Of a stretch of 64,000 nt of DNA, positions 1 to 64,000 are shown piece by piece. The stretch spans positions 744,001-808,000 of the forward strand of contig NZ_JAGGMN010000001.1 in the NCBI RefSeq assembly GCF_017875325.1, given 5' to 3'. The notes below the pieces were generated by a model, which was not told where the DNA came from, ran no database searches, and saw nothing but the letters and a program-made list of their open reading frames with translations. Made by a program: the position numbers and the translations under genes. Numbering within the stretch: position 1 is the stretch's first letter; every line of letters starts with the position of its first letter. Source of the stretch: Methanofollis sp. W23 (GTDB lineage: Archaea; Halobacteriota; Methanomicrobia; Methanomicrobiales; Methanofollaceae).

Positions 1-24
1 GTGTCTGCAGAGGGGGGAGTCTAT

Positions 25-549
25 ATGGTCCTTGCATATCTTACAGCGCCGCTCTGGTCCCCGTACGTCGCGGGTGCCGGGGTCGGCGTGATGGCGGTGC
101 TCTCGTTTCTCCTTGCCGACCGCCCGCTCGGGTGCTCGACGGCGTTTGTCAAGACAAGCGGGATGATCGAGAGGGCGGTGCGGGGAGAAAAAGTGATGGA
201 GCACCCATATTACCGAAAATACGTCCCGAAGATCGACGGGGCATGGATGGTCGTCGTCGGGATCGTCGTCGGGGCGTTCCTCTCGGCGATGCTCTCCGGG
301 GTCTTCGCCCTTGCCTGGGTGCCGCCGCGCTGGGGCGAGACCTTCGGCTACGACCCGGCAGTCCGCGTCCTTGCCGCCCTGGCCGGCGGGTTTCTCCTGG
401 GGTTTGGCGCACGTTGGGCCGGGGGGTGTACGAGCGGGCACGGGATCAGCGGGACGCTCCAACTCTCGGTGAACAGCATCATCGCGGCGGCCTTCTTCTT
501 CATCGGCGGGATCGCGACGGCGATGGCGATCTACGGGTTCCCGTTCTGA
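25..549 (+). CDS. YeeE/YedE family membrane transporter, first subunit
   Basis: This is an integral membrane protein of the YeeE/YedE (sulphur transport) family, whose members move thiosulfate or similar small sulphur species across the cytoplasmic membrane. Hydrophobic segments lie near residues 10-32, 72-100, 115-135 and 145-170 of the protein. The family signature GGCTSGHGISG with its cysteine follows the third segment. I prefer the ATG at 25 because a purine-rich ribosome site (AGGGGGGAG) lies just upstream. An in-frame GTG at position 1 would add eight residues, and an upstream extension beyond the window cannot be excluded. The gene is followed after 13 bases by a second half of the same family, so the two probably form one heteromeric transporter. 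The family is clear; the substrate is inferred. Confidence 0.85.
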   Translation: MVLAYLTAPLWSPYVAGAGVGVMAVLSFLLADRPLGCSTAFVKTSGMIERAVRGEKVMEHPYYRKYVPKIDGAWMVVVGIVVGAFLSAMLSGVFALAWVPPRWGETFGYDPAVRVLAALAGGFLLGFGARWAGGCTSGHGISGTLQLSVNSIIAAAFFFIGGIATAMAIYGFPF

Positions 550-562
550 GAGGTGAAGAGCG

Positions 563-1120
563 ATGCTGACGGCACTCCACAAAAATGCCAGGGCCCAACT
601 GTTCATCGGGCTCCTGATCGGGACCGGGTTTGGGTTCTTCCTCCAGAAAGGAGGGGTGACCACCTACGATGTCATCGTCGGCCAACTCCTCCTCCAGGAC
701 TTCACGGTGGTGAAACTGATGCTCTCGGCGGTGGTCGTCGGGATGGTCGGGTTCTATCTCCTCAAGGGGAAGGGGATGGCGCAGGTCCACTGCAAGAACG
801 TGACCCTGGGCTCGGTGGTGATTGGCGGGCTTATCTTCGGCGCCGGGTTTGCGGTCCTCGGTTACTGCCCCGGCACCGTTGCCGGGGCGGTCGGGCAGGG
901 CTGGCTCGACGCCCTGGTCGGCGGGGTCGTCGGGATGGTCCTTGGCGCCGGGATCTTTGCCAGGCTGTACCCGCGGCTTGTCGGCGGGGTGCTTGCCCGC
1001 GGCGAGTACGAGGTCAGGACTATCCCCGAGGTGCTCGGGGTCAACGAGTGGGTGGTGGTCGGGGGCGTCGTCGTCCTGATACTCGCAGTGCTGTACCTGC
1101 TTGAGGCGCTGGGGGTGTGA
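563..1120 (+). CDS. YeeE/YedE family membrane transporter, second subunit
   Basis: This is the second half of a split YeeE/YedE-type sulphur transporter. It has about five hydrophobic segments, and the conserved cysteine motif GFAVLGYCPGT sits near residue 95-105. A GAGGTGA ribosome site ends six bases before the ATG. In bacteria the family is often one polypeptide; here two short genes each carry one cysteine motif, a common arrangement in which two small proteins pair. No TusA, rhodanese or other sulphur-carrier gene is visible next to it, so the transported compound remains open. Confidence 0.86.
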   Translation: MLTALHKNARAQLFIGLLIGTGFGFFLQKGGVTTYDVIVGQLLLQDFTVVKLMLSAVVVGMVGFYLLKGKGMAQVHCKNVTLGSVVIGGLIFGAGFAVLGYCPGTVAGAVGQGWLDALVGGVVGMVLGAGIFARLYPRLVGGVLARGEYEVRTIPEVLGVNEWVVVGGVVVLILAVLYLLEALGV

Positions 1121-1433
1121 AAGGGATGGACCGGCGGTGAGGGTGGAATCCGTCCGGGTGTGGGTCAACCTTCTGTTTGCCTGCCATTTCCCTCCTCTTC
1201 TCCTGAGGATCGGTTCCCCAGGTCCCTGAGGTGAAGAATGGGCCAGAAAGGGTTTTGTAAAAACTCTCACCTATTGTGCTATTGTGTGGGGAGAATGTAT
1301 GTCGCCCCCCTTCCCATAGTCTCTTGGCAGGGGCATTGCCCCCGGACCCTGAGATCAAGATTGTGTCGAGGAGGCAGAGTAGACAAACATTTTTGAGTTT
1401 CCCTCTGCGCTCAAAAATCTCATCCTCCCATCC
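1121..1433. repeat. Intergenic stretch with a degenerate copy of the interspersed repeat
   Basis: No gene is supported here between two convergent genes. Around 1250-1350 there is a degenerate end of the window's interspersed repeat (GGGTTTTGTAAAAACTCTC) followed by the GC-rich segment GGGGCATTGCCCCCGGACCC. A hairpin at 1389-1418 is listed separately. Confidence 0.5.
1389..1418. terminator. Putative bidirectional hairpin terminator
   Basis: A perfect nine-base inverted repeat, ATTTTTGAG and CTCAAAAAT, encloses a 12-base loop. It lies between the converging yeeE pair and the P-type ATPase gene and gives a T run on both strands. Function as a terminator is inferred from position and structure. 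Confidence 0.5.
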
Positions 1434-4175
1434 TCACTCCTCGTTCTCCCCGCAGAGCTCTGAAGGCAGAGGTTCGGCCTCCCCCTCCCGGTGCATCCCC
1501 TTCCCGGTCCGGCGCCTGATGAGATATTTGTAGAACTCGTGAGAGACGAAGAGGAGGATCGGGAAGGGTACCAGCAGCAGGAGATAGACAGGCGGGACGC
1601 TCGCGGTGTTGAAGACCGCCTGGACCGGCGGGGCGGTGAGGAGGAGGAAGATCCAGATCGCCTCCAGGACCACGGCGACGATGAGGAGTTTGTTGGTGAA
1701 GAGGCCGCGCTCAAAGGCCGAGAACTCCCAGGAGCGGAGGGTCCAGACATTGGCGAGCTGGCAGGTCACCGCCCCGAGGAGAGTCATGGTCATCGCCTGC
1801 CTGTGGAGTTCGGTGCCGGCGATGGAGAGGTCGCCGTAGTGCCAGCCCATCAGATACAGGAACCCGAGGAAGGCGGTCATCGCAGCGGTCGCCTCGATGA
1901 TCCCCAGGAAGAAGTAACCCCGCTTGAAGACCTCGCGGTCCAGGATCCGCTCGGTCTTTCCCACCGGCGGGATCTCCATGATGTCCTTCTCATGCCGCTC
2001 TGAGCCGAGGGCAAGGCCTGGGAGCATATCCGACCCAAGGTCGATGGAGAGGATCTGGATTACGGTGAGCGGGAGCGGGATCCTGAGGAAGAACTGGAGG
2101 ATATACGGGACAATCTCGGGGACATTGGAGGAGAGGATGTAGGTGACGAACTTTTTGATGTTGAAGTAGACGGTCCGCCCCTCCTCGACGGCGGCGACGA
2201 TGGAGCAGAAGTTGTCGTCGATGAGGACCATGTCGGCCGCCTCTTTCGCGACCTCGGTCCCCTTCAGCCCCATCGCGATCCCGATGTCGGCCTTCTTGAG
2301 GGCCGGAGCGTCGTTCACCCCGTCGCCGGTCATCGCCACCACCTCGCCGTTCTTCTGGAGGGCGGTGGCGATCTGAAGTTTCTGGTCTGAGCGCATCCTG
2401 GCAAAGAGGACGTCTTCGTCCCTGAGGATCTCTTCCAGGCGCTCTTCAGAGATCCCGGCCAGGTCGTCGCCGGTGATCACCCGGTCCACCGAGAGCCCGA
2501 TCGCCTCTGCCACCGCCCCGGCGGTGATCGGGTTGTCGCCGGTGAGGACCATCACCCTGATTCCGGCCCGCCGGCAGGTCGCGACTGCTCCCGGCACCTC
2601 GGCCCGCGGCGGGTCCATCAGCCCGATGAGCCCGAGGTAGACGAGACCCTCCTCCTCCTCGCCCTCGCCGTAGGCGACCGCGAGGAGACGGTAGGCCTGC
2701 CTCTCCAGGGCTTCGGCACGAGCGGCGATCCGTGCCCGTTCCTCCTCGTCGAGGGGGACGACCGTTCCAGTGCGGTTCCTGAAGCCCCGGCACTTCGGGA
2801 GGACCACCTCGGGAGCACCCTTCGTGAAGATGAGGCGGGCGCTGTCTCTTGCATGGACCGTGGACATCATCTTGCGCTCGCTGGTGAAGGGTATCTCGGC
2901 CACCTTTTCGTAGCCCTCTGGCCCCACACAGGCCTTCCTCGCCGCGGCGACGAGGGCGAGTTCGGTGGGATCGCCGTGGAGGTGGTCGCCCTCGATCGCC
3001 GCCCGGCAGTTGAGGAGTGCGGCCATGAGGAAAAATTCCAGGCGTTCGTCAGAGCCCTCGGTCCGCCCCTTGATGACCGCCTCGCCGTCGCCCAGGTAAC
3101 CTTCGCCGGTGACCGAGACCTCTTCTCCGCTTGAGAGGACGATCACCCTCGCCGTCATCTCGTTCCTGGTCAGGGTTCCTGTCTTGTCGGTGCAGATGAC
3201 CGTGGTGCTCCCGAGTGTCTGGACCGAGTCGAGGTTCTTGATGAGAGCGTTTCGCCTCGCCATGTGCTGACTCGCGAGTGAGAGCGAGAGGGTGATGGTC
3301 GGGAGCATCCCCTCAGGGACATTGGCGACGATGAGGGAGAGGGCGAAGATCGCCGCGACGAGCAGCCCGTACCCGGCAAAATAACTGAGGACAAAAAAGA
3401 CCCCGCCGACCAGGACCGCGGCGAGGGTGAGGATCCTGGTGATCCTGACGATCTCTTTCTGCATCGGGGTCTGGCGCTTCTCCACCTCCCTGGCAAGGGT
3501 GGCGATCTTCCCGAACTCGGTCGTCTGCCCGGTGGCATAGACCACTGCCGTCCCGTTCCCCGAGGTGACGGTGGTCCCGGCGAAGACGACATTCCTCGCC
3601 TCAAGGACTGAGACCGCCGATGAGGGGTCGGCGGTCCGGTGGCGCGGTCTCGACTCGCCGGTGAGCGTGGAGAGGTCGACATAGAGCGAGTTCACCCCGG
3701 TCAACACGGCGTCGGCGGCGATACGGTCACCCTCTTCAAGGAGGAGGACGTCGCCTGGCACGACCTCACGGGCATCCACCTCTTCGGCGACGCCCTCGCG
3801 CCGCACCGTTACCATCGAGGGCATGAGTCGCAGCAGCGCCTCGACGGTCTGGTCGGCCTTGTACTCCTGCCAGAAGGCGAAGGTGGCGTTGATGACCACC
3901 GCCCCGGCGATCGCGTAGCCAAGGATGTCGTAGCCCTCGCCCGGCGCCGAGGCGTCGGCGATGAGAGAGAGGACGGCGGCGACCTCGAGGAGGACGGCAA
4001 AAAATTGGGTATACTGCCTGAGATAGACCCTGAAATAATTCTTTTTTTCTCGTTTCTGGATGACGTTTGGCCCGTGGACGCGGAGACGTTCACTGGCCTC
4101 CGCTCGACTCAGCCCCTCCTCCCGTGATCCGGTCTGCGCATAGAGTTCGTCGCGGTCTCCGGCATAGATCGCCAT
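1434..4175 (-). CDS. Cation-transporting P-type ATPase, Na+/K+-ATPase (IIC)-like
   Basis: This is a 913-residue P-type ATPase that pumps cations across the membrane using ATP. It carries an N-terminal cation-ATPase domain, TGES at 172-175 (dephosphorylation loop), the phosphorylation site DKTGT with Asp330, and the hinge TGDGVND at 616-622. The segments that hold ions resemble animal Na+/K+-ATPase alpha subunits far more than bacterial calcium pumps. NVPEG at 285-289 in M4, SSNVPEIVP in M5 (Glu687) and IDLGSDM in M6 (Asp712, Asp716) are all present. The residue corresponding to the M8 Asp of the third sodium site appears to be Asn809 (CQLANVW against QWAD). No beta-subunit gene is adjacent. 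The subtype is inferred from motifs; the transported ion could be Na+, K+ or H+. The start ATG fits the usual family N-terminus. Confidence 0.92.
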   Translation of the reverse strand: MAIYAGDRDELYAQTGSREEGLSRAEASERLRVHGPNVIQKREKKNYFRVYLRQYTQFFAVLLEVAAVLSLIADASAPGEGYDILGYAIAGAVVINATFAFWQEYKADQTVEALLRLMPSMVTVRREGVAEEVDAREVVPGDVLLLEEGDRIAADAVLTGVNSLYVDLSTLTGESRPRHRTADPSSAVSVLEARNVVFAGTTVTSGNGTAVVYATGQTTEFGKIATLAREVEKRQTPMQKEIVRITRILTLAAVLVGGVFFVLSYFAGYGLLVAAIFALSLIVANVPEGMLPTITLSLSLASQHMARRNALIKNLDSVQTLGSTTVICTDKTGTLTRNEMTARVIVLSSGEEVSVTGEGYLGDGEAVIKGRTEGSDERLEFFLMAALLNCRAAIEGDHLHGDPTELALVAAARKACVGPEGYEKVAEIPFTSERKMMSTVHARDSARLIFTKGAPEVVLPKCRGFRNRTGTVVPLDEEERARIAARAEALERQAYRLLAVAYGEGEEEEGLVYLGLIGLMDPPRAEVPGAVATCRRAGIRVMVLTGDNPITAGAVAEAIGLSVDRVITGDDLAGISEERLEEILRDEDVLFARMRSDQKLQIATALQKNGEVVAMTGDGVNDAPALKKADIGIAMGLKGTEVAKEAADMVLIDDNFCSIVAAVEEGRTVYFNIKKFVTYILSSNVPEIVPYILQFFLRIPLPLTVIQILSIDLGSDMLPGLALGSERHEKDIMEIPPVGKTERILDREVFKRGYFFLGIIEATAAMTAFLGFLYLMGWHYGDLSIAGTELHRQAMTMTLLGAVTCQLANVWTLRSWEFSAFERGLFTNKLLIVAVVLEAIWIFLLLTAPPVQAVFNTASVPPVYLLLLVPFPILLFVSHEFYKYLIRRRTGKGMHREGEAEPLPSELCGENEE

Positions 4176-5746
4176 CTGCCTTCACCGGCAGGGCATCAGC
4201 CCCAACCCGCTCTCTCCGCGTCCCTGATCCTATATATGTGATCAGGCGGATTTGCAGAAACTTCCCTGCCGTCTCGCACCGAGGGGTGGTATGGAAGCAG
4301 TACCCTTCGGATGCCCTTGCAAAGAGAGGGGTCAAGGGTCCCTCCCCACTCCGGAGAACTGCAAAGAGAAATTTTCATGGAGGTCATCCAAAAACTTCTC
4401 TGGCCTTGATCGGTGAGGAGAAGAGGTTTCTGAAGCACGATGCCGTTCAAGAGATTGTTGCCGCCCCGCCCCTATCTTCGTCGTGGGGGGATCCCGGTGA
4501 GAGCAAGGAATCATTCTGTATGCTCGCTGTGGGCGGCACGGTTGATCGGCCCGCCTTCCTCAGTCACTCACACGAGGGGCGTTGCCTCTGAAAATCTCTG
4601 GATGGCAATTGAAGCAGGGAAGGCAGATGAACCGCCGAAAAAAGTCTTGATTCAGTTTTTTAGAATTCATCTTGATGGTTCTCTTCGCCGGGGGGCTGGC
4701 CGCCCCCCGTTCCCCCCCGCATCACGATAGGGAGGTGGACTGCAACCTCCTCTCTGTGGTCATCTCTCCGCCTTCCCGACCCAATCGCAATCCTGGGGGT
4801 TCGGGGTGCTCGCCCCCGGCACAAGGGTGGAGGAAGGCACGTCGATCTGATGTGCCGCCCTCAATTGCAGAATCTTCCCTGCCGTCTCGCGCCGGGGGGT
4901 TTCACCCCCCGAACCCCCCACGGACCGAAGATAGCCGAGGGGCGGCGATGGAGAGGTGTTCACACCAGTTCCCCTGTCACAAGGAGAAGGATCAAGGATC
5001 CTTCCACACCCAGAGACTTGCAATATGGGCTCTGTAGAAACCCTCACCTATTGTGTGGGGGAGACGTGTGTCACCCGCCTTCCTACCCCTTTGGCCAGGG
5101 ACGCTATCCCCGGACCCCATACGCGATGAAGAAATCTCGTCGCTTGCTTTCTCTCTCTTTTTCAAGAATGAAGAACCGGCGGGAACCTTGTTCCATCGCC
5201 GCCACCGCCTATCTTCGTCGTGGGGGTCCGGGGGTGAAACCCCAGCGCGAGATGACGGTGAACGTTCTGCGCTTGAAGGCGGCCATTCTGATCGGCGTGC
5301 CTTCCCCACCCCACGCGCCGGGGGCTCTGCCCCCGGACCCCCGAGATCACGATAGGGGTGGGAAGGCATCATCAACGACTATAAGGAGGACATTGCTGTC
5401 TGCCACCTATCTTCACGCGGGGGGACCGGGGGGTGGCAAACCCCCCGGCGAAGAGAACGATCAAGAGGATTTCTACAGAGCCGCAATATGATATTTTCAT
5501 CCCCTATGCTTGAGGCGGGCACTCCCCTCATGCCCGATTCTACAAAGCCGCGACACCAACATCTTCGGACACATTTCCGCCTTCCCGGCCCAATCGCCAT
5601 CCCGGGGGTTCTGGGGGGCGGCGATTGAGTGATCCTCCTGTCGCGAGGAAAGGGAGGGATCCCTTCCCATCTCGAAACGCTGCTTAAGGCAATATTCAAC
5701 CGCGTATGCGTGAGCCTGGTGTTCGTCGCTGATTCCCCGGAACCGC
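4176..5746. repeat. Gene-free 1.57-kb stretch packed with interspersed repeat modules
   Basis: I find no credible gene here; open frames are short and composed of repeat sequence. Recognisable pieces are a copy of the GATGAGAGCG/TGATGACCTC-type module near 4375-4430 and GC-rich palindromic segments at about 4800-4830 and 5320-5345 (GGGGGCTCTGCCCCCGG type). An end GGGCTCTGTAGAAACCCTC lies at about 5027-5045 and a facing end AGGATTTCTACAGAGCC at about 5467-5483. Two hairpin modules follow, at 5494-5549 and 5691-5736. The stretch lies between the divergently oriented 5' side of the ATPase gene and the 3' end of the aminotransferase gene. Confidence 0.65.
5494..5549 (+). repeat. Hairpin module (type A) of the interspersed repeat
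   Basis: This is a degenerate copy of the module that reads TATGCGTGAACC-N3-GGTTCATGCC and then GATTCTACAGAGCC elsewhere in the window. Here the arms are altered (CTTGAGGCG / CCCTCATGC) but the end GATTCTACAAAGCC is intact. Confidence 0.55.
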
Positions 5747-6877
5747 TCAGGCAGTCTTGCCGTCGAGATAGTCCTCGAAGGCCTGGAGGGCCGCGGGCAG
5801 GTCGGTCCGTGCGAACCCGACCCTGAAGTGGCTTTCGCCGTATTCGTAGGCCGTCGAGGGGAGGAGGAGCACCCCGCTCTCCTGCACGGTCCTGACGGCA
5901 ACGTCCTCCGCGCTCTCGCCGGTGAGCAGGCGCGGGAACCCGATGGCGCCGGCCGTCGGGCGGACCCAGGCAAAGAGATCGGTGTGGCGCGCGAGGAAGG
6001 CGTCCAGGAGGGCGAGGTTGGACCTGATGATCCCGAGGTTGCGACCGACGATCTCGTCGATATGCCTGAGAGCAAGGGCGGTCAGGAACTCGGAGGGGGC
6101 GCTGCAGCAGATGGTGGTGTAGTCCTTGAGAGACGCGACCCGCCGGCGCAGGTCGGCGTCCTGCGTCGCGGTCCACCCGATCCGCAGACCGGCAAGCCCG
6201 AAGGCCTTGGACATCACGCCGACCGAGACCCCTTTCTCGTAGAGATCGGCCATCGGCGGGAGGCGGTCGGCAGGGTCGTACTCGAGGAGACGGTAGACTT
6301 CGTCTGAGAAAACCCAGGCCCCGGCGTCCTCGGCGATGTCCCTCACCGCCCGAAACTCTTCGAGGGTCATGTGGCACCCGGTCGGGTTGTGCGGGGTGTT
6401 GATGACCACGGCCTCGGTCTCCCTGGTGACGAGGTCCTTGAGGGCCTCGATGTCAGGGCGCCACCTGTCCTCGTCGCGGAGCGTCCAGGGGGAGACCCGG
6501 CACCCGATGGACCTCGCCACCTCGTGGAGGGACTGGTAGGCCGGGGACATGACGACGGCGTGGTCGCCTGGGCCGAGCATGGCATGCATGCAGAGAAAGA
6601 TCGACTCTTCAGCCCCGGCGGTGAGGAGAACCTCGTCGGGACCGAGCGCGGAGTACATCCCGGCGACCTCCCGGCGTACCGCGGGGCTGCCGGCCGACTC
6701 GGTGTAGCCGAGCCAGAGGTCCCTGAACTGTTCTTCGGCTTCCTCTTCCAGTGCCAGGAGGTCGGCGAGGTGCACCGACTCGCAGTCTGAGGTGCAGAGG
6801 AGGTGGGGTGCCGAGAATTCATACTGTGCGAGAAAACGTTCGAGTTTGAAGTCGTGAAGAGGCATAAGTGATGGCAT
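5747..6877 (-). CDS. Pyridoxal-phosphate-dependent aminotransferase, class I/II
   Basis: This is a cytosolic fold-type I aminotransferase of about 376 residues. The family transfers amino groups between an amino acid and a 2-oxo acid using a Schiff-base lysine. Visible features are the cofactor-binding GAEES stretch, NTPHNPTG in the middle, SDEVYRLL, and the lysine motif SKAFGLAGLRIGW. An arginine-containing C-terminal segment (FRVGFAR) would bind the substrate carboxylate. An in-frame GTG at 6913 would lengthen it by 12 residues, but MPSLMPLHDFKLERF at 6877 looks like the natural start. The gene stands alone between two repeat-filled stretches, so the substrate cannot be read from context. 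Aspartate or an aromatic acid are possible. Confidence 0.85.
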   Translation of the reverse strand: MPSLMPLHDFKLERFLAQYEFSAPHLLCTSDCESVHLADLLALEEEAEEQFRDLWLGYTESAGSPAVRREVAGMYSALGPDEVLLTAGAEESIFLCMHAMLGPGDHAVVMSPAYQSLHEVARSIGCRVSPWTLRDEDRWRPDIEALKDLVTRETEAVVINTPHNPTGCHMTLEEFRAVRDIAEDAGAWVFSDEVYRLLEYDPADRLPPMADLYEKGVSVGVMSKAFGLAGLRIGWTATQDADLRRRVASLKDYTTICCSAPSEFLTALALRHIDEIVGRNLGIIRSNLALLDAFLARHTDLFAWVRPTAGAIGFPRLLTGESAEDVAVRTVQESGVLLLPSTAYEYGESHFRVGFARTDLPAALQAFEDYLDGKTA

Positions 6878-7646
6878 TGGTTTTTCAGGGGGATAAAGGA
6901 TGCCGCCCCGCACGTACGTACGTCACGGACCGGCGACATTGCACTCTCAGAACGCCTCCCCTCTGCCTGCTCTTCACCCCTTTGGGCCTGGGGACACGAG
7001 CGTCGGCAAGCGTGAGAGGACCAGTAGATGGAATAGTCCTCTTGATGTCTCTCTGTATCGAGGGGTTGGTCGCCCAAAAACCGAAAAAGGCAAGGGATTA
7101 CCATGAAAATGATCCTTACGATTATCTCTCCAGGTTATTATGGGAATTTGAACCCGCAAGATCTCGTTGAAGATGATATGAAGATGAGAGAGGCACCTTC
7201 CTTCAGCATTATCGGGGTTCTGCCTTCCCGGCTCTATCTTGCCTCCAGGGGTCGGGGGGCACCCCCGGACCTCCCACGGAGAGAGGAGAGGCGGTGGCGG
7301 CACGATGCAAGATTTCTGGCTGGTCCCCTGTCCAAGGAGAATGACCACAGATCTTCCACGCCCCAGAACTCTGTGACATGGAATATTCAATCGCGTATGC
7401 GTGAACCAGGGGTTCATGCCTGATTTTACGGGAGCATATCCCAGAACGCTCTTGGAGCGAACATCCCCTCGAACCGAAGTGCTCTCTTCCAGAAATCCAA
7501 AACATTCTCCTCCAGCGGAGGGCGTGCCGTCCCTGGCATGGGCGTGGGGTAGGCGATGAAAAACCAGGGATCTCTTCATTTTTATCCATCGCTCTCATCG
7601 GTGAGGATGAGGACGGGAGAGTTTTGGGATCCCCCGGGGGGAAAAA
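6878..7646. repeat. Intergenic stretch with repeat modules, including one clean type A hairpin
   Basis: No gene is supported. The stretch holds a copy of the AATGATCCTTA...TTTGAACCCGC module (about 7100-7200), a GC-rich palindromic piece near 7245-7280, and the clean hairpin module at 7383-7431 (GCGTGAACC-AGG-GGTTCATGC). A reversed copy of the CCAGGGATCTCTTCATTTTT / GGGAGAGTTTTGGGAT module lies at about 7555-7625. Confidence 0.6.
7383..7431 (+). repeat. Hairpin module (type A), near-consensus copy
   Basis: The arms GCGTGAACC and GGTTCATGC flank a three-base loop, preceded by ATTCAATCGCGTAT and followed by CTGATTTTACGG. The same module recurs at least 17 further times in this window. Confidence 0.75.
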
Positions 7647-8141
7647 TCACCTGCCGATGCAGGCGTTTTGCGTCTCCCTGGTCACGATCAAGACCGGCAC
7701 CGTCGACTTCCTGAGCACCTCCTCAGAGACCGACCCGACCACCGTTCCAGCGAGGTTGCTCTTGCCATGACTGCCCATCACGACCAGGGAGACCCGCTCT
7801 CTCTTTGCCGTGGCCAGCACCTCGATAGAGGGGTAGCCCTTGCGCACCTCGGCCTTCGCCCTCATCCCGGCGCCCTTGATGGTCGAGAGGATATTGTTCA
7901 GTCTCTCCTGTGCGTTCTCGCGCATCCGTTTTTCAAGTTTGGCGTCGTACTCGACCATCCGGTCACCCGCCAGCCACCCGATCCCGGTCGAGACGAGATC
8001 GATCTCCCGCTCGTCCAGGACATGGACGACGACCACCTCCTCGGTGCCGGCGGCCTTGAGGGTCTTGATATAGTCGAGGGCCTTGTATGAACATTCTGAG
8101 AAGTCAGTGGGATATAGCACTTTTCTAAACACCGAGATCAC
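7647..8141 (-). CDS. Universal stress protein (UspA family)
   Basis: This is a single-domain universal stress protein of 164 residues, a soluble nucleotide-binding protein of the UspA fold. The N-terminus KVLYPTDFSECSYKALDYI and the C-terminal nucleotide loop (GSHGKSNLAGTVVGSVSEEV, then TVPVLIV) match the ATP-binding subgroup pattern G-x2-G-x9-G-S. The central part is helical and charged. The gene is monocistronic, flanked by repeats, so there is no clue to its trigger. Such proteins usually act as dimers in stress or energy-limitation responses; that role is inferred from the family. Confidence 0.92.
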   Translation of the reverse strand: MISVFRKVLYPTDFSECSYKALDYIKTLKAAGTEEVVVVHVLDEREIDLVSTGIGWLAGDRMVEYDAKLEKRMRENAQERLNNILSTIKGAGMRAKAEVRKGYPSIEVLATAKRERVSLVVMGSHGKSNLAGTVVGSVSEEVLRKSTVPVLIVTRETQNACIGR

Positions 8142-8524
8142 GCTCCTCTAACTCAGAGATATCCTTGGTGCCTGAGAATATGAATCAAACCCTCGTACAG
8201 ACTCATAATAATGGTGGTGGAGAACCCCTCCCCGCCATCTTCTGGGGAGTGTGCGTCACCCGCATTTCCGGACGCTCGCAACTCCCGGACCCCGGAGATG
8301 AAGACAGAGCGGGGGGATATAACAACCCTGATAGATGGGATGTCGCCTGTTGCTTCTTTCTGTGTGTGGGGAGATCGGGATGAGAGGTCAGGGACGGCAG
8401 TGTCCTCTTCATATTTGCCTGTTCTGCTTTCCAGTCCCCAATCGTCATCTCAGGGGTCTCCAGGGATCCCTCTGTCTTAAAACCTAAGTTTGTCACTCCG
8501 CTCAAATTATTCAGATTGTGGTGG

Positions 8525-8670
8525 AATAGAATTTGACAGTTGCGGGTGTTTGGAAAAACATCTCCCGAAATCTCCTCAATGTAACCTTAAATCTCAGATG
8601 AAACTGGCATTCTGATAATAAAATATTCGTTTTACCCATAAATTGAATTCAACTGTCTCAAATTCTATTT
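8525..8670. repeat. AT-rich 146-bp segment bounded by an inverted repeat
   Basis: AATAGAATTTGACAGTTG at 8525-8542 is matched in inverse orientation by CAACTGTCTCAAATTCTATT from 8650, with a two-base insertion. The enclosed DNA is AT-rich and non-coding, unlike the GC-rich repeats next to it. It directly abuts the repeat element that starts at 8681. Confidence 0.6.
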
Positions 8671-8680
8671 AGACTATTTT

Positions 8681-8950
8681 GGCTTTGTAGAAATCATCTT
8701 GACAGTTCTCTTCGCTCGGGGTCCGGGGGCCGCGCCCCCGGTGCAAGGGTATGGGAAGGCATGATGATCAGTCGTGCCGCCCTGACCCCCGGAGAGAGAA
8801 TAGGCGGTGGCGGCACGATGCAAGATTTCTGGTCTTTCCCCTGTTACAAGGAGAATGACCACAGATCCTTCCACGCCCCAGAACCCTGTGACATGGAATA
8901 TTCAATCACATATGCGTGAACCCGCGGCTCATGCTCAATTCTACAGGGCC
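8681..8950. repeat. Composite repeat element with inverted ends (270 bp)
   Basis: The left end reads GGCTTTGTAGAAATC and the right end ATTCTACAGGGCC, an imperfect terminal inverted repeat. Inside are the GC-rich palindromic segment at 8706-8740 (GGGGGCCGCGCCCCC) and a type A hairpin at 8896-8950. The element follows a T-rich tract (ACTATTTT). It does not encode a protein. Confidence 0.65.
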
Positions 8951-9429
8951 ACAATAAGGGATATTTTTGGGGCATGAAGTACCTTCAGAAGCCAAATGGC
9001 AAACCTGGGTTAAAATGAGAGATCACACGACGAAAAATTATCATCTAGTATGCGTGAGGTGCGGTATCTACAAAGCCCGCAGACCAGAATGTTTTGCGTG
9101 GTCCATGGTCATGTGCACTCTTGCCCCTCCCGAAAAGACTGCCCGGTACTTCGCCCATTTTAGAATGCTCGTATAATTATTTCTCTGAATGATCAGAAGT
9201 TAACCTAAAATATTATGATTTTATGGATAGTTTTATCTAATAGAGAGATTGAGAGGGGCGGAAACTATAAGATTGCGCCAAATAACCTGATAATGGCCCC
9301 CTTTTGTACGCCACAGCGACTACAGAAAATTTCGTGCGGTCCATGACTTCAAAAAGGCCGCAAGGGTGTCTCATTATTCACCGGTCCCCATGAGGACACA
9401 GGGGGTCACGACCATTACGAGGCCAAGTT
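8951..9429. other. Upstream region of the first chemoreceptor gene
   Basis: A truncated repeat end (TATGCGTGAGG...ATCTACAAAGCCC) lies at about 9035-9080. From 9175 to 9300 the DNA becomes AT-rich and probably holds the promoter. The stretch AACCTGATAATGGCCCCCTTTTGTACG near 9285-9310 and GAGGACACAGGG just before the gene reappear upstream of the paralogous gene at 11976. No gene is supported; a 69-codon frame from 8967 is made largely of repeat sequence. Confidence 0.5.
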
Positions 9430-11436
9430 ATGGAAATACAAGAGATCATCCACGCACTGGAGATCACACCAGGAAAAGGATCCCCCGTCCAACTGGACGA
9501 GACTTCGTACGACCCCGAGATCAGGCCCCTCATCGCCGCGGTCAACTGCACCAACGCCCAGAGATGGGAAATGCAGAGAAGGATCGACGACCTCAGCACA
9601 GACCACGCGGTCTACAGAACTGCCGTCGTAGAGAGTCCGACCCCCACGCTCCTGCTGGACAGGGACCTCAGGGTCGTCAGGGCAAACAATGCCTTCACCG
9701 TGATGAGTGGGATCGGTCAGGGGCAACTGACCGGAATGAATCTGCACACACTCTCCGTCACCACCGTGAAAGGCAAGAGGATCATTGACGCACTGAGTGA
9801 TAATACCATCATATCAGGTGAATGCATCGTCGACCTCCCTGCCGGAAAGAAATATCTCATGCAGCAGGGTGTCCCGGTCCCCGACGCTGAGGGAATGCCT
9901 GGATACATCCTGGTGCACCTCAACGACGTCACCGCAGCACGTGCGCGGGAAGAAGAAGCAAGAAAGGCGATTGAAGAAGGGAGAAAGAGGAACGAATGGT
10001 TTTCAGCAGTTCTCAACAGCATCTATTATCCCATCTCTGTCACCGACCGTTCGATGAACTGGACCGGGATCAATAAGGTCTTTGCAGACATTTTCGGCGT
10101 CGACCGCACAAACGCGATCGGAAGATGCTGCAGTGCCACCAATGGCGAACTCTGTGATACTGAGAGGTGTTCCATACGGCAACTCGAAAAGAGCGGGAAG
10201 AAATGGGTCTCGTCCACCGTCGAACGCGGCGACAGGAGCCTCAAGGTCATCGCCGCTCACATCACCGATGCCCATGGCGACCGGATCGGCTACATCGAGT
10301 TGATCGAAGACATCACCGCCCTTGTGCGCCAGCAGAGAGAGGCCGAAGAGCGGGCCGTCAGGCTTGCAGAGAGTGCGCATGAGGTCGAAGTCGTCATGGA
10401 GGCCATGGCGGGAAGAGACTTCTCCCGCCAGATCGAGACCCACGAGGACGACCCCCTCAAGGACGTGAAGGAATACTACCTGGAGGCGAGGGATGCGCTG
10501 AGGAACGCGACTCTTGAACTCACCGGGGCGATCAGGGAGATCTCAGCCAGCACCGGCGAGGCGAGCCGGAGTGTCGAGGGGATCGCAGAGGCCGTCGAAC
10601 AGATCGCAGGCCAGAGCCAGAAGGCCGCCAATGACTCAAAAGATCAGCTTAAGAATATCGAAGGGTCTGCCGAGGCGATGGCTGGACTCTCGGCCTCGGT
10701 CGAGGAGATCGCCGGGACCTGCCAGGAAGTGCTGCAGGTCACCGAGAAGAGCGCCGAGATCGGTGAAGAAGCAAGCACCCTGGGCCAGACCGCGGCGGCA
10801 AAGATCGAGGAAGTCAAGGCCGCGTCCGAGGAGAGCGTGAAGGAGATCGGCAAACTCAATGCCCAGATGCACGAGATCAACAAGATCGTCAAGTTGATCA
10901 CCGACATCTCCAACCAGACCAACCTCCTTGCCCTCAACGCCGCGATCGAGGCGGCACGGGCCGGCGAGCATGGCCGCGGGTTTGCGGTCGTCGCAGGTGA
11001 GGTGCGAAACCTTGCCGGGGAGTCGAAGAAGGCCACCGGCCAGATCGAAGACCTCATCACCGCTATCTTTGCCCAGAGCACCAGGACCTCACAGGAGATC
11101 GAGACCTCCTACACCACGATCCATGACGGGATCGAACGGGTCGGCAAGACCCTCGATGCCCTCGACCAGATGGTCAGGATGTCTGAAGAGATCAGGGCAA
11201 GCGTGAACGAGATCGCCAGGGCCACCGAGGACCAGGCCAACGATACTGCCAGCGTCTCTGAGACCGTCGAACAGGTGAAGGCAAAGATGAGGGCAAACCT
11301 GAAGGCAATCGAGGAAGTGGCCGCCCTCATCGAAGAGGTCTCGGCCTCGGCTGAAGAAGTCGGCGGCGGCGCCCAGGAGGTCGCAGGCATGGCGACACGC
11401 CTGGATGAGATGATCGAAGACTTCACACTTGAATAA
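9430..11436 (+). CDS. Soluble PAS-containing methyl-accepting chemotaxis-type protein (copy 1)
   Basis: This is a 668-residue cytosolic chemoreceptor without membrane segments. PAS domains lie at about 62-170 and 186-300. The second contains a conserved cysteine cluster (Cys234, Cys242, Cys247 in [14 protein letters not shown]), which suggests metal, haem or redox sensing. A HAMP-like linker (about 320-360) leads into a long coiled-coil signalling domain. The hairpin tip is the canonical segment starting [21 protein letters not shown] (about 490-520). Glutamate-rich heptads flank it and are potential methylation sites. Start: GAGGCC lies seven bases before the ATG. The neighbour at 11976 is a close paralogue, and a multi-PAS kinase follows. 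No CheA, CheW or CheR gene is in the window. The sensory ligand is unknown. Confidence 0.92.
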
Positions 11437-11501
11437 AAGTATAGAGGAGAAGAAGAGAGGGAAGACCATCTCTCTTTTGCTCTATAAATATCTCCAATTT
11501 T

Positions 11502-11732
11502 GGCTTTGTAGATATTCTCTTGATGAAACTCCTCGACGGTCGGTGTACCGCCCCCCGGACCCCCCGCCCCACGAGAGGGCGGGGACGGCAACACTCCCTT
11601 CATGTTCATTGAGTTCGCCTTCCGGGCCCAATCTATGCTCAGGGGCTCCGGGGGCAGAGCCCCTGGCGGGAGGCTATGGGAAGGCGGATAACACGCATTT
11701 TCCCCACGATAAGTGAGGGTTTCTACAAAGCC
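11502..11732. repeat. Composite repeat element with 11-bp inverted ends (231 bp)
   Basis: The left end GGCTTTGTAGA and right end TCTACAAAGCC are perfect inverse copies. The interior has a GC-rich hairpin (CCGCCCCACGAGAGGGCGGGG, about 11563-11583) and a second one (GGGGCTCCGGGGGCAGAGCCCC, about 11641-11663). The gene order of the inner modules matches the element at 58435-58670. The element starts immediately after the T-rich tract following the first chemoreceptor gene (CAATTTT). Confidence 0.75.
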
Positions 11733-11845
11733 CTAAAAGACAATATACTGGGCTTAGTGGGCCATATAAAATGAGTTAACGATATTAATTAATTCCGTAT
11801 GGTGATAGAAAATTATAAGCTCCTCCGATAATAACATTGAAATAA

Positions 11846-11877
11846 CCCCTTTTGTAGATTTCAACGATTACAAGGGG
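11846..11877. promoter_or_regulatory. Inverted repeat upstream of the second chemoreceptor gene
   Basis: CCCCTTTTGTA at 11846-11856 faces TACAAGGGG at 11869-11877 across 12 bases, about 100 bases before the start at 11976. A partly conserved counterpart (CCCCCTTTTGTA...TACAG) lies upstream of the first chemoreceptor gene near 9296-9325. It could be a shared operator; this is inferred from the duplication of the upstream sequence. Confidence 0.45.
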
Positions 11878-11975
11878 TAAATGTGGCCCTGATCATCTAT
11901 AATGCCATATTTAGCCCATTTTATTCATCAATCCTTAAGAGGACACAGGGGTGGAGAACTTTCAGAGGCAAAATC

Positions 11976-13985
11976 ATGGGAATACAAAAGATCATCAGCG
12001 CCCTGGACACCAAACCAGGAAATGGGTCTCCAGTCCATCTGGACGAGACCACGTGCGACGACACCGACCTCAGGTCCCTCGCCGCCGCGGTCAACCGCAC
12101 CAACTCCCAGAGATGGGAAATGCAGAGAACCATCGACGACTTCAGCACGAGAGATACAGTCTACAAGACCGCTGTCATGGAGAGTCCCACACCTATGCTT
12201 CTGGTGGACAGAGACCTCAAGATCGTCGGAACAAACAATGCCTTCACCGCGATGAGCGGCCTCGGTCAGGTGCAACTGACCGGGATGGATCTCCACAATC
12301 TCTCCGTCACCACAGTGAAAGGCAAGAGGATCATTGACGCCATGGTTGATAATACCATCATCTCTGGTGAATCCATCATCGATCTGCCAGGCGGGAAAAA
12401 ATATCTCACACAGCGGGCCGTTCCGGTCGCGGATCCGCAGGGAGTGACGCGGTATATCCTGGTGTACCTCAAGGATCTCACTACAGAACGGGAGCAGGAC
12501 GAAAAAATTAGAAAGGCGATTGAAGAAGGGGAACAGAGAAACGAATGGTTTGCAGCCGTCCTCGACAGCATCCCCTACCCCATCTCAGTCACCGACCCGT
12601 TGATGCACTGGACCGGGGTGAACCAGGCCTTCGCCGAGACCTTCGGCATCGACCGCACCGCGGTGATCGGACAGCACTGCAGTGCCACCAACGGCGGACT
12701 CTGCCACAGCGAGAAGTGTGTCATCAGACAACTCCAGAAGAGCGGGAAGAAGCGTGTCTCGGCCATCCTCGAGCGTGGAGAGAGAACCCTCAAGGTAGGA
12801 GGCGCCCACCTCGCCACCGCCCATGGGGAGCAGATCGGCTTTATCGAGGTGATCGAGGACATTACCTCCCTCATGCGCCAGCAGAAAGAGACCGAAGAGC
12901 GCGCCGCCAGGCTTGCAGAGAGCGCACGCGAACTCAAGGCCGCCATGAGCGCCATGGCAGGGCAGGACCTTACCTTCACCCTTGAGAGCCGCGAGGACGA
13001 CCCCCTCAGGGTGGTGAAAGAGGATTATCTGGAGACCAGAGATGGGCTCAGGGGTGTGACCCTCGACCTCGCCGGGGCGATCAGAGAGATCAAAGCCGGT
13101 ACCGGGGAAGCCAGCAGGAGCGTCGAGGGGATTGCGCAGGCCGTCGAAGAGATCGCAGGCCAGAGCCAGAAAAATGCCGACGATTCCAGGGACCAACTCA
13201 CCATGATCGAAGGATCTGCCGAAGCGATGACTGATCTCTCAGCCTCAGTCGAGGAGATTGCCGGGACCTGCCAGGAAGTACTGCAGGTCACCGAGAAGAG
13301 CGCCGAGATCGGCGAAGAAGCGAACAAAATCGGACAGACCGCCGCGGCAAAGATGGAGGAGGTGAAAACCGCCTCAAAGGAGAGTGTAGAGGAGATCAGC
13401 AAACTCAATGCCCAGATGCAGGAGATCGACAAGATCGTCAAGTTGATCACTGACATCTCCAACCAGACCAACCTCCTTGCCCTCAACGCCGCGATCGAGG
13501 CAGCCAGGGCCGGCGAGCATGGCCGCGGGTTTGCGGTCGTCGCGGGCGAAGTGCGAAACCTTGCCGGGGAGTCGAAAAAGGCCACCGGCCAGATCGAAGA
13601 CCTCATCACCACAATCCATGCCCAGAGCACCAGGGCCTCACAGGAGATTGAGGGCTCATATACCAGGGTCCATGCCGGGATCGAACGGGTTGGGCAGACC
13701 CTCGACGCCCTCGACCAGATGGTCAGGATGTCTGGGGAGATCAGGGCAAGTGTGACTGAGATCGCCAGGGCCACCGAAGACCAGGCCAACGATACCACCA
13801 GGGTCACCGAGACGATGGAAGAGACAAAGAAAAAGACGAGGGCAAACCTGAAGGCCATCGAGGAAGTGGCCGCCCTCATCGAAGAGGTCTCGGCCTCGGC
13901 CGAAGAGGCCGGGGGCGGCGCCCAGGAAGTCGCCAGCATGGCGGCGCACCTGGAAGAAATGATCGACCATTTCAAGCTTGAGTGA
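11976..13985 (+). CDS. Soluble PAS-containing methyl-accepting chemotaxis-type protein (copy 2)
   Basis: This is the tandem paralogue of the preceding receptor, 669 residues from the ATG at 11976. I chose this start because [17 protein letters not shown] aligns with the N-terminus of copy 1 and because the bases before both ATGs are similar (GAGGACACAGGG, then GAGGC). An in-frame GTG at 11883 is less likely. It has two PAS domains, the same cysteine pattern ([14 protein letters not shown]), a HAMP-like linker and the canonical signalling hairpin. The tip region is almost identical to copy 1, while the PAS parts have diverged. This suggests the same kinase partner but a different input. There is no membrane segment. 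Confidence 0.92.
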
Positions 13986-14162
13986 GAGAGACGAAAAGGG
14001 GGGAAAGACGACCATTCCTGGCACATATCCCCTCACACCCCAACCGTTTTCTCTGGAAGGCATGATTTTGGGCCCCCCTATTCACGATCAGAAGAGACGG
14101 AGACACTAACCCGCCATCATGATCTCTTTTCGCGATCACAGCGGTTATATCCAGTGACCGAC

Positions 14163-17100
14163 ATGAAGAAGAAGATGTTCTCCGTCCTCTACGTCGATGA
14201 CGAACCAGGACTCCTCGAGATCGGCACGCTCTTCCTGGAGCGTTCTGGAACCCTCGCGGTCGAGACTGCATCTTCGGCCGCAGAGGCGATCGAAAAACTC
14301 CACTCACACCGGTACGACGGCATCATCTCGGACTTCCAGATGCCCCAGATGGACGGCATCGAATTTCTCAAATATATCCGCGCCACCTACGGCGACCTCC
14401 CATTCATCCTCTTCACCGGACGAGGGAGGGAAGAGGTGGTGATCGAGGCCCTGAACCATGGGGCCGATTTTTATCTCCAGAAAGGCGGAGACCCGGTCTC
14501 GCAGTTCGTCGAACTTGAGCACAAGATCACCCTTGCGATCGAGCGGAAACGAACGATGGACGAACTCCACGAGTCCAGGCAGCGGATGGCCGACGTGATC
14601 AACTTTCTCCCTGACGCCACCTTCGCCATCGACCTCGATGGAAAGGTCATCGCATGGAACCAGGCCATGGAGGAGATGACCGGTGTGAAGTCGGACGAGA
14701 TCCTTGGGGTCGACGACTTCAGGTACGCCGTCCCCTTCTACGGAGAAAGTCGCCCGCTCCTCATCGATCAGGTTCTCGCAGAGGAAGGCGAGTCCACGAA
14801 CACCTATCATCAGGTCATACAAGAGGGGGACAAACTTATTTCAGAATTTTTCGTGCCCCGACTGTATGGGGGGAGGGGGGCCTACCTCTGGTTCATCGCC
14901 TCCCCGCTCTATGATACAAAGGGTAGGATCGTCGGGGCGATCGAGTCGATCCGCGACGTCACCGGGCGGAAACAGGCCGAAGAGGAACGGGAAGCCGCAC
15001 GCCAGAAACTTCTGGACATCATCGACTTTCTCCCAGACGCCACCTTTGTCATCGATACCGAACGGAGGGTCATCGCCTGGAATCGGGCCATGGAAGAGAT
15101 GAGCGGCGTGAAAAAGGAGGAGATGCTTGGCAAGGGAGAGTATGCCTATGCCGTCCCCTTCTATGGAGAGGCCATGCCGATCCTCATCGACCTGGTCCAG
15201 GAACCTGACGCGGAGTTCGGGCCAAGATACCACGATCTCGAACGGGACGGGGATACGGTCGTGGCCGGGATGTATCTCCCCCTCCTTGCAGGCGGGCGCG
15301 GGGCCTATCTCTGGGGGAAAGCCTCGCCCCTGTACAACGACCAGGGGGAGATCATCGGGGCAATCGAGTCGCTCAGGGACATCACCGAGTATAAGCAGGC
15401 CGAAGATGCACGCCTCAACGCCATCGTCCAGGGCTCTCCGATCCCGCAGTTCGTCCTCGACAGTGACCACAGGGTGGCATACTGGAACGAGGCGCTGGAG
15501 GCGTACAGTGGGATCAGGGCCGTGGAGATCGTCGGCACCAGGGAGCACTGGAAGGCATTCTATCCTGAGGAGCGCCAGTGCCTGGCAGACCTGCTCATCG
15601 ACAGGGTGCCTGACAAGGTGGCACTCTCGGCATGGTACGGCGGGAAGTACTCGAGGTCGAGGTTTGTGGAGGGTGCCTTTGAGGGCACCGACTTCTTTCC
15701 TGAGATGGGCGAGGAGGGCACCTGGCTCTATTTCACCGCGGCCCCGCTCAGGGATACGAGGGGTCGGGTCATCGGGGCCGTCGAGACTCTTGAAGATATC
15801 ACCGAACAGAGACGGACCGAAGAGGCCCTCAAAGCTTCAGAGGTAAAATACCGCACCCTCTTTGAGAACAGCGGGAGCCCGGTGATCATCGTCGAGGAAG
15901 ACACCACCATCTCCCTGGTGAACCAGGAGTTCGAGAGGCTCAGCGGGTATACCAGGGAAGAGGTAGAGGGCCGCATGAGCTGGCGGGACTTTGTGGCGTC
16001 CGAGGACGACCTCGAGATGGTCGCCGAATATCATCGGGTGCGCAGGACCGATCCAGGGCGTGCACCTGAGGTCTATGAGTGCCATCTCAGGAATAGGACA
16101 GGGACGGTGAAGGACGTGATCATCTCGGTGGCGATGGTCCCGGAGACTCTCCAGGGGATTGTGGCGGTGATGGATATCACGGGCCGAAAAAAAGGAGAAG
16201 AGGCACGGCGTCTTGCAGACCTCATCGATTTCATGCCTGACGCCCTCTTCGCCGTCGATACCGAAGGGAAGGTGATCGCGTGGAACCGGGCGATCGAGGA
16301 GATGACCGGGGTGGCGGCGGTGGAGATCCTGGGAAAGGGTGGCCGCGCCTATTCCGTCCCGCTTTACGGCGACCGGCGCCCGCTCCTCCTCGACCTCCTC
16401 ACCGCCTCCCCTGAGAAACTGGACGCAAGGGGCTACCGTGAGATCGAGAGGCACGGTGATTTTCTCATCGCCGAGACCGCCGAGGCGCGGCCGCAAGGGA
16501 GAGAGGTGGTCCAGAAGGTATTTGCCGCCCCCCTCTACGACGAGGCCGGGGAGATGACCGGGGCGATCGAGGGTATCCGCGACATCACCTCGCGTAAAGA
16601 ATCTGAGGAGGCGCTGAAGAGAAGAACTCACGACCTGAATGAGCGGGTCAAGGAGTTGCGGTGTCTGTATGCGATCTCAAACATCCTGGTCGACCCAGGG
16701 GCCACGGTCGAGGAGGTGATGCACAGGATCGTGGCGGTGGTCCCCCAGGCCTGGCAGTACCCTGAGGTCACGGCGGTGCGGATCGCCATAGAAGGAGAGG
16801 TCTACCAGACCGGTTCATTCAGGACGACTGAGTGGATGCAGGAACGATCCATTGTGGCCGACAGGGAGGCGATCGGCAGGATCGAGGTGGCGTACCTGGA
16901 GGAGTGGCCTGAACGCGATGAAGGGCCGTTCTTGCAGGAGGAACACGATCTTCTCATCACGATCTCCCAGCGGATCGGGCAATATCTCACGCGTACTCAG
17001 GTAGAAGAGGAGCGGAACACTTCAGAGGCAGAGTTGAGAGCGCTGTTTGCAAGTATGACCGATGTCGTCATCGTCTATGATGGAGAGGGGCGGTGCCAGA

Positions 17101-18026
17101 AGATCGCCCCGACCAATCCGGCACTTCTGTACAGGCCGGGTGACGAGTTGGTCGGGAAGACCGTCGCCGAGGTCTTCCCTGGTCCGCAGGCCGGGATCAT
17201 TCTTGACAGGATACGAGAGGCACTGGAGTGCGGGGTGCCGGTGACTCTTGAGTACAGTCTGCCCATCGAGGGACGGGAGGTCTGGTTTGCCGCGGTGATC
17301 TCCCCGATGACCGAGGATTCGGTCATCCTGGTCGCACGCGATATCACCGAACGAAAGATCGCGGAGATGGCGGTCAGGACGGCGAACAAAAAACTCAAAC
17401 TCCTCTCCAGCATCACGAGGCATGATATCCTCAATCAGCTTACGGTGCTCCACGGCTTTCTCGAACTTGCGAAGATGGAGACGACCGATCCGACCCTGCT
17501 CGAGTATATTGAAAAAGAGGAGATGGCCGCCGAGTCGATACGTCGCCAGATCGAGTTCACGCGCGACTACCAGGAGATCGGGGTCGCGGCCCCAGGGTGG
17601 CAGGAGGTGCGCCGGGTCATCACGAGGAGCGTGCGGGCCCTTGACCTGGAGGCGGTGTCCCTCCTGATCGAGTTCGAGGGGCTTGAGGTCTATGCCGATC
17701 CGCTCCTTGAGAAGGTCTTTTTCAATCTGGTGGACAATGCCCTCAGATATGGAGAAAAAGTGACGAGGGTAAGGTTCTCCTGTGTTGAGGAGGGGGAAAA
17801 ACTCATTATTCTCTGCGAGGACGACGGCGTCGGGATACCTGAAGAATTCAAAGAGGGGATCTTCAGGAGAGAGTATTATAAGAACACCGGGCTCGGGCTG
17901 TACCTCTCCCGCGAGATCCTCGCCATCACCAGGTTTGCGATCAGGGAGACCGGCATACCTGGGGAAGGCGCACGTTTCGAGATCACGGTCCCGAAGAGGG
18001 CGTACCGGTTTTATAGAAAGGGATGA
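14163..18026 (+). CDS. Multi-PAS histidine kinase with N-terminal receiver domain
   Basis: This is a cytosolic hybrid sensor kinase of about 1288 residues. Its order is: receiver domain (about 1-125; phosphoacceptor Asp57 in SDFQMPQMDG), five PAS domains (each beginning LPDATFAID-, GSPIPQFVLD- or related), a GAF-like segment (about 830-950), a sixth PAS, and the kinase core. The H-box reads SITRHDILNQL with the phosphorylated His near residue 1087. The ATPase part has FFNLVDNALRYG (N box), EDDGVGIP (G1) and NTGLGLYLSREI (G2). PAS 1, 2 and 5 share the uncommon signature AVPFYGE/AVPLYGD-x3-LLIDL and look like internal duplications. A GTG at 14154 would add three residues. It lies 177 bases after the second chemoreceptor gene and could belong to the same signalling unit. 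The signal is unknown; no output protein is adjacent. Confidence 0.92.
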   Translation: MKKKMFSVLYVDDEPGLLEIGTLFLERSGTLAVETASSAAEAIEKLHSHRYDGIISDFQMPQMDGIEFLKYIRATYGDLPFILFTGRGREEVVIEALNHGADFYLQKGGDPVSQFVELEHKITLAIERKRTMDELHESRQRMADVINFLPDATFAIDLDGKVIAWNQAMEEMTGVKSDEILGVDDFRYAVPFYGESRPLLIDQVLAEEGESTNTYHQVIQEGDKLISEFFVPRLYGGRGAYLWFIASPLYDTKGRIVGAIESIRDVTGRKQAEEEREAARQKLLDIIDFLPDATFVIDTERRVIAWNRAMEEMSGVKKEEMLGKGEYAYAVPFYGEAMPILIDLVQEPDAEFGPRYHDLERDGDTVVAGMYLPLLAGGRGAYLWGKASPLYNDQGEIIGAIESLRDITEYKQAEDARLNAIVQGSPIPQFVLDSDHRVAYWNEALEAYSGIRAVEIVGTREHWKAFYPEERQCLADLLIDRVPDKVALSAWYGGKYSRSRFVEGAFEGTDFFPEMGEEGTWLYFTAAPLRDTRGRVIGAVETLEDITEQRRTEEALKASEVKYRTLFENSGSPVIIVEEDTTISLVNQEFERLSGYTREEVEGRMSWRDFVASEDDLEMVAEYHRVRRTDPGRAPEVYECHLRNRTGTVKDVIISVAMVPETLQGIVAVMDITGRKKGEEARRLADLIDFMPDALFAVDTEGKVIAWNRAIEEMTGVAAVEILGKGGRAYSVPLYGDRRPLLLDLLTASPEKLDARGYREIERHGDFLIAETAEARPQGREVVQKVFAAPLYDEAGEMTGAIEGIRDITSRKESEEALKRRTHDLNERVKELRCLYAISNILVDPGATVEEVMHRIVAVVPQAWQYPEVTAVRIAIEGEVYQTGSFRTTEWMQERSIVADREAIGRIEVAYLEEWPERDEGPFLQEEHDLLITISQRIGQYLTRTQVEEERNTSEAELRALFASMTDVVIVYDGEGRCQKIAPTNPALLYRPGDELVGKTVAEVFPGPQAGIILDRIREALECGVPVTLEYSLPIEGREVWFAAVISPMTEDSVILVARDITERKIAEMAVRTANKKLKLLSSITRHDILNQLTVLHGFLELAKMETTDPTLLEYIEKEEMAAESIRRQIEFTRDYQEIGVAAPGWQEVRRVITRSVRALDLEAVSLLIEFEGLEVYADPLLEKVFFNLVDNALRYGEKVTRVRFSCVEEGEKLIILCEDDGVGIPEEFKEGIFRREYYKNTGLGLYLSREILAITRFAIRETGIPGEGARFEITVPKRAYRFYRKG

Positions 18027-19265
18027 AGGGGATTGAACGGTGTGGGGATGTGTTCCTCCTCTGTATCAGGATTCCAGGTGGGTCCTCGGCCATATTGTCT
18101 CCGAGGTCATCCCAAACCTGCCCTCCTCCCCGCTGATGAGCGTGATGAATGATGATGAAGAGAGCCCTGCATTTTCATTGCGCATCCATGGATTTTTCGC
18201 CTTCCCCCGCCCTCCCATCAGGGGCACTGCCCCTGGATCCCCGGGATGAAGAAAGGCACGAGAAGGCGGAGAATAAAAATCATGGAAGACAGGACGAGAC
18301 CCTCCGCCAGTCTTCATCTGCGGGAGGTCTGGGGGGGTGGCACGCCCCCTGGTGGGGGAGAGAGTGTAGAATCGGGCATGAACGTGGGGTTCAAGCATAC
18401 ATGATGAAAATTTCTCGTCACGTGCTCTCTCTCTCTCTCTCTCTCTCTTTTCAAAAGAGGAGAACCGGGGGGGGATCGTGTTTCATCGCCGCCCCCACCT
18501 ATCTTTGTCGTGGGGGGTTCCGGGGGGGTTTCCCCCGGCGCGAGATGGCAGGGAAGATTCTATGATCAGGGCGGCACGTCGGATCATCACGCCTTCCCAC
18601 ACCATCATGTCGGGACCCCTGCTCCCGGACCCCCCCCACGACGAAGATAGGGTAGGGAAGGCAGAGGCCTGATCATTCGGAAGATGTATCCGAAATCTTC
18701 GTATCAGTCCAGACGGCGTTTGGTGGATTCAAATCATTATGGAAACCCAGAGGGGCGATCCTCTGGATCATTTTCATAGTAATCTCTGAGAGGAAGCACT
18801 TTGGTTTGAAGGGGTGTTCACCTCAAGAGGGTTCTGGGATATGCTCTCTTTTAGATTTCCCCTCTGGGCTCCTCATGAAGAGACGTGGAACGGTAAAACC
18901 CCATAACGTATCAGGACACCTGCGCGGTAAAATCCAGGTGGAAGAATCGAGAATGGTACGTACTCCCCTCTTCAAGCGCGTTGGTTCTGCCTTCCTGCCC
19001 CACTCTTCTTCGTGGGGGTTTGGGGGAGTCGCGCCCTGAGGCGTATGATGGCGGGGGCAGGCGCCTGGCCTGTCTCTACATGGGGGACTATGAAGAACAT
19101 GGGAATCCTTCTACAAGGATGGGATTCTTATAAATCCTCCAGAACCTTCATTCTATTCAATCCTTCGTAAAATGTGAAGGGTTCTGACTGCGCTCTATTA
19201 TTCATTATAGCGCATATGGAAATGAATTTATGACGTTGAACGTATATTATAGAAGTGAATAGGCC
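18027..19265. repeat. Gene-free stretch with repeat modules
   Basis: No gene is supported. The stretch holds a copy of the GAGGTCATCCCAAA...CCCTGCATTTTCAT module (about 18095-18190), a GC-rich segment near 18220-18245, a reversed type A hairpin at 18365-18409 and a (TC)n run at 18425-18448. Two GC-rich palindromic pieces lie at about 18505-18545 and 18605-18655. From about 19140 the sequence becomes AT-rich; CGTATATTATAG at about 19240-19251 is a candidate TATA element for the genes that follow. Confidence 0.55.
18425..18448. repeat. (TC)n dinucleotide repeat
   Basis: An uninterrupted CT/TC microsatellite of about 12 units lies inside the repeat-filled stretch. It is non-coding. Confidence 0.9.
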
Positions 19266-19430
19266 ATGGCAATGACGGTGGAGGTAACAGGAAGAGAGCG
19301 TGAGGACGGCTGCCCCATCATGATGCATGGGACATGTACAACCGGGTGCGTCCCCGGGCAGATCCTCACGGCCAGGCGAGTTCTGCCTGGACAGAGTTTT
19401 CAGACCACTGCTCTCCCCGCCAGGCTGTGA
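19266..19430 (+). CDS. Candidate small protein (54 residues), unknown function
   Basis: A short frame reads MAMTVEVTGREREDGCPI and then HGTCTTGC, with three cysteines grouped within 13 residues. It begins 15-25 bases after a TATA-like CGTATATTATAG, as a leaderless transcript would. It ends five bases before the GTG proposed for the next gene. It has no family I recognise. It could instead be untranslated leader of the zinc-ribbon gene; a homologue search would decide. Confidence 0.3.
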   Translation: MAMTVEVTGREREDGCPIMMHGTCTTGCVPGQILTARRVLPGQSFQTTALPARL

Positions 19431-19435
19431 TTCAT

Positions 19436-20359
19436 GTGGGTCTGTTCCATGATCTCTTTGGAAAATCCGGCAAGGCACGCCGCAGGGAGGCGGCATATGC
19501 CAGACAACAGAAGCAACAGGGGTGGGAAGATATGACCGCCAGGGAAGACACCCCTGCAGCACCCGCCCAGGACGATGTCATCAAGGCCCTCTCGCAAGAA
19601 CTGATCGCCCGCGCCCATGGCGGGGGAGCTGAACCTGAAGTCCCTCTTGAAGAGACCGAGGCCTTCAAACAGTTTGCGGCATCTGCACGAGCGCAGGCGC
19701 CTCAGGTCCCTGGGCGGGCGGCGGGGAACCCTGCCGATCCCGCGACGCAGGTGGACTATGACGGGGTGATCGATGAGATCGTCGCAGAGACTCCTCAGGA
19801 TATGGCGCCGGTCGGCAATGTCGAGGCGATCTGTCCGTACTGCAACACGCACCTGAAGAGCAAGCCCCTCAAAAAGAAAAAGTGCCCGAAATGCCGCAAC
19901 GAGATCCAGGTGACCAGGCGGCCGACCGACGGGCTGAGGGTGCTGGCCACTGATGAGCAGGTGGACTTACTGGAGGTCCAGGCATATATCGAGTCTGGAG
20001 AGTATGAAAAACAGATCTGGTTGCTCAAAGAGAGGATGAAGAGGGTCGGGGCATCAGGGGAGAAGTACTGGCGGTGTGACGCCGGGATCGATGCGCGTTC
20101 TGTGCCGGTCGAGGCCTTCTACATGCACGGCAAAGTGGTCGCCGTCGGGTCGCCAGAGGAACGGGACGCTCTTGCGGTCCTCTGTATCCCTCGGTGCATT
20201 GGTATGCCGGTGCCCTTCCATGGCGACCCGAGGTTTGAGACCATGGACGATTATTATACCTCTCAGCGCTATGAACGGGCCCTTGAGGTCTACCAGACCC
20301 TGCCCAAGAGCAGGAAAAACAGCGAGTATGCGCGCGAATTACGGCGCATTCTTGGATGA
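19436..20359 (+). CDS. Zinc-ribbon protein of unknown function
   Basis: This soluble protein has about 307 residues from the GTG at 19436 (VGLFHDLFGKSGKARR). Alternative starts are ATG 19334 and ATG 19532. The N-terminal third is charged and low in complexity. In the middle lies a four-cysteine zinc ribbon, CPYCNTHLKS followed by KKCPKCRNEI. The C-terminal half is a globular helical region rich in charged and aromatic residues. It ends in SRKNSEYARELRRILG, which recalls a short TPR-like pair of helices. I do not recognise the family. The ribbon suggests nucleic-acid or protein binding, but that is inference. Confidence 0.7.
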   Translation: MGLFHDLFGKSGKARRREAAYARQQKQQGWEDMTAREDTPAAPAQDDVIKALSQELIARAHGGGAEPEVPLEETEAFKQFAASARAQAPQVPGRAAGNPADPATQVDYDGVIDEIVAETPQDMAPVGNVEAICPYCNTHLKSKPLKKKKCPKCRNEIQVTRRPTDGLRVLATDEQVDLLEVQAYIESGEYEKQIWLLKERMKRVGASGEKYWRCDAGIDARSVPVEAFYMHGKVVAVGSPEERDALAVLCIPRCIGMPVPFHGDPRFETMDDYYTSQRYERALEVYQTLPKSRKNSEYARELRRILG

Positions 20360-20896
20360 AGCGAAAGAGTTCAATCATGCGTGGGTCAGGGGCATGTCTC
20401 ACGCATACATAACTGCATGAGGATGTGTCCCGGGTGGATCCCGGGCCGGTCTTTGGCCCCCCTGGTCGCGGTCCTCCTCCTCTGGTCCTTTTCTTCGGCC
20501 CTGTAGAATCAGGCATGAACCCCTGGTTCACGCATACGCGATTGAACATGATCGTGGGTCTCGGGGGTGTGTGGACCTGTGCTTGCCTCTTCAGAACAGG
20601 GCACTTTGTGAGATCTCCGCCTCATTGCTGCACCCACATGTCCTCTTTCCGGGGGGTCCGGCGGTGCCCCCAGGCGCGATCTGAAGCGGGAAGGCACGTG
20701 ATCAAGAAGGGTACTCTGACAGATCTATGAGGGGTTTTACAGAGCCCCAACACCAGGAAATTTCCATCTCCTATGCATGAGGCGTGATCTCGCCTATGCC
20801 GAATTCTTCTACATGGCTCATTTTACGGGACAGAACAAGAGTCTCGACTGACCTTCAAAACCCTTAAAAATCAAAAAACGTGCACAAAAATGAAGA
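20360..20896. repeat. Intergenic stretch holding one complete repeat element
   Basis: Between the zinc-ribbon gene and tRNA-Arg there is no gene. It contains the complete element at 20497-20746 and a degenerate type A hairpin at about 20761-20816. Confidence 0.6.
20497..20746. repeat. Composite repeat element with inverted ends (250 bp)
   Basis: The left end GGCCCTGTAGAATC and the right end TTTTACAGAGCC are inverse copies. The left end carries a near-perfect type A hairpin in reverse orientation (GCATGAACC-CCT-GGTTCACGC, 20513-20533). This is followed by GATCGTGGGTCTC, GTGTGTGGACC and a GC-rich segment. The element starts right after the pyrimidine-rich tract GGTCCTTTTCTTC downstream of the zinc-ribbon gene. 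Confidence 0.75.
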
Positions 20897-20968
20897 CGCC
20901 CCGGCCGGGACTTGAACCCGGGTCAAAAGCTCCGCAGGCTTCTAGGATATCCACTACCCTACCGGGAC
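20897..20968 (-). tRNA. tRNA-Arg (anticodon GCG)
   Basis: On the minus strand the acceptor GTCCCGG pairs with CCGGGGC. The anticodon arm is GAAGC, loop CTGCGGA, GCTTT, giving anticodon GCG. The T arm is CCGGG-TTCAAGT-CCCGG. The discriminator is G and CCA is not encoded. A TATA-like ATATATG (minus strand, 21004-21011) lies about 40 bases upstream. There is no intron. Confidence 0.93.
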
Positions 20969-21062
20969 ACTGGAAGCGTGCTTAATAAAATTGGAGTTCA
21001 TCCCATATATTCATTCCCCTCGCCCGTGAGGAGAGGGGCGGGTGGACCCCGGAGCGCCCCCT

Positions 21063-21698
21063 CTATTCTTCAACCGTGTTCCCGACCTTGACTGTCAGGT
21101 CTACTTCCACATGGCCGCCACGGAGATCGAGGAGATAAGTGCCAGGGCTCAGGATTTTCACTTTTTTCTCTTTGACTGATGAATAGAGACCCCCAAACCC
21201 ATCTTCCTTCACGATGTTGCCGTCTTCGTCCCTGATCGTGATCGAGAGTCTGCTGTTCGCGCTCGGTCTGGTCACAGTCTCCCATTTTTCTTTGGACCCA
21301 TGGGTTACCAGCACCTTTCTGCTCTCGATCTCTGGTATAACCTCGGCCTCGACTATCATTGGCGGATAGGGGACTTCGATGGTCCAGGCCTTTGAGAACG
21401 ATGGGGTGTTGTTCAATTTTTCATGGAGGACCACCGGGTACTCGTGCTGCGCCGTCCGCGCCGGCGTGGCAGACGCACCTGGCCGAAGTGTGGGGTTGGT
21501 CTTGATCGGGTACGGCGTCGCCTCCGCGACATGGTTGCTGTCCATGACCGCGCCCGAAGAGTTATCATCTGGATCGACTGCCGTCCCGTCCTCCTGCATA
21601 GGAGACCCGGAATCACCAGACGGAATTTCCTCGGCACATCCTGCGGCCAACATGGCCATACAGAGGAAAAGAGGGAGGAGAATGTATGGGAGTTTCAT
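21063..21698 (-). CDS. Putative membrane-anchored lipoprotein
   Basis: This is a 211-residue exported protein. It begins with a hydrophobic signal sequence ending in the lipobox LAAGC (Cys21), so it is probably lipid-anchored on the outside of the cell membrane. A low-complexity linker rich in Ser, Asp and Pro follows. The C-terminal domain is beta-rich (about 90-211), with patterns such as SRLSITIRDEDGNIV and GTYLLDLRGGHVEVDLTVKVG that suggest an immunoglobulin-like sandwich. The ATG at 21698 is preferred over a GTG one codon earlier. No family is recognised. It stands alone beside tRNA-Arg. Confidence 0.78.
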   Translation of the reverse strand: MKLPYILLPLFLCMAMLAAGCAEEIPSGDSGSPMQEDGTAVDPDDNSSGAVMDSNHVAEATPYPIKTNPTLRPGASATPARTAQHEYPVVLHEKLNNTPSFSKAWTIEVPYPPMIVEAEVIPEIESRKVLVTHGSKEKWETVTRPSANSRLSITIRDEDGNIVKEDGFGGLYSSVKEKKVKILSPGTYLLDLRGGHVEVDLTVKVGNTVEE

Positions 21699-21818
21699 CA
21701 CGAATGAATACCATCTCTCGGTATATATGATTTTATAGCCATGGCAGAGGCAAGAGTATATATGCTTGATATCAGCGAAAGAGACAAAGTAATGAACATT
21801 TCTCCCTGCCGTTTCAGG

Positions 21819-22991
21819 TCATGATCGGGAATATTCAGAAATTATCCCATAAAATATCTCTTCAGCACAGATGAGCGAGTCGATGCGGACACGTTCATTG
21901 ACCCCATGGATCGTCGTCACCTCGCCGGGCCCGTACTCCACCGCCGGGAACCCGGCCATCCTGAGGTGGCGTGCGTCACTTGCCGCCCACTGGAAGATCG
22001 GGACCGGGTCTTCACCATAGACGCGCCTGATCTCGGCACAGACCCGTTCGGTCACCCGCGCTGTCGGCGAGGTGCAGGACGGGTCTGAGACGGCGGTCAC
22101 CTGCATCGCTGCCGACGGCGCCTGGTCTGCGATCTCAGAGACGATCTCGCTGGCCGTGCATCCCCACGGGATCCGCAGGTCCAGGTCCAGGTCACAGTGT
22201 TCGGCCACGATATTTGCTTTCTCTCCTCCCCTGACGACGCCAGGGTTGAACATGACGCGGCTGAGCACATGGTCCAGGCCCTGGAGCCCGAAGAGGTTCT
22301 CCAGCACCTTTGAGGAGCGCGAGATGATCGTCTCCATCTCTGTGCTCACCGGATACTCACGGCCGTGAAGCATCTTGAGATATTCGACGACCTCGTGCGC
22401 CTCCATCACCGCGCTCTTTCCGATGGCCGGGTACAGGGAGCTGTGGCCAGGTTCCCCTGAAAATGAAAGAGAAACCCGTGCAAGACCTTTCTGCCCGATG
22501 CATGGGGAAAGCGGAGGGGTCGGTTCTGCGATGAGAGTATCGCATGGCCTGAGCATCTTCTTGGCCAGGAGATACTCGATCCCATAGCACCCGCCAGTCT
22601 CCTCATCGCAGACAAAGACCACCTCCACCGGCGGTTCCATACCTGCGTCGACGGCACGCCTGAGCGCGGTGAGCAGGGCGGCGCACCCGCCCTTCATATC
22701 GCTGCTCCCCCGCCCCCAGATGCACCCGTCCTCTTCTGCCCCACTGAAGGGGGGGTGGCGCCACCCGTCTGCGAGAGCCGGGACGACATCGAGGTGTCCG
22801 CAGAGGAGAAGGTGCGGGCGAGGGTGCCTGGTGATGAGGTTGCACCGCCGTCCGTCCCTGGAGACGACCGAGCTCTCGATCCCGATCTCTGCAAGGTAGG
22901 CATGGATGTACTCGGCGACCTCCTGCGTCTCCCCTGGGGGGTTTTCGCTCCTGAGTCGCACCAGGTCTGTGCAGAGATCCGCGACACCCAT
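21819..22991 (-). CDS. M20 family metallopeptidase (ArgE/DapE/ACY1-like)
   Basis: This is a cytosolic zinc amidohydrolase or peptidase of 390 residues. Metal ligands and catalytic residues are visible in order: GHLDVVPA (His, Asp), RGSSDMKGG (bridging Asp), CDEETGG (catalytic Glu and metal Glu) and EPTPP. A dimerisation (lid) domain occupies roughly 170-290, and the final His lies in the C-terminal ATTIHGVNE-type segment. The family includes succinyl-diaminopimelate desuccinylase, acetylornithine deacetylase and carboxypeptidase G. The dap genes of this window are about 9 kb away, and methanogens normally use the DapL aminotransferase route, so DapE is not assured. It follows the unknown gene at 23007 by 15 bases, probably in one transcript. 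Confidence 0.88.
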   Translation of the reverse strand: MGVADLCTDLVRLRSENPPGETQEVAEYIHAYLAEIGIESSVVSRDGRRCNLITRHPRPHLLLCGHLDVVPALADGWRHPPFSGAEEDGCIWGRGSSDMKGGCAALLTALRRAVDAGMEPPVEVVFVCDEETGGCYGIEYLLAKKMLRPCDTLIAEPTPPLSPCIGQKGLARVSLSFSGEPGHSSLYPAIGKSAVMEAHEVVEYLKMLHGREYPVSTEMETIISRSSKVLENLFGLQGLDHVLSRVMFNPGVVRGGEKANIVAEHCDLDLDLRIPWGCTASEIVSEIADQAPSAAMQVTAVSDPSCTSPTARVTERVCAEIRRVYGEDPVPIFQWAASDARHLRMAGFPAVEYGPGEVTTIHGVNERVRIDSLICAEEIFYGIISEYSRS

Positions 22992-23006
22992 GTCGTTGGT
23001 CCCTCT

Positions 23007-23522
23007 TCAGGCGCTTACGCTTGATTTATATTCTTCAAAGAGTTTCCCGAGTGAGCCGTCGGTGTAGATACCGTTGAAAAACTCACGAGAGAAGAACTCG
23101 TTGACTGCATCGGCAAAGAAAGCCGCAGGCACCGGTCGCTTGCTGTCAGGGTCGAGGACGATCCTGAAACTCCGGTAACTTGCCGGATTGTCCGCGTCAT
23201 AGATCCCCCTCCAGAGCATCGGGAGTTTCTTGAACTTCTCCGGGTGGTTGGCCTTGAGCCACCTGACAAAGCCCGGGAAAAGCGGGCGGTCACCCTTCTT
23301 TTCTTCGTCAAGCCGCCAGCGCATATATTCCTGGTGCATCATGTTCTTTGGTGCCTGGTAGTTGATGGCATAGGTGCACAGCGTGTGCTCGATATGCGCG
23401 AGTGCGTCGAAGAAATAGAACGAGAGTACCGGGTGGAAGTCGCTTGGGTCCTCCAGGATCAGAGATTTCTCATAATACTTCACTAAAACCCTGAAATATT
23501 CATCCTCGAAGAGTTCGTTCAT
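23007..23522 (-). CDS. Conserved-looking hypothetical protein
   Basis: This soluble, aromatic-rich protein has 171 residues and no signal peptide, membrane segment or cysteine motif. Its composition (many Phe, Tyr, Trp and charged residues) and mostly helical pattern indicate a real globular protein. It lies 15 bases upstream of the M20 peptidase gene on the same strand, so the two are likely co-transcribed. I do not recognise the family and assign no function. Confidence 0.7.
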   Translation of the reverse strand: MNELFEDEYFRVLVKYYEKSLILEDPSDFHPVLSFYFFDALAHIEHTLCTYAINYQAPKNMMHQEYMRWRLDEEKKGDRPLFPGFVRWLKANHPEKFKKLPMLWRGIYDADNPASYRSFRIVLDPDSKRPVPAAFFADAVNEFFSREFFNGIYTDGSLGKLFEEYKSSVSA

Positions 23523-24969
23523 ACACTTTGTTTACTTGTTCATCCTATATACCATTGCATACTGGCAGGAACCGCGAATAGACGCAGAAACATCGGCCCT
23601 GTAGAGCCGCCCGGTCCCCTGCAGAAGAGAGGATTGAAGACGGTGACGTTTCCCTGTCGTGTGGTGGGGGCCTGAGGGTACAACCCCCAGGTGATGGGAG
23701 GAGCATACCTGCTGGCACCACAACAGTATTTGTCCTCCTTGAACGCTCGACAGAGGGGTTCATACCTCTGGCCCATGAACTCCCATGCTATGAAGATTGG
23801 TCGAGAACGTCAGGCAGTCGGAGCGGTGGCAGAATAATCCTCACGATATCCCTCTGTCTGCAGTCCTTGACCAATCGCCATTGCGGGGGTGCGTGCCGCC
23901 CCCCGGTCCCTCCACCCGAAGATAGGCGGAGGATGGCAGTGCGCTCTTCACGGTCATCTGTTCTGCCTTCCCGCCCCTATCTTCCTCCCTGGGGTCAGGG
24001 GGCAGCGCCCCCGGCGCGGTGGTGTGGGAAGGCATGAATGCATGTATGGATCAGCAACGAAAAGGGGTGGATTCCCTCACTATCTATACTGCTCTCTTCT
24101 GGGTGGGGGAGGGCAGGAGAGTTTTGGGATGATCTCAATGAAAATGATCCTTATGATGCGCTCTTTGGGTTTTTATGAGAATTTGAACCATCCCGATCTC
24201 GTTGAAGATGAAATGCAGATTACAGAGATGCCACAGAGATGCCTTTAGCATGATCGGCATTCTGCCTCCCCCGTTCTATCTTCCTCCCCGGGGTCCGGGA
24301 GTGTACCCCCAGACAGAGGAGAGGGGGGGCGTCACAGGCGAGTGGGGATCCCCCGCGGTTTCCTGCACTACAGGGGGAGGCACGGGTCCACATACCCTGG
24401 AGACCCACGATCATGTTCATCCCATATGCGTGAACGCCGGGCTCACGCATACGCGATGAAAAATTCTTGGTGGTCTCTGGGTTATGAATCCTTACTCCCT
24501 CTTCAGAGCAGGACCCACATGGGACCACCACTTCATTGCCGCCCCCACCTCTTTCTTCGTCGTGGGGGGTCAGGGGGTGCAACCCCCGGCGCGAGACATC
24601 AGTGAAGGTTCTGTGCTGAGGGCGGCCGATCTGATCGACGTGCCTTCCCACAGGCTTGCGCCAGGGGCTCTGCCCCCGGACCCCCGGGATGAAGAGAGGG
24701 CCGGGAAGGCGAAGGGCTGATCATTCGGACGATGTTTCTGCCCTCTGCATATCAGTCATGAGGAGCCTCAGTGTGATAAAATCCTTATTCAAACCTATAG
24801 AGGGGATCTTCGAGATCATTTATTTTCATGGTAAATTCTCTTGATGAATCTCTCTGGTGAGGGGGTGCACCCCCGGCGCGATCGAGACGACAATCCTCCG
24901 TAGAGAGAGCCATCCAGAGCATTTTTACAGAGCCGAAATAAGAAAAAGAAGAGAAGGGACCGGACCCGG
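23523..24969. repeat. Gene-free 1.45-kb stretch of repeat modules
   Basis: No gene is supported. In order it holds GC-rich palindromic pieces (about 23640-23700, 23885-23925 and 23990-24035), a reversed module C with GGCAGGAGAGTTTTGGGATGATCTC (about 24035-24140), and a copy of the AAATGATCCTTATGATG...GAATTTGAACC module (24140-24250). A fused double hairpin follows at 24411-24462, then another GC-rich palindrome at 24655-24690 and an end ATTTTTACAGAGCC at about 24920-24934. That end abuts the T-rich 3' side of moaA (AAAAAGAAGAG on this strand). Confidence 0.6.
24411..24462. repeat. Fused, symmetric type A hairpin
   Basis: Here the module is symmetric: CATATGCGTGAACGCC on the left and GGGCTCACGCATACGCG on the right. 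Two left halves therefore appear joined in opposite orientation, and the usual GATTCTACAGAGCC end is missing. This looks like a recombination product of two copies. Confidence 0.6.
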
Positions 24970-25848
24970 TCACTTAAAGAACGGTTCCCTGATCTGCACT
25001 GCCTTCACGAAGAGATCTTCAAGTTCCTTCCCATGCTTGCCCCTGATGTCGACGTGGTTGTCGGTCCGCAGGAGACAGGGCTTCAGGTAGCCGTCAGAGG
25101 TGACCCGCAGGCGGTTGCAGTAGGCACAGAACTCGGTGTTATGGAGAGGCCTGACCACCTCGATCTCCGCACCATTCAGACAATATTTTTTCCGGTGGTG
25201 CATCCGCCTGGTGAGAATCTCCTTTGAGTTCTTCGCGATCTTCTTCTCCAGGCCGTCCACATCCCCGTGCAGGGTGCACTCGTTGAACTCCATCATCTCG
25301 ATCACCTGAAGGATGAGGTCGTGGTTACCCCTGACAAAGGCAAAGAAGTCGTCGACCTCGTCCTCGTTGATGTCCTTGAGGAGGACCATGTTCAACTTCA
25401 CTGGAGTAAGTCCGGCGTCCACCGCGGCCTTGATACCCCTCACCACCTTGTCCAGCAGATCCTTTTTGGTGATGGCCTGGTAGCGCTCTGGCTTAAGAGT
25501 GTCGAGGCTCACATTCACCCGCGAGAGCCCCGCCTCCTTGAGGTCGTGGGCGAGTCCTTCGAGGAGCGTGCCGTTGGTGGTGAGCGAGACCTCGATCCCG
25601 TCAGGGACCGCCCTGACGATATCAAGAATATCCTTCCTGACCAGAGGCTCCCCGCCGGTAAGTTTCACGCTCCTGATCCCGAACTTTGCCCCGACCTCCA
25701 GGATTTCCTGGATCTCCTCAAGCGAGAGTTCTTCGCGCGGTTGCACCTCGCCCTCGGCATGGCAGTAGAAACAGTCCAGGTTGCACCTGGGAGTAATACT
25801 GAGGCGGAGGTTGGTCACCTTCCTGCCGAAATTGTCCTCAAGCATCAT
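24970..25848 (-). CDS. moaA: GTP 3',8-cyclase MoaA (radical SAM)
   Basis: This enzyme makes (8S)-3',8-cyclo-7,8-dihydroGTP, the first step of molybdopterin synthesis. Molybdopterin is needed in methanogens for formylmethanofuran and formate dehydrogenases. The protein has about 292 residues with the radical-SAM motif CNLDCFYCH near residue 20, the GGEPL SAM segment, and a C-terminal second iron-sulphur ligand set (EFCAYCNRLRVTSDGYLKPCLL). It ends in a short tail rather than the bacterial GG. Start: AGGAG lies five bases before the ATG at 25848, and this overlaps the end of rlmE by 11 bases, so the two genes are translationally linked. A longer frame to 25875 has no ribosome site. Confidence 0.95.
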   Translation of the reverse strand: MMLEDNFGRKVTNLRLSITPRCNLDCFYCHAEGEVQPREELSLEEIQEILEVGAKFGIRSVKLTGGEPLVRKDILDIVRAVPDGIEVSLTTNGTLLEGLAHDLKEAGLSRVNVSLDTLKPERYQAITKKDLLDKVVRGIKAAVDAGLTPVKLNMVLLKDINEDEVDDFFAFVRGNHDLILQVIEMMEFNECTLHGDVDGLEKKIAKNSKEILTRRMHHRKKYCLNGAEIEVVRPLHNTEFCAYCNRLRVTSDGYLKPCLLRTDNHVDIRGKHGKELEDLFVKAVQIREPFFK

Positions 25849-26437
25849 CGCCACTCCTCTTGAAGTTCTTTGCAATGATATATACCTCTCGACTCCCCCG
25901 CCTGGAGGCGTGAGGCCGGTACGTGCGCACTGACCGGAAATGCTTCTTCACTTCGGCATAGAACTCTGGAAAGTCTTCGCCCTGGAAAGACTTGCACAGG
26001 AAGTTCCCTCCCTCTTTGAGGAGCGTGACAGCAAATCCGAGGGCGTCCTCTCCTAGGGCGATGGCCCGCGCCTGGTCGTAACTCGTTGCCCCGGAGAGTT
26101 TTGGGGCTGCATCGCAGGTGACGACTGAGACCACGCCGCCAGCGAGTTCCCTGACCTCCTCCTGGACCTCGGGAGTGGTAAAGTCCCCGACTACAGTCGT
26201 GACGCCTTCCATCGGGGCGATCGGGTTGAGGTCCACCCCGATGATCCGACCGTGGGTAAGCGCCTGCAGCACCTGTAGCCAGCTCCCCGGCGCGGCCCCG
26301 AGGTCGACGACATTGTCGTCATCTCGAATGATCGAGAAACGCTTCTGGATCTCTGTCAGTTTATACGCCGCACGTGCCCTGAAACCCTCTTTCAGCGCCT
26401 TTTTATGATATTTGTCCTGTGTCCACTGTGAAGTCAT
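25838..26437 (-). CDS. rlmE: 23S rRNA 2'-O-ribose methyltransferase RlmE (FtsJ/RrmJ)
   Basis: This enzyme methylates the ribose of a uridine in the A-loop of 23S rRNA (U2552 in Escherichia coli). It has 199 residues. The N-terminus SQWTQDKYHKKALKEGFRARAAYKL carries the first catalytic Lys, DLGAAPGSWLQV binds SAM, CDAAP carries the catalytic Asp, and LCKSFQGEDF carries the second Lys. It is the first gene of a two-gene operon with moaA and is divergent from pcn, with about 100 bases between the starts. Confidence 0.95.
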   Translation of the reverse strand: MTSQWTQDKYHKKALKEGFRARAAYKLTEIQKRFSIIRDDDNVVDLGAAPGSWLQVLQALTHGRIIGVDLNPIAPMEGVTTVVGDFTTPEVQEEVRELAGGVVSVVTCDAAPKLSGATSYDQARAIALGEDALGFAVTLLKEGGNFLCKSFQGEDFPEFYAEVKKHFRSVRTYRPHASRRGSREVYIIAKNFKRSGDDA

Positions 26438-26493
26438 TGCCTTCTCTCCGCGATATTTTCAGCGCCCTGTTGCGGTACCAGATAGAATAAAAA

Positions 26494-26516
26494 ATATCAT
26501 GATATAATGTATAAAG
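26494..26516 (+). promoter_or_regulatory. Promoter region of the pcn-priL operon
   Basis: A TATA-like ATGTATAAAG lies at 26508-26517, about 25 bases before the pcn ATG, which fits a leaderless or nearly leaderless mRNA. It is directly preceded by the perfect 12-base palindrome ATATCATGATAT (26494-26505), which could be an operator. The region is shared with the divergent rlmE-moaA operon. Confidence 0.55.
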
Positions 26517-26536
26517 AGTCATATAAGGGGTTTGTA

Positions 26537-27280
26537 ATGTTAAAAGCAACGATTGATGCAGATACCTTCAGGGAGTCGATCGACGCGGTGGCCGCGCTCG
26601 TGACCGAATGCCGCCTCCACGTCGACGATACCGGGATCAGGACATGCGCGGTCGATACCGCAAATGTCGCCATGGTCTCTCTCGAACTTGGCACCGATGC
26701 CTTTGAGACCTATGAGGCCGCCCCTGAAGAACTTGGGATCGATATCGCAAAGATGAAGAGCATCCTCGGGATGATGTCGAAAGGCGACCTCCTCACGCTC
26801 AACCTCGCTGAGGGGAGCCACAAACTTGAGCTCTCTTTTGGGAGTTACCAGTATTCGGTCACCCTCCTTGACGTCAACACCATCAGGAAGGACCCCAATC
26901 CCCCCGCCATCGAACTTCCTGGCATGGTCGAACTGGAAGGCAACGCCCTTTCTTCGGCGATCAAGGCCGCCGATGTCATCTCCGACAAGATCGCCCTCGG
27001 GATCGAGGAGGCGACCGAGACTTTCTACATGATGGCCGAAGGCGACACCGACCACATCAGGCTCGAACTCGGGCGCGACCAGGTCATTGATCTCAGGGCG
27101 GCAGAGGTGCGCTCCCTCTTCTCCCTTGACTATCTCAAGGACATGGGCAAGGTCATGGCACGCGCCGAGAAGGTCAGGGCCGAGATCGGCGTCGACCACC
27201 CGGCGCGTTTCATCTTCGACCTGGCCGACGGGGGCGGCCACATCGAGTACCTCCTTGCCCCGCGGATAGAGGCCGATTGA
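26537..27280 (+). CDS. pcn: DNA polymerase sliding clamp PCNA
   Basis: This is the trimeric sliding clamp that tethers DNA polymerases, FEN1 and ligase to DNA. It has 247 residues from the ATG at 26537, the usual archaeal length; MLKATIDADTFRESIDAV is the family N-terminus. A frame extending ten residues upstream has no support. The DVNTIRKDPNPP segment is the interdomain connector and C-terminal LLAPRIEAD closes the fold, matching the PIP-box binding face. The TGA overlaps the ATG of priL by one base (TGATG), so clamp and primase are made from one message. Confidence 0.96.
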   Translation: MLKATIDADTFRESIDAVAALVTECRLHVDDTGIRTCAVDTANVAMVSLELGTDAFETYEAAPEELGIDIAKMKSILGMMSKGDLLTLNLAEGSHKLELSFGSYQYSVTLLDVNTIRKDPNPPAIELPGMVELEGNALSSAIKAADVISDKIALGIEEATETFYMMAEGDTDHIRLELGRDQVIDLRAAEVRSLFSLDYLKDMGKVMARAEKVRAEIGVDHPARFIFDLADGGGHIEYLLAPRIEAD

Positions 27281-28284
27281 TGGGCGTCGACCTGGACCTG
27301 AAGGACCTGGCACGATATCCCTTTTTAGAGGAAGCCCAGATATTTGCCAGTGACAGGACCGGGTCCATCGACACCTTCCTGGAGAGTCAGGTAGGAAAGA
27401 TCGTCCTGCCGCATGCGGTGGCCCGCGTGAAGGCGGCGCTCTTCCCTGACTCCCCTGGTCAGGAGGAGCCAGAGCCCCTCTCTGAGGTATCCATCTTTTC
27501 TTATGCCGTCGCCCGTGTCCTTGTCTCCTGTACCCAGGACCGGATGATGGCCGACAGGCTGGCAAGGTACGAGGCCACCCGCGCCGCCGCGGCGCTTCAG
27601 GACGAGGAGCCTGTGCTCAGGGCCTATGTCGCCGAGAGCCTCGGGATCGACCTTGAGGCGCGCGCCATTCCGGTCACGACCTATGTAGAACTCATCTCCC
27701 GTCTCCGCGACGACCGCTGGAGACTTGTCAACAGGGAGGTGTGCGAGGGTGCGGTTGCCATCGGTCCTATCGAGATCACCGAACTGCTGCGCGAGCGGAT
27801 CCGCGTCGTCGTCGGAAGAGACCTCCCGCTTGCGGTCCCGGCATCGCTCTGTGATACGCTCAAGCCCTCGGTCGACGAACTCACCGCCGCCCTGAGGGAG
27901 AAGACGCTTGAAGAGTTCGGTGAGGTGGACGAGACCTCGTTTCCGCCCTGCATCGCCGCCCTCATCAACGCCGTCACCGCCGGGACCAACCTCTCGCATA
28001 TGGGGCGGTTCGCTCTCACGGCCTTTCTCAATAACATCGGGCTCTCGACGACCCAGATCACCGAGGTCTTCCAGCGCGCTCCCGACTTCGACCTCTCGAT
28101 GACACTCTACCAGGTCGAGCATATCTCGGGCAGGTCAGGGACCGAGTATACTGCGCCCTCGTGCGCAACGATGCGGACCTATGGGCTCTGTGTCCACAAG
28201 GATATTCTCTGCGAGATGGTGAGCCACCCTCTCTCGTACTACCGGCGCAAGAAGCGACAGCAGGAAAGCCACAAGAAAGAATAA
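27280..28284 (+). CDS. priL: DNA primase large subunit PriL
   Basis: This is the regulatory, iron-sulphur subunit of the archaeal/eukaryal primase, which works with the catalytic PriS (not in the window). It has 334 residues. The C-terminal [4Fe-4S] domain shows four cysteines in the expected order: FPPCIAALINAV, SCATMRTYGLC and ILCEMVSHPLSYY. Translation probably starts at ATG 27280, overlapping the stop of pcn. The pairing pcn-priL is characteristic of methanogen genomes. Confidence 0.94.
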   Translation: MGVDLDLKDLARYPFLEEAQIFASDRTGSIDTFLESQVGKIVLPHAVARVKAALFPDSPGQEEPEPLSEVSIFSYAVARVLVSCTQDRMMADRLARYEATRAAAALQDEEPVLRAYVAESLGIDLEARAIPVTTYVELISRLRDDRWRLVNREVCEGAVAIGPIEITELLRERIRVVVGRDLPLAVPASLCDTLKPSVDELTAALREKTLEEFGEVDETSFPPCIAALINAVTAGTNLSHMGRFALTAFLNNIGLSTTQITEVFQRAPDFDLSMTLYQVEHISGRSGTEYTAPSCATMRTYGLCVHKDILCEMVSHPLSYYRRKKRQQESHKKE

Positions 28285-28440
28285 TCGGTCGTCGCACCAG
28301 GGCCAGACACTATTTTTTTCTTCTTACATTTCCCTCTTCAATCTGAGAGACGTGAGTATGCTCACGTGTACCAGTATTTTGACACTCATGTACCCAGGAT
28401 ACGAAGACGAGAAACAACGTGGGGAAACTCACGAAAAAAT

Positions 28441-28631
28441 GGCTCTGTAGAAATCCTCTTGATGAATCTCTCTGTCGGGGACGGCAGCACTCTCTTGATG
28501 GTCATCGATTCTGCCTTCCCGACCCTATCGTGGTCCCGGGGGTCCGGGCGGCACTCGCCCCCGGCCAAAGGGGTCGGAAGGCGGGTGACACACGTCTCAT
28601 CCACACAAGAGATGAGGGATTTTACAGAGCC
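28441..28631. repeat. Short composite repeat element (191 bp), minimal type
   Basis: The ends GGCTCTGTAGAAAT and ATTTTACAGAGCC are inverse copies. The interior is TCTTGATGAATCTCTC, then GACGGCAGCACTCTCTTGATGGTCAT, CTGCCTTCCCG, a GC-rich palindrome and GGAAGGCGGGTGA. It is the shortest clearly bounded member of the family and a useful reference copy. Confidence 0.75.
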
Positions 28632-28902
28632 GAAAAAATGGCTAATTAAAAACGGGCATGAACCTCGGGCTCAGGTATACGCAATTGAAAATGACTGTTG
28701 GTCTCCGAGTCGTGCACTGATTTGTGTTCCTCCTTCTGAGCAATGAGACCACAGGGAAACACTACTTCATTGCCCCCCTGCCTCTCCGTGTCGTGGGGGT
28801 CCACCCCCCCCGGCGCGAGACGGCAGGAAAGATCCTACGGTGCGGGCGGCACGTCTGATCAACGTGCCTTCCCACATCTTCGGAGAGATGATCTTCAGGA
28901 TT

Positions 28903-30029
28903 GGCTCTGTAGAAAACCTCTTGATGACTCTCTCTGCAGGGGGGTGGCCGTCCCGCACCCTCCGCGCGAGCGATTGGTGGCGGACGGCACTACGCTCTCC
29001 ATGGTCATTGATGGTGTCTTCCCGGCCCTATCTTCATCAGTGGGGGGTCAGGGGTGAGAAGATGGGGGAAGACCATGGATGCATGTGTGCGCTACGAAGA
29101 GGCGAAGGCCTCGAGAGGGAAGCAGGAGAGTTCTGGGATTACCTCAGAGAGATGGACCCTTTCCGCCCCATGGAGAGTCATTTTTTTCTTCGCACCTGGT
29201 TCGCACCTGGAAAAAAACGCATATGCCGCGTCTGATCAGTCAACCTGGCATGTGTGCCAGGTTTCCCCCCTTCATTTGTACGTTCCCCCCCTACACCCGG
29301 CCACCACGGGTGCCGGGTGTTCTCTGGATCGTATGCAAAATTCCAGGGGGAACTGTACACACTTCTCTCTCTGTACTCCTGTACCAAAATCCCGTCAGGA
29401 CTGAGGTTTTTTCCAGGCCGCCATCTTCGCGCCCGCCGGGTGCGAACCAGGCGCGAAGGTGCGAAGGTGAAGAGGTCAGTCAGGGGCGGCGGCGTCGATC
29501 CAGAGGCCTCCCTGTCCGCTCGCGGGAGACATGGTTGAAGACCAGAAGACACACACCGCCCGAAGAAAAAAGATCGCCCACACTTGGTCCACCGCTCTTC
29601 GGTCCCCGACCACTCACCATCGCGGGGGGTCCGGGGGCACTCGTCTCCCGGTGGAGGTGAAGGATCTACTTGCCAGAAAAAATTCTCTTGCTCTCTCTCA
29701 GGGCCGGGCGGTTGCACCCCCCGGCCCCCCCCGCTGATGAAGAGCGTCGGGGGTCCGCATCCCATCTTCACGATCATCACTCTGCCTTCCAACTCTCTCT
29801 TCATCCCCTGGGCCCGGGCGGCACTCGCCCCCGGCGAAAGTGGAGGAAAGCGTGATGACTCATCGTAGAGTTTTTCCTGTGATCTCGCGCCGGGAGCGAC
29901 AACGAAGTGGTGGTCCCCTGTGATGTCCCACGCGAAAGGGGGAGCACGGGTCCACACCCCCTGGAGACCCATGATCATGTTCATCACATATGCGTGAGCC
30001 AGGGGTTCATGCATGATTCTACAGAACCA
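28903..30029. repeat. Long composite repeat unit with an insertion
   Basis: The left end GGCTCTGTAGAAAACC and right end GATTCTACAGAACC are inverted. The right end carries a near-consensus type A hairpin (GCGTGAGCC-AGG-GGTTCATGC, 29991-30011). At 1.13 kb it is much longer than the other units, in part because a different 269-bp inverted-repeat element lies at 29189-29457. Whether it is one unit or several merged ones is not certain. Confidence 0.45.
29189..29457. mobile_element. 269-bp element with 19-bp inverted terminal repeats
   Basis: TTCGCACCTGGTTCGCACC at 29189-29207 is matched in inverse orientation by GGTGCGAACCAGGCGCGAA at 29439-29457 (18 of 19 bases). Further TTCGCACC-type copies adjoin each end, so the ends are small clusters of an eight-base motif. 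Inside are the perfect hairpin CCTGGCA-TGTG-TGCCAGG (about 29247-29264) and ACACCCGGC...GCCGGGTGT (about 29294-29321). There is no coding frame. It could be a non-autonomous transposable element or a cluster of protein-binding sites. Confidence 0.5.
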
Positions 30030-30061
30030 CAAAAAAGAAAGCGTTCGCCAGGACAGACAAT

Positions 30062-30259
30062 TCAGTTGATTTTTTCTTTGATGATATACCCCGAACCGCT
30101 CATCGCAATCAGGAAGATGACAAAGGCAGCGATATAAGCAAGCCCGGTCCCTTCTGGCTGCATCTCCTGGGGGACCACCCCTGGCAGGGCGACGAGGAGC
30201 ACGACAAAGAGCAACAGGCTTACGACCCCGGTCAGCACATCAAGTACACGCGCGTCCAT
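30062..30259 (-). CDS. Small two-helix membrane protein
   Basis: This 65-residue protein has two hydrophobic helices (about 8-28 and 38-58) separated by a short polar loop (PGVVPQEMQPEGTG) and a charged tail (KEKIN). It is divergent from the HD-domain gene. It is too small for family assignment, but the hydrophobic pattern and alternating loop argue that it is real. The 3' side runs straight into the T-rich tract and end of the repeat unit. Confidence 0.65.
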   Translation of the reverse strand: MDARVLDVLTGVVSLLLFVVLLVALPGVVPQEMQPEGTGLAYIAAFVIFLIAMSGSGYIIKEKIN

Positions 30260-30344
30260 ATACTCACCTGTTTTGCCGTCCCCCTATTTCTCTTCTCCTG
30301 ACAGGGCGTCATCCTTTTGCGGGGTCCGGGTCCATCAATTCCCT

Positions 30345-30893
30345 ATGGACCGAGACCATGCACTCGCCCTCCTGGGCCAGTACGTCACCTCAGAGTCGCT
30401 CACCAGACACTGCATCGCCACCGCCGCAGTGATGCGAGGGCTTGCCGAAGCCCTCGGCGAGGACGCCGACCTCTGGGAGAGGATCGGGATCCTCCACGAC
30501 ATCGACTTCGAGATCATCGGCGAAGACATGAGCCGCCACGGTCCAGAGGGCGCCCGGATCCTCAGGGAAGAAGGACTTCCCGAAGAGGTCTGTCAGGCGG
30601 TGGAACAGCACAACCATACGCTCTTTGGACCCTACACTCAACCCCTCGACCTCGCCCTCCAGTCGGCAGACAGCATCAGCGGCTTCGTCATCGCGTGTGC
30701 TCTGGTCAAAGGCGGGGCCGTCACCACCGTCACGCCAAAGACCATCAGGAAGAAGTTGAAGGACAAGACCTTTGCCGCCGGGTGCGCGCGGGAACGGATC
30801 GCCGCAGTCGGAGCACTCATGGACCTGACCGCCTTCTACCAGATCGCCATCGATGCACTTGCCGGGCGCAAGGAGGAACTCGGCCTGCGGTAG
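30345..30893 (+). CDS. HD-domain protein (predicted metal-dependent phosphohydrolase)
   Basis: This is a soluble HD-superfamily protein of about 182 residues. Its metal-binding residues are visible: His in LTRHCIATAAVMR, the HD pair in GILHDIDFE, His in SRHGPEGARIL and His in EQHN. The family hydrolyses phosphate esters, often of nucleotides, and this single-domain type is common in archaea and clostridia. The ATG at 30345 gives MDRDHALALLGQYV; an upstream frame from 30273 is unlikely. It lies 14 bases before the ThiN gene, so the two may be co-transcribed. The substrate is unknown. Confidence 0.85.
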   Translation: MDRDHALALLGQYVTSESLTRHCIATAAVMRGLAEALGEDADLWERIGILHDIDFEIIGEDMSRHGPEGARILREEGLPEEVCQAVEQHNHTLFGPYTQPLDLALQSADSISGFVIACALVKGGAVTTVTPKTIRKKLKDKTFAAGCARERIAAVGALMDLTAFYQIAIDALAGRKEELGLR

Positions 30894-30907
30894 GATTATG
30901 CCGGTAC

Positions 30908-31498
30908 ATGACGACGAGATCTGCTATGACCGGAGATGAACGCGATCAGGTGCTCAGGCACCTCGCCGAGGCGGTCGAACTCCTTAAAGAGGAGATGGAC
31001 CCCGCCCTCATTCCTGAGGTCGGGACCAACATCGTCTATGCCATGGAGAAGGCGCGGGAACCCGCCGACGTCGCCGCGGTCGAAGGCCGGATCGTCAGGC
31101 TCGCCGACCGGGTCCACCCGGTCGGCGTGGTCGCCTTTGGGGCAAGCGACCATGTGGCCAGGATCGTCCTGACTGCGATGCGCTTTGACCGGCGGGTCAG
31201 GGCGGCCGCAAACATAAGGTATGCCGACGTCCTCGTCGACGAACTCGTGGAGATGATGCTCGACATCAGGTATTTCGAGCGCGCACAGGAACCGCCGGGG
31301 ATCAAGACGATGGACTGGGGGGTCGCCTCCTGCTGCAAGACCGGCGTGCCCGACATCATCTATGACCGCGGGGCAGTGGGCAAGGAACCGATGATCCGCG
31401 TGCTGGGCGAGGACCCCATGGAAGTCGCGCACAATATTCTTAAACTGTCAGGACGCATTAAAGATACAAAATTGAGGGATAGGTGCGAATGGGAATAA
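30908..31498 (+). CDS. Stand-alone ThiN-type thiamine-phosphate synthase domain protein
   Basis: This 196-residue protein matches the ThiN (thiamine-phosphate synthase, archaeal type) domain. In other archaea that domain is fused to ThiD and joins the pyrimidine and thiazole halves of thiamine. Characteristic stretches are GRIVRLADRVHPVG, FGASDHVARIVLTAMRFD, AANIRYAD, TMDWGV and PDIIYDRGAVGKEPMIRVLG. No ThiD part is present, so it is a single-domain form. Some such proteins regulate transcription when fused to a helix-turn-helix. The ATG at 30926 is an alternative start. Its end overlaps the eS17 gene by ten bases. Confidence 0.85.
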   Translation: MTTRSAMTGDERDQVLRHLAEAVELLKEEMDPALIPEVGTNIVYAMEKAREPADVAAVEGRIVRLADRVHPVGVVAFGASDHVARIVLTAMRFDRRVRAAANIRYADVLVDELVEMMLDIRYFERAQEPPGIKTMDWGVASCCKTGVPDIIYDRGAVGKEPMIRVLGEDPMEVAHNILKLSGRIKDTKLRDRCEWE

Positions 31499-31683
31499 AA
31501 CCGACATATATCAAACACTTCGCGACAGATCTGATGAGAGCCCACACCGGCCGCTTCTCCGGCGATTTCGAGGAGAACAAGCAGGTCGTCGCTGAAGTGG
31601 CCGTCATAGAGTCCAAGTGTGTCAGGAACCGCGTCGCTGGATACATCACAAGGAAGCAAAACACTAAAAAGACATCAGCATAA
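31489..31683 (+). CDS. rps17e: Small-subunit ribosomal protein eS17
   Basis: This is an archaeal/eukaryal ribosomal protein of the 30S subunit, 64 residues. MGIKPTYIKHFATDL and TGRFSGDFEENKQVV are diagnostic for the family. The ATG lies inside the end of the ThiN gene (ten-base overlap), so its translation may be coupled; a GTG two codons earlier is less likely. dapA begins nine bases after the stop. Confidence 0.95.
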   Translation: MGIKPTYIKHFATDLMRAHTGRFSGDFEENKQVVAEVAVIESKCVRNRVAGYITRKQNTKKTSA

Positions 31684-31692
31684 CTCCTACTC

Positions 31693-32568
31693 ATGTTCGA
31701 GGGAGTTTATCCAGCGATTATTACTCCTTTTTCTCAGACGCCTGACCGCGCGCTCGACCTTGAGGGCCTCAGATCAAATATCGCATATTTGATTCAGGAA
31801 GGGGTTCACGGGATCGTCCCCTGCGGTTCGACTGGCGAGTCCGCGACTCTCACCTTCGAGGAACACGAGCAGGTGATCGGGGTTGCGGTGGAGGCTGCTG
31901 ACGGAAAAATCCCGGTGCTTGCCGGGACAGGATCGAATAACACCGCTGAAGCGGTGCGGTTTACGAAGGCGGCGAAAGACCTGGGAGCAGACGGTGCCCT
32001 GGTCATCAGCCCGTATTACAACAAACCGAACCGCTCTGGCCTGGTCAAACACTTCACCGCCCTGGCCGACCTGGACATCCCGGTCGTCATGTACAATGTC
32101 CCAGGACGGACCGGGCAGAACCTCAAGCCCGACCTGATCGTCGAACTGGCCGACCACCCCAATATCGTCGGCGTCAAGGAGGCGAGTGGCGACCTGGAGC
32201 AGGTCTCCATGATCATCGAGGGGACGCAGGACAAGGACTTTGCTGTTCTCTCGGGCGACGATGCCCTCACGCTCCCTATCCTCGCCCTCGGCGGGGCAGG
32301 GGTCATCTCGGTCGCCGCCAACCTTGAACCCGCGCAGATGGTCGCGATGTACGACGCCGTCAGGAAAGGCGACCTGGCCACGGCAAGGAAGATCCATTAC
32401 GAACTCTCGCCGCTCTTCAGGGGGATGTTCATCGAGACCAACCCCATCCCGGTGAAGACGGCGGTAGGGCTGCGCGGGATGGCTGCAGGGCCGGTCCGTC
32501 TCCCACTCGACGACCTCGATGCCGGGAAGACCGCGGCGCTCAAGGAGGTGCTGAAGTATTATGACTAA
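31693..32568 (+). CDS. dapA: 4-hydroxy-tetrahydrodipicolinate synthase DapA
   Basis: This lyase condenses pyruvate with aspartate semialdehyde, the first committed step of the diaminopimelate route to lysine. It has 291 residues with a TIM-barrel fold. Visible residues are the CGSTGESATL substrate loop, the Tyr in VMYNVPGRTG, and the Schiff-base Lys in VGVKEASGDL. It starts the dapA-dapB pair directly after rps17e, with an eight-base overlap into dapB. asd, which supplies its substrate, is 1.2 kb downstream. Confidence 0.96.
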   Translation: MFEGVYPAIITPFSQTPDRALDLEGLRSNIAYLIQEGVHGIVPCGSTGESATLTFEEHEQVIGVAVEAADGKIPVLAGTGSNNTAEAVRFTKAAKDLGADGALVISPYYNKPNRSGLVKHFTALADLDIPVVMYNVPGRTGQNLKPDLIVELADHPNIVGVKEASGDLEQVSMIIEGTQDKDFAVLSGDDALTLPILALGGAGVISVAANLEPAQMVAMYDAVRKGDLATARKIHYELSPLFRGMFIETNPIPVKTAVGLRGMAAGPVRLPLDDLDAGKTAALKEVLKYYD

Positions 32569-33322
32569 GGTCGTCGTCTGTGGCGCCCTCGGTCGGATGG
32601 GCATGATCATCGGGCGCCTGGTCTCGGAGTCCCCTGCCCTCGACCTCGTCGGCGGGGTCGATATCAGGGAGGGCTCATTTTATGGAGTGCCGGTCGTCGA
32701 GGCCGGAAAGATCGGGGAGTACCTTGACGAGGTGCGCCCGGACGTGCTCATCGACTTCACGGTGGCGAGCGCCTCGGTCGAGAACATCAAGGTCGCCGCC
32801 TCGCATGGGGTGGCCCTGGTCGTCGGGACGACCGGGTTCTCGCCAGAACAGCGCGAGGAGATCAGGACCGCCATCGAGGGGCATGTCCCTGCAGTCATCT
32901 CCAGCAATTACAGTGTCGGGGTCAACATCTTCTGGAAACTGATCCGCGAGGCGGCGCGCCTCCTCTGCGAGGGCTACGACGTGGAAGTGACCGAAGCCCA
33001 CCACCGCTACAAGAAGGACGCACCGAGCGGGACGGCAAAGACGATCCTTGAGATCCTGGATGAAGAACTCGGTTCTCGTCCCCATGTCTACGGGCGTGAA
33101 GGGATGAAGGAGCGGGAGAACGAGATCGGCGTCCACGTGGTCAGGGGCGGGGATATCGTCGGCGATCATTCGGTACTCTTTGCCGGGAACTACGAGACGA
33201 TCGAACTCTCGCACCGTGCCTATGACCGCGCAGTCTTCGCGAGCGGGGCCGTACGCGCCGCCGCCTGGGTACAGGGAAAGGGCCCGGGGATCTATTCGAT
33301 GGACGATGTCCTGGGGCTCTGA
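32561..33322 (+). CDS. dapB: 4-hydroxy-tetrahydrodipicolinate reductase DapB
   Basis: This NAD(P)H-dependent reductase catalyses the second step of the diaminopimelate pathway. It has 253 residues. The Rossmann start VVVCGALGRMG binds the cofactor, VGTTGFS lies near the nicotinamide, and the catalytic signature EAHHRYKKDAPSGTA (His-His and Lys) is intact. It overlaps dapA by eight bases, a sign of coupled translation. The next steps (probably DapL) are not encoded nearby. Confidence 0.96.
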   Translation: MTKVVVCGALGRMGMIIGRLVSESPALDLVGGVDIREGSFYGVPVVEAGKIGEYLDEVRPDVLIDFTVASASVENIKVAASHGVALVVGTTGFSPEQREEIRTAIEGHVPAVISSNYSVGVNIFWKLIREAARLLCEGYDVEVTEAHHRYKKDAPSGTAKTILEILDEELGSRPHVYGREGMKERENEIGVHVVRGGDIVGDHSVLFAGNYETIELSHRAYDRAVFASGAVRAAAWVQGKGPGIYSMDDVLGL

Positions 33323-33387
33323 CCTGACAGACCCATCGAAATCTATTTCTCTGCTTTTTGTGAAGATATATGTTGGAGTAATAGAGT

Positions 33388-33561
33388 ATGGTTGCAATTG
33401 TTGACTCTGATCTTTGTGTTGGATGCGAAACGTGCGTTGATGAGTGCCCGGTAGACGCCATCGCCATGGAGGACGGTATTGCAGTGATCGACAAGAACCT
33501 CTGTACCGACTGTGGGACCTGTGTCGACGTCTGTCCGGCAGAAGCCATCCAGATGGAATAA
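33388..33561 (+). CDS. Small 2[4Fe-4S] ferredoxin
   Basis: This is a 57-residue soluble electron carrier with two clostridial-type clusters. The motifs are CVGCETCVDECP and CTDCGTCVDVCP, each CxxCxxCxxxCP. GGAG lies ten bases before the ATG. It sits between dapB and asd and may be transcribed with them. Ferredoxins feed low-potential electrons to many methanogen enzymes, so a specific partner cannot be named. Confidence 0.95.
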   Translation: MVAIVDSDLCVGCETCVDECPVDAIAMEDGIAVIDKNLCTDCGTCVDVCPAEAIQME

Positions 33562-33784
33562 AATCCCATCTCTTCTTCTTTCGATCTCATCTCCTGATCT
33601 TTTGTGCACTCACGACCCTCCTCTCCCCGAGGGTATGGTATCGAAGGGCACGTTTCCTCATTTCACTGCATTTGTCAGAATCTATGGCCTATGGGCGTAG
33701 ATAACATCGCTGATAGAGAAAAAATTAAGAATGCGTTGCAAAAGTAACATTTTAATAAACCTTTACATATAGGTAAAGTCATCC
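33562..33784. promoter_or_regulatory. asd upstream region with an inverted repeat
   Basis: The stretch AAAAATTAAG...TTTTAATAAACC holds a likely TATA element. CTTTACATATAGGTAAAG at 33761-33778 is an inverted repeat with six-base arms lying seven bases before the asd ATG. It could be an operator or a structured leader that hides the ribosome site. Confidence 0.45.
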
Positions 33785-34801
33785 ATGATTACGGTAGGAG
33801 TTCTCGGCGCTACCGGTGCCGTTGGTCAGAGGTTTGTGCAACTCCTGGCCGATCACCCGTGGTTTGATCTCAGGGTGCTGACGGCCTCGGAGCGCAGTGC
33901 TGGCAAGAAGTATCGCGAAGCAGTCAACTGGCGTCTGGATGTGCCGTTCCCAGAGGAGGCGGGAGAGACTGTTGTCAGCCCGACCACCGTCGAGGCGGTC
34001 AAGGGGTGCGACCTCGTCTTCTCGGCACTGCCTGCAGAGATCGCAGGGACGGTCGAGGCCGAAGTGGCAGCTGCCGGTGTCGGCGTCTGTTCAAATGCCA
34101 GTTCACACCGTATGGACCCCAATGTCCCGCTCGTCATTCCTGAGGTCAATGCCGATCACCTCGGTCTCATCGACGTGCAGCATGACGAAGGGCGGGACGG
34201 GTTCATCGTCACCAACCCGAACTGCTCGACGATCGTGCTCACGCTTGCCCTTGCCCCCCTGCAGCCGCTCGGGTTCACCGGGGTCCAGGTGGCGACGATG
34301 CAGGCGATCTCGGGCGCAGGGTTCAGTGGTGTCGCCGGCATGGAGATCTTCGACAATGTGGTCCCCTTCATCAAGAATGAAGAGGATAAGATGGAGACCG
34401 AACCAAGAAAGATCATGGGGACGTTTGATGGTGCTACGGTCGAACCGGCTTCCTTCTCGATAAGTGCCTGTTGTAACCGGGTCCCGGTGATTGATGGCCA
34501 TACCATGTCGGTGTGGCTTGATCTGGACCGGTCCCTTGAGGAGATCAGACAGGCATTTGAGGAGTACGTGGCACCGTTCTCAGGCCTGCCGTCTCAACCG
34601 GCAAAGTCTGTAGAGTACCTGAAGCAACCTGACCGCCCGCAGCCGCGGCTCGACCGGAACCGCGGCAACGGGATGACGGTCTCGGTCGGACGTCTGCGGG
34701 AGGGACCGCGGTTCACGGCACTCGGCCACAACACCATCCGCGGTGCGGCCGGGGCGTCGGTCCTGAATGCAGAGTTAATTTGTAAGGAGAAGTATCTCTG
34801 A
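33785..34801 (+). CDS. asd: Aspartate-semialdehyde dehydrogenase
   Basis: This enzyme reduces aspartyl phosphate to aspartate semialdehyde, the branch point to lysine, threonine and methionine. It has 338 residues. [13 protein letters not shown] binds NADP, the nucleophile is the Cys of [11 protein letters not shown], and a conserved His lies in the C-terminal part ([13 protein letters not shown]). Its length and motifs fit the archaeal/fungal type. Alba follows after 23 bases in the same direction. Confidence 0.95.
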
Positions 34802-34824
34802 TTGAACATCGGCAGAGGTGGACT

Positions 34825-35100
34825 ATGTTGAAAGATAACACAGTATTCGTCGGAAACAAACCGGTGATGAACTACGTGCTTGCAGTTGTCACCCAGTTTA
34901 ACAATGGCGCAGATGAAGTGGCCATAAAGGCAAGAGGCAAGGCAATCTCACGGGCTGTCGATACGGCCGAGATCGCGATCAACCGTTTTCTTGACGGGGT
35001 CGCCAAAAAGGAGATCCAGACCTCGACAGAGATGATCGATACTGACACAGGAAAGACGAACGTCTCAAGTATCGAGATTATTCTGTCCCAAAACCCCTAA
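34825..35100 (+). CDS. albA: DNA/RNA-binding protein Alba
   Basis: This small abundant archaeal chromatin protein has 91 residues and binds DNA and RNA as a dimer. [42 protein letters not shown] is the family core and contains the lysine-arginine nucleic-acid face (read in parts: [17 protein letters not shown]). GGCAGAGG before the ATG serves as ribosome site. A T-rich tract (35114-35121) follows the stop. Confidence 0.95.
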
Positions 35101-35111
35101 CAGGGACGTAC

Positions 35112-35121
35112 CTCTTTTTTT
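35112..35121 (+). terminator. T-rich terminator after alba
   Basis: The tract CTCTTTTTTT lies 12 bases after the alba stop, typical of archaeal U-rich termination. Confidence 0.5.
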
Positions 35122-35161
35122 CCTCGACCATAAAGGATATATGATCTCTGGTGAGAGATTT

Positions 35162-35626
35162 ATGAGAATGAAACGAGTGGTGTGTGACCTCCTGATCATT
35201 CTCGTCCTTGCAGCACTTGTGGTTCCTGCCGCCGCTACCGAGAACGGATCTGAATATCGGTGCGGGTATATGACCGTCCAGAATATAGAGATTAACCTGG
35301 TCAACGAAGATGCACAGGTCAATCTCACCTATGATGTCGACAACGGACCCAAGTTTCTCATTCATCTCCTTGGTACAAGCGACCTGCGCGCCAAGGTGCT
35401 TGATGTCGCAAATTTCGAGAATGCCACCATCGACGAGATCGGGACTGATCATGCCGTCCTCCTTGTGCAAGGGGCAGCAAAAGATTACAAGGACGGGACA
35501 TTCAGGTTCTTTGAACATAACTTCACGGTCTCTGTCCCTGAACTCACCGTGAAGACTCCCCAGGAACAGCGGGTATATTACAACACCACCCGGTTCCCTG
35601 GGAGCATCGGATATTTCAGGACGTGA
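35162..35626 (+). CDS. Putative secreted protein
   Basis: This exported protein of about 154 residues begins with an N-terminal signal sequence (MRMKRVVCDLLIILVLAAL...VPAAA) with a likely cleavage after AAA. The mature part is beta-rich and has several N-glycosylation sequons (NGS, NLT, NAT, NFT, NTT), in line with the extracytoplasmic glycosylated proteins of methanogens. No C-terminal anchor is seen. The family is not recognised. Its 3' end overlaps the convergent DUF373 gene by 11 bases. A start at 35141 is possible but lacks charged-hydrophobic signal logic. Confidence 0.7.
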   Translation: MRMKRVVCDLLIILVLAALVVPAAATENGSEYRCGYMTVQNIEINLVNEDAQVNLTYDVDNGPKFLIHLLGTSDLRAKVLDVANFENATIDEIGTDHAVLLVQGAAKDYKDGTFRFFEHNFTVSVPELTVKTPQEQRVYYNTTRFPGSIGYFRT

Positions 35627-36746
35627 ATGTGGGTTCCCCTGACCCGTTCCCTTTTTTTTCGATCCAGCGGTTGACCAGCGACTGGACATACACGCCGACG
35701 AAGGCGATAAAGAGTCCGGCAATCATCGAGTAGACTGCGTACTCGATCCCCACGATCTCCCCGAATGGGAACTCCTCGATCCTTGAGATCGAGAGCATGT
35801 AGATGCTGATGCCGTAGACGATAATCCCGATTGCCCCGATGAAGAAGGGCAGGACGATCACTTTGCCAAGGTCGACGATCTCGTGGAGGTATACATCGAT
35901 GATCTTGCCCAGCGAGGCGGTGAGACCGGCGGCGGTGAACCACCCGATTGCCCCGAAGGCAAATGTCAGGAAATGGAGGAGGAAGCCTTCCTCGATATAG
36001 TAGGCAAGGTAACTGTTGAGGCCGATGATGATCCCGACGATCACGAACAGGATCGCGGCGATATAAAAGACGAATGTGATGCGTCCCCGGTGCAATGCCG
36101 TCTGGAGCGAAGAGAGGCTGTAACTGAAGAACTCATCCATCCCAAGTCCTTTGAAGAGCAGGTACAGCCCGAGCGCGCCGACGACGATGAAGGTTGCTCC
36201 TTCAGGGCGGCCGATCAGGTATGCCGTCGCATAGATGAGCATCGCAAGTCCAAGGGGGATGAGGACCATCCTTGAGACCTTGGGGTCGTCGAGGAGTTTT
36301 TTGATGATATAATAGGTCCCCTCGAGGTTCGGCATCTGGGAAACGATCACCCGCTGCACGCCGCTCACCATCATCCTTGACTGGACGATAGGGAGAATGT
36401 ATTCGTCTTCCGCCCCGTCGGAGATGAGGATACAGGACTCGGCGCCTGTCGAGTCGACGACCTCCCTGAGTTCGGCGGCGATCTTGCGGTCGCCCTCGAG
36501 CATCTGCATGTGGTCGCCGGTAAGGAGGGCAACCTCGACCTGCTCGCCTTTCTCGGTGAGGGTATCATAGGTCTTGACCGCCTGGAAAATGGCGTTGACG
36601 TCGGAGTCTTCAGGGTCTGCAAGCCCCAGCGCCTCTGCAGCGTCCAGGCATGCCTCCCTCCCGACCACCGGGCTCTTGACATTGGCCTTGAACCCAAGGT
36701 CGTCGTCTCGATCGACGCAGAGAATGAGTGTCGTGCCGTCAGCCAT
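35616..36746 (-). CDS. DUF373 family membrane protein
   Basis: This archaeal DUF373 (COG2237) protein of 376 residues has no established function. A soluble N-terminal domain (about 1-150) begins GTTLILCVDRDDDLG and contains a repeated pattern of nucleotide-fold-like strands (VALLTGDHM, SCILISDGAEDEYI). It is followed by about six membrane segments (about 155-350) and a short charged tail (RWIEKKGNGSGEP). The gene stands alone and converges with the secreted-protein gene with an 11-base overlap. Confidence 0.88.
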   Translation of the reverse strand: MADGTTLILCVDRDDDLGFKANVKSPVVGREACLDAAEALGLADPEDSDVNAIFQAVKTYDTLTEKGEQVEVALLTGDHMQMLEGDRKIAAELREVVDSTGAESCILISDGAEDEYILPIVQSRMMVSGVQRVIVSQMPNLEGTYYIIKKLLDDPKVSRMVLIPLGLAMLIYATAYLIGRPEGATFIVVGALGLYLLFKGLGMDEFFSYSLSSLQTALHRGRITFVFYIAAILFVIVGIIIGLNSYLAYYIEEGFLLHFLTFAFGAIGWFTAAGLTASLGKIIDVYLHEIVDLGKVIVLPFFIGAIGIIVYGISIYMLSISRIEEFPFGEIVGIEYAVYSMIAGLFIAFVGVYVQSLVNRWIEKKGNGSGEPTFTS

Positions 36747-37734
36747 TGAGAAGATACGTTGTCTTCAAAGTAATAAATGGTTGCGAAAGGACAGAAAATA
36801 AGGGTTCTGTAGAATTGGGCATGATCTATGGGTTTGGGCATGCGTAATTGAGAATTATTCCCCCCAATGGCGGTGTGGATCCCTGTTCTCCCTTCTGCAC
36901 CTGACTTCTGGTGGGACGGATTACAGGCGATTGACGCCATCCTGGGGAGGGAATGCGGTATCGGTCGCGCCGGGGAGAAATCAGGGAGGGAAGGCATACT
37001 CAACGACTATGAAGAGGGGGTTGCGCTCCCCCTCCTCCTTTGATGTGGAGGTTTGGGGGAGCGGCCAGGCCTCCGCAAAGAATGCCATCTTGAGGATCTC
37101 TACAGAGTCCTTCTTTTTCAAGGTCGCTCTCGCTCGCGGTCACTGGCCACAGGGGCGAAGATCGATCTGGAGAGGCGAAGATGGTGCAAGAGTGCTGTTT
37201 CATTGCCTCGTCGCTGTCCCCCCCCTCTTTGACGTGGGCAAATCATTCATAAGGCGTTTCTATCCTCTTCATATCATTCCAGAAAGATGATCTTCAGGAT
37301 CATTTTCATGGTCAATTCTCACTCGTTTCCGGCACGAAGGGGCCTCGATCGCCTTTCCGCATCGATCGTGCCAGGATGAAGTTGGATCGGGAAGGCACAA
37401 TCGATGAATCTGAAGAGGGATGTGCCGCGCACCACTCATCGCTCGCGCGGGGGTGCGGCGGTCGCAGTCCCCTTGCCGTAGGGGGCATCCAGGGGATTTC
37501 TACAGTCGTTCCTCTCTCTTCTGTGAGAATTTGAGGAGAGCGATGATGGCGAAGATACTCGCACGCCTTCGTCATGGCCTCTGGATCTATTCGCCTCCCC
37601 TATCTTCCGGGTGGAGACCTGCAGCTTGATTCGGGAGGGTCCAGACCGAGGGGAGCTCCGGGATATGGGCAATGCGATGCCTGAAGCATGCGTTCGCCTT
37701 ATGTGTGGATGCGATACGGTAAAAAAAAGGGATA
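36747..37734. repeat. Gene-free stretch with repeat modules
   Basis: No gene is supported. A unit with ends GGTTCTGTAGAA (36803) and TCTACAGAGTCC (to 37110) contains a degenerate reversed type A hairpin at 36802-36852. Further fragments lie at 37270-37310 (GATGATCTTCAGGATCATTTTCATGG) and 37490-37510 (GGGGATTTCTACAG). The piece before 37735 (AAAAAAAAGGG) forms the T-rich 3' side of the coiled-coil gene on the minus strand. Confidence 0.55.
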
Positions 37735-38598
37735 TTAGATAAGTTTGGAACGCTGCAGGAGGAGGATGTCCTCGGTGGTGAGCTTCTCGCCGCCCTTGAA
37801 GAGCTCGAAGATCCGCTCGGCCTCCTGGCGCACCTGGCGGCGTTCCTTGGTGACCTTGGACTTCTTCTTCTTGTTGTGCAGGCCAGAGATGACTTTGTCA
37901 TAGTCACGCAGTTCCTTCTGACAGGAGATGAAGGCCTGGTGTTCCTCGTCGGCTGCTTCCTGTGCCTCGACAAAGGCCTTGTGCTCGGCGTCGGCGTGCT
38001 CGCGAGACTGGTCGGCCTTCCGGTAGAAGTCGACCATCTGGTCGTGGTGGTTCTGGGCGAGCTCGGCGACCTCGGTCACCTTGGCGTGGATCTCAGAAGC
38101 CTGTTTGCGCAGGTCGCGGGCGGCCTGGAGTTTGGTCTTGAGGTCCTTGTTCTGCTCAAGTTCGTCTTCCTGCTCCTTGATGGCGGCCTTCATCTGCTTG
38201 ATCTTGTCGATCAGTTCCCGTTCCTTGTCGGTGGAGAAGACCTCGGTCTGCTGCCTGAATTCCAGCGATTCGATCTGCCGCTGAAGTTCCTTGACGCTTG
38301 AGTTGCGCTTGAATGAGGAGTGCTCCTTCTTGAATGAATCAATCTCGCCGAAGTATTCGTTTGCCTCGGCGTTGAGCTTGTTCCTCTGGCCCTTCAGATC
38401 CTTGACCTCGGTGTTATGCTGGTCACGGAGTTCTTTGTTCTTCTGGGCTTCTTCGACGAACTCGCGGGTCTGGCCGTTGAGTTTATTCCGTTCCTTAGCA
38501 TGGGAACTGGCGAGGGCGTTCAGTTCGTTCCGCCGGTTTTTGTGCTGTTCAGACTCGGAAAGAGCTTTCTTTCTTTTTTCGATCAGTTCGTCCAACAT
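37735..38598 (-). CDS. Archaeal coiled-coil protein (COG1340 type)
   Basis: This soluble protein of 287 residues is almost entirely predicted coiled coil, very rich in Glu, Lys, Gln and Asn and with no Pro or Trp in the central 200 residues. The pattern matches the COG1340 group of uncharacterised archaeal coiled-coil proteins. The C-terminus (ERIFELFKGGEKLTTEDILLLQR) looks like a small folded motif. It is monocistronic. Function is unknown; long rods of this kind often organise ribosomes, the chromosome or the cell envelope, but nothing here decides between them. Confidence 0.8.
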   Translation of the reverse strand: MLDELIEKRKKALSESEQHKNRRNELNALASSHAKERNKLNGQTREFVEEAQKNKELRDQHNTEVKDLKGQRNKLNAEANEYFGEIDSFKKEHSSFKRNSSVKELQRQIESLEFRQQTEVFSTDKERELIDKIKQMKAAIKEQEDELEQNKDLKTKLQAARDLRKQASEIHAKVTEVAELAQNHHDQMVDFYRKADQSREHADAEHKAFVEAQEAADEEHQAFISCQKELRDYDKVISGLHNKKKKSKVTKERRQVRQEAERIFELFKGGEKLTTEDILLLQRSKLI

Positions 38599-40352
38599 GC
38601 TTTACCAATCCTCAATTCTCGATACCAATTGTATAGAGCCACCGGGTCTATTGATGCACGGGGGCGCCCGTAGGAACGTGAAGTGAAACAAAAGAAATGA
38701 TACAACAAAAGATGCCATTCGGAACAGAGAAGGCCCCTGTTTCCTGTGCTCACAACGCTGTACATTGATGTTCAACTCCGATACCCTCTGGTGCATCCGA
38801 CTGATCGGTGCACCAATTGCACCGTGGCGATCCGCGGTGGGATATACCAGGATTTCTAATAGTTAGCGTCATTGTTTGTATTAAGCGTTTCGCATGGGAC
38901 AGGAGAAAGAGAGGTCATATGATGGTGACGTCAGAGAAAAAGGTCTGAAAAAACCCTCTCTCGCACTCTTCATGGAAGGGCAGAGGTGGAGGACACCGTT
39001 CCAGAAACCGTTCTGTCGTCGGTGCCTCAGTCTGTTCAGGCTATCACAAGGGATACATCGAAGATCACAGTAATGCTCGGACTCTGGAATTTGATTGGAG
39101 TCGGAAAAGTAGAGGGATGGGTCCTGCCTGTAAAACCCCTCACTTTCCTGTCTTCCCTCATGAATCGCGCCGGGGACGCTCCTCCCGGACCCCCGGGATG
39201 AAGGTTGGGCCGGGGGGGGCGCATTCAAAATCCCTGAAGAGGGAGTGCCGTCCACGCCCCTCCCGCCAGAGAGAGTTATCCAGAGGATTTTTACAGAGCC
39301 GATTTTCTGGATTTGTAAAATTTGTCATGAACCCAAGGTTCACGCATACGCAATGAAAATAATCGGAGTTCTCTGGAGTGGGTGGGTTCCTGCTCCTCCC
39401 TCATCGCAGGACCCCACAGGAAAACACTGCTTTAGTCCCACCCCTGCCTATCTTCATCACGCGATGAAAATTGTTTTGAGGACAACTCTAGGGGGTTTCC
39501 TTACGGCAGGACCATGGACCTGGACACAGTTCAATTGCCGCCCCCGCCACTCCTCTCTCTATGGGGGGGAAGGCAACGTCCCTCGCGTGAGACGGCAGGA
39601 AAGATCCTGCGATTAAGGGCGGCATACCTCATCATCATGCCTTCCCTCATCTTCACACCAGGATGAAGATAGGGCCGGGAAGGTGAACTCAATGAACATG
39701 AAGAGGGGAGTTCTGTCCCCAACCCTATCCTGACGCGGGGGACCGAGGGGCGGTCAACCCCACGCAGAGATAGTCATCAAGAGTTTATCATGAAAATGAT
39801 CCTTAATATCATCTCTCTGGGTTTGCATAATGGTTTGAATCCACCATACGCCTTCTGGGCCGATACGAAGATTGCAGATACATCTCCTGAATAATCAGGT
39901 CTCTGCCTTCCCGCCCCCATCGTTATCCCGGTGCGGTGGTGCGGGAAGGCACGTCGATCTGATCGGCCGTCCCCAGCGCAGAACCTTCACTGATGTCTCG
40001 CGCCGGGGGGTTGCACCTCCCGGACCCCCTGGCGAGGATAGGGGGGCGGCAATGAGGTGGTTGTCTCACCAAGTGTTCTGCTCGGAGAGGAAGCATCGGT
40101 CCACACCCCCTGGAGAACCATGATCATGTTCAATCGCGTATGCGTGAGCCAAGGATTCATGCCTGATTCTACAAAGCCATTGGTACACCTGTGTGCCTGA
40201 GAATTGATGAGGGTTTTACAGGCTCGCTGTTCGAGCAGTCGCCTCCACCCTTCATCCAGATCGGTTTGCAGGAACCAGTCCTGCTTGAGGGACGCTTCCT
40301 ACTCGTGTGAATCGACCGGAGCAAAAAAGAGATGATATCCAGGAAACGCCGA
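38599..40352. repeat. 1.75-kb gene-free stretch with repeat modules
   Basis: No gene is supported. From 38599 to about 38900 lies the AT-richer upstream region of the coiled-coil gene. Repeat pieces follow: an end ATTTTTACAGAGCC at 39288-39301, a reversed type A hairpin at 39312-39358 and a GC-rich segment near 39545-39600. The module ATGAAAATGATCC...GGTTTGAATCC...GATTGCAGATACATCTCC lies at 39789-39895, a GC-rich palindrome at 40000-40050 and a near-consensus type A hairpin at 40122-40178. Confidence 0.6.
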
Positions 40353-41498
40353 TCAGAGGAAGTCGATCAGATGCCCGCTCGTCTTGTCCTGGACATAGTT
40401 GCGGTGTGGAGCCGCCTCGTGCCTTGCGCGCGGGGCCGGGGTATGGGATGCCTGAACTGCGGCATGGGTGCCGCCAAGGATCTGGGCGCTCTTGACTCCG
40501 GTCATAATGGCCATGACCCTGACCTTCCCTTCAAAGTCGTTGTTGACTCGTGCGCCCCAGATGACGTCGGCGTGGGGGTCGAGTTCATAGGTGAGAGAGC
40601 TTGCGATCTCTTCTGCGTCCTGGAGCGTGAGGTCACTGCCGCCGGTGATGTGGATGAGACTCCCTGTGGCGCCCCGGTAATCGATGTCGAGGAGCGGGTG
40701 GGAGAGACATTCGTGGACCACGCTCTCAGCCTTGTTCTGCTGCTTGCTCTCGCCGACGAGCATGCAGGCGACGCCGCCCTTGCTCATGATCGCCCGCACG
40801 TCGGCGTAGTCGATATTGATGAGAGAGGGCTGGGTGATCGTCTCTGAGATCCCCTTCACGGTCTCGGCGATGAGCTGGTCCATCACCGAGAAGGCCTGGC
40901 CCAGGGGCAGGTTGGGAACATAGTTGATGAGCCGGTTGTTGTCCAGGACAATGACCGAGTCGGCGCTGTTGGAGAGCTGCTGGAGCCCTTCCTCGGCACG
41001 CAGCAGTCTGGCCTTCTCGACCTGGAAGGGGTAACTGACCATCCCGACGACGATCGCACCCTGCTCTTTTGCGATCTGCGCGACGACCGGGGCCACCCCG
41101 GTGCCGGTGCCGCCGCCCATCCCTGCGGTAATAAAGCAGAGGTCTGCGGTTGCAAGAAGTTTTTCAAGGGTCGGGCGCGCCATCTCTGCCGCCCGCTTCC
41201 CGACGTCAGGGAACCCGCCTGCACCAAGTCCCTTGGTAAGGGACTTGCCGATAAGGACTCGCTTGTCTGCCTGGATCATGTCCAGGTGCTGCTTGTCGGT
41301 GTTGACGGCAATCGTCTCCGCCCCCTCGACCTCCAGGTGATAAAGCCGGTTGATCGTGTTGTTGCCCGCGCCGCCACAACCGACGATGACGATCCGCGGC
41401 TGACCGAGGAAATCGTCCTCGTCACCGATTATTCCTTCATTATAGATCTTCTGTTCCATCTCTGCATTTTTCAGTGCCTCGTTGATGATCGTCTGCAT
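40353..41498 (-). CDS. ftsZ: Cell division protein FtsZ
   Basis: This tubulin-like GTPase of 381 residues forms the division ring at midcell. It has an N-terminal extension (1-30), the nucleotide loop [13 protein letters not shown], the tubulin signature GGGTGTG at about 128-134 and the T7 loop NIDYADVRA with the catalytic acidic residues. The C-terminal region after 330 is variable and ends in a short tail. AGGAGG lies six bases before the ATG at 41498 and overlaps the stop of the ribbon-helix-helix gene, so the two genes form a tight operon. Confidence 0.96.
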
Positions 41499-41508
41499 CA
41501 AAATCCTC

Positions 41509-41685
41509 CTAAACCTTCACTGACACCTGGTCGCTCTCCCGCACCGCCCGGTCACCACGCTTCTCGACAAGATCCCGTACGGCGTGTCGTACCGCCTCTG
41601 ACACCGTAGGGAACTCACCATTATCGACAAGTCGCTGAAGCATTTCGACCTGCTGTTTTGGAAGTCTGATCGTGATCCGCTCCAT
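41509..41685 (-). CDS. Ribbon-helix-helix transcriptional regulator upstream of ftsZ (CdrS-like)
   Basis: This 58-residue ribbon-helix-helix protein binds DNA as a dimer. The strand [16 protein letters not shown] and the helices [26 protein letters not shown] match the fold. GAGGAGGAAG directly precedes the ATG at 41685, so the longer in-frame extension to 41913 is not used. It stops just before ftsZ, with the ftsZ ribosome site overlapping. A short RHH protein beside ftsZ is the arrangement described in haloarchaea as CdrS, which regulates division genes. The equivalence is inferred from position and size. Palindromes upstream suggest autoregulation. Confidence 0.85.
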
Positions 41686-41702
41686 CTTCCTCCTCGGGGG
41701 GG

Positions 41703-41766
41703 TATCTGACATGTGGCAGACAATTGTCTGCCCTTTGTCAGACGTTGAGATGCTATCTGTCTGATC
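41703..41766. promoter_or_regulatory. Operator candidate of the RHH-ftsZ operon
   Basis: The perfect 18-base palindrome GGCAGACAATTGTCTGCC lies at 41715-41732, 30 bases upstream of the RHH start. Related half sites are TCTGAC at 41705-41710, GTCAGAC at 41737-41743 and CTGTCTGATC near 41757-41766. A TATA-like CTTTTTATG (minus strand, about 41800-41808) lies further upstream. Such a cluster is typical of RHH dimers bound side by side. Confidence 0.6.
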
Positions 41767-41885
41767 GCTGCACCAGTTGATTGAGTTAACACAAGCATGG
41801 CATAAAAAGGTTTTGAATTGCTTTTTTTGCTGAGGAGTATTCTTATATTGCATGAAATGCCAAATTTGCGAGAATACATGTGGAT

Positions 41886-42884
41886 ATGACCTCACAGATA
41901 CCCAAAAAGACAAAACACGGCGGGACGGTGCGGTGGCACAAAAAGCATTCAGGGATGGATCTCCTTGATTTCAGTGCGAGTATCAACCCTTTCCCCCCGG
42001 CCGTCCCTCTCACCCCGCCTGACGAAGATGCGATCACTTCCTATCCTGACGATCAGTATGAGGAGTTGAAAGAAGCGATCGCCCTCCATTTCGGGAGAAC
42101 GCCAGAGGAGGTCACCGTGGGCAACGGCTCAGTCGAGGTGATCTACACCTTCTGTGCCGCCACTCTTGGTCCTGGCAGGCGCGCCGCCATCCTCCCCCCG
42201 ACCTTCGGGGAGTACGAGATGGGGACACGCCTTGCCGGGGCAACGGTCACCGCCGATCCTGCCAGAGCTGCGGTCCGATTTCTCTGCAACCCCAACAACC
42301 CTGACGGTGCGCTCGCCAGCCGCGACGAGGTGCTCGCCCTCCTCGACGACCTCCCCTCTGGCCAACGGCTCTTTGTCGACGAGGCCTTCATCGAACTTGC
42401 CGACCCGGCCGAGAGCGTCTCTGACATATGCCACCCGGCCCTCTTTGTCTCCAGGTCGCTTACCAAGTCCTTTGCGATTCCTGGCCTGCGGTTCGGCTTT
42501 GGTCTTGGCGATCCCGACCTCGTCGCTGAACTCGAGGCACGCCGCCTCCCCTGGACCGTCAATGTTTGGGCAGAGGCCTTTGCCCTTCGCGCCCTCCGGC
42601 ACTTCGACGACCTTGCCGAGTCCAGGCAGATGATCCGCGTGGAACGGGCATGGCTCACCCGCGCCCTCCAGGGGCTCGGGCTTGTCCCTCTCTCCTCGAC
42701 TGCCAACTTCCTCCTGGTCCCGCTCCCATGCCTGGCTTCAGACCTGACCGCCGCTCTCCTGAACCACGGGGTCTTGGTGCGTGACTGCACTTCCTTCGGG
42801 CTTCCCCGCGCGATCAGGGTGGCGGTCAGGCGGCCGGACGAGAACAGGAGACTTGTGGAGGCCCTCGCCGCATGCTTGCCCTGA
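41886..42884 (+). CDS. cobD: CobD-like threonine-phosphate decarboxylase / aminotransferase
   Basis: This PLP enzyme of about 332 residues belongs to the histidinol-phosphate aminotransferase family. HGGTVRWHKKHS, DFSASINPFPP and GNGSVEVIYTF match CobD, which makes (R)-1-aminopropan-2-yl phosphate for the cobamide side chain. The lysine lies in SRSLTKSFAIPGLRFGFG and NPNNPDG binds the cofactor. The adjacent cobY, overlapping by 13 bases, supports a cobamide role. Start at ATG 41886; an in-frame GTG lies two codons earlier. A TATA-like CTTATATTG at about 41842 would serve it. An aminotransferase HisC is the alternative. Confidence 0.88.
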   Translation: MTSQIPKKTKHGGTVRWHKKHSGMDLLDFSASINPFPPAVPLTPPDEDAITSYPDDQYEELKEAIALHFGRTPEEVTVGNGSVEVIYTFCAATLGPGRRAAILPPTFGEYEMGTRLAGATVTADPARAAVRFLCNPNNPDGALASRDEVLALLDDLPSGQRLFVDEAFIELADPAESVSDICHPALFVSRSLTKSFAIPGLRFGFGLGDPDLVAELEARRLPWTVNVWAEAFALRALRHFDDLAESRQMIRVERAWLTRALQGLGLVPLSSTANFLLVPLPCLASDLTAALLNHGVLVRDCTSFGLPRAIRVAVRRPDENRRLVEALAACLP

Positions 42885-43495
42885 TCCTGGCGGGAGGACA
42901 GGGGTCCAGGCTCAACATGGGAGAGAAACCGCTGGTGACCATCTGCGGGCGCCCGATGATCGAGTATGTCGTCGACGCTTTCACCCTGGCCGGGTGCGAG
43001 AGCGTGGTCGTCGCTTCCCCAAAGACCCCGTACACCAGGAACTGGTGCCGGGCCCATGGCATCCCCCTCTATTCGGCGGGCGCCCATGGTTATGTCGCAG
43101 ACATCGTCGAGGCCGTCACCGAACTTGGCGAGGAGGGACCGGTCATCACCTCGGTCTCAGACATCCCCTGCATCACCGCAGAGCATGTGACCAGGGTCCA
43201 GGAAGCCTATCTCGGGGCCTGCACCCCGGCCCTCTCCACCTGGGTCCCGGCGGCATGCTGCACCGGGTCGGCGCGCCGGACATCGTACCAGGAAGAGGTC
43301 GGAGGGGTCGGCGCATGCCCGGCAGGGGTGAACGTCCTCCTCGGTGCGCGGATCGCCGAGGCGCAGGAAGAGTACCGCCTCCTCATCGACGACCCGGGCC
43401 TCGGCCTCAACGTCAACACGCACGCCGATCTCACCGCTGCGGTCCATCGCCTCTGTCCAGAATCCCGTGAGACAAGCCACCGCTCAAATCTCTGA
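42872..43495 (+). CDS. cobY: Adenosylcobinamide-phosphate guanylyltransferase CobY
   Basis: This is the archaeal GTP:adenosylcobinamide-phosphate guanylyltransferase, non-homologous to bacterial CobU, which activates cobinamide phosphate before lower-ligand attachment. It has 207 residues. The nucleotidyltransferase start MLALILAGGQGSRLNMGEKPL is diagnostic, and SVSDIPCI supplies metal-binding Asp. The coding end of cobD overlaps by 13 bases. The pair therefore serves cobamide synthesis, essential for the methyltransferase Mtr in methanogenesis. Confidence 0.92.
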   Translation: MLALILAGGQGSRLNMGEKPLVTICGRPMIEYVVDAFTLAGCESVVVASPKTPYTRNWCRAHGIPLYSAGAHGYVADIVEAVTELGEEGPVITSVSDIPCITAEHVTRVQEAYLGACTPALSTWVPAACCTGSARRTSYQEEVGGVGACPAGVNVLLGARIAEAQEEYRLLIDDPGLGLNVNTHADLTAAVHRLCPESRETSHRSNL

Positions 43496-44561
43496 TCCCT
43501 ATTTTTCCAGGACCGTGCCTTAATGCTCTGAAGAGAGAGTTCTGTGCCGGACAGATTTTTAAGACTGGAGAATCGGCGGGGATCCTGTTTCCTCACCCTC
43601 CCTTGGCTATGAGATCGGAGTGAAAAGTCTGCAGTGAGGGGTGTCCGTTCTGATCGACATGCCTTCCCCTCTCTCGTCATGGGCCTGATTCTGCTTTGCG
43701 GTGCGACCCATAGGAAGATTGAGAATATTTTCAATTTTAGGGTTTGTAGAAATGATCTGGATGGTTCTCTCTGCGGGGTGTGTGCCGCCCCCCCTACCCC
43801 CGCGCGGAAGATAGGCGGCGGATGGCAATACCCTCTTCATGATCATTGATAGTGCCTTCCCGGCCCAATCTTCGTCCCGGGGTCCGGGGGCAGCGCCCCC
43901 GGCGCGGTCAAGGGGAGAGAAAGGCGGTTCTGTCGCGCTCATGTTGAGAATATTATCTTCTCCACGGGGCATTCGCCCCCACACTCCGACCCTCCGACGA
44001 TGAAGATCAGCATGAGATTGCCTCGTTCCAACCGTTACCCTGAGAGGGTCTGGAGGTTTAATTGGAGCATATCCCAACAGTATCCTTGGCCTGATCGATC
44101 ATCAGGATCGAGACCCCTCCAGGCCATTCTTCTGCCCCCCCACTTCAATCCTCATCCCGACGTCTGGGAGCAGCGTCCCTGGAGTGAGTGACAGAGAAAG
44201 GCGTACCGATCAGACGTGCCGTCCATAGAGAGAATGAAACAAGGCTCCTTGCTCTCTCCTGCCGGGGGAACCCCCAAGAGAGAGACCGGGCGGCAACAAC
44301 TTCTTGAAGACACCGTGAGTCCATGCATGCAGAACCACGCCAGCATCACCCATCACGCCCTCTCACAGCAGGAAGAGCGAAGAGGGTCAGGACACTCCGA
44401 CACTCCATAGCGAGTCCTCACCATTCCTGGCACCAGATCGTCTTTCTCTCTCGACCATCTGTGCGGCATCGGCTACCGATAAGAGCATCCACGAGTTTTG
44501 AGTGCGAATCCAGGATTTATCCCTCAGAAACCATATTAACCAGAACCGTTGAATTCTCTTT
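43496..44561. repeat. Gene-free 1.07-kb stretch with repeat modules
   Basis: No gene is supported. A unit end GGGTTTGTAGAAATGATC...GATGGTTCTCTC lies at about 43738-43772. It is followed by GGATGGCAATACCCTCTTCATGATCATTGATAGTGCCTTCCCG and a GC-rich palindrome (GGGGGCAGCGCCCCC, about 43887-43901), the same order as in the bounded elements. Further degenerate GC-rich pieces continue to about 44290. CCATATTAACC at about 44530 is a candidate TATA element for the next gene. Confidence 0.55.
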
Positions 44562-45800
44562 ATGCAAGCGTCCCGGGAGATAGAACTGGAAGGACATATC
44601 ATCGATTCAGGCGTCATGACGATGGTCATGGACCGGGTCATGGATATGGGCGGGGATTTCGAGACCCTCGTCTTCGATATCGGGAAGAAAAAGACCGACA
44701 CCAGTTATGCACGCCTCCGGGTGAGTGCCAGTGAAGAGCACCAGCTTGACGCGATCCTCAGCGAACTCTTCAGACTCGGGGCCCACCTCCCGGTCTCCAC
44801 CGACGCCGTGCTCATCCCGGCAGAGGGCGACCGGATCGTCCCCAAGGGGTTCTACTCGACGACCAACCACCCGACCTGGATCAAGTTGAAGGGCGAGTGG
44901 ATACCGGTCGAAGACCTGGAGATGGACTGTCTCCTGGTCGTCGACCCCGAAGAGAAGCGGGCCTTCAGCGCCCCTCTCTCCAAACTCAAGAAGGGTGACT
45001 GCGTCGTCGTCGGCGAGGAGGGGGTCAAGGTCGAGTTCCCCCACCGGCCGCGTGAAGGGAGCACCTTTGAGTTCATGCACGGCACAGTCTCCTCTGAGCG
45101 TCCCTCTGAGACGCTCATCGAGAAGATCGCCCGCGAGATCTCAACTATCAAGGCCGCAAACGGCAAGATCGTCCTGGTCGGCGGCCCTGCGATCATCCAC
45201 TCTGGCGGCGGCCCCGCACTCTCCGGGATCATCCGCAATGGCTACATCGACGCCCTCTTCGCCGGCAACGCCCTGGCCACCCACGACATTGAGTCCAACC
45301 TCTTTGGGACCTCCCTTGGGATGGACATCAAGACGGCGAAACTCGTCACCGGCGGGCACAAACACCACATCTACGCCATCTCAGAGATCATGCGCGCCGG
45401 GTCGATCAAGGACGCCGTCGAGCAGGGTGTCGTCACCGGCGGTGTGATGTACGAGTGTGTCAGGCACGACGTCCCCTTCGTCCTCGCAGGATCGATCAGG
45501 GACGACGGTCCCCTCCCTGACGTCATCACCGACGTGATGGAGGCCCAGGACCGGATGCGCGAGCACCTCCGCGGGGCAGATATGGTGCTCATGGTCGCCA
45601 CCCTCCTCCACTCGGTGGCGGTCGGCAACTGTCTCCCCTCGCAGGTGAAGACGATCTGCGTGGACATCAACCCGGCCTCGGTGACAAAACTGATGGACCG
45701 CGGCACCTCGCAGGCGATCGGTGTCGTCTCAGATGCAGGTACTTTCTTCCCGATGCTTGCCAGAAAACTGGACGAAATTTCAGAAAAAGTCAGCGAGTAA
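44562..45800 (+). CDS. LOR/SDH-domain protein, archaeal ornithine cyclodeaminase type (TIGR00300)
   Basis: This soluble protein of 412 residues belongs to the TIGR00300 family. The N-terminal part (about 1-180) is the LOR/SDH conserved domain (IELEGHIIDSGVMTMVMDRVMDMGG, in parts). The C-terminal part is NAD-binding (VLVGGPAIIHSGGGPALSGII). A relative in Methanococcus was described as an ornithine cyclodeaminase, converting ornithine to proline plus ammonia; extension of that activity to this protein is inference. The gene converges with the archaeosine gene with an 11-base overlap. Confidence 0.85.
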   Translation: MQASREIELEGHIIDSGVMTMVMDRVMDMGGDFETLVFDIGKKKTDTSYARLRVSASEEHQLDAILSELFRLGAHLPVSTDAVLIPAEGDRIVPKGFYSTTNHPTWIKLKGEWIPVEDLEMDCLLVVDPEEKRAFSAPLSKLKKGDCVVVGEEGVKVEFPHRPREGSTFEFMHGTVSSERPSETLIEKIAREISTIKAANGKIVLVGGPAIIHSGGGPALSGIIRNGYIDALFAGNALATHDIESNLFGTSLGMDIKTAKLVTGGHKHHIYAISEIMRAGSIKDAVEQGVVTGGVMYECVRHDVPFVLAGSIRDDGPLPDVITDVMEAQDRMREHLRGADMVLMVATLLHSVAVGNCLPSQVKTICVDINPASVTKLMDRGTSQAIGVVSDAGTFFPMLARKLDEISEKVSE

Positions 45801-46785
45801 GGGGCATGCACCATGGGCGCTCGTGCGCCATAACATACTCCCACTCTTTTTTGCACTCGCACTCCACCTCGTCGAGGAGGGCGCGGGCCAGTTCCACGTC
45901 GCCGGTGAGGGCGAAGTCGTTGATCCCCTGGACAAGTTCACGGTCACATTTCCCGCAGTTGTGCGGCCCGCGTGTCGCCCCCCCGCCGACAGGATCGCAG
46001 AAGACCGGGACATCGCCGGAGATCCCCGCGAGCACCTCGAGGATGGACCAGAGGTACGGCGGGCGGTAGGTACGCTCCTTCCAGGCCCTCTCCAGTTCGG
46101 TGCCGCGCTGGACCGTGCAGGCGTTCATCGAGATCATCCCGCAGTATGGGGTCACCTCCTGGATCGAACGCTTCATGTCCTCGACTGCCTCCCGCTCCGT
46201 GAGATACATCGGTTTGAGGAGGAGGTAGGCCTTCACCCCGGCACCTGCCGCCTCGGCGCGCTTTGAGGCGGCGACGTAATCGGCGAAGGTGAACCCTTTC
46301 CTGATCGACTTCTCCCTGATCGCGTCGTTGGTCGTCTCCAGTCCGACAGCGATATGCAGGGGAGTCTCATAGGCCCCGGTGTCGAGGGCGGCGACCATCG
46401 CTTCGGTGCCTTCCTCGTCGACATACTCTGGCCTGGTCTCGACGACGACGACTTTCCCGGCAAAGGCGCGGCAGACGTCTTCCCTGAAGGCAGGAGGCAC
46501 CTCGACCGGGTCGAGAAAACTCCCTGAGGTGAAGATCTTGATCATCTGCACGTCTGCAAGATTGAAGTGCTCCTCGACCCAGGCGAGTTGTCCGCGCATC
46601 TGCGCGAGGATCTCCTCCTCGGGTGCCCCAAAGTAGCCTTCGAACCGGTATCCGCACATCAGACACCGACGGTACGAGCAACCGCCGCTCTTGAAGATGA
46701 CGGTCAGCGAATCGAGAACCGAGCCCTCATATCGGTCCTTTCCCTTCCATGCCGCCAGGGGTTTGATCGACTCCATAGATACCAT
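45790..46785 (-). CDS. Archaeosine biosynthesis radical SAM protein (RaSEA, TIGR01210)
   Basis: This radical-SAM protein of about 331 residues belongs to the TIGR01210 family, which works with ArcS to turn the lysine adduct of preQ0 in tRNA into archaeosine at position 15. The cluster motif is CSYRRCLMCGY (Cx3Cx2C variant) near residue 40. GSFLDP, ETRPEY and GLETTND follow in the barrel, and a C-terminal zinc-like set GPHNCGKCDREL...CECKKEW is present. GAGG lies before the ATG at 46785, so the frame extending to 46917 is not used. The start is only 28 bases from the divergent surface-protein start. Confidence 0.9.
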   Translation of the reverse strand: MVSMESIKPLAAWKGKDRYEGSVLDSLTVIFKSGGCSYRRCLMCGYRFEGYFGAPEEEILAQMRGQLAWVEEHFNLADVQMIKIFTSGSFLDPVEVPPAFREDVCRAFAGKVVVVETRPEYVDEEGTEAMVAALDTGAYETPLHIAVGLETTNDAIREKSIRKGFTFADYVAASKRAEAAGAGVKAYLLLKPMYLTEREAVEDMKRSIQEVTPYCGMISMNACTVQRGTELERAWKERTYRPPYLWSILEVLAGISGDVPVFCDPVGGGATRGPHNCGKCDRELVQGINDFALTGDVELARALLDEVECECKKEWEYVMAHERPWCMPLTR

Positions 46786-46813
46786 TAACACCTCATTCGT
46801 TGATCTTTTACCT

Positions 46814-47920
46814 ATGAAAAGGGTTGTTCTCCCCCTTATCTGTCTGCTCTGTCTTTTCTTTCTGGCAGGGCCGGCATCAGCAGCGTTCGTAAAGATAGAT
46901 GCCCCTGACACAGTCAATGCAGGTCAACCCCTCGAGGTCACCGGCACGACCACGTCTTTGAAGCCTGGCTATACCTTTGACGTCATCCTCTATGACCTCA
47001 CCTATGGGACCAAGTCGGTGACCGACACAAAGCAGGTGATCGTCCAGGACGACGGGAACTTCACAATTGAGTTCAGTACCGACGGTCTGCGGAGCGGATC
47101 TCACTCGGTCGAGGTCTCGACGAAGGGCGAGGACGTCTTTGGCGGGAGTTCAAAGAAGATCAAGATCTTCACCGTGGTGAACCGCGTCGACGACCTCACC
47201 ATTACCTCACCCTCCGCCCAGGAGTACGACGGCACCCTCCATGTCGCTGGTGAGATCAAGGACTACACCGACGGCGGGGTCCGCCTGACGGTCACGGGTT
47301 CAGGCAAGACGACGGTCTATGGCCCCACCTGGATCACCACTACCACGCAGGGTGCCTTCTCTGAGAAGGTTCCGATCACCGCCGGCGGGCGCTACGTGGT
47401 CGAGGTCATGGACAACTCGAGTTACATCTGGAAGACCGGCTTCACGGTGACCGGCGGGATTGTCACCGACGTCCCTACGCCGGTCCCCTCTGAGGACCAG
47501 CCCGCAGACTCGATCTACTCTGCCTCAGCCCCTGCCTCCCACGAGAACCCGGCCTACTTTGCCGTCGAGACCAAAGGGGGGGAGGTGACCATCGCCACTT
47601 CTTCAGGGATCGACTGGGTGATGGAGTACATCGACACAGATGGCACAAAGACCCTTGTCAACGAACGGGGCGCCTCGGCCCCTGAGTCGGTCACCTTCGA
47701 GGCCGACGCCGGCACCGTCTATGTGAAGGTCTCCCCGCAGCTCTACACCGACAAGAGCACGGTGACGGTCACCGGCGAGAATGTCCGCTCGGTCGCGGCC
47801 GACCTTACCGTCGCCGAGAAGTTCGGCGACGCTGTCCCAGAACCGACGACCCAGAGCCCACTCCCGCTCTGGCCGGTCTTTGCGGCGCTGGGTGCCGCCC
47901 TCCTTATCAGGCGGGTGTGA
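46814..47920 (+). CDS. Secreted surface protein with C-terminal membrane anchor
   Basis: This exported protein has 368 residues. A signal sequence (MKRVVLPLICLLCLFFLAGPASA) is followed by beta-sandwich-like repeats: about 25-125 (FVKIDAPDTVNAGQPLEVTGTT), 130-220 and 250-345, all rich in Thr, Val and Gly. A Pro/Thr spacer (TPVPSEDQP, PEPTTQSP) precedes a C-terminal hydrophobic helix ending in RR. The overall plan resembles S-layer-associated or archaeosortase-processed proteins, but a canonical PGF motif is not evident; the tail reads SPLPLWPVFAALGAALLIRR. Function is unknown. Confidence 0.82.
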   Translation: MKRVVLPLICLLCLFFLAGPASAAFVKIDAPDTVNAGQPLEVTGTTTSLKPGYTFDVILYDLTYGTKSVTDTKQVIVQDDGNFTIEFSTDGLRSGSHSVEVSTKGEDVFGGSSKKIKIFTVVNRVDDLTITSPSAQEYDGTLHVAGEIKDYTDGGVRLTVTGSGKTTVYGPTWITTTTQGAFSEKVPITAGGRYVVEVMDNSSYIWKTGFTVTGGIVTDVPTPVPSEDQPADSIYSASAPASHENPAYFAVETKGGEVTIATSSGIDWVMEYIDTDGTKTLVNERGASAPESVTFEADAGTVYVKVSPQLYTDKSTVTVTGENVRSVAADLTVAEKFGDAVPEPTTQSPLPLWPVFAALGAALLIRRV

Positions 47921-47974
47921 GCGCCCTCAGGCGCATATCCTTTTTATGCGCGGCCCGCCAATATGATATGGCAA

Positions 47975-48058
47975 GCCGGGATAGTCTAGTCCGGTAAGGC
48001 GACGGCCTTGAAAGCCGTTGGTGTCCGCACCTCGGGAGTTCAAATCTCCCTCCCGGCG
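47975..48058 (+). tRNA. tRNA-Ser (anticodon TGA)
   Basis: The acceptor GCCGGGA pairs with TCCCGGC. The anticodon loop is CTTGAAA between ACGGC and GCCGT, giving TGA. A long variable arm (TGGTGTCCGCACCT) marks it as a serine tRNA, and the T arm is CGGGAGTTCAAATCTCCC-type. The discriminator is G and CCA is not encoded. A TATA-like CTTTTTATG lies at 47940-47948, 27-35 bases upstream. Confidence 0.95.
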
Positions 48059-48893
48059 CTGTTTGTTCTTTTGATCTTTCGGTTGTGTAGAATTTTGTCC
48101 TTGAATGTGAATTGCAGGGAATTCGTCGCCCGGAGGTCTTCGTGGATCATGTTCTCTGCCTTCTCCCCCCTTGGCACGATCCCGGGAATTGGCTTTGTAG
48201 AATTCGTCATGAACCCAGAGGCTCAGGCATACATACCTGGAACCTATCCAAGAACTCTCTCGTGGTGAACACCCCCTCGAACTAGTAGAGTGCTTCCTTT
48301 CTAAAATTCAAAACGCTCTCCTCCGCCGTGGATTGTGGGGGGCGGGCCGCCCGGTGAGGGGAGGGGGGAAGGCGATGGATGCATGCATGGGTGCGCGATG
48401 AAAATACAGGGCTCTCTTCATTGCCACCCATCGGTGCCCACAGGTGAGGAGGAGGGCGGGAGAGTGTTGGGATGACCTCATGGCGAAAATTATCATGAGT
48501 CTCCGGGTTTTTCTGGGCCAATGCCCCGCCTTCAAAACAGGAAACTCCAGGGAACCACCGCCTCATTGCCGCCCCCTTTCCCCCACCACATGATAGGGCG
48601 AAGACTGCATAATCCTCTCCAGAAGCACCGGATCTACTTTCCTTGCTTGATCTTCATTCTGGAGGCCTGAAGGTGGAACGCCCGGCGAGAAGAGAGAGGG
48701 GAAGGTGTGATGAAGAGAGATTGGGCACCACTCCTCACACTCTCCCGGGCTCACACGAATTTTCATCGCCTGTGCTTGAACTGCAGGTTGATGCCCGATT
48801 CTACAGGGTTCATAGGTCAGATGTATAGCAGGAGTCCTAGAGACCGGAACCCAACCTTCAACACCCCCCTCTCCCCACTATGAAGAAGCACGT
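48059..48893. repeat. Intergenic stretch with a composite repeat unit
   Basis: No gene is supported. After the T-rich end of tRNA-Ser (TTTGTTCTTTTGATCTTTC) lies an end GGTTGTGTAGAA (about 48079). A longer unit runs from 48191 (GGCTTTGTAGAATTCG with a reversed type A hairpin) to 48809 (GATTCTACAGGGTT with a degenerate hairpin at 48756-48808). Inside is a reversed module C (about 48360-48480, CAGGGCTCTCTTCATTGCC...GGGAGAGTGTTGGGATGACCTC). Confidence 0.6.
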
Positions 48894-50333
48894 ATGCACG
48901 CCGTCGATGCACTCCTGAAAAAATACTGGGGCTATACCTCGTTTTTACCTCACCAGCAGGAGATCATACGATCGGTCCTCGAAGGTCGGGACACCGTGGC
49001 GATCATGGCGACCGGCGGGGGAAAGTCGCTCTGCTACCAGTTGCCTGCCCTATACCTCGGTGGCCTCACCCTCGTCATCTCCCCGCTCATCTCGCTCATG
49101 AAAGACCAGGTCGACGACCTGAACCTGAGGGGGATCGCCGCAGCCGCCTACACAAGTGCACTCTCTTATCAGGAGAGGGCGGAGATCAGGAGACAGTTGA
49201 GTGACAACGCCCTCAGGATACTCTTTCTCTCCCCGGAAAAATCGATGCAGCCCGATTTCCTGCGGGTGCTCAGTCGTCTCCAGGTCCGTCTCATCGCGGT
49301 TGACGAGGCGCACTGCATCTCTGAATGGGGCCACGACTTCAGGCCAGAATACCGGCACCTCTCCAGACTGAAGAGACGTTTCCCCCATGTCCCCCTCATC
49401 GCCCTGACCGCCACTGCCACCCCTGAGGTGAGAGCGGACATCTCCAGGCAACTTGGTCTTTCAAATCCTTGCGAGTTCGTTGGAAGTTTCAACCGCACCA
49501 ACCTCAGGTATTGCGTGGTCCCAAAAACGAAGTCGGTGCCCCTCCTCCTCACTATTCTCAGTCAGCACAGGAACGAGCCAGGGATCGTCTACTGTTTCAG
49601 CAAGAAGAAGACAGAAGACCTCTCCAGGGAACTCCGGAAATATGGGTATCAGGCGCTCGCCTACCATGCCGGCCTCTCGAAAAAAGTGAGGGAGAAGGTC
49701 CAGGAAAAGTTTGTCCACGACCGTGTGCCGATCATCTGTGCCACCGTCGCCTTCGGTATGGGCATCGACAAACCTGATGTCCGTTATGTCGTCCATTACG
49801 ACCTTCCAAAGACCATTGAGTCATATTACCAGGAGACCGGCCGCGCCGGGCGGGATGGGAAGGCCAGCGAGTGCGTCCTCTTCTACAGTCCCGAGGAAGT
49901 CGACATGCTCCGCTCCGTAATCGACCACGACGCCTCAGGCGCGGCGCACCGGCGCGGCGCCCTCACAAAACTGGACAAGATGGTCGGGTACTGCGAGACG
50001 ACCGGGTGCAGACGGAAATATCTCCTGGAATATTTTGGTGAGGAATATGTCGTGGAGAACTGCAGCCTCTGCGACAACTGCCTCAATCCCTCCCCTGAAG
50101 ATCGGGAACTGTTCCTCAGGTTGAAGGCGCTGCGCAAGGAGATGGCGGTTCATGCTGGCATACCGGCCTCGAACATCTTCACTGATAAGAGCCTAAAAGA
50201 GATGGCCCGCACTCGCCCACGCGACCCTGAGAGTTTGGGACAGATCTATGGGGTCGGGCCGACCAAACTGGGGAGATTCGGTCCTGCCTTCCTCGCCGCC
50301 ATCCGGGAATTTCTGCAGGAAAAGGGTTCTTGA
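48894..50333 (+). CDS. recQ: ATP-dependent DNA helicase RecQ
   Basis: This 3'-5' superfamily 2 DNA helicase unwinds forks and recombination intermediates. It has 479 residues. Motif I is ATGGGKSLCYQLP, motif II is DEAH (VDEAHCISEWGHDFRPEY, with the RecQ aromatic loop), motif III is ALTATATPEV and motif VI is QETGRAGRDG. A zinc-binding segment (CETTGCRRKYLLEYFGEE, CSLCDNC) and a short HRDC-like end (LKALRKEMAVHAGIPASNIF) complete it; a full winged-helix domain is not obvious. RecQ is typically bacterial and appears sporadically in methanogens. A flavodoxin gene follows 41 bases later. Confidence 0.94.
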   Translation: MHAVDALLKKYWGYTSFLPHQQEIIRSVLEGRDTVAIMATGGGKSLCYQLPALYLGGLTLVISPLISLMKDQVDDLNLRGIAAAAYTSALSYQERAEIRRQLSDNALRILFLSPEKSMQPDFLRVLSRLQVRLIAVDEAHCISEWGHDFRPEYRHLSRLKRRFPHVPLIALTATATPEVRADISRQLGLSNPCEFVGSFNRTNLRYCVVPKTKSVPLLLTILSQHRNEPGIVYCFSKKKTEDLSRELRKYGYQALAYHAGLSKKVREKVQEKFVHDRVPIICATVAFGMGIDKPDVRYVVHYDLPKTIESYYQETGRAGRDGKASECVLFYSPEEVDMLRSVIDHDASGAAHRRGALTKLDKMVGYCETTGCRRKYLLEYFGEEYVVENCSLCDNCLNPSPEDRELFLRLKALRKEMAVHAGIPASNIFTDKSLKEMARTRPRDPESLGQIYGVGPTKLGRFGPAFLAAIREFLQEKGS

Positions 50334-50373
50334 CCCGCTCAACTCATATACTATATTCACCCGTGCATCCACC

Positions 50374-50886
50374 ATGCCGCCACGTATTCTCATCGCCTAT
50401 GCGACAAAACACGAGACCACGCGCGAGATCGCTGAGTTCATCGCCGGTACCCTTGAAGAAGAGGGCGTCGAGACCGAGGCAAGGCCCGTCGATGCGGTCG
50501 AGAGCCTTGCCGGTTTTGACATGGTCGTCATTGGGTCTCCCATCTATATGGGAAAGATCCTGAAAGAGGCAAAGACATTTGTAGCCCGTTTCGCCGACGA
50601 CCTGCAAAAGAGGCAGGTCGAGGCCTTCGCCGTCGGGATGAGTTGCAAGGATCTGACCGAGGAGAACCGTCGGAAGGTGCAGGAGGCGATGGCGCCCATC
50701 ACCGACCGCGTCCAGGTCAGGGGCGAGTTGGGCATGTTTGCCGGGAGGATGAACCCATCTTTCGTCCCGGTGCTCGGCCGTTTCATGAAATATGACGAGG
50801 CGAAGACCGAGGACGCCAGGGACTGGGAGGCGGTCCGTGGATGGGCCAGGGTGCTGGCCGAACGGTGTGCCGTGGCAGCAGTCTGA
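50374..50886 (+). CDS. Flavodoxin-domain protein
   Basis: This soluble FMN-binding electron-transfer protein has 170 residues. The phosphate loop YATKHETTREIAEFIA (T/S-x-T-G-N-T-like), VIGSPIYMGKILKEA and GMSCKDLT fit the flavodoxin/protoporphyrinogen-oxidase (HemG-like) group. GMFAGRMNPSFVPVLGRFM resembles HemG proteins, but methanogens rarely use that reaction. The start at 50374 (MPPRILIAYAT) removes an unlikely 42-residue extension. Confidence 0.85.
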   Translation: MPPRILIAYATKHETTREIAEFIAGTLEEEGVETEARPVDAVESLAGFDMVVIGSPIYMGKILKEAKTFVARFADDLQKRQVEAFAVGMSCKDLTEENRRKVQEAMAPITDRVQVRGELGMFAGRMNPSFVPVLGRFMKYDEAKTEDARDWEAVRGWARVLAERCAVAAV

Positions 50887-51359
50887 GGGGGCAGAGGGAG
50901 AAGGCCGCCGCCTGGATGAGGGTTGGGGTGGGGAGGCGAGATCAATGTCCATGAAGAGAGTGGTGCCTTCCCACCGTTATCCTGACGTGGGGGCTCGGGG
51001 GGTGGCCAAACCCCCCGCTAAGATAGGTATCCAGGGGAATTACTATGAAAATGATCCCGAAGGTCATCTCTCCGAGGTCCCATGGTGGTTTGAATTCGTC
51101 AAACATCTTCAGGGCTAATACCCTGATTGCAGATACGCCTCCTGAATGATCGAGCCTCTGCCTTCCCGGCCCTCTTTTCATTCTGGGGTCAGGGGGGCAT
51201 GCGCCCCTGACGTGTATGAGAGGAGGGTGCGTCGCTCAGAGGTGCGGCCTCCTGGATCCCCCGCACGACGAGGAGAGTCGGGGGCGGCCATCCAGTGGTC
51301 CCTCTCGGTGTCTGGCCAGAAAGGAGGTACACAGGCCAGTGCACGACCCGGAGACCCAC

Positions 51360-51416
51360 GATCATGTTCATTTCGTATGCGTGAACCCTGGGTTCATGCC
51401 GAATTCTACAGAGCCG
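51360..51416 (+). repeat. Hairpin module (type A), near-consensus copy
   Basis: ATCATGTTCATTTCGTAT precedes the arms GCGTGAACC and GGTTCATGC, and CGAATTCTACAGAGCC follows. It is preceded by GGAGACCCACG, a sequence shared with copies at 24400, 29970, 40110 and 60780. Confidence 0.75.
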
Positions 51417-51651
51417 AAAAAAAAGAAAAAAGGGCATTGTGGAACCACTCCTCTATTTTTGACACGAGCATGATTCTCCCGCCTTCCCCCATCTTCGTTC
51501 CGGGGCCACGATGAGGACAGGAAGGCTGAATCGACGACCATGACGAGTGTGGTGCCGTCCTCGACCAATCATGTTGCGGGGGATCGGGGGGTGCAACCCC
51601 CCGCCAAAGAAAACGGTCCAGAAGATTTACCATAAAAATATCCTGAATATC

Positions 51652-51883
51652 GGTTTTGTAGAAACCCTCACTTCCTCTCGGTGCAAGGGTGACTCAATCG
51701 TCTTCTTACATCTTCGCGCCGGTGGCGCTGCCCCCGGGCCCCCTGGACCACGATGGAGCCGGGAAGGTACAAAAAATGACCATGAAGAGGGGATTGGCGT
51801 TCACGACCTATCCTCGCGCGGGGGGTTCGGGGGGCGGCACGCTCCCCATCGAAAAGAACCATCAAGAGGGTTTCTACAGAGCC
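51652..51883. repeat. Composite repeat element with 18-bp inverted ends (232 bp)
   Basis: The left end GGTTTTGTAGAAACCCTC and right end GAGGGTTTCTACAGAGCC match at 16 of 18 positions, the best-preserved pair in the window. The inside reads as the reverse of the 11502 and 58435 elements: GC-rich palindrome, GGGAAGGTAC, then ATGACCATGAAGAGGG and a second GC-rich segment. Confidence 0.78.
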
Positions 51884-52132
51884 TGAATATCATCTCTCTG
51901 GGTTTTCATACGGGTTTGAATCCCCCCGCTCCTTCTTGACCGATACGCAGATTGTGGATACCTCTGAATGATCGGGCCTCTGCCTTCCCGCCCCTATCGT
52001 CATCCCTGGCGTCCGGGGGGGGCAACCCGGCGAGAAGATAGGGGAGGGCAGTTGAATCGCGCACGTACCCAGAAAAGGTAAGGGTTTTTACAGGGCCAAA
52101 AAAGAAAAGAAAAGATTTCAGAGAAGAGCCGC

Positions 52133-53695
52133 TCAGGCAGTAGTTTTCTGGGTGGCCTCTGCCTTCAGTTTCGCCTCAAGCCGGTCGAGGTGTTTTCTGA
52201 TCTCCTCGATCTCCTGGAGGAGCGTCGTGCTCTCCTGCGGGCCGTCGTCGTCCCCGGTGATCCCGATGCCCCGCCACTGGGTGAGGACATCGTCGAGAGT
52301 GGGACCGACATAGGTCTCGCCGCCGTGCGCCTCGACCAGTCCGATCTCCATCACCTCGCCGGTCTGGGAGACGACCGGGATGATCCAGACTTCTTGGTCG
52401 TCGATGACATACATGATCGGTTGCACGACCTCAAGCCCGGTGGCCATCGCGACCTTCTGGTGCTGCTGGACATTAGCCGCCGCACCGTAGTCGTTGTAGT
52501 AGCCTGGGGCGTTGTAGAAGGTGAACTTCCCGTTCTGGACATCGCCGAGCACATACCCGACCATTGAGGAGTCCTTGCCAGGGGTGGTGATCGCGCTGAA
52601 CCAGTACTGGTTCCCGTCGGTGCCCTGGACAAGATAGACGTCAGGTTCACCTGCCGAGAGGATCGCCCCGGCCTCCCCGTGCTCGATGTAGACGCTGCCG
52701 GTCGGGTACTTCAGGTCGCGCTGTCCCCACCAGGAGTTGATCCACCCGTCCGAATAGGTGCCCCACCAGCCCAGGTAGGTCTCGGTGAGGGACTCGTCGA
52801 AGACCCGCTGGATCCAGGCCGGCTGTTTCCCGATCTCGTAAAACTCGTTTGTGCCGGTGACTGGGTCGGTGACGGCCAGGCCCTGCGGGGTCTCGCCGAT
52901 GAGCCCGTACAGCCCTGGCTGCGAGAGGAGAGCGACCCACTTCGGGTCGCCCTGCTCGTCGAGCTGGAAGACCGGGTCATGGATGATGTAGGTAGGGTAG
53001 TCCTCCCAGATATGTCTGACCAGGTTATTTTCCAGGATGGCATGGGGGGTGTAGCACATCGGGACCCCGGTGACCAACCTTGGCTCGGCCTTTGGTTCCT
53101 CGGCCGAGACAGCGATGTAGCCGTTGGTCCCCTCGCCGGCATAGATGAGGGCCTTGTCGACGGAGTTGTAGTCCAGCGGGACCAGCCAGGTCAGTTCTCC
53201 GTCGATGAACTGGATGTAGGGCTTGAAGACCCCGACTTTATATCCCAGGTTTCCGACGACCTTGTCGGCCCGCCAGAGGGCGGTCCTGGTCGAGGCCAGG
53301 CTGATGTGGTCGGTGTCGATGAGGTCGGTGGTGTCGTCGGTCGTCTCGACCTGCGGGATCTCGGCAAGGCTCTTGGCCCCGATGATGTATGCCCCTGAGG
53401 TGACGAACGGGACCACAACAAGGGCCACCATCAGAGCGACCCCGGCGACGACCCCCATCTTCTCGTTATGGTGGACGAATGAAGACGCAAACCCGCTCAT
53501 CGCGAGAGAGAGCCCGAGGTACACCATGATCTCAAGGGGGATCAGTGCGGGCGTCGTGATATAGAGGAGGGCCCCTGAGACCACGGCACCGAGAGCAATG
53601 AATCCTGGATGGTTGAGGGTCAGTGTCCTGTCTTCTATGCGGACAGCCCAGAGGGCCGTCATGATGAGCCAGAAGAGGATGAGTAGTATACTCAT
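52133..53695 (-). CDS. Membrane protein with large extracytoplasmic domain and C-terminal coiled coil, unknown function
   Basis: This protein has 520 residues. Four hydrophobic helices occupy about 1-18, 30-52, 55-76 and 80-106. A large beta-rich, aromatic-rich domain (about 110-480) follows, with repeated Trp and Tyr segments (ETYLGWWGTYSDGWINSWWGQ, in part) and GLYGLIG. A charged coiled coil closes the protein (LLQEIEEIRKHLDRLEAKL, about 495-515). I do not recognise the family. It is a single gene, with a promoter region shared with nothing. The domain layout suggests an envelope protein whose large domain and coiled coil lie on the same side of the membrane. Confidence 0.75.
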   Translation of the reverse strand: MSILLILFWLIMTALWAVRIEDRTLTLNHPGFIALGAVVSGALLYITTPALIPLEIMVYLGLSLAMSGFASSFVHHNEKMGVVAGVALMVALVVVPFVTSGAYIIGAKSLAEIPQVETTDDTTDLIDTDHISLASTRTALWRADKVVGNLGYKVGVFKPYIQFIDGELTWLVPLDYNSVDKALIYAGEGTNGYIAVSAEEPKAEPRLVTGVPMCYTPHAILENNLVRHIWEDYPTYIIHDPVFQLDEQGDPKWVALLSQPGLYGLIGETPQGLAVTDPVTGTNEFYEIGKQPAWIQRVFDESLTETYLGWWGTYSDGWINSWWGQRDLKYPTGSVYIEHGEAGAILSAGEPDVYLVQGTDGNQYWFSAITTPGKDSSMVGYVLGDVQNGKFTFYNAPGYYNDYGAAANVQQHQKVAMATGLEVVQPIMYVIDDQEVWIIPVVSQTGEVMEIGLVEAHGGETYVGPTLDDVLTQWRGIGITGDDDGPQESTTLLQEIEEIRKHLDRLEAKLKAEATQKTTA

Positions 53696-53965
53696 GGTTG
53701 TTATCTGCTCTGTATTGGTGTTAAGGATACTTTACATTGTGGGTGAGCTGACGAAAGGATAAGCGTGCAAAAAAATAGAGACTGGAGATCGATACCTTCT
53801 ACCGTTATTATATTTCAGCGATCATCCTCGAAACGGCCCGGGATACGACTCTATGGTTTTCTACTGCTTCTCCAATCGATATCACTCACCATGCGCATCT
53901 ATGTGCATCAGATTATTTGAAAAATTTATATAATATCATGATGTTCATCATGCGAGGGATCTCTG
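53696..53965. promoter_or_regulatory. Divergent promoter region between membrane protein and lipoprotein genes
   Basis: The AT-rich region holds a strong TATA element TTTATATAAT at 53925-53934. At the expected transcription start lies the perfect inverted repeat CATGATG-TT-CATCATG (53937-53952), 14 bases before the lipoprotein ATG. The palindrome could be an operator. Confidence 0.55.
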
Positions 53966-54595
53966 ATGAGAGCAGTGCCCATAATCTATGTATTGATGCT
54001 TATCGTCGCCTGTTGCATTGCAGGATGTACATCTCCCGGTACAGACAAGGAAAAAGATCAGGAGCCGGTTCCCGGCGGTGCAACCGGCAGCGGTGACGCC
54101 GGTCCGGGTGCGGATCTCTCTGCTGGCGAGGAAAAGAGGCCGGAGGCGGGAAGTGTCACGGCAGTCGGGTATGAAGAGTTGATCTCCTATCTGCCTGCCG
54201 CACCGTCGGGCTGGGCTGCGGAAGAACCCTTCGGCATCGCCAACCAGATCGATGACGGGACGTGGAGCATGGCCTCCATCAGTTATCTGAACGAAGCAGA
54301 CGAGGGGACGACCGCGGAACTCGTCATCTACGACTCTGCCTATTATGCTGTCGGAGGATGGGAGTTGTGGGAGAGCAGATTCTCATACGAGACCACTGAC
54401 GGTTATCTCAAGTCTGGCAAGGTCCAGGGTTATCCGTCATGGGAATCCTATGAGAAAGATTCACAGATCTATGCACAATGGATCGGGATCGACGACCGAT
54501 TCATGGTCTACGTCTCGGTGGATGCGGGGTCGAAGGAAGACCTGGACACCTTTGTGAACACTGTCGACTGCAGGGGGATCGCAGCTCTGGGATAA
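53966..54595 (+). CDS. Putative lipoprotein
   Basis: This exported protein has 209 residues. The signal sequence MRAVPIIYVLMLIVACCIAGC ends in the lipobox IAGC (Cys21), followed by a Gly, Asp and Pro-rich linker (about 25-60). The C-terminal domain (about 65-209) has SYLPAAPSGWAAEEP and pairs of Tyr-rich strands (YYAVGGWELWESRF, GYPSWESY). I do not recognise the family. It stands alone behind a strong TATA element and a palindrome. Confidence 0.75.
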   Translation: MRAVPIIYVLMLIVACCIAGCTSPGTDKEKDQEPVPGGATGSGDAGPGADLSAGEEKRPEAGSVTAVGYEELISYLPAAPSGWAAEEPFGIANQIDDGTWSMASISYLNEADEGTTAELVIYDSAYYAVGGWELWESRFSYETTDGYLKSGKVQGYPSWESYEKDSQIYAQWIGIDDRFMVYVSVDAGSKEDLDTFVNTVDCRGIAALG

Positions 54596-55206
54596 CTGGT
54601 CCCCCTCATTTTTCCCGCAGGTCTGGACAGAAAAAAATCCTACACAACAAAATAAGAGGTTTTGTAGAACCCCTCTCTTATTCTTGGTGTGAACGGAACT
54701 TTTACCTCCTTTCCTACACTTTCTTCCCGTGGGGAGCGCGGGGTGCACCCCCCGCCACCAAGAGGAGTTGAGAGGGTTTACCATGAACATGATCCTGAAA
54801 GTCGCCTCTCTGGGTTTCCACAATGGTTTGAATCCCCCACACCCCCTCTGGACCGATACGCAGATTGCGGATACATCTCCTGAATGAACATGCCTTTGCC
54901 TTCCCGCCCCCATCGTCATCCCTGGGGTCAGGGCGGCACTCGCCCCCAGCAGGAGGCTATGGGAAGGCATGATGATCAGAACAGCCGCCTGATCGTAGAG
55001 GTTTCACCGCCGTCTCGCCCTGGGGGGTGCACCCCCCTGACCCCCCCACGACGGGGAGAGGCAGGGGCGACGAGGGAACACGATCTTCACCTGCACTTCA
55101 GTCTTGAAAAAGAGAGACCACGTGACAAAAAATTTTCATCCCGTATGCGTGAACCGGGGGTTCATGCCAGATTTTACAGAGCAAAAAAAAAAAATAAAAT
55201 ATCCCT
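54596..55206. repeat. Intergenic stretch filled by one long repeat element
   Basis: The lipoprotein gene and the converging symporter gene are separated by the element 54658-55182 and short T-rich or A-rich tracts at both sides. There is no gene. Confidence 0.6.
54658..55182. repeat. Long composite repeat element (525 bp), all modules in order
   Basis: The left end is GGTTTTGTAGAACCCCTC and the right end GATTTTACAGAGC. In order follow a GC-rich palindrome (about 54735-54760), the module ATGATCCTGAAAGTC...GGTTTGAATCCCCC...GATTGCGGATACATCTCC (54783-54880), two further GC-rich palindromes (about 54910-54970 and 55015-55050) and a type A hairpin (GCGTGAACC-GGG-GGTTCATGC, 55147-55167). The right end touches the A-rich tract that is the T-rich 3' end of the symporter gene on the minus strand. 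Confidence 0.7.
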
Positions 55207-56703
55207 TCAGGAATCGCTCTTCTGCATCTCTCTGTCAGTCTCTTCAAAGACCGCCACAAGTTCAGGCTCAGGTGCAGGCGTCATCTTGCTGACGACATAG
55301 ATCGCAAGCATCGAGAGAATGAACCCTGGCACGATCTCGTACAGCCCGAAGAACCCGAACCATTTCCAGACCAGGACCGTCAGCCCGCCGACGACGATCC
55401 CGGCGAGGGCCCCCTGCCGCGTCGTCCGCTTCCAGAAGAGCCCCATCAGGATCACCGGCCCGAAGGTCGCACCGAATCCGGCCCAGGCGTAGGAGACGAT
55501 CTGGAAGACGCTGCTCTCTGGGTCGAGCCCGAGGAAGATCGCCAGCACTGCAACGAAAAGAACCGAGAGACGGCTCACCCAGATCAGTTCCTTCTCACTC
55601 GCCTCATGCCTGAAGAATGATTTGTAGAGGTCCTGTGAGACCGCCGAGGCGCTGACCAGGAGCTGGGAAGAGGCCGTGCTCATGATCGCCGCAAGGATCC
55701 CGCAGAGCACGATCCCTGCAAGGAACGAGAAGAAGACCTCGCTTGTCATCACCATAAAGACCGTCTCGGCGTCCGGACCGACCAGAGGCTGGTTCAGGAA
55801 GACACGGCCGACAAGACCGATCGCGACCGCCGCAAGAAGAGAGATCGTAACCCAGATCATGGCGACCGATCTCGCCTCTCTGATCTCCTCGGGTTTTCTG
55901 ATCGCCATGAACCTGACCAGGATATGGGGCTGGCCGAAATACCCGAGCGCCCATGCAAGACTGGAGACGATCGCGATGGCAGTGAGGGGTAGACCGGTCT
56001 CTGCGTCCATGAAGGGGTCGAGGAGCGCAGGGTCGATCTGTTCGATCCCGGCGACGGTGGCCTCAGGGCCGCCAAGGGCGAGGATGGCCATGATCGGGAC
56101 CATCAGGAGTGCAAAGAACATCAGTGTCCCCTGGATGAAGTCGGTGAGACAGACTGCCTTGAACCCCCCGGTGAAAGTGTAGGCGACGACGATCAACGAC
56201 CCGACCAGCAGCGCGGTGGTGTAGTCGAGCCCGAAGACCGTGTTGAAGAGTTTTCCGCCGGCGACAAACTGCGCCGAGGTGTATATCAGGAAGAAGATCA
56301 GGATAAAGACGGCGGCAATCGCGCTGATGATGCCGGATTGATCATTGAACCTGTTCCTGAAGAAGTCGGGAAGGGTTAGCGAGTCGTTGGCCTTCTGGGT
56401 ATAGATACGCAGGCGTTTTGCGACAAATTTCCAGTTCAGGAAGGTCCCGATGATGAGCCCGAGCGCCACCCAGATGGCACTCATGCCAGAGAGATAGGCA
56501 AGTCCTGGCAGGCCGATGAGCAACCACCCACTCATATCTGAGGCTTCAGCACTGAGTGCTGCAACATAACGGTTCAGACCTCTGTTCCCGAGGATATAGT
56601 CGCTGACAGTGTGCGTCTTGTTGTAATACAAGAGCCCGATGAGGACCATTGCGCCTAGATAGACGATAAATGCGGCCAATATTGCGGTGCCGTTGCTGAA
56701 CAT
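55207..56703 (-). CDS. Sodium/solute symporter (SSS family, PutP-like)
   Basis: This integral membrane transporter of 498 residues with about 13 helices couples Na+ entry to solute uptake. The N-terminus ILAAFIVYLGAMVLIGLLYYNKTHTVSDY is typical of PutP, followed by LSAEASDMSGWLLIGLPG (sodium-site region). AGFGATFGPVILMGLFWKRTTRQGA appears near 400. The closest known function is proline uptake; other amino or organic acids are possible. AGGAGAG precedes the ATG at 56703, which is preferred over 56745. A repeat element follows the stop. Confidence 0.92.
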   Translation of the reverse strand: MFSNGTAILAAFIVYLGAMVLIGLLYYNKTHTVSDYILGNRGLNRYVAALSAEASDMSGWLLIGLPGLAYLSGMSAIWVALGLIIGTFLNWKFVAKRLRIYTQKANDSLTLPDFFRNRFNDQSGIISAIAAVFILIFFLIYTSAQFVAGGKLFNTVFGLDYTTALLVGSLIVVAYTFTGGFKAVCLTDFIQGTLMFFALLMVPIMAILALGGPEATVAGIEQIDPALLDPFMDAETGLPLTAIAIVSSLAWALGYFGQPHILVRFMAIRKPEEIREARSVAMIWVTISLLAAVAIGLVGRVFLNQPLVGPDAETVFMVMTSEVFFSFLAGIVLCGILAAIMSTASSQLLVSASAVSQDLYKSFFRHEASEKELIWVSRLSVLFVAVLAIFLGLDPESSVFQIVSYAWAGFGATFGPVILMGLFWKRTTRQGALAGIVVGGLTVLVWKWFGFFGLYEIVPGFILSMLAIYVVSKMTPAPEPELVAVFEETDREMQKSDS

Positions 56704-57269
56704 GCTCTCTCCTGTAATGATGCACCCTGTCCGCCATTCATTCATTTTTTAAAAAAGAAGGCAGAGATACATCGATTCTTAGAAAGGTTCACAGGAACAC
56801 TATTTATAGGGTTCGGACTTGACTTCTGGAAGAGAGTTGGTGCGGAGGCACAGAAGGGGTCAGATGTTCAGAATAGTTCCCATAATAAATTATTATTGAT
56901 AATAAGGCCCTATATCTCTAAGAAATTGACTGCATAGAAATATCTACCTATTTTTTATGCACATGTGGCTTCCATGCCTTTTTTCTTCGATCGCACCTGG
57001 AGCGCTGCCCCTGACCTCCGGGATGAAGGGGGAGGCAGGAAGGTAGGACCGATGTTTTTTGAGGGAATTGCCCTGTTCACTCCTTCTCTTCGCGCGGGCC
57101 ACCACGTCCTGTCTTCATGGTCTTCTTTCTGCTTTCCCGTCCCTCTTACCCTCCCTGGCGTCCGGGGGGAGGGCAACCCGGCGCGGTGGGAGGGGGGACG
57201 GTGAAGGATGCATGGGTGCGCAATGAAGAGGCGGAGATCTTGTCCTGGGTTTTGCCCGGCACTCATCTC
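56704..57269. other. Symporter upstream region plus degenerate repeat pieces
   Basis: From 56740 to 56960 the DNA is AT-rich and likely carries the symporter promoter (minus strand). From about 57130 to 57245 lie fragments of the repeat family (GGCAACCCGGCGCGG, GGATGCATGGGTGCGCAATGAAGAG). No gene is supported. Confidence 0.45.
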
Positions 57270-58055
57270 TCACCGCAGTCTCACGACTTCTCCAAGGGAC
57301 GCCACCGAGTCGATGACTGCATCTGGGACTACCCGCGCCTGATTCACGAATTTTTCGTCGTATTTCCCGGTTCTGACCAGGACCGCCCGCATCCCGGCGC
57401 CCTTTGAACCGCCGATGTCGGTCATGATATCGTCCCCGACCATGACGGCATCTCCTGGGGCCACGCCCATATCGTCAAGGGCCCGCGCGAAGAAGGCCGG
57501 TGAAGGCTTTCCGACAAGATGGGCCCTGGCCCCGCTGGCGTACTCAAGGGCCGTCACATAGGGCCCGGCGGAGAGCATCAGGTCCTCTGCGCCCCGCCAA
57601 TAGCGGTCTTTTTCAAGGGCGATGAGGTCGGCGCCCTGGAGGAGAAGCCTGAAGGCGCGGTTCATCGACTCGTAGGTGAATTCGTCCCCGGCGTCCCCGA
57701 CGACGACAAACCTGGTGCCCTCTTCCCCGGCACCGAGCGGTATGCCGGCCGCCGAGAAGTCGGTGTGCAGATCCCCGGTGGTGAGCAGGTAGCACGGCCC
57801 GCCCCCGCGCCGCCTGATCTCTCGCACCGCCGCCACCGACGGGGTGAAGATCGAGGACGCGGGGATGTCATATCCAAGTCCTTCCAGCTTCGCCGCCAGC
57901 GCGGCACGAGAACTGCGGGTGGTGTTGGAGACGCACCGAAACAGAACCCCGGCCGCCTGCAATGCCTTCACCACCGCTGTCCCGCCAGGCACGGGCACGC
58001 CGCCGACATGGAGCACGCCTTCGATATCGAAAAGTACTGCCTCTGTGTTGATCAT
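57270..58055 (-). CDS. HAD superfamily (subfamily IIA) phosphatase-like protein
   Basis: This soluble HAD-IIA protein of 261 residues belongs to the group of TIGR01458/TIGR01460 and nitrophenyl-phosphatase-like enzymes. Motif I reads FDIEGVL, so the second acid is Glu where most phosphatases have Asp. Motif II is CVSNTTRSS, motif III is KPSPAFF and motif IV is MVGDDIMTDIGGSKGAGM. The cap lies between motifs II and III. A Mg2+-dependent phosphate monoesterase is the family role; the substrate is unknown. The start at 58055 removes a 12-residue extension. It is monocistronic. Confidence 0.88.
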   Translation of the reverse strand: MINTEAVLFDIEGVLHVGGVPVPGGTAVVKALQAAGVLFRCVSNTTRSSRAALAAKLEGLGYDIPASSIFTPSVAAVREIRRRGGGPCYLLTTGDLHTDFSAAGIPLGAGEEGTRFVVVGDAGDEFTYESMNRAFRLLLQGADLIALEKDRYWRGAEDLMLSAGPYVTALEYASGARAHLVGKPSPAFFARALDDMGVAPGDAVMVGDDIMTDIGGSKGAGMRAVLVRTGKYDEKFVNQARVVPDAVIDSVASLGEVVRLR

Positions 58056-59262
58056 CGCCCGTCCGTCGGTGGAGACGATTAAAAAAACCATCTCATATGC
58101 TCATGTGAGGAGTGGCCTCTTGGACGAAGATTGGGCCTGGAAGGCCCAGTCAATGAAATATGAAGAGAGAAGTACCTTCCCCTCTGTAGAGATCGTCATC
58201 AGGGGACTCCTGATAGAACTGATATTTGCTATGGGGCCATCCCGGCCCTCTCGCGCGCCCCCCCCTCCTCCCAGAAGATACGGAAGATGGTGAGAGGGGA
58301 GATCCTCACCCCTTCGTTGTGCACCCATGCATCCATCACTTCTCCGGACCCCCGGAACAAGAAGACCATGAGGACAGAATGCGGTCCCTTGCGGGTCTTT
58401 GTGGCACACTTCCCGCCAGAGAGATCCTACAGAGGGCTCTGTAGAAATCCTCTGGACTGTTATCTTTGGCGGGTGCGTGCCGCCGCCGCCCCCTGGTCCC
58501 TCCGAGTGAAGATAAACGGTGGACGGCATTACGCTCTTCATGGCGATTGAGTGTGCCTTCCCGGCCCTATCTTCATCCCCGGGGGTCCGGGGACAGCGCC
58601 CCAGGCGCGGGGATGTGGGAAGGCGGTTGAATCATACTCAAATCAAAAAAGTGGTGATTTCTACAGGGCCGGATATTCAAACTTTAGGGAGGGAATGATA
58701 GTATGTTCGAGGTGATCTGCAATATTCGATAGGAACCCTGGCATGTATAGGAGAGGAAGACAGGATAGCCAGAAGCGCGACCCCTCTCGTAGAATCTTCA
58801 CTACCGTCCTGCACCGAGGGGTTGCCCCTCCCAGATCCCCTGTAGAGAGATACATGAAAGGTGGCGAATGGACAGGATTCTTTCCAGACCATGGGGCGCA
58901 GTTCTGAGTTATTTTCATACTGCGGCCATCCCAACACTCTCCAGCCTTACCCTCACAGAAGATAACGATGGACGACAGTTCAGAATTCTTACCGCCTCGT
59001 AGCACTAAGAAGCATTTATGGCCCCCTCACATCTTTGCGCCGGGGGCGACACCCTTCCCAGAGGATATCCGCGTTCGAAATGCCTTGAAAGGAGCGTTTC
59101 GGTTCGAAGGAGCGTTCAAACCTCAGAGCGTTCTGGGATCTGCTTGCTATATACTTGAGGGGTGTATCCTCTCCCTGGATTGGGGAAGGACAGGAGGATA
59201 ATATCGTTCATCTTTCGATTCCGAGATGTTTATATGGATCATTCTATCAATTGCATGATGGA
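58056..59262. repeat. Gene-free stretch with a complete repeat element
   Basis: No gene is supported. CTACAGAG-GG-CTCTGTAG at 58427-58444 marks two elements abutting end to end; the second is 58435-58670. A GC-rich piece lies near 58480. The last 100 bases before the NYN gene are AT-rich, with a TATA-like TTTATATGG at 59229-59237, 26-34 bases before its ATG, which fits a leaderless transcript. Confidence 0.55.
58435..58670. repeat. Composite repeat element with 15-bp inverted ends (236 bp)
   Basis: The left end GGCTCTGTAGAAATC and right end GATTTCTACAGGGCC match at 14 of 15 positions. The interior is GCCGCCGCCCCCTGG, GACGGCATTACGCTCTTCATGG, GTGCCTTCCCGGCCC, a GC-rich palindrome (GGGGACAGCGCCCC) and GTGGGAAGGCGG. 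The module order is the same as in 11502-11732. Confidence 0.75.
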
Positions 59263-60345
59263 ATGGATATAAAATCTGATTCAATTGCACTCTTCATCGA
59301 TTTTGACAATATTGAGATCGGCATCAGGAGAGAATATAACCGGAATTTTTCGATCGGGCCCATCATCAAAGAACTCTCTGAGATGGGCACGGTGGTGGTC
59401 AGGCGGGCCTATGGTGATTGGGTGTCCTATCAGTCCTACCGTGAAGGACTTATCGAACACGGGATCGAACTGATCGAACGGACTTCCATCACTAACAGCG
59501 GGAAGAACGGGGCGGACATCAAGATCGCCATCGACGCCGTCGACCTGGCGCTGAAGAACGACTTCATCAATATCTTCGTGATCGTATCTGGAGACAGCGA
59601 CTTCCTCCCGCTCATCCAGAAGTTGAGAGAATATGGGAAGTATGTGACGGTGATCAGCGGCGATGGGTTCACCAGTCCGTATATCATGAAAAATTGCGAC
59701 AAGTTCATCTCCTACGAAACGATCGCCGGGATCGAGAAACCTCATGAAGAGAAGAAGAAGTTGAAGGATGCGATCGAACTGCTTGAGAAGGTCATCCTCT
59801 CCAGGGTCGACGAGGGAAAGGGGTTGCACCTGGCTGCGATCAAAAACCAGATGCTCAGGCTTGACCCTTCTTTCAACGAGAAGTCCTATGGGTTTTCCAA
59901 TTTTGGAAAATTTATCAGGTACATCGGCGACGAATGCCTGCTCCCGATCAAGATCCATACGAGGGACAGCGGTGACTGGTTCCTTGACTACTTCTCTGAT
60001 CACGACGAGATGATCACCTCAGAGGAATACCAGCAGCGGGAACCACATCTCAGGGAGTGGGGGATCATCTTTGGGACTATTGAACGGTGTTTCCGCGAGG
60101 GAGAGGGGAAGTATACGCAAGGGTGGTACCAGTACCTGATCGCCTACTTAACGCAGCAGAGGCGGGAGGGAAAGATCGGTCTGGACCAGAGCAGTCTCAA
60201 GGCGGCCCTGCTCCGTCTCCTCGAGTCTGATATATTGATCAGGAAAAATCCCGAGAAGAGTCTTGAAAAATCGGTGTTCATGTTGCCTGACGACTATGAG
60301 GAGAGGAAGGCCAGGTTCATGGACGACCGGTTCCGCGACCTGTGA
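59263..60345 (+). CDS. NYN-domain protein (LabA/PIN-like nuclease fold) with C-terminal OST-HTH-like domain
   Basis: This soluble protein has about 360 residues from the ATG at 59263. The N-terminal NYN domain (about 1-165) has the acidic residues FIDFDNIE, ADIKIAIDA and VSGDSDFLPLI that form the putative metal-dependent RNase site. After a helical linker, regions at about 180-250 and 265-355 resemble winged-helix OST-HTH (LOTUS) RNA-binding domains (LHLAAIKNQMLRLDPSFNEKSYG and GKIGLDQSSLKAALLRLLESDIL, read in parts). The pairing of NYN and OST-HTH suggests RNA cleavage or silencing. The TATA element and lack of leader fit a leaderless mRNA. It stands alone; its targets are unknown. Confidence 0.86.
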   Translation: MDIKSDSIALFIDFDNIEIGIRREYNRNFSIGPIIKELSEMGTVVVRRAYGDWVSYQSYREGLIEHGIELIERTSITNSGKNGADIKIAIDAVDLALKNDFINIFVIVSGDSDFLPLIQKLREYGKYVTVISGDGFTSPYIMKNCDKFISYETIAGIEKPHEEKKKLKDAIELLEKVILSRVDEGKGLHLAAIKNQMLRLDPSFNEKSYGFSNFGKFIRYIGDECLLPIKIHTRDSGDWFLDYFSDHDEMITSEEYQQREPHLREWGIIFGTIERCFREGEGKYTQGWYQYLIAYLTQQRREGKIGLDQSSLKAALLRLLESDILIRKNPEKSLEKSVFMLPDDYEERKARFMDDRFRDL

Positions 60346-60862
60346 ACGCCCTGGTGGGGGGGCCTTCTGATCCTGTGACTGAATAGGCAAGGGACGGCAG
60401 CACTCTCTGAAACAATTTTGTACTTGAGATCATCCCAGAACTCTCCTGCTCTTCCTCGTCACCGATGAAGAGCGATGGATGAGAATAAAGAGATCCCTGC
60501 GTTTTCATCGCGCAACTCTGCATTCGCCGCCTGTCCCCATGCTCGCGCTGGGAGCACTGTCCCCGGACCCCGATGATGGCGATTGGGGCGAGAAGGCAGA
60601 GCGATGATCGTGAAGACGGGACGCAGTCCTCTCCCAATCTTCATCTGCGGGAGGTCCGTAGGGTGACAGACACGCCCCCCGGACCCCCCACGACGAGGAT
60701 AGGGGTGGGGCGGCAATGAGGCGGCGGTCTCACAGATTGTCCTGTTCTGAATAGGGAGCACAGGTCCACACACTATAGAAACCCACAATCATGTTCAATC
60801 GCGTATGCGTGAACCAGGGGTTCATGCCAGATTCTACAGAGCAAAAAAAAGGAGAGTGCTTC
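60346..60862. repeat. Intergenic stretch with repeat modules
   Basis: No gene is supported. It contains module C (about 60425-60520: GATCATCCCAGAACTCTCC...AGAGATCCCTGCGTTTTCATCG), a GC-rich segment (60545-60570), another at about 60660-60705, and a near-consensus type A hairpin at 60787-60842. The latter ends GATTCTACAGAGC and abuts the T-rich 3' end of the helicase gene. Confidence 0.6.
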
Positions 60863-62482
60863 TCACTGGTCAACTGGCACTGCAAGGGTGAGGCAGGTTC
60901 CGCCGATAAGACGGACGTTCCCGATGCTCTTGCCCTTCATCCGCTCGACAACCGTCTTTGCCGACTCTTCTGGTACTTCGACAAAGGTATCGGTGCCTTC
61001 GATCCTGATCGCCCCGATGGACCGCCCCGAGATCCCGGTCTCGCCGGCCAGGGCACCCACGATATCTTTGGGCCTTATGTTGCGGTCTTTGCCGGCGTTG
61101 AGGTGGAGACGGACCATCCCGGCCTCGACCTCACTCCTGTCCTCTGGTGCCGCGGATGAGGACGATGCCGAGGATGACCGCCGCGTCTTGCGACTGAGCA
61201 TCATCTTCAGGACGGCCGCCGCCACGTCCCTGGCAGAGAGATCGTCCTCGCCGATCACCTGGTCGACGATCCCGGCGTAACGGTCGAGGTCCCCTTCCTC
61301 GATCGTCTCCTTGATCTCCTCGGCCAGATGACGCATCCTGCTCTCTTCGACATCCCGTTCACTCGGGACCGGGATCGTGTGGATCCTGGCCCGGCACCGG
61401 CGCTGGATCGCCTTCAGGCGGTAGCCGTCCCGCGGCCCCATGAAGGTGATCGCCCGGCCGCCGCGCCCGGCCCTGGCCGTCCGGCCGATCCGGTGGACAT
61501 AATACTCGAGGTCCTGGGGCAGGTCGTAGTTGATGACCAGTTCCACGTCCTCGACATCGATCCCCCTGGCCGCGACGTCGGTGGCGATGAGCACGTCGAT
61601 GGCGTCGTTCCTGAACCTGCCCATCACGCGGTCGCGCTGCATCTGCTTCATGCCGCCATGGAGTGCCTCGGCCCTGACCCCGAGGGTGTGGAGTTGTGCC
61701 GTGAGGTCGTCCACGCCCTGTTTGGTGTTGCAAAAGACGATCGTAAGCTCAGGGTTGTAGATCTGGAGGAGCCTGGAGAGCACTTCCGGCTTCTCCTTTC
61801 TCCTGACCTTCACCGACAACTGCTCCACCTGCGGGACGGTCATCTCTTTCTGCTGCACCCGCACGAATGCCGGGTCCTGCTGGAAACGGCGCGAGATGTC
61901 CCGGATCGGCTTGGGCATCGTTGCGGAGAAGAGGACGGTCTGGCGGTCGTCAGGGGTCTCGGAGAGGATCCGCTCGATGTCTTCCCTGAAACCCATGTCC
62001 AGCATCTGGTCGGCCTCGTCGAGGACGACAGTCTGCACGGTGTCAAGCATGAGGGTGCCGCGTTCCAGGTGGTCGATCACCCGTCCGGGTGTCCCGACAA
62101 CGATCTGCGCCCCGCGCCGCAGTGCTCCGAACTGCCGCCCGATCGGCTGGCCGCCATAGATGGGGACGACCGAGATATTTCCCTGGTGACGGGACAGTCT
62201 CTTGATCTCGCCAGACGTCTGGAGGGCGAGTTCGCGGGTCGGAGAGAGGACCAGCGCCTGTGTCCTGGAGTCTTCCTGGTCGACCTTCTCGACGAGCGGG
62301 ATCCCGAATGCCGCCGTCTTACCGGTACCGGTCTGGGCCTGACCGGTTACGTCCTGTCCCTCCAGAATCTTGGGGATAGCAAGTTTCTGGATGGGTGTTG
62401 GCTCCTCAAAGCCCATATCTTCTATTGCCTTGAGGATATTCGGGGAGATAGGAAAAGTTGAGAAGCCACAATATTCTTGCAT
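60863..62482 (-). CDS. DEAD-box RNA helicase with C-terminal DbpA-like RNA-binding domain
   Basis: This ATP-dependent RNA helicase has 539 residues. The Q motif is FEEPTPIQKLAIP; motif I is AQTGTGKT, II is VLDEADQML, III is FSATMP, V is ATDVAARGIDV and VI is HRIGRTARAG. The core is followed by a linker and a C-terminal DbpA-type RNA-recognition fold (about 460-535: VRLHLNAGKDRNIRPKDIVGAL, in parts). It probably remodels rRNA or mRNA, as CsdA/DeaD proteins do in bacteria, for instance under cold. The starting ATG at 62482 is the first available. The 3' side abuts a repeat element. Confidence 0.94.
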   Translation of the reverse strand: MQEYCGFSTFPISPNILKAIEDMGFEEPTPIQKLAIPKILEGQDVTGQAQTGTGKTAAFGIPLVEKVDQEDSRTQALVLSPTRELALQTSGEIKRLSRHQGNISVVPIYGGQPIGRQFGALRRGAQIVVGTPGRVIDHLERGTLMLDTVQTVVLDEADQMLDMGFREDIERILSETPDDRQTVLFSATMPKPIRDISRRFQQDPAFVRVQQKEMTVPQVEQLSVKVRRKEKPEVLSRLLQIYNPELTIVFCNTKQGVDDLTAQLHTLGVRAEALHGGMKQMQRDRVMGRFRNDAIDVLIATDVAARGIDVEDVELVINYDLPQDLEYYVHRIGRTARAGRGGRAITFMGPRDGYRLKAIQRRCRARIHTIPVPSERDVEESRMRHLAEEIKETIEEGDLDRYAGIVDQVIGEDDLSARDVAAAVLKMMLSRKTRRSSSASSSSAAPEDRSEVEAGMVRLHLNAGKDRNIRPKDIVGALAGETGISGRSIGAIRIEGTDTFVEVPEESAKTVVERMKGKSIGNVRLIGGTCLTLAVPVDQ

Positions 62483-63080
62483 TCCTTATATGTGTGTGCT
62501 CACCCCTCATTATGTACCATGTCAGGGCAGGGGCATATTCCCTCCCTGACTCTCTTTTGAGAGATCTATATTCCGGGGGATATGCATCCGACTTCCAGGA
62601 GATCGAGATATGGAGGTCGATATCACATATTACTGACTTTACGCCCATATTCATCTCCTCGCGCGCCCGGTCGACGAGGGGGTGGAGGAGGGAGGAACCA
62701 GGGCCACGCCCTCCAGGGTACTTCACCTCCCTCTTCATGTTCACCTGTTGTGCCTGCCCGGTTCCCCTGTCACTTCTGGATCCCGGGGCAAGACCCTGGA
62801 GGTCATCCCAAAACTCTCCCGCCCTCCTCTCACCAATGAGAGCGATGGATGAGATTGAAGAGATCCCTGCATTTTCATCGCGCACCCATGCATCCGTCGC
62901 CGACTCCCACGCCCACGTCGAGGGCGAGTGCCGCCTGGATCTCCTGAACCTCGATTGCGTCGGGAAGGCAGAGGGGAAACCATGAAGATAGGACGCAATC
63001 CCCCGCCAGTCTTCATCGGTGAGGGGTCCGGGGGGACGGCATGTCCGCCCCCCGGCCTGCATCCCTGCAGAATAAAGATC
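62483..63080. repeat. Gene-free stretch with repeat modules
   Basis: Bases 62483-62650 are AT-richer and probably hold the helicase promoter (minus strand). Then come a module C copy (about 62795-62895: GAGGTCATCCCAAAACTCTCC...GAAGAGATCCCTGCATTTTC) and a GC-rich end (about 63020-63050). No gene is supported. Confidence 0.5.
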
Positions 63081-64000
63081 TTAGATCAAGCCGCGGCACG
63101 CGAGGAAGTAGGCCATCAGGGTCTCAAGCCCCCAGATGTACTCGGCGGCATCGACCGAGCGGATCCGCCGGCCAATCTCTCGTACCTGCCGGTGGTCCTC
63201 CTCCCACTCTTCCATGAGCCGCTCCTCCACTTTTGCCGCCCTGAGATAGGAAAGGAAGGCGTTGTCGTCGCCTGAGGCACGGTGGGCGGCGATGTCGGCA
63301 GGCGTGATGAGCCCATGCGAGAGCGCCCAGCTCATCACCCCTGAGGAGTAGTCCCCCTCCCCGACCTCGCGCTCCCAGGTGCCGACCCAGTTGCCGATCC
63401 TGATCATCTGCTGGCCAAACCAGACCAGTTCACGCAGATGAGGGAGGTCTTCTTTCATGAGGTCAGGGGAGTAGAGAGCGTCGACCGTCCCGCAGATGTA
63501 GATGGTCATGTTGTGCGAGTTGTACGAGAGGTTCTCGGCATGACTGATCACCTCTGGATGCCGGTTGATGAGGTAGGCGTACCTGAATGAGTTCCAGGTC
63601 TGGGCAAGGTCGAAGAAGAAGAGGTCGCCGAACTCTGCCCAGCGCGGGGCCGCTTCCACCCTCGCATAGATCTCGTCGAAGAGGGCGGCAAGGTAGCGGA
63701 CCCGGTGCGCCTCCTCTGGCGCCAGGTCGTCTGGCACGGTCAGGTCGTCACGCCTGAACGGCACCTGGAGCATCACCTCAAGCAGCCGTCGGTTCTGGTG
63801 CCGGTCAGAGACGTCGTCGGTCACCGTGGTGGCCAGGATGATGAAGAGCTTGACCAGCGCCGCATCCCGTCGGCATGCCTGCGGGACCGAGGAGAAGCCG
63901 AAACCCGGTTCCTGGTCGTACAGGATCTTCCAGCACCACTGCCAGAGGAACCGGTTCCGTTCCCCGAAGTGTTCTTCATATTCAGGGAGAACGGCGACGA
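63081..64000 (-). CDS. Class I terpene synthase-like protein (partial, N-terminus outside the window)
   Basis: The reading frame is open from the stop at 63081 to the window edge, so at least 306 residues are visible and the N-terminus is missing; the GTG at 63824 is an internal codon. The metal-binding motif DDVSD (DDxxD) lies at 63818-63804. About 140 residues later comes N-W-V-G-T-W-E-R-E, which fits the NSE/DTE motif (N-x3-T-x3-E), followed by VGEGDYSSG. This spacing is typical of class I terpene synthases. Near the end of the visible N-terminal part are many aromatics (RFLWQWCWKIL). The product and substrate (geranyl-, farnesyl- or other diphosphate) cannot be told. It could instead be a divergent prenyltransferase. 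It stands alone downstream of repeats. Confidence 0.7.
   Translation of the reverse strand, partial: VAVLPEYEEHFGERNRFLWQWCWKILYDQEPGFGFSSVPQACRRDAALVKLFIILATTVTDDVSDRHQNRRLLEVMLQVPFRRDDLTVPDDLAPEEAHRVRYLAALFDEIYARVEAAPRWAEFGDLFFFDLAQTWNSFRYAYLINRHPEVISHAENLSYNSHNMTIYICGTVDALYSPDLMKEDLPHLRELVWFGQQMIRIGNWVGTWEREVGEGDYSSGVMSWALSHGLITPADIAAHRASGDDNAFLSYLRAAKVEERLMEEWEEDHRQVREIGRRIRSVDAAEYIWGLETLMAYFLACRGLI

Follow-up and report, generated by a model that had tools for sequence, protein, structure and literature searches.

RHH dimers bind DNA by inserting a two-stranded sheet, alternate residues of which contact the bases. The ribbon-helix-helix (RHH) repressors Arc, MetJ and Omega are small dimers that occupy arrays of sites separated by one helical step, in many cases within their own promoter, and we know of no link between these systems and cell division.

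The closest described system is the CdrS-FtsZ2 locus of the haloarchaea Halobacterium salinarum and Haloferax volcanii, in which a short RHH gene stands directly before ftsZ. According to the parts of the H. volcanii study drawn on here (PMC8406309), ChIP with FLAG-tagged CdrS gave 18 sites, including those at ftsZ1 (motif at -50), dacZ and the hisB/HVO_2987 pair, and the cdrS promoter is missing from this list. Of these sites, 15 are placed 41-110 nt upstream of a start; most are on the upstream side of promoters and appear to be activating, and sites at or downstream of promoters are described as usually inhibitory. Depletion and deletion data were interpreted by the authors as activation (PMC8406309, PMC7439475), and sepF as well as the cobalamin genes are down in a cdrS-ftsZ2 knock-down (PMC8406309). 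A further RHH protein, CdrL, is encoded beside cdrS; in the sections of PMC7439475 used here, its reproducible binding in Halobacterium is confined to the cdrS promoter and the protein is said to be absent outside haloarchaea. The same sections trace cdrS-ftsZ synteny as far as the Methanomicrobia, and this much was therefore known already.

The cdrS-ftsZ operon and the array in its leader

The DNA analysed here (the window) is a stretch of 64,000 nt from the 2.9-Mb genome of the archaeon Methanofollis sp. W23; the closest named loci, when compared by FtsZ, come first from Methanofollis and then from other Methanomicrobiales. The window contains a short RHH gene directly 5' of ftsZ (Table 1), with a stop codon that overlaps the ribosome site of ftsZ, just as the earlier note had described, and the two genes are predicted to form a single transcription unit. 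This gene order makes the protein a CdrS by the broader usage of PMC7439475. It passes the cut-off of Pfam RHH_1 (PF01402; 30.3 bits, cut-off 20.5), and its top NCBIfam match is the haloarchaeal CdrS equivalog NF058555 (64.7 bits, E 5.4e-18), for which the cut-off of 100 is not reached. Judged by these scores, it is a CdrS homologue outside the haloarchaeal equivalog. No CdrL gene is found beside cdrS in the window, where the upstream neighbour is a divergent cobD-like gene. The second ftsZ of the genome is located elsewhere, at 1829324 on contig 1.

The AlphaFold2 model of the RHH protein (mean pLDDT 81.7) has a strand at residues 3-7 and helices at 10-21 and 28-43. Residues R3, T5 and R7, which are invariant among 24 aligned RHH proteins, all lie inside the predicted strand, and an R-T-R strand is also found in haloarchaeal CdrS. 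A Foldseek search with the predicted structure returned no match at E 0.001, the best being a ParD-type antitoxin (E 0.37), and little is gained from it over sequence. ParD-type antitoxins are the nearest solved sequences and folds to this RHH domain, but here the partner gene is ftsZ and not a toxin gene. At the C-terminus (residues 49-58) the stretch ESDQVSFKV is well conserved across the order and may provide dimer-dimer contacts; an extra strand is predicted there at 53-57, with lower confidence.

The perfect 18-base palindrome on which the earlier note centred is the single match in the window at up to three mismatches (0.03 expected) and, extended by one more base, is unique in the 2.9-Mb genome within three mismatches. 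The related half sites reported alongside it were borne out as five TGTCWGACA-like units, each matching at 7-8 of 9 positions, which span 41703-41766 within the RHH gene leader on one exact 11-base lattice. TGTCWGACA units 11 bases apart are the definition of a CdrS operator in this analysis. Taken by itself, the half-site TCTGACA shows no enrichment across the window (7 occurrences against 9 expected); what lies beyond chance is the phasing of the units and the conservation of this phasing.

Table 1. Position of the genes, signals and lattice slots of the cdrS-ftsZ locus within the window.
Feature	Position	Strand	Basis or remark
ftsZ, RHH-linked copy	40353..41498	-	TIGR00065 416.5 bits, cut-off 295.2; start ATG 41498
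ftsZ Shine-Dalgarno AGGAGGA	41504..41510	-	sequence; overlaps RHH stop TAG 41509-41511
CdrS-like RHH gene	41509..41685	-	58 aa, MERITIRLP...
RHH gene Shine-Dalgarno GAGGAGG	41689..41695	-	sequence
Candidate operator unit, slot 0, TGTCAGATA	41703..41711	-	unit scoring, 8/9
Candidate operator unit, slot 1, TGTCTGCCA	41714..41722	-	unit scoring, 8/9
18-base palindrome GGCAGACAATTGTCTGCC, made of the arms by which slots 1 and 2 face each other	41715..41732	.	sequence and mismatch searches
Candidate operator unit, slot 2, GGGCAGACA	41725..41733	-	unit scoring, 7/9
Candidate operator unit, slot 3, CGTCTGACA	41736..41744	-	unit scoring, 8/9
Lattice slot 4, empty	41747..41755	-	filled in just 6/65 promoters
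Candidate operator unit, slot 5, GATCAGACA	41758..41766	-	unit scoring, 7/9
TATA-like box of the RHH-ftsZ operon, TTTTTATG	41801..41808	-	consensus match (predicted); centre 38 nt ahead of first unit
Divergent CobD/HisC-like aminotransferase gene, sharing its intergenic region with the RHH gene	41880..42884	+	TIGR01140 266.8 bits, below cut-off 290.55

Conservation and restriction of the lattice

The pairing of a CdrS-like RHH gene with ftsZ extends across the sampled Methanomicrobiales. Of 150 genomes searched from this order, 146 gave an RHH match (the exceptions are G013, G053, G088 and G137), and an RHH relative is present in all 80 named loci retrieved via FtsZ. In 56 of the 65 dereplicated loci a Shine-Dalgarno-like run starts no more than 4 nt from the RHH stop, and a divergent cobD-like relative adjoins cdrS-ftsZ in all 75 named loci that have more than 1200 bp upstream.

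For promoter comparison, 109 promoters with at least 150 bp (a set without L063, which has just 60 bp upstream) were reduced to 65 dissimilar ones by dereplication on shared 8-mers. In a motif-free count the commonest 6-mers of these promoters are GTCAGA, TGTCTG, GTCTGA and TGTCAG, with 127 to 157 occurrences each, compared with 6.5 to 8.0 in dinucleotide shuffles, where the top count of any 6-mer was 28. Units matching at least 7 of 9 positions number 292, whereas mononucleotide shuffles gave 20.5 on average and 29 at most. Spacings of 11, 22, 33 and 44 bases account for 101, 127, 99 and 38 pairs of such units, all remaining spacings from 5 to 45 giving single-digit counts; among the 477 pairs 5-60 nt apart, 410 fall on multiples of 11 and 67 do not. 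At least three units share one lattice in 60 of the 65 promoters. With slot 0 as the reference (hence 65/65 by definition), slots 1, 2, 3 and 5 are filled in 36, 45, 58 and 46 promoters (slot 4: Table 1), and the consensus order is slot 5, a vacant slot 4, then slots 3, 2, 1 and 0.

It is this lattice that is conserved, and not the palindrome that the earlier note proposed to look for before other RHH-ftsZ operons of the order. Among the 65 distinct promoters, 2 have the literal 18-base sequence exactly and 9 have CAGACA-N2-TGTCTG, and for this reason the palindrome was ruled out as the recognition unit. Five of the 65 promoters carry an extra single unit (8-9 of 9) farther upstream on the cobD side, at about -138 to -146 from the RHH start (L022, L026, L044 at -146, L097 at -144 and L101 at -138).

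Archaeal transcription typically starts about 25 nt past the TATA box. In all 64 promoters scored, the first scanned unit follows the TATA box, at a distance from the box centre of 21-61 nt (median 35); the TATA scan ran from -155 to -80 and the unit scan covered the last 120 nt, such that units farther upstream fall outside this count. This arrangement suggests that the array begins at or just past the expected transcription start and occupies the leader, which is the geometry of a repressor, and it is the placement downstream of the TATA box that suggests negative autoregulation.

The array is nearly private to the cdrS-ftsZ operon in methanogens. At up to one mismatch, a two-unit pattern is present in 40 of the 150 genomes of the order; by visual comparison of coordinates it adjoins the RHH gene in 36 of the 40 and stands elsewhere in 4, and the reversed pattern is found in 0 of 150. 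The four off-operon sites (G006, G142, G064 and G055) have no obvious common target in the ORF lists, and one is inside a gene. The Methanofollis sp. W23 genome lies outside the 40, its units being more degenerate and found at 2-3 mismatches. Here the pattern occurs at 8 places within three mismatches, 3 of which are the array itself, versus 2 for the reversed control; the next-best place (L114, 2 mismatches) is intergenic and the other four have 3 mismatches.

Division genes outside the operon were negative as well. No unit at 8 of 9 was found in the sepF promoters of 38 methanogen loci (1.0 expected from shuffles) or in the second-ftsZ promoters of 14 loci (16 genomes searched); the latter contain four 7-of-9 matches in 3 loci, and the start codon of L355 is doubtful. 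Because the element is missing from both kinds of promoter, a division regulon of the haloarchaeal type is not seen in methanogens, and a wider methanogen regulon is unsupported by these counts (8 versus 2 places in the W23 genome, sepF 0/38, second ftsZ 0/14).

At E 0.01 or better, RHH_1 matches only three places in the W23 genome, namely CdrS, a NikR-like protein and a weak third. Repeats of the CATAC/GTATG type were noticed by eye in the region upstream of the NikR-like gene (contig 1, 2520777; L229), which is possibly a second self-regulated RHH gene of this genome.

A profile made from 24 RHH proteins found matches in 176 of 294 phylum genomes and none in the other 118. Outside the order, 40 loci were fetched with roughly 500-800 bp upstream of cdrS, of which 38 were counted (L179 and L207, with misplaced start codons, were left out). 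FtsZ-like glycine motifs follow the RHH gene in 40/40 by a loose signature test, and no cobD match was obtained within these 40 loci. An exact GTCNGAC unit precedes cdrS-ftsZ in all 22 counted non-haloarchaeal loci, with at least two units in 18, and at least two GTCTTAC/GTAAGAC units are present in all 16 haloarchaeal loci, 3 of which have a GTCWGAC unit as well. The label haloarchaeal denotes families that have FtsZ1, CetZ, a DacZ matching the haloarchaeal model, and CdrL-like genes beside cdrS, these last in about half of the loci. Beyond the order, many spacings are multiples of 11, but 10 and 12 are also seen. Some lineages, few in number, have K for R at strand position 3 and carry TGTCGGACA or TGTCCGACA, which suggests that strand residue 3 helps to set the centre of the site.

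The element in haloarchaea

A GTCWGAC-N4-GTCWGAC pair (at least 12 of 14) occurs at a spacing of 11 in 13 of 15 haloarchaeal ftsZ1 promoters (shuffle mean 0.03), and the other spacings from 8 to 16 gave 0, save for one promoter at 15. The pair lies 20-27 nt ahead of a TATA-like box, which, with about 25 nt added, corresponds to about -50. This position fits the ChIP-mapped CdrS motif at -50, the comparison being with haloarchaea other than H. volcanii.

Exact pairs are found at 34 places in 16 of 20 haloarchaeal genomes, and the reversed pattern at none. The genes downstream include ftsZ1 at 6 places, DacZ at 2 (the one scanned matches NF041371 with 486 bits), SepF at 2 (of which one was scanned and matches PF04472), CetZ at 1 and, at 3 places, a bactofilin-like family, from which one member was scanned. 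In one genome the exact pair precedes hisB, with a divergent small protein. Other downstream genes that were scanned encode ParA-like, archaellum-related, peptidase, transporter and DUF proteins, and many of the 34 places have no assignment; the proteasome genes of the ChIP list are not among them. Of the genes found through the pattern, ftsZ1, dacZ and hisB are on the ChIP list and sepF responds in the cdrS-ftsZ2 knock-down. The position at ftsZ1 and the targets ftsZ1, dacZ and hisB agree with the published CdrS sites. As the H. volcanii ChIP motif is published as a logo figure, the proposed identity of the motif is argued from where the pair lies and which genes follow it in other haloarchaea. 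After an exact CdrS-type pair in two haloarchaea (L276, L295) there are reading frames of 50-53 aa, and the one scanned matches RHH_1 below the cut-off. A membrane protein family also recurs downstream of the haloarchaeal pair (L268, L269, L272 and L289; DUF7139 in L268).

The haloarchaeal cdrS promoter carries a different sequence. Exact GTAAGAC-N4-GTCTTAC occurs once each in 16 of 20 genomes, always just upstream of cdrS by coordinates; at one mismatch six places elsewhere are added, and the reversed control gave one match in one genome. In the 3 loci where the N-terminus of CdrL is visible, its strand reads K-[VI]-T-F-R. We infer that GTAAGAC-N4-GTCTTAC is a putative CdrL site.

The Methanofollis locus resembles the haloarchaeal CdrS-FtsZ2 locus in its gene order, its R-T-R strand and its element, which in haloarchaea is present as two units 11 bases apart at counterparts of CdrS ChIP targets. 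By contrast, the haloarchaeal element stands upstream of the ftsZ1 TATA box and also before dacZ, sepF and hisB, whereas the methanogen array is located in the cdrS leader and is lacking from the methanogen sepF and second-ftsZ promoters tested; in addition, the haloarchaeal cdrS promoter has the GTAAGAC variant, and CdrL is present. Small RHH dimers and tandem sites are likewise features of Arc, MetJ and Omega, and the 11-base step resembles the Arc subsites, but the unit sequences of these repressors differ from TGTCWGACA.

Probable function of the array

The array is probably the operator of the CdrS-like RHH protein, through which this protein would repress its own cdrS-ftsZ operon (negative autoregulation). 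It is taken as a CdrS operator because it is nearly private to the operon, because the element recurs at haloarchaeal ftsZ1, dacZ and hisB, and because CdrS ChIP peaks were published at these three genes. One RHH dimer would sit on each 9-base TGTCWGACA unit and place its two-stranded sheet in the major groove, with R3, T5 and R7 as the contacting residues. As neighbouring units are 11 bases apart, their dimers would lie on one helix face and would bind cooperatively; as the array starts at or just past the expected start and fills the leader, a row of bound dimers should stand in the way of initiation or promoter escape. In this way CdrS would limit its own operon and keep the level of FtsZ in step with its own. 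Repression of the operon is the most likely outcome, its sign being read from the geometry alone, and we infer not only this sign but also the binding of methanogen CdrS to the array and its cooperativity.

No binding data for methanogen CdrS were found in the literature searched. Counted against a CdrS operator are the absence of the cdrS promoter from the haloarchaeal ChIP list and the description of haloarchaeal CdrS as an activator, the missing element at methanogen sepF (0/38) and second-ftsZ (0/14) promoters, the missed family cut-off, the folding of the window leader RNA (better than shuffles, z -3.4), and the fact that another protein could read the array. The reading in the earlier note found support in part: the RHH-ftsZ pairing and a conserved cluster of candidate operator sites are borne out, but the suggestion that the same logic as in haloarchaea may run in methanogens did not hold up. 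In haloarchaea, as far as the cited parts of the two studies go, most CdrS sites are upstream and look activating, the cdrS promoter is unlisted, and it is CdrL that binds there (PMC8406309, PMC7439475). CdrS autoregulation in methanogens is, for these reasons, a new proposal.

It is unlikely that CdrS binds the array and activates its own operon (positive feedback), as it apparently does at haloarchaeal ftsZ1. Activation is how the haloarchaeal depletion and deletion data were read by their authors in the parts cited (PMC8406309, PMC7439475). However, within the limited scan range, the 64 scored promoters have their first scanned unit on the downstream side of the TATA box, the ftsZ1 pair of haloarchaea is upstream of it, and sites at or past a promoter usually inhibit, as stated in the part of PMC8406309 used here; five of the 65 promoters do have an added unit farther upstream, near -138 to -146.

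It is quite unlikely that the array is read by some other DNA-binding protein, in the way that CdrL seems to act at the haloarchaeal cdrS promoter. In favour of this reading, the sections cited place CdrL at the cdrS-ftsZ2 promoter of Halobacterium (PMC7439475), and haloarchaeal cdrS promoters hold the related yet distinct GTAAGAC-N4-GTCTTAC. Against this, the same sections report CdrL as absent outside haloarchaea, the three RHH_1 places of the W23 genome (a survey of the RHH fold) are CdrS, the NikR-like protein and a weak third, and the methanogen unit matches the element at haloarchaeal counterparts of CdrS targets and not the GTAAGAC variant.

Control of the divergent cobD-like gene by the array, alone or jointly with cdrS-ftsZ, is improbable. 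The constant presence of this gene (75/75 named loci with enough sequence), the few promoters with an added unit near -146 on its side, and the lowered cobalamin genes in the haloarchaeal knock-down (as given in the cited part of PMC8406309) are in its favour, and division and cobalamin synthesis may share a control. Yet the cdrS TATA box stands between the array and cobD, and the units persist outside the order, where 40 loci with roughly 500-800 bp upstream gave no cobD match.

A leader RNA element, with hairpins hiding the ribosome site or ending transcription, was rejected as highly improbable: although in some species the leader, with its inverted repeats, is predicted to fold more stably than its shuffles (z of -3.4 in the window, -4.2 in one relative and -2.7, -1.9 and -1.35 in three further leaders), the five predicted folds have no common arrangement, the single Rfam match is far under its gathering score (16.2 versus 60 bits), exact 11-base phasing is a property of the DNA helix, and the haloarchaeal ftsZ1 pair is upstream of the TATA box, outside the expected transcript.

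If the array is an operator of CdrS, a history of the two systems can be sketched, to which we give a little less than even confidence. An ancestral CdrS may have repressed its own cdrS-ftsZ operon through an 11-base array; in haloarchaea the element might then have spread upstream of ftsZ1, sepF, cetZ, dacZ and other genes, with CdrS becoming an activator, and the cdrS promoter might have passed to the newcomer CdrL (strand K-T-R versus R-T-R) as its site drifted from TGTCTGACA to TGTCTTACA. The same element on the opposite side of the promoter is a possible reason why CdrS looks activating in haloarchaea. The control of FtsZ dosage in archaea is little understood, and the array provides a candidate operator, at base level, for the ftsZ operon of methanogens and related archaea, a mutable sequence with a predicted sign of regulation. 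Neither this operator nor a site for methanogen CdrS was reported among the top matches listed from the open-licence literature; what appears to be new, within that literature, is the operator with its 11-base lattice, its near-confinement to one operon in methanogens and the difference from haloarchaea.

Two further features of the window concern repeated DNA. Diverged repeats, mostly of 40-400 bases and about 67-94% alike, are dispersed across it (39655-40180, 43724-43925, 51700-52020, 58435-58626, 60676-60856 and others), and a 2.1-kb direct duplication, 80.5% identical, is formed by 9374-11469 and 11921-14015.
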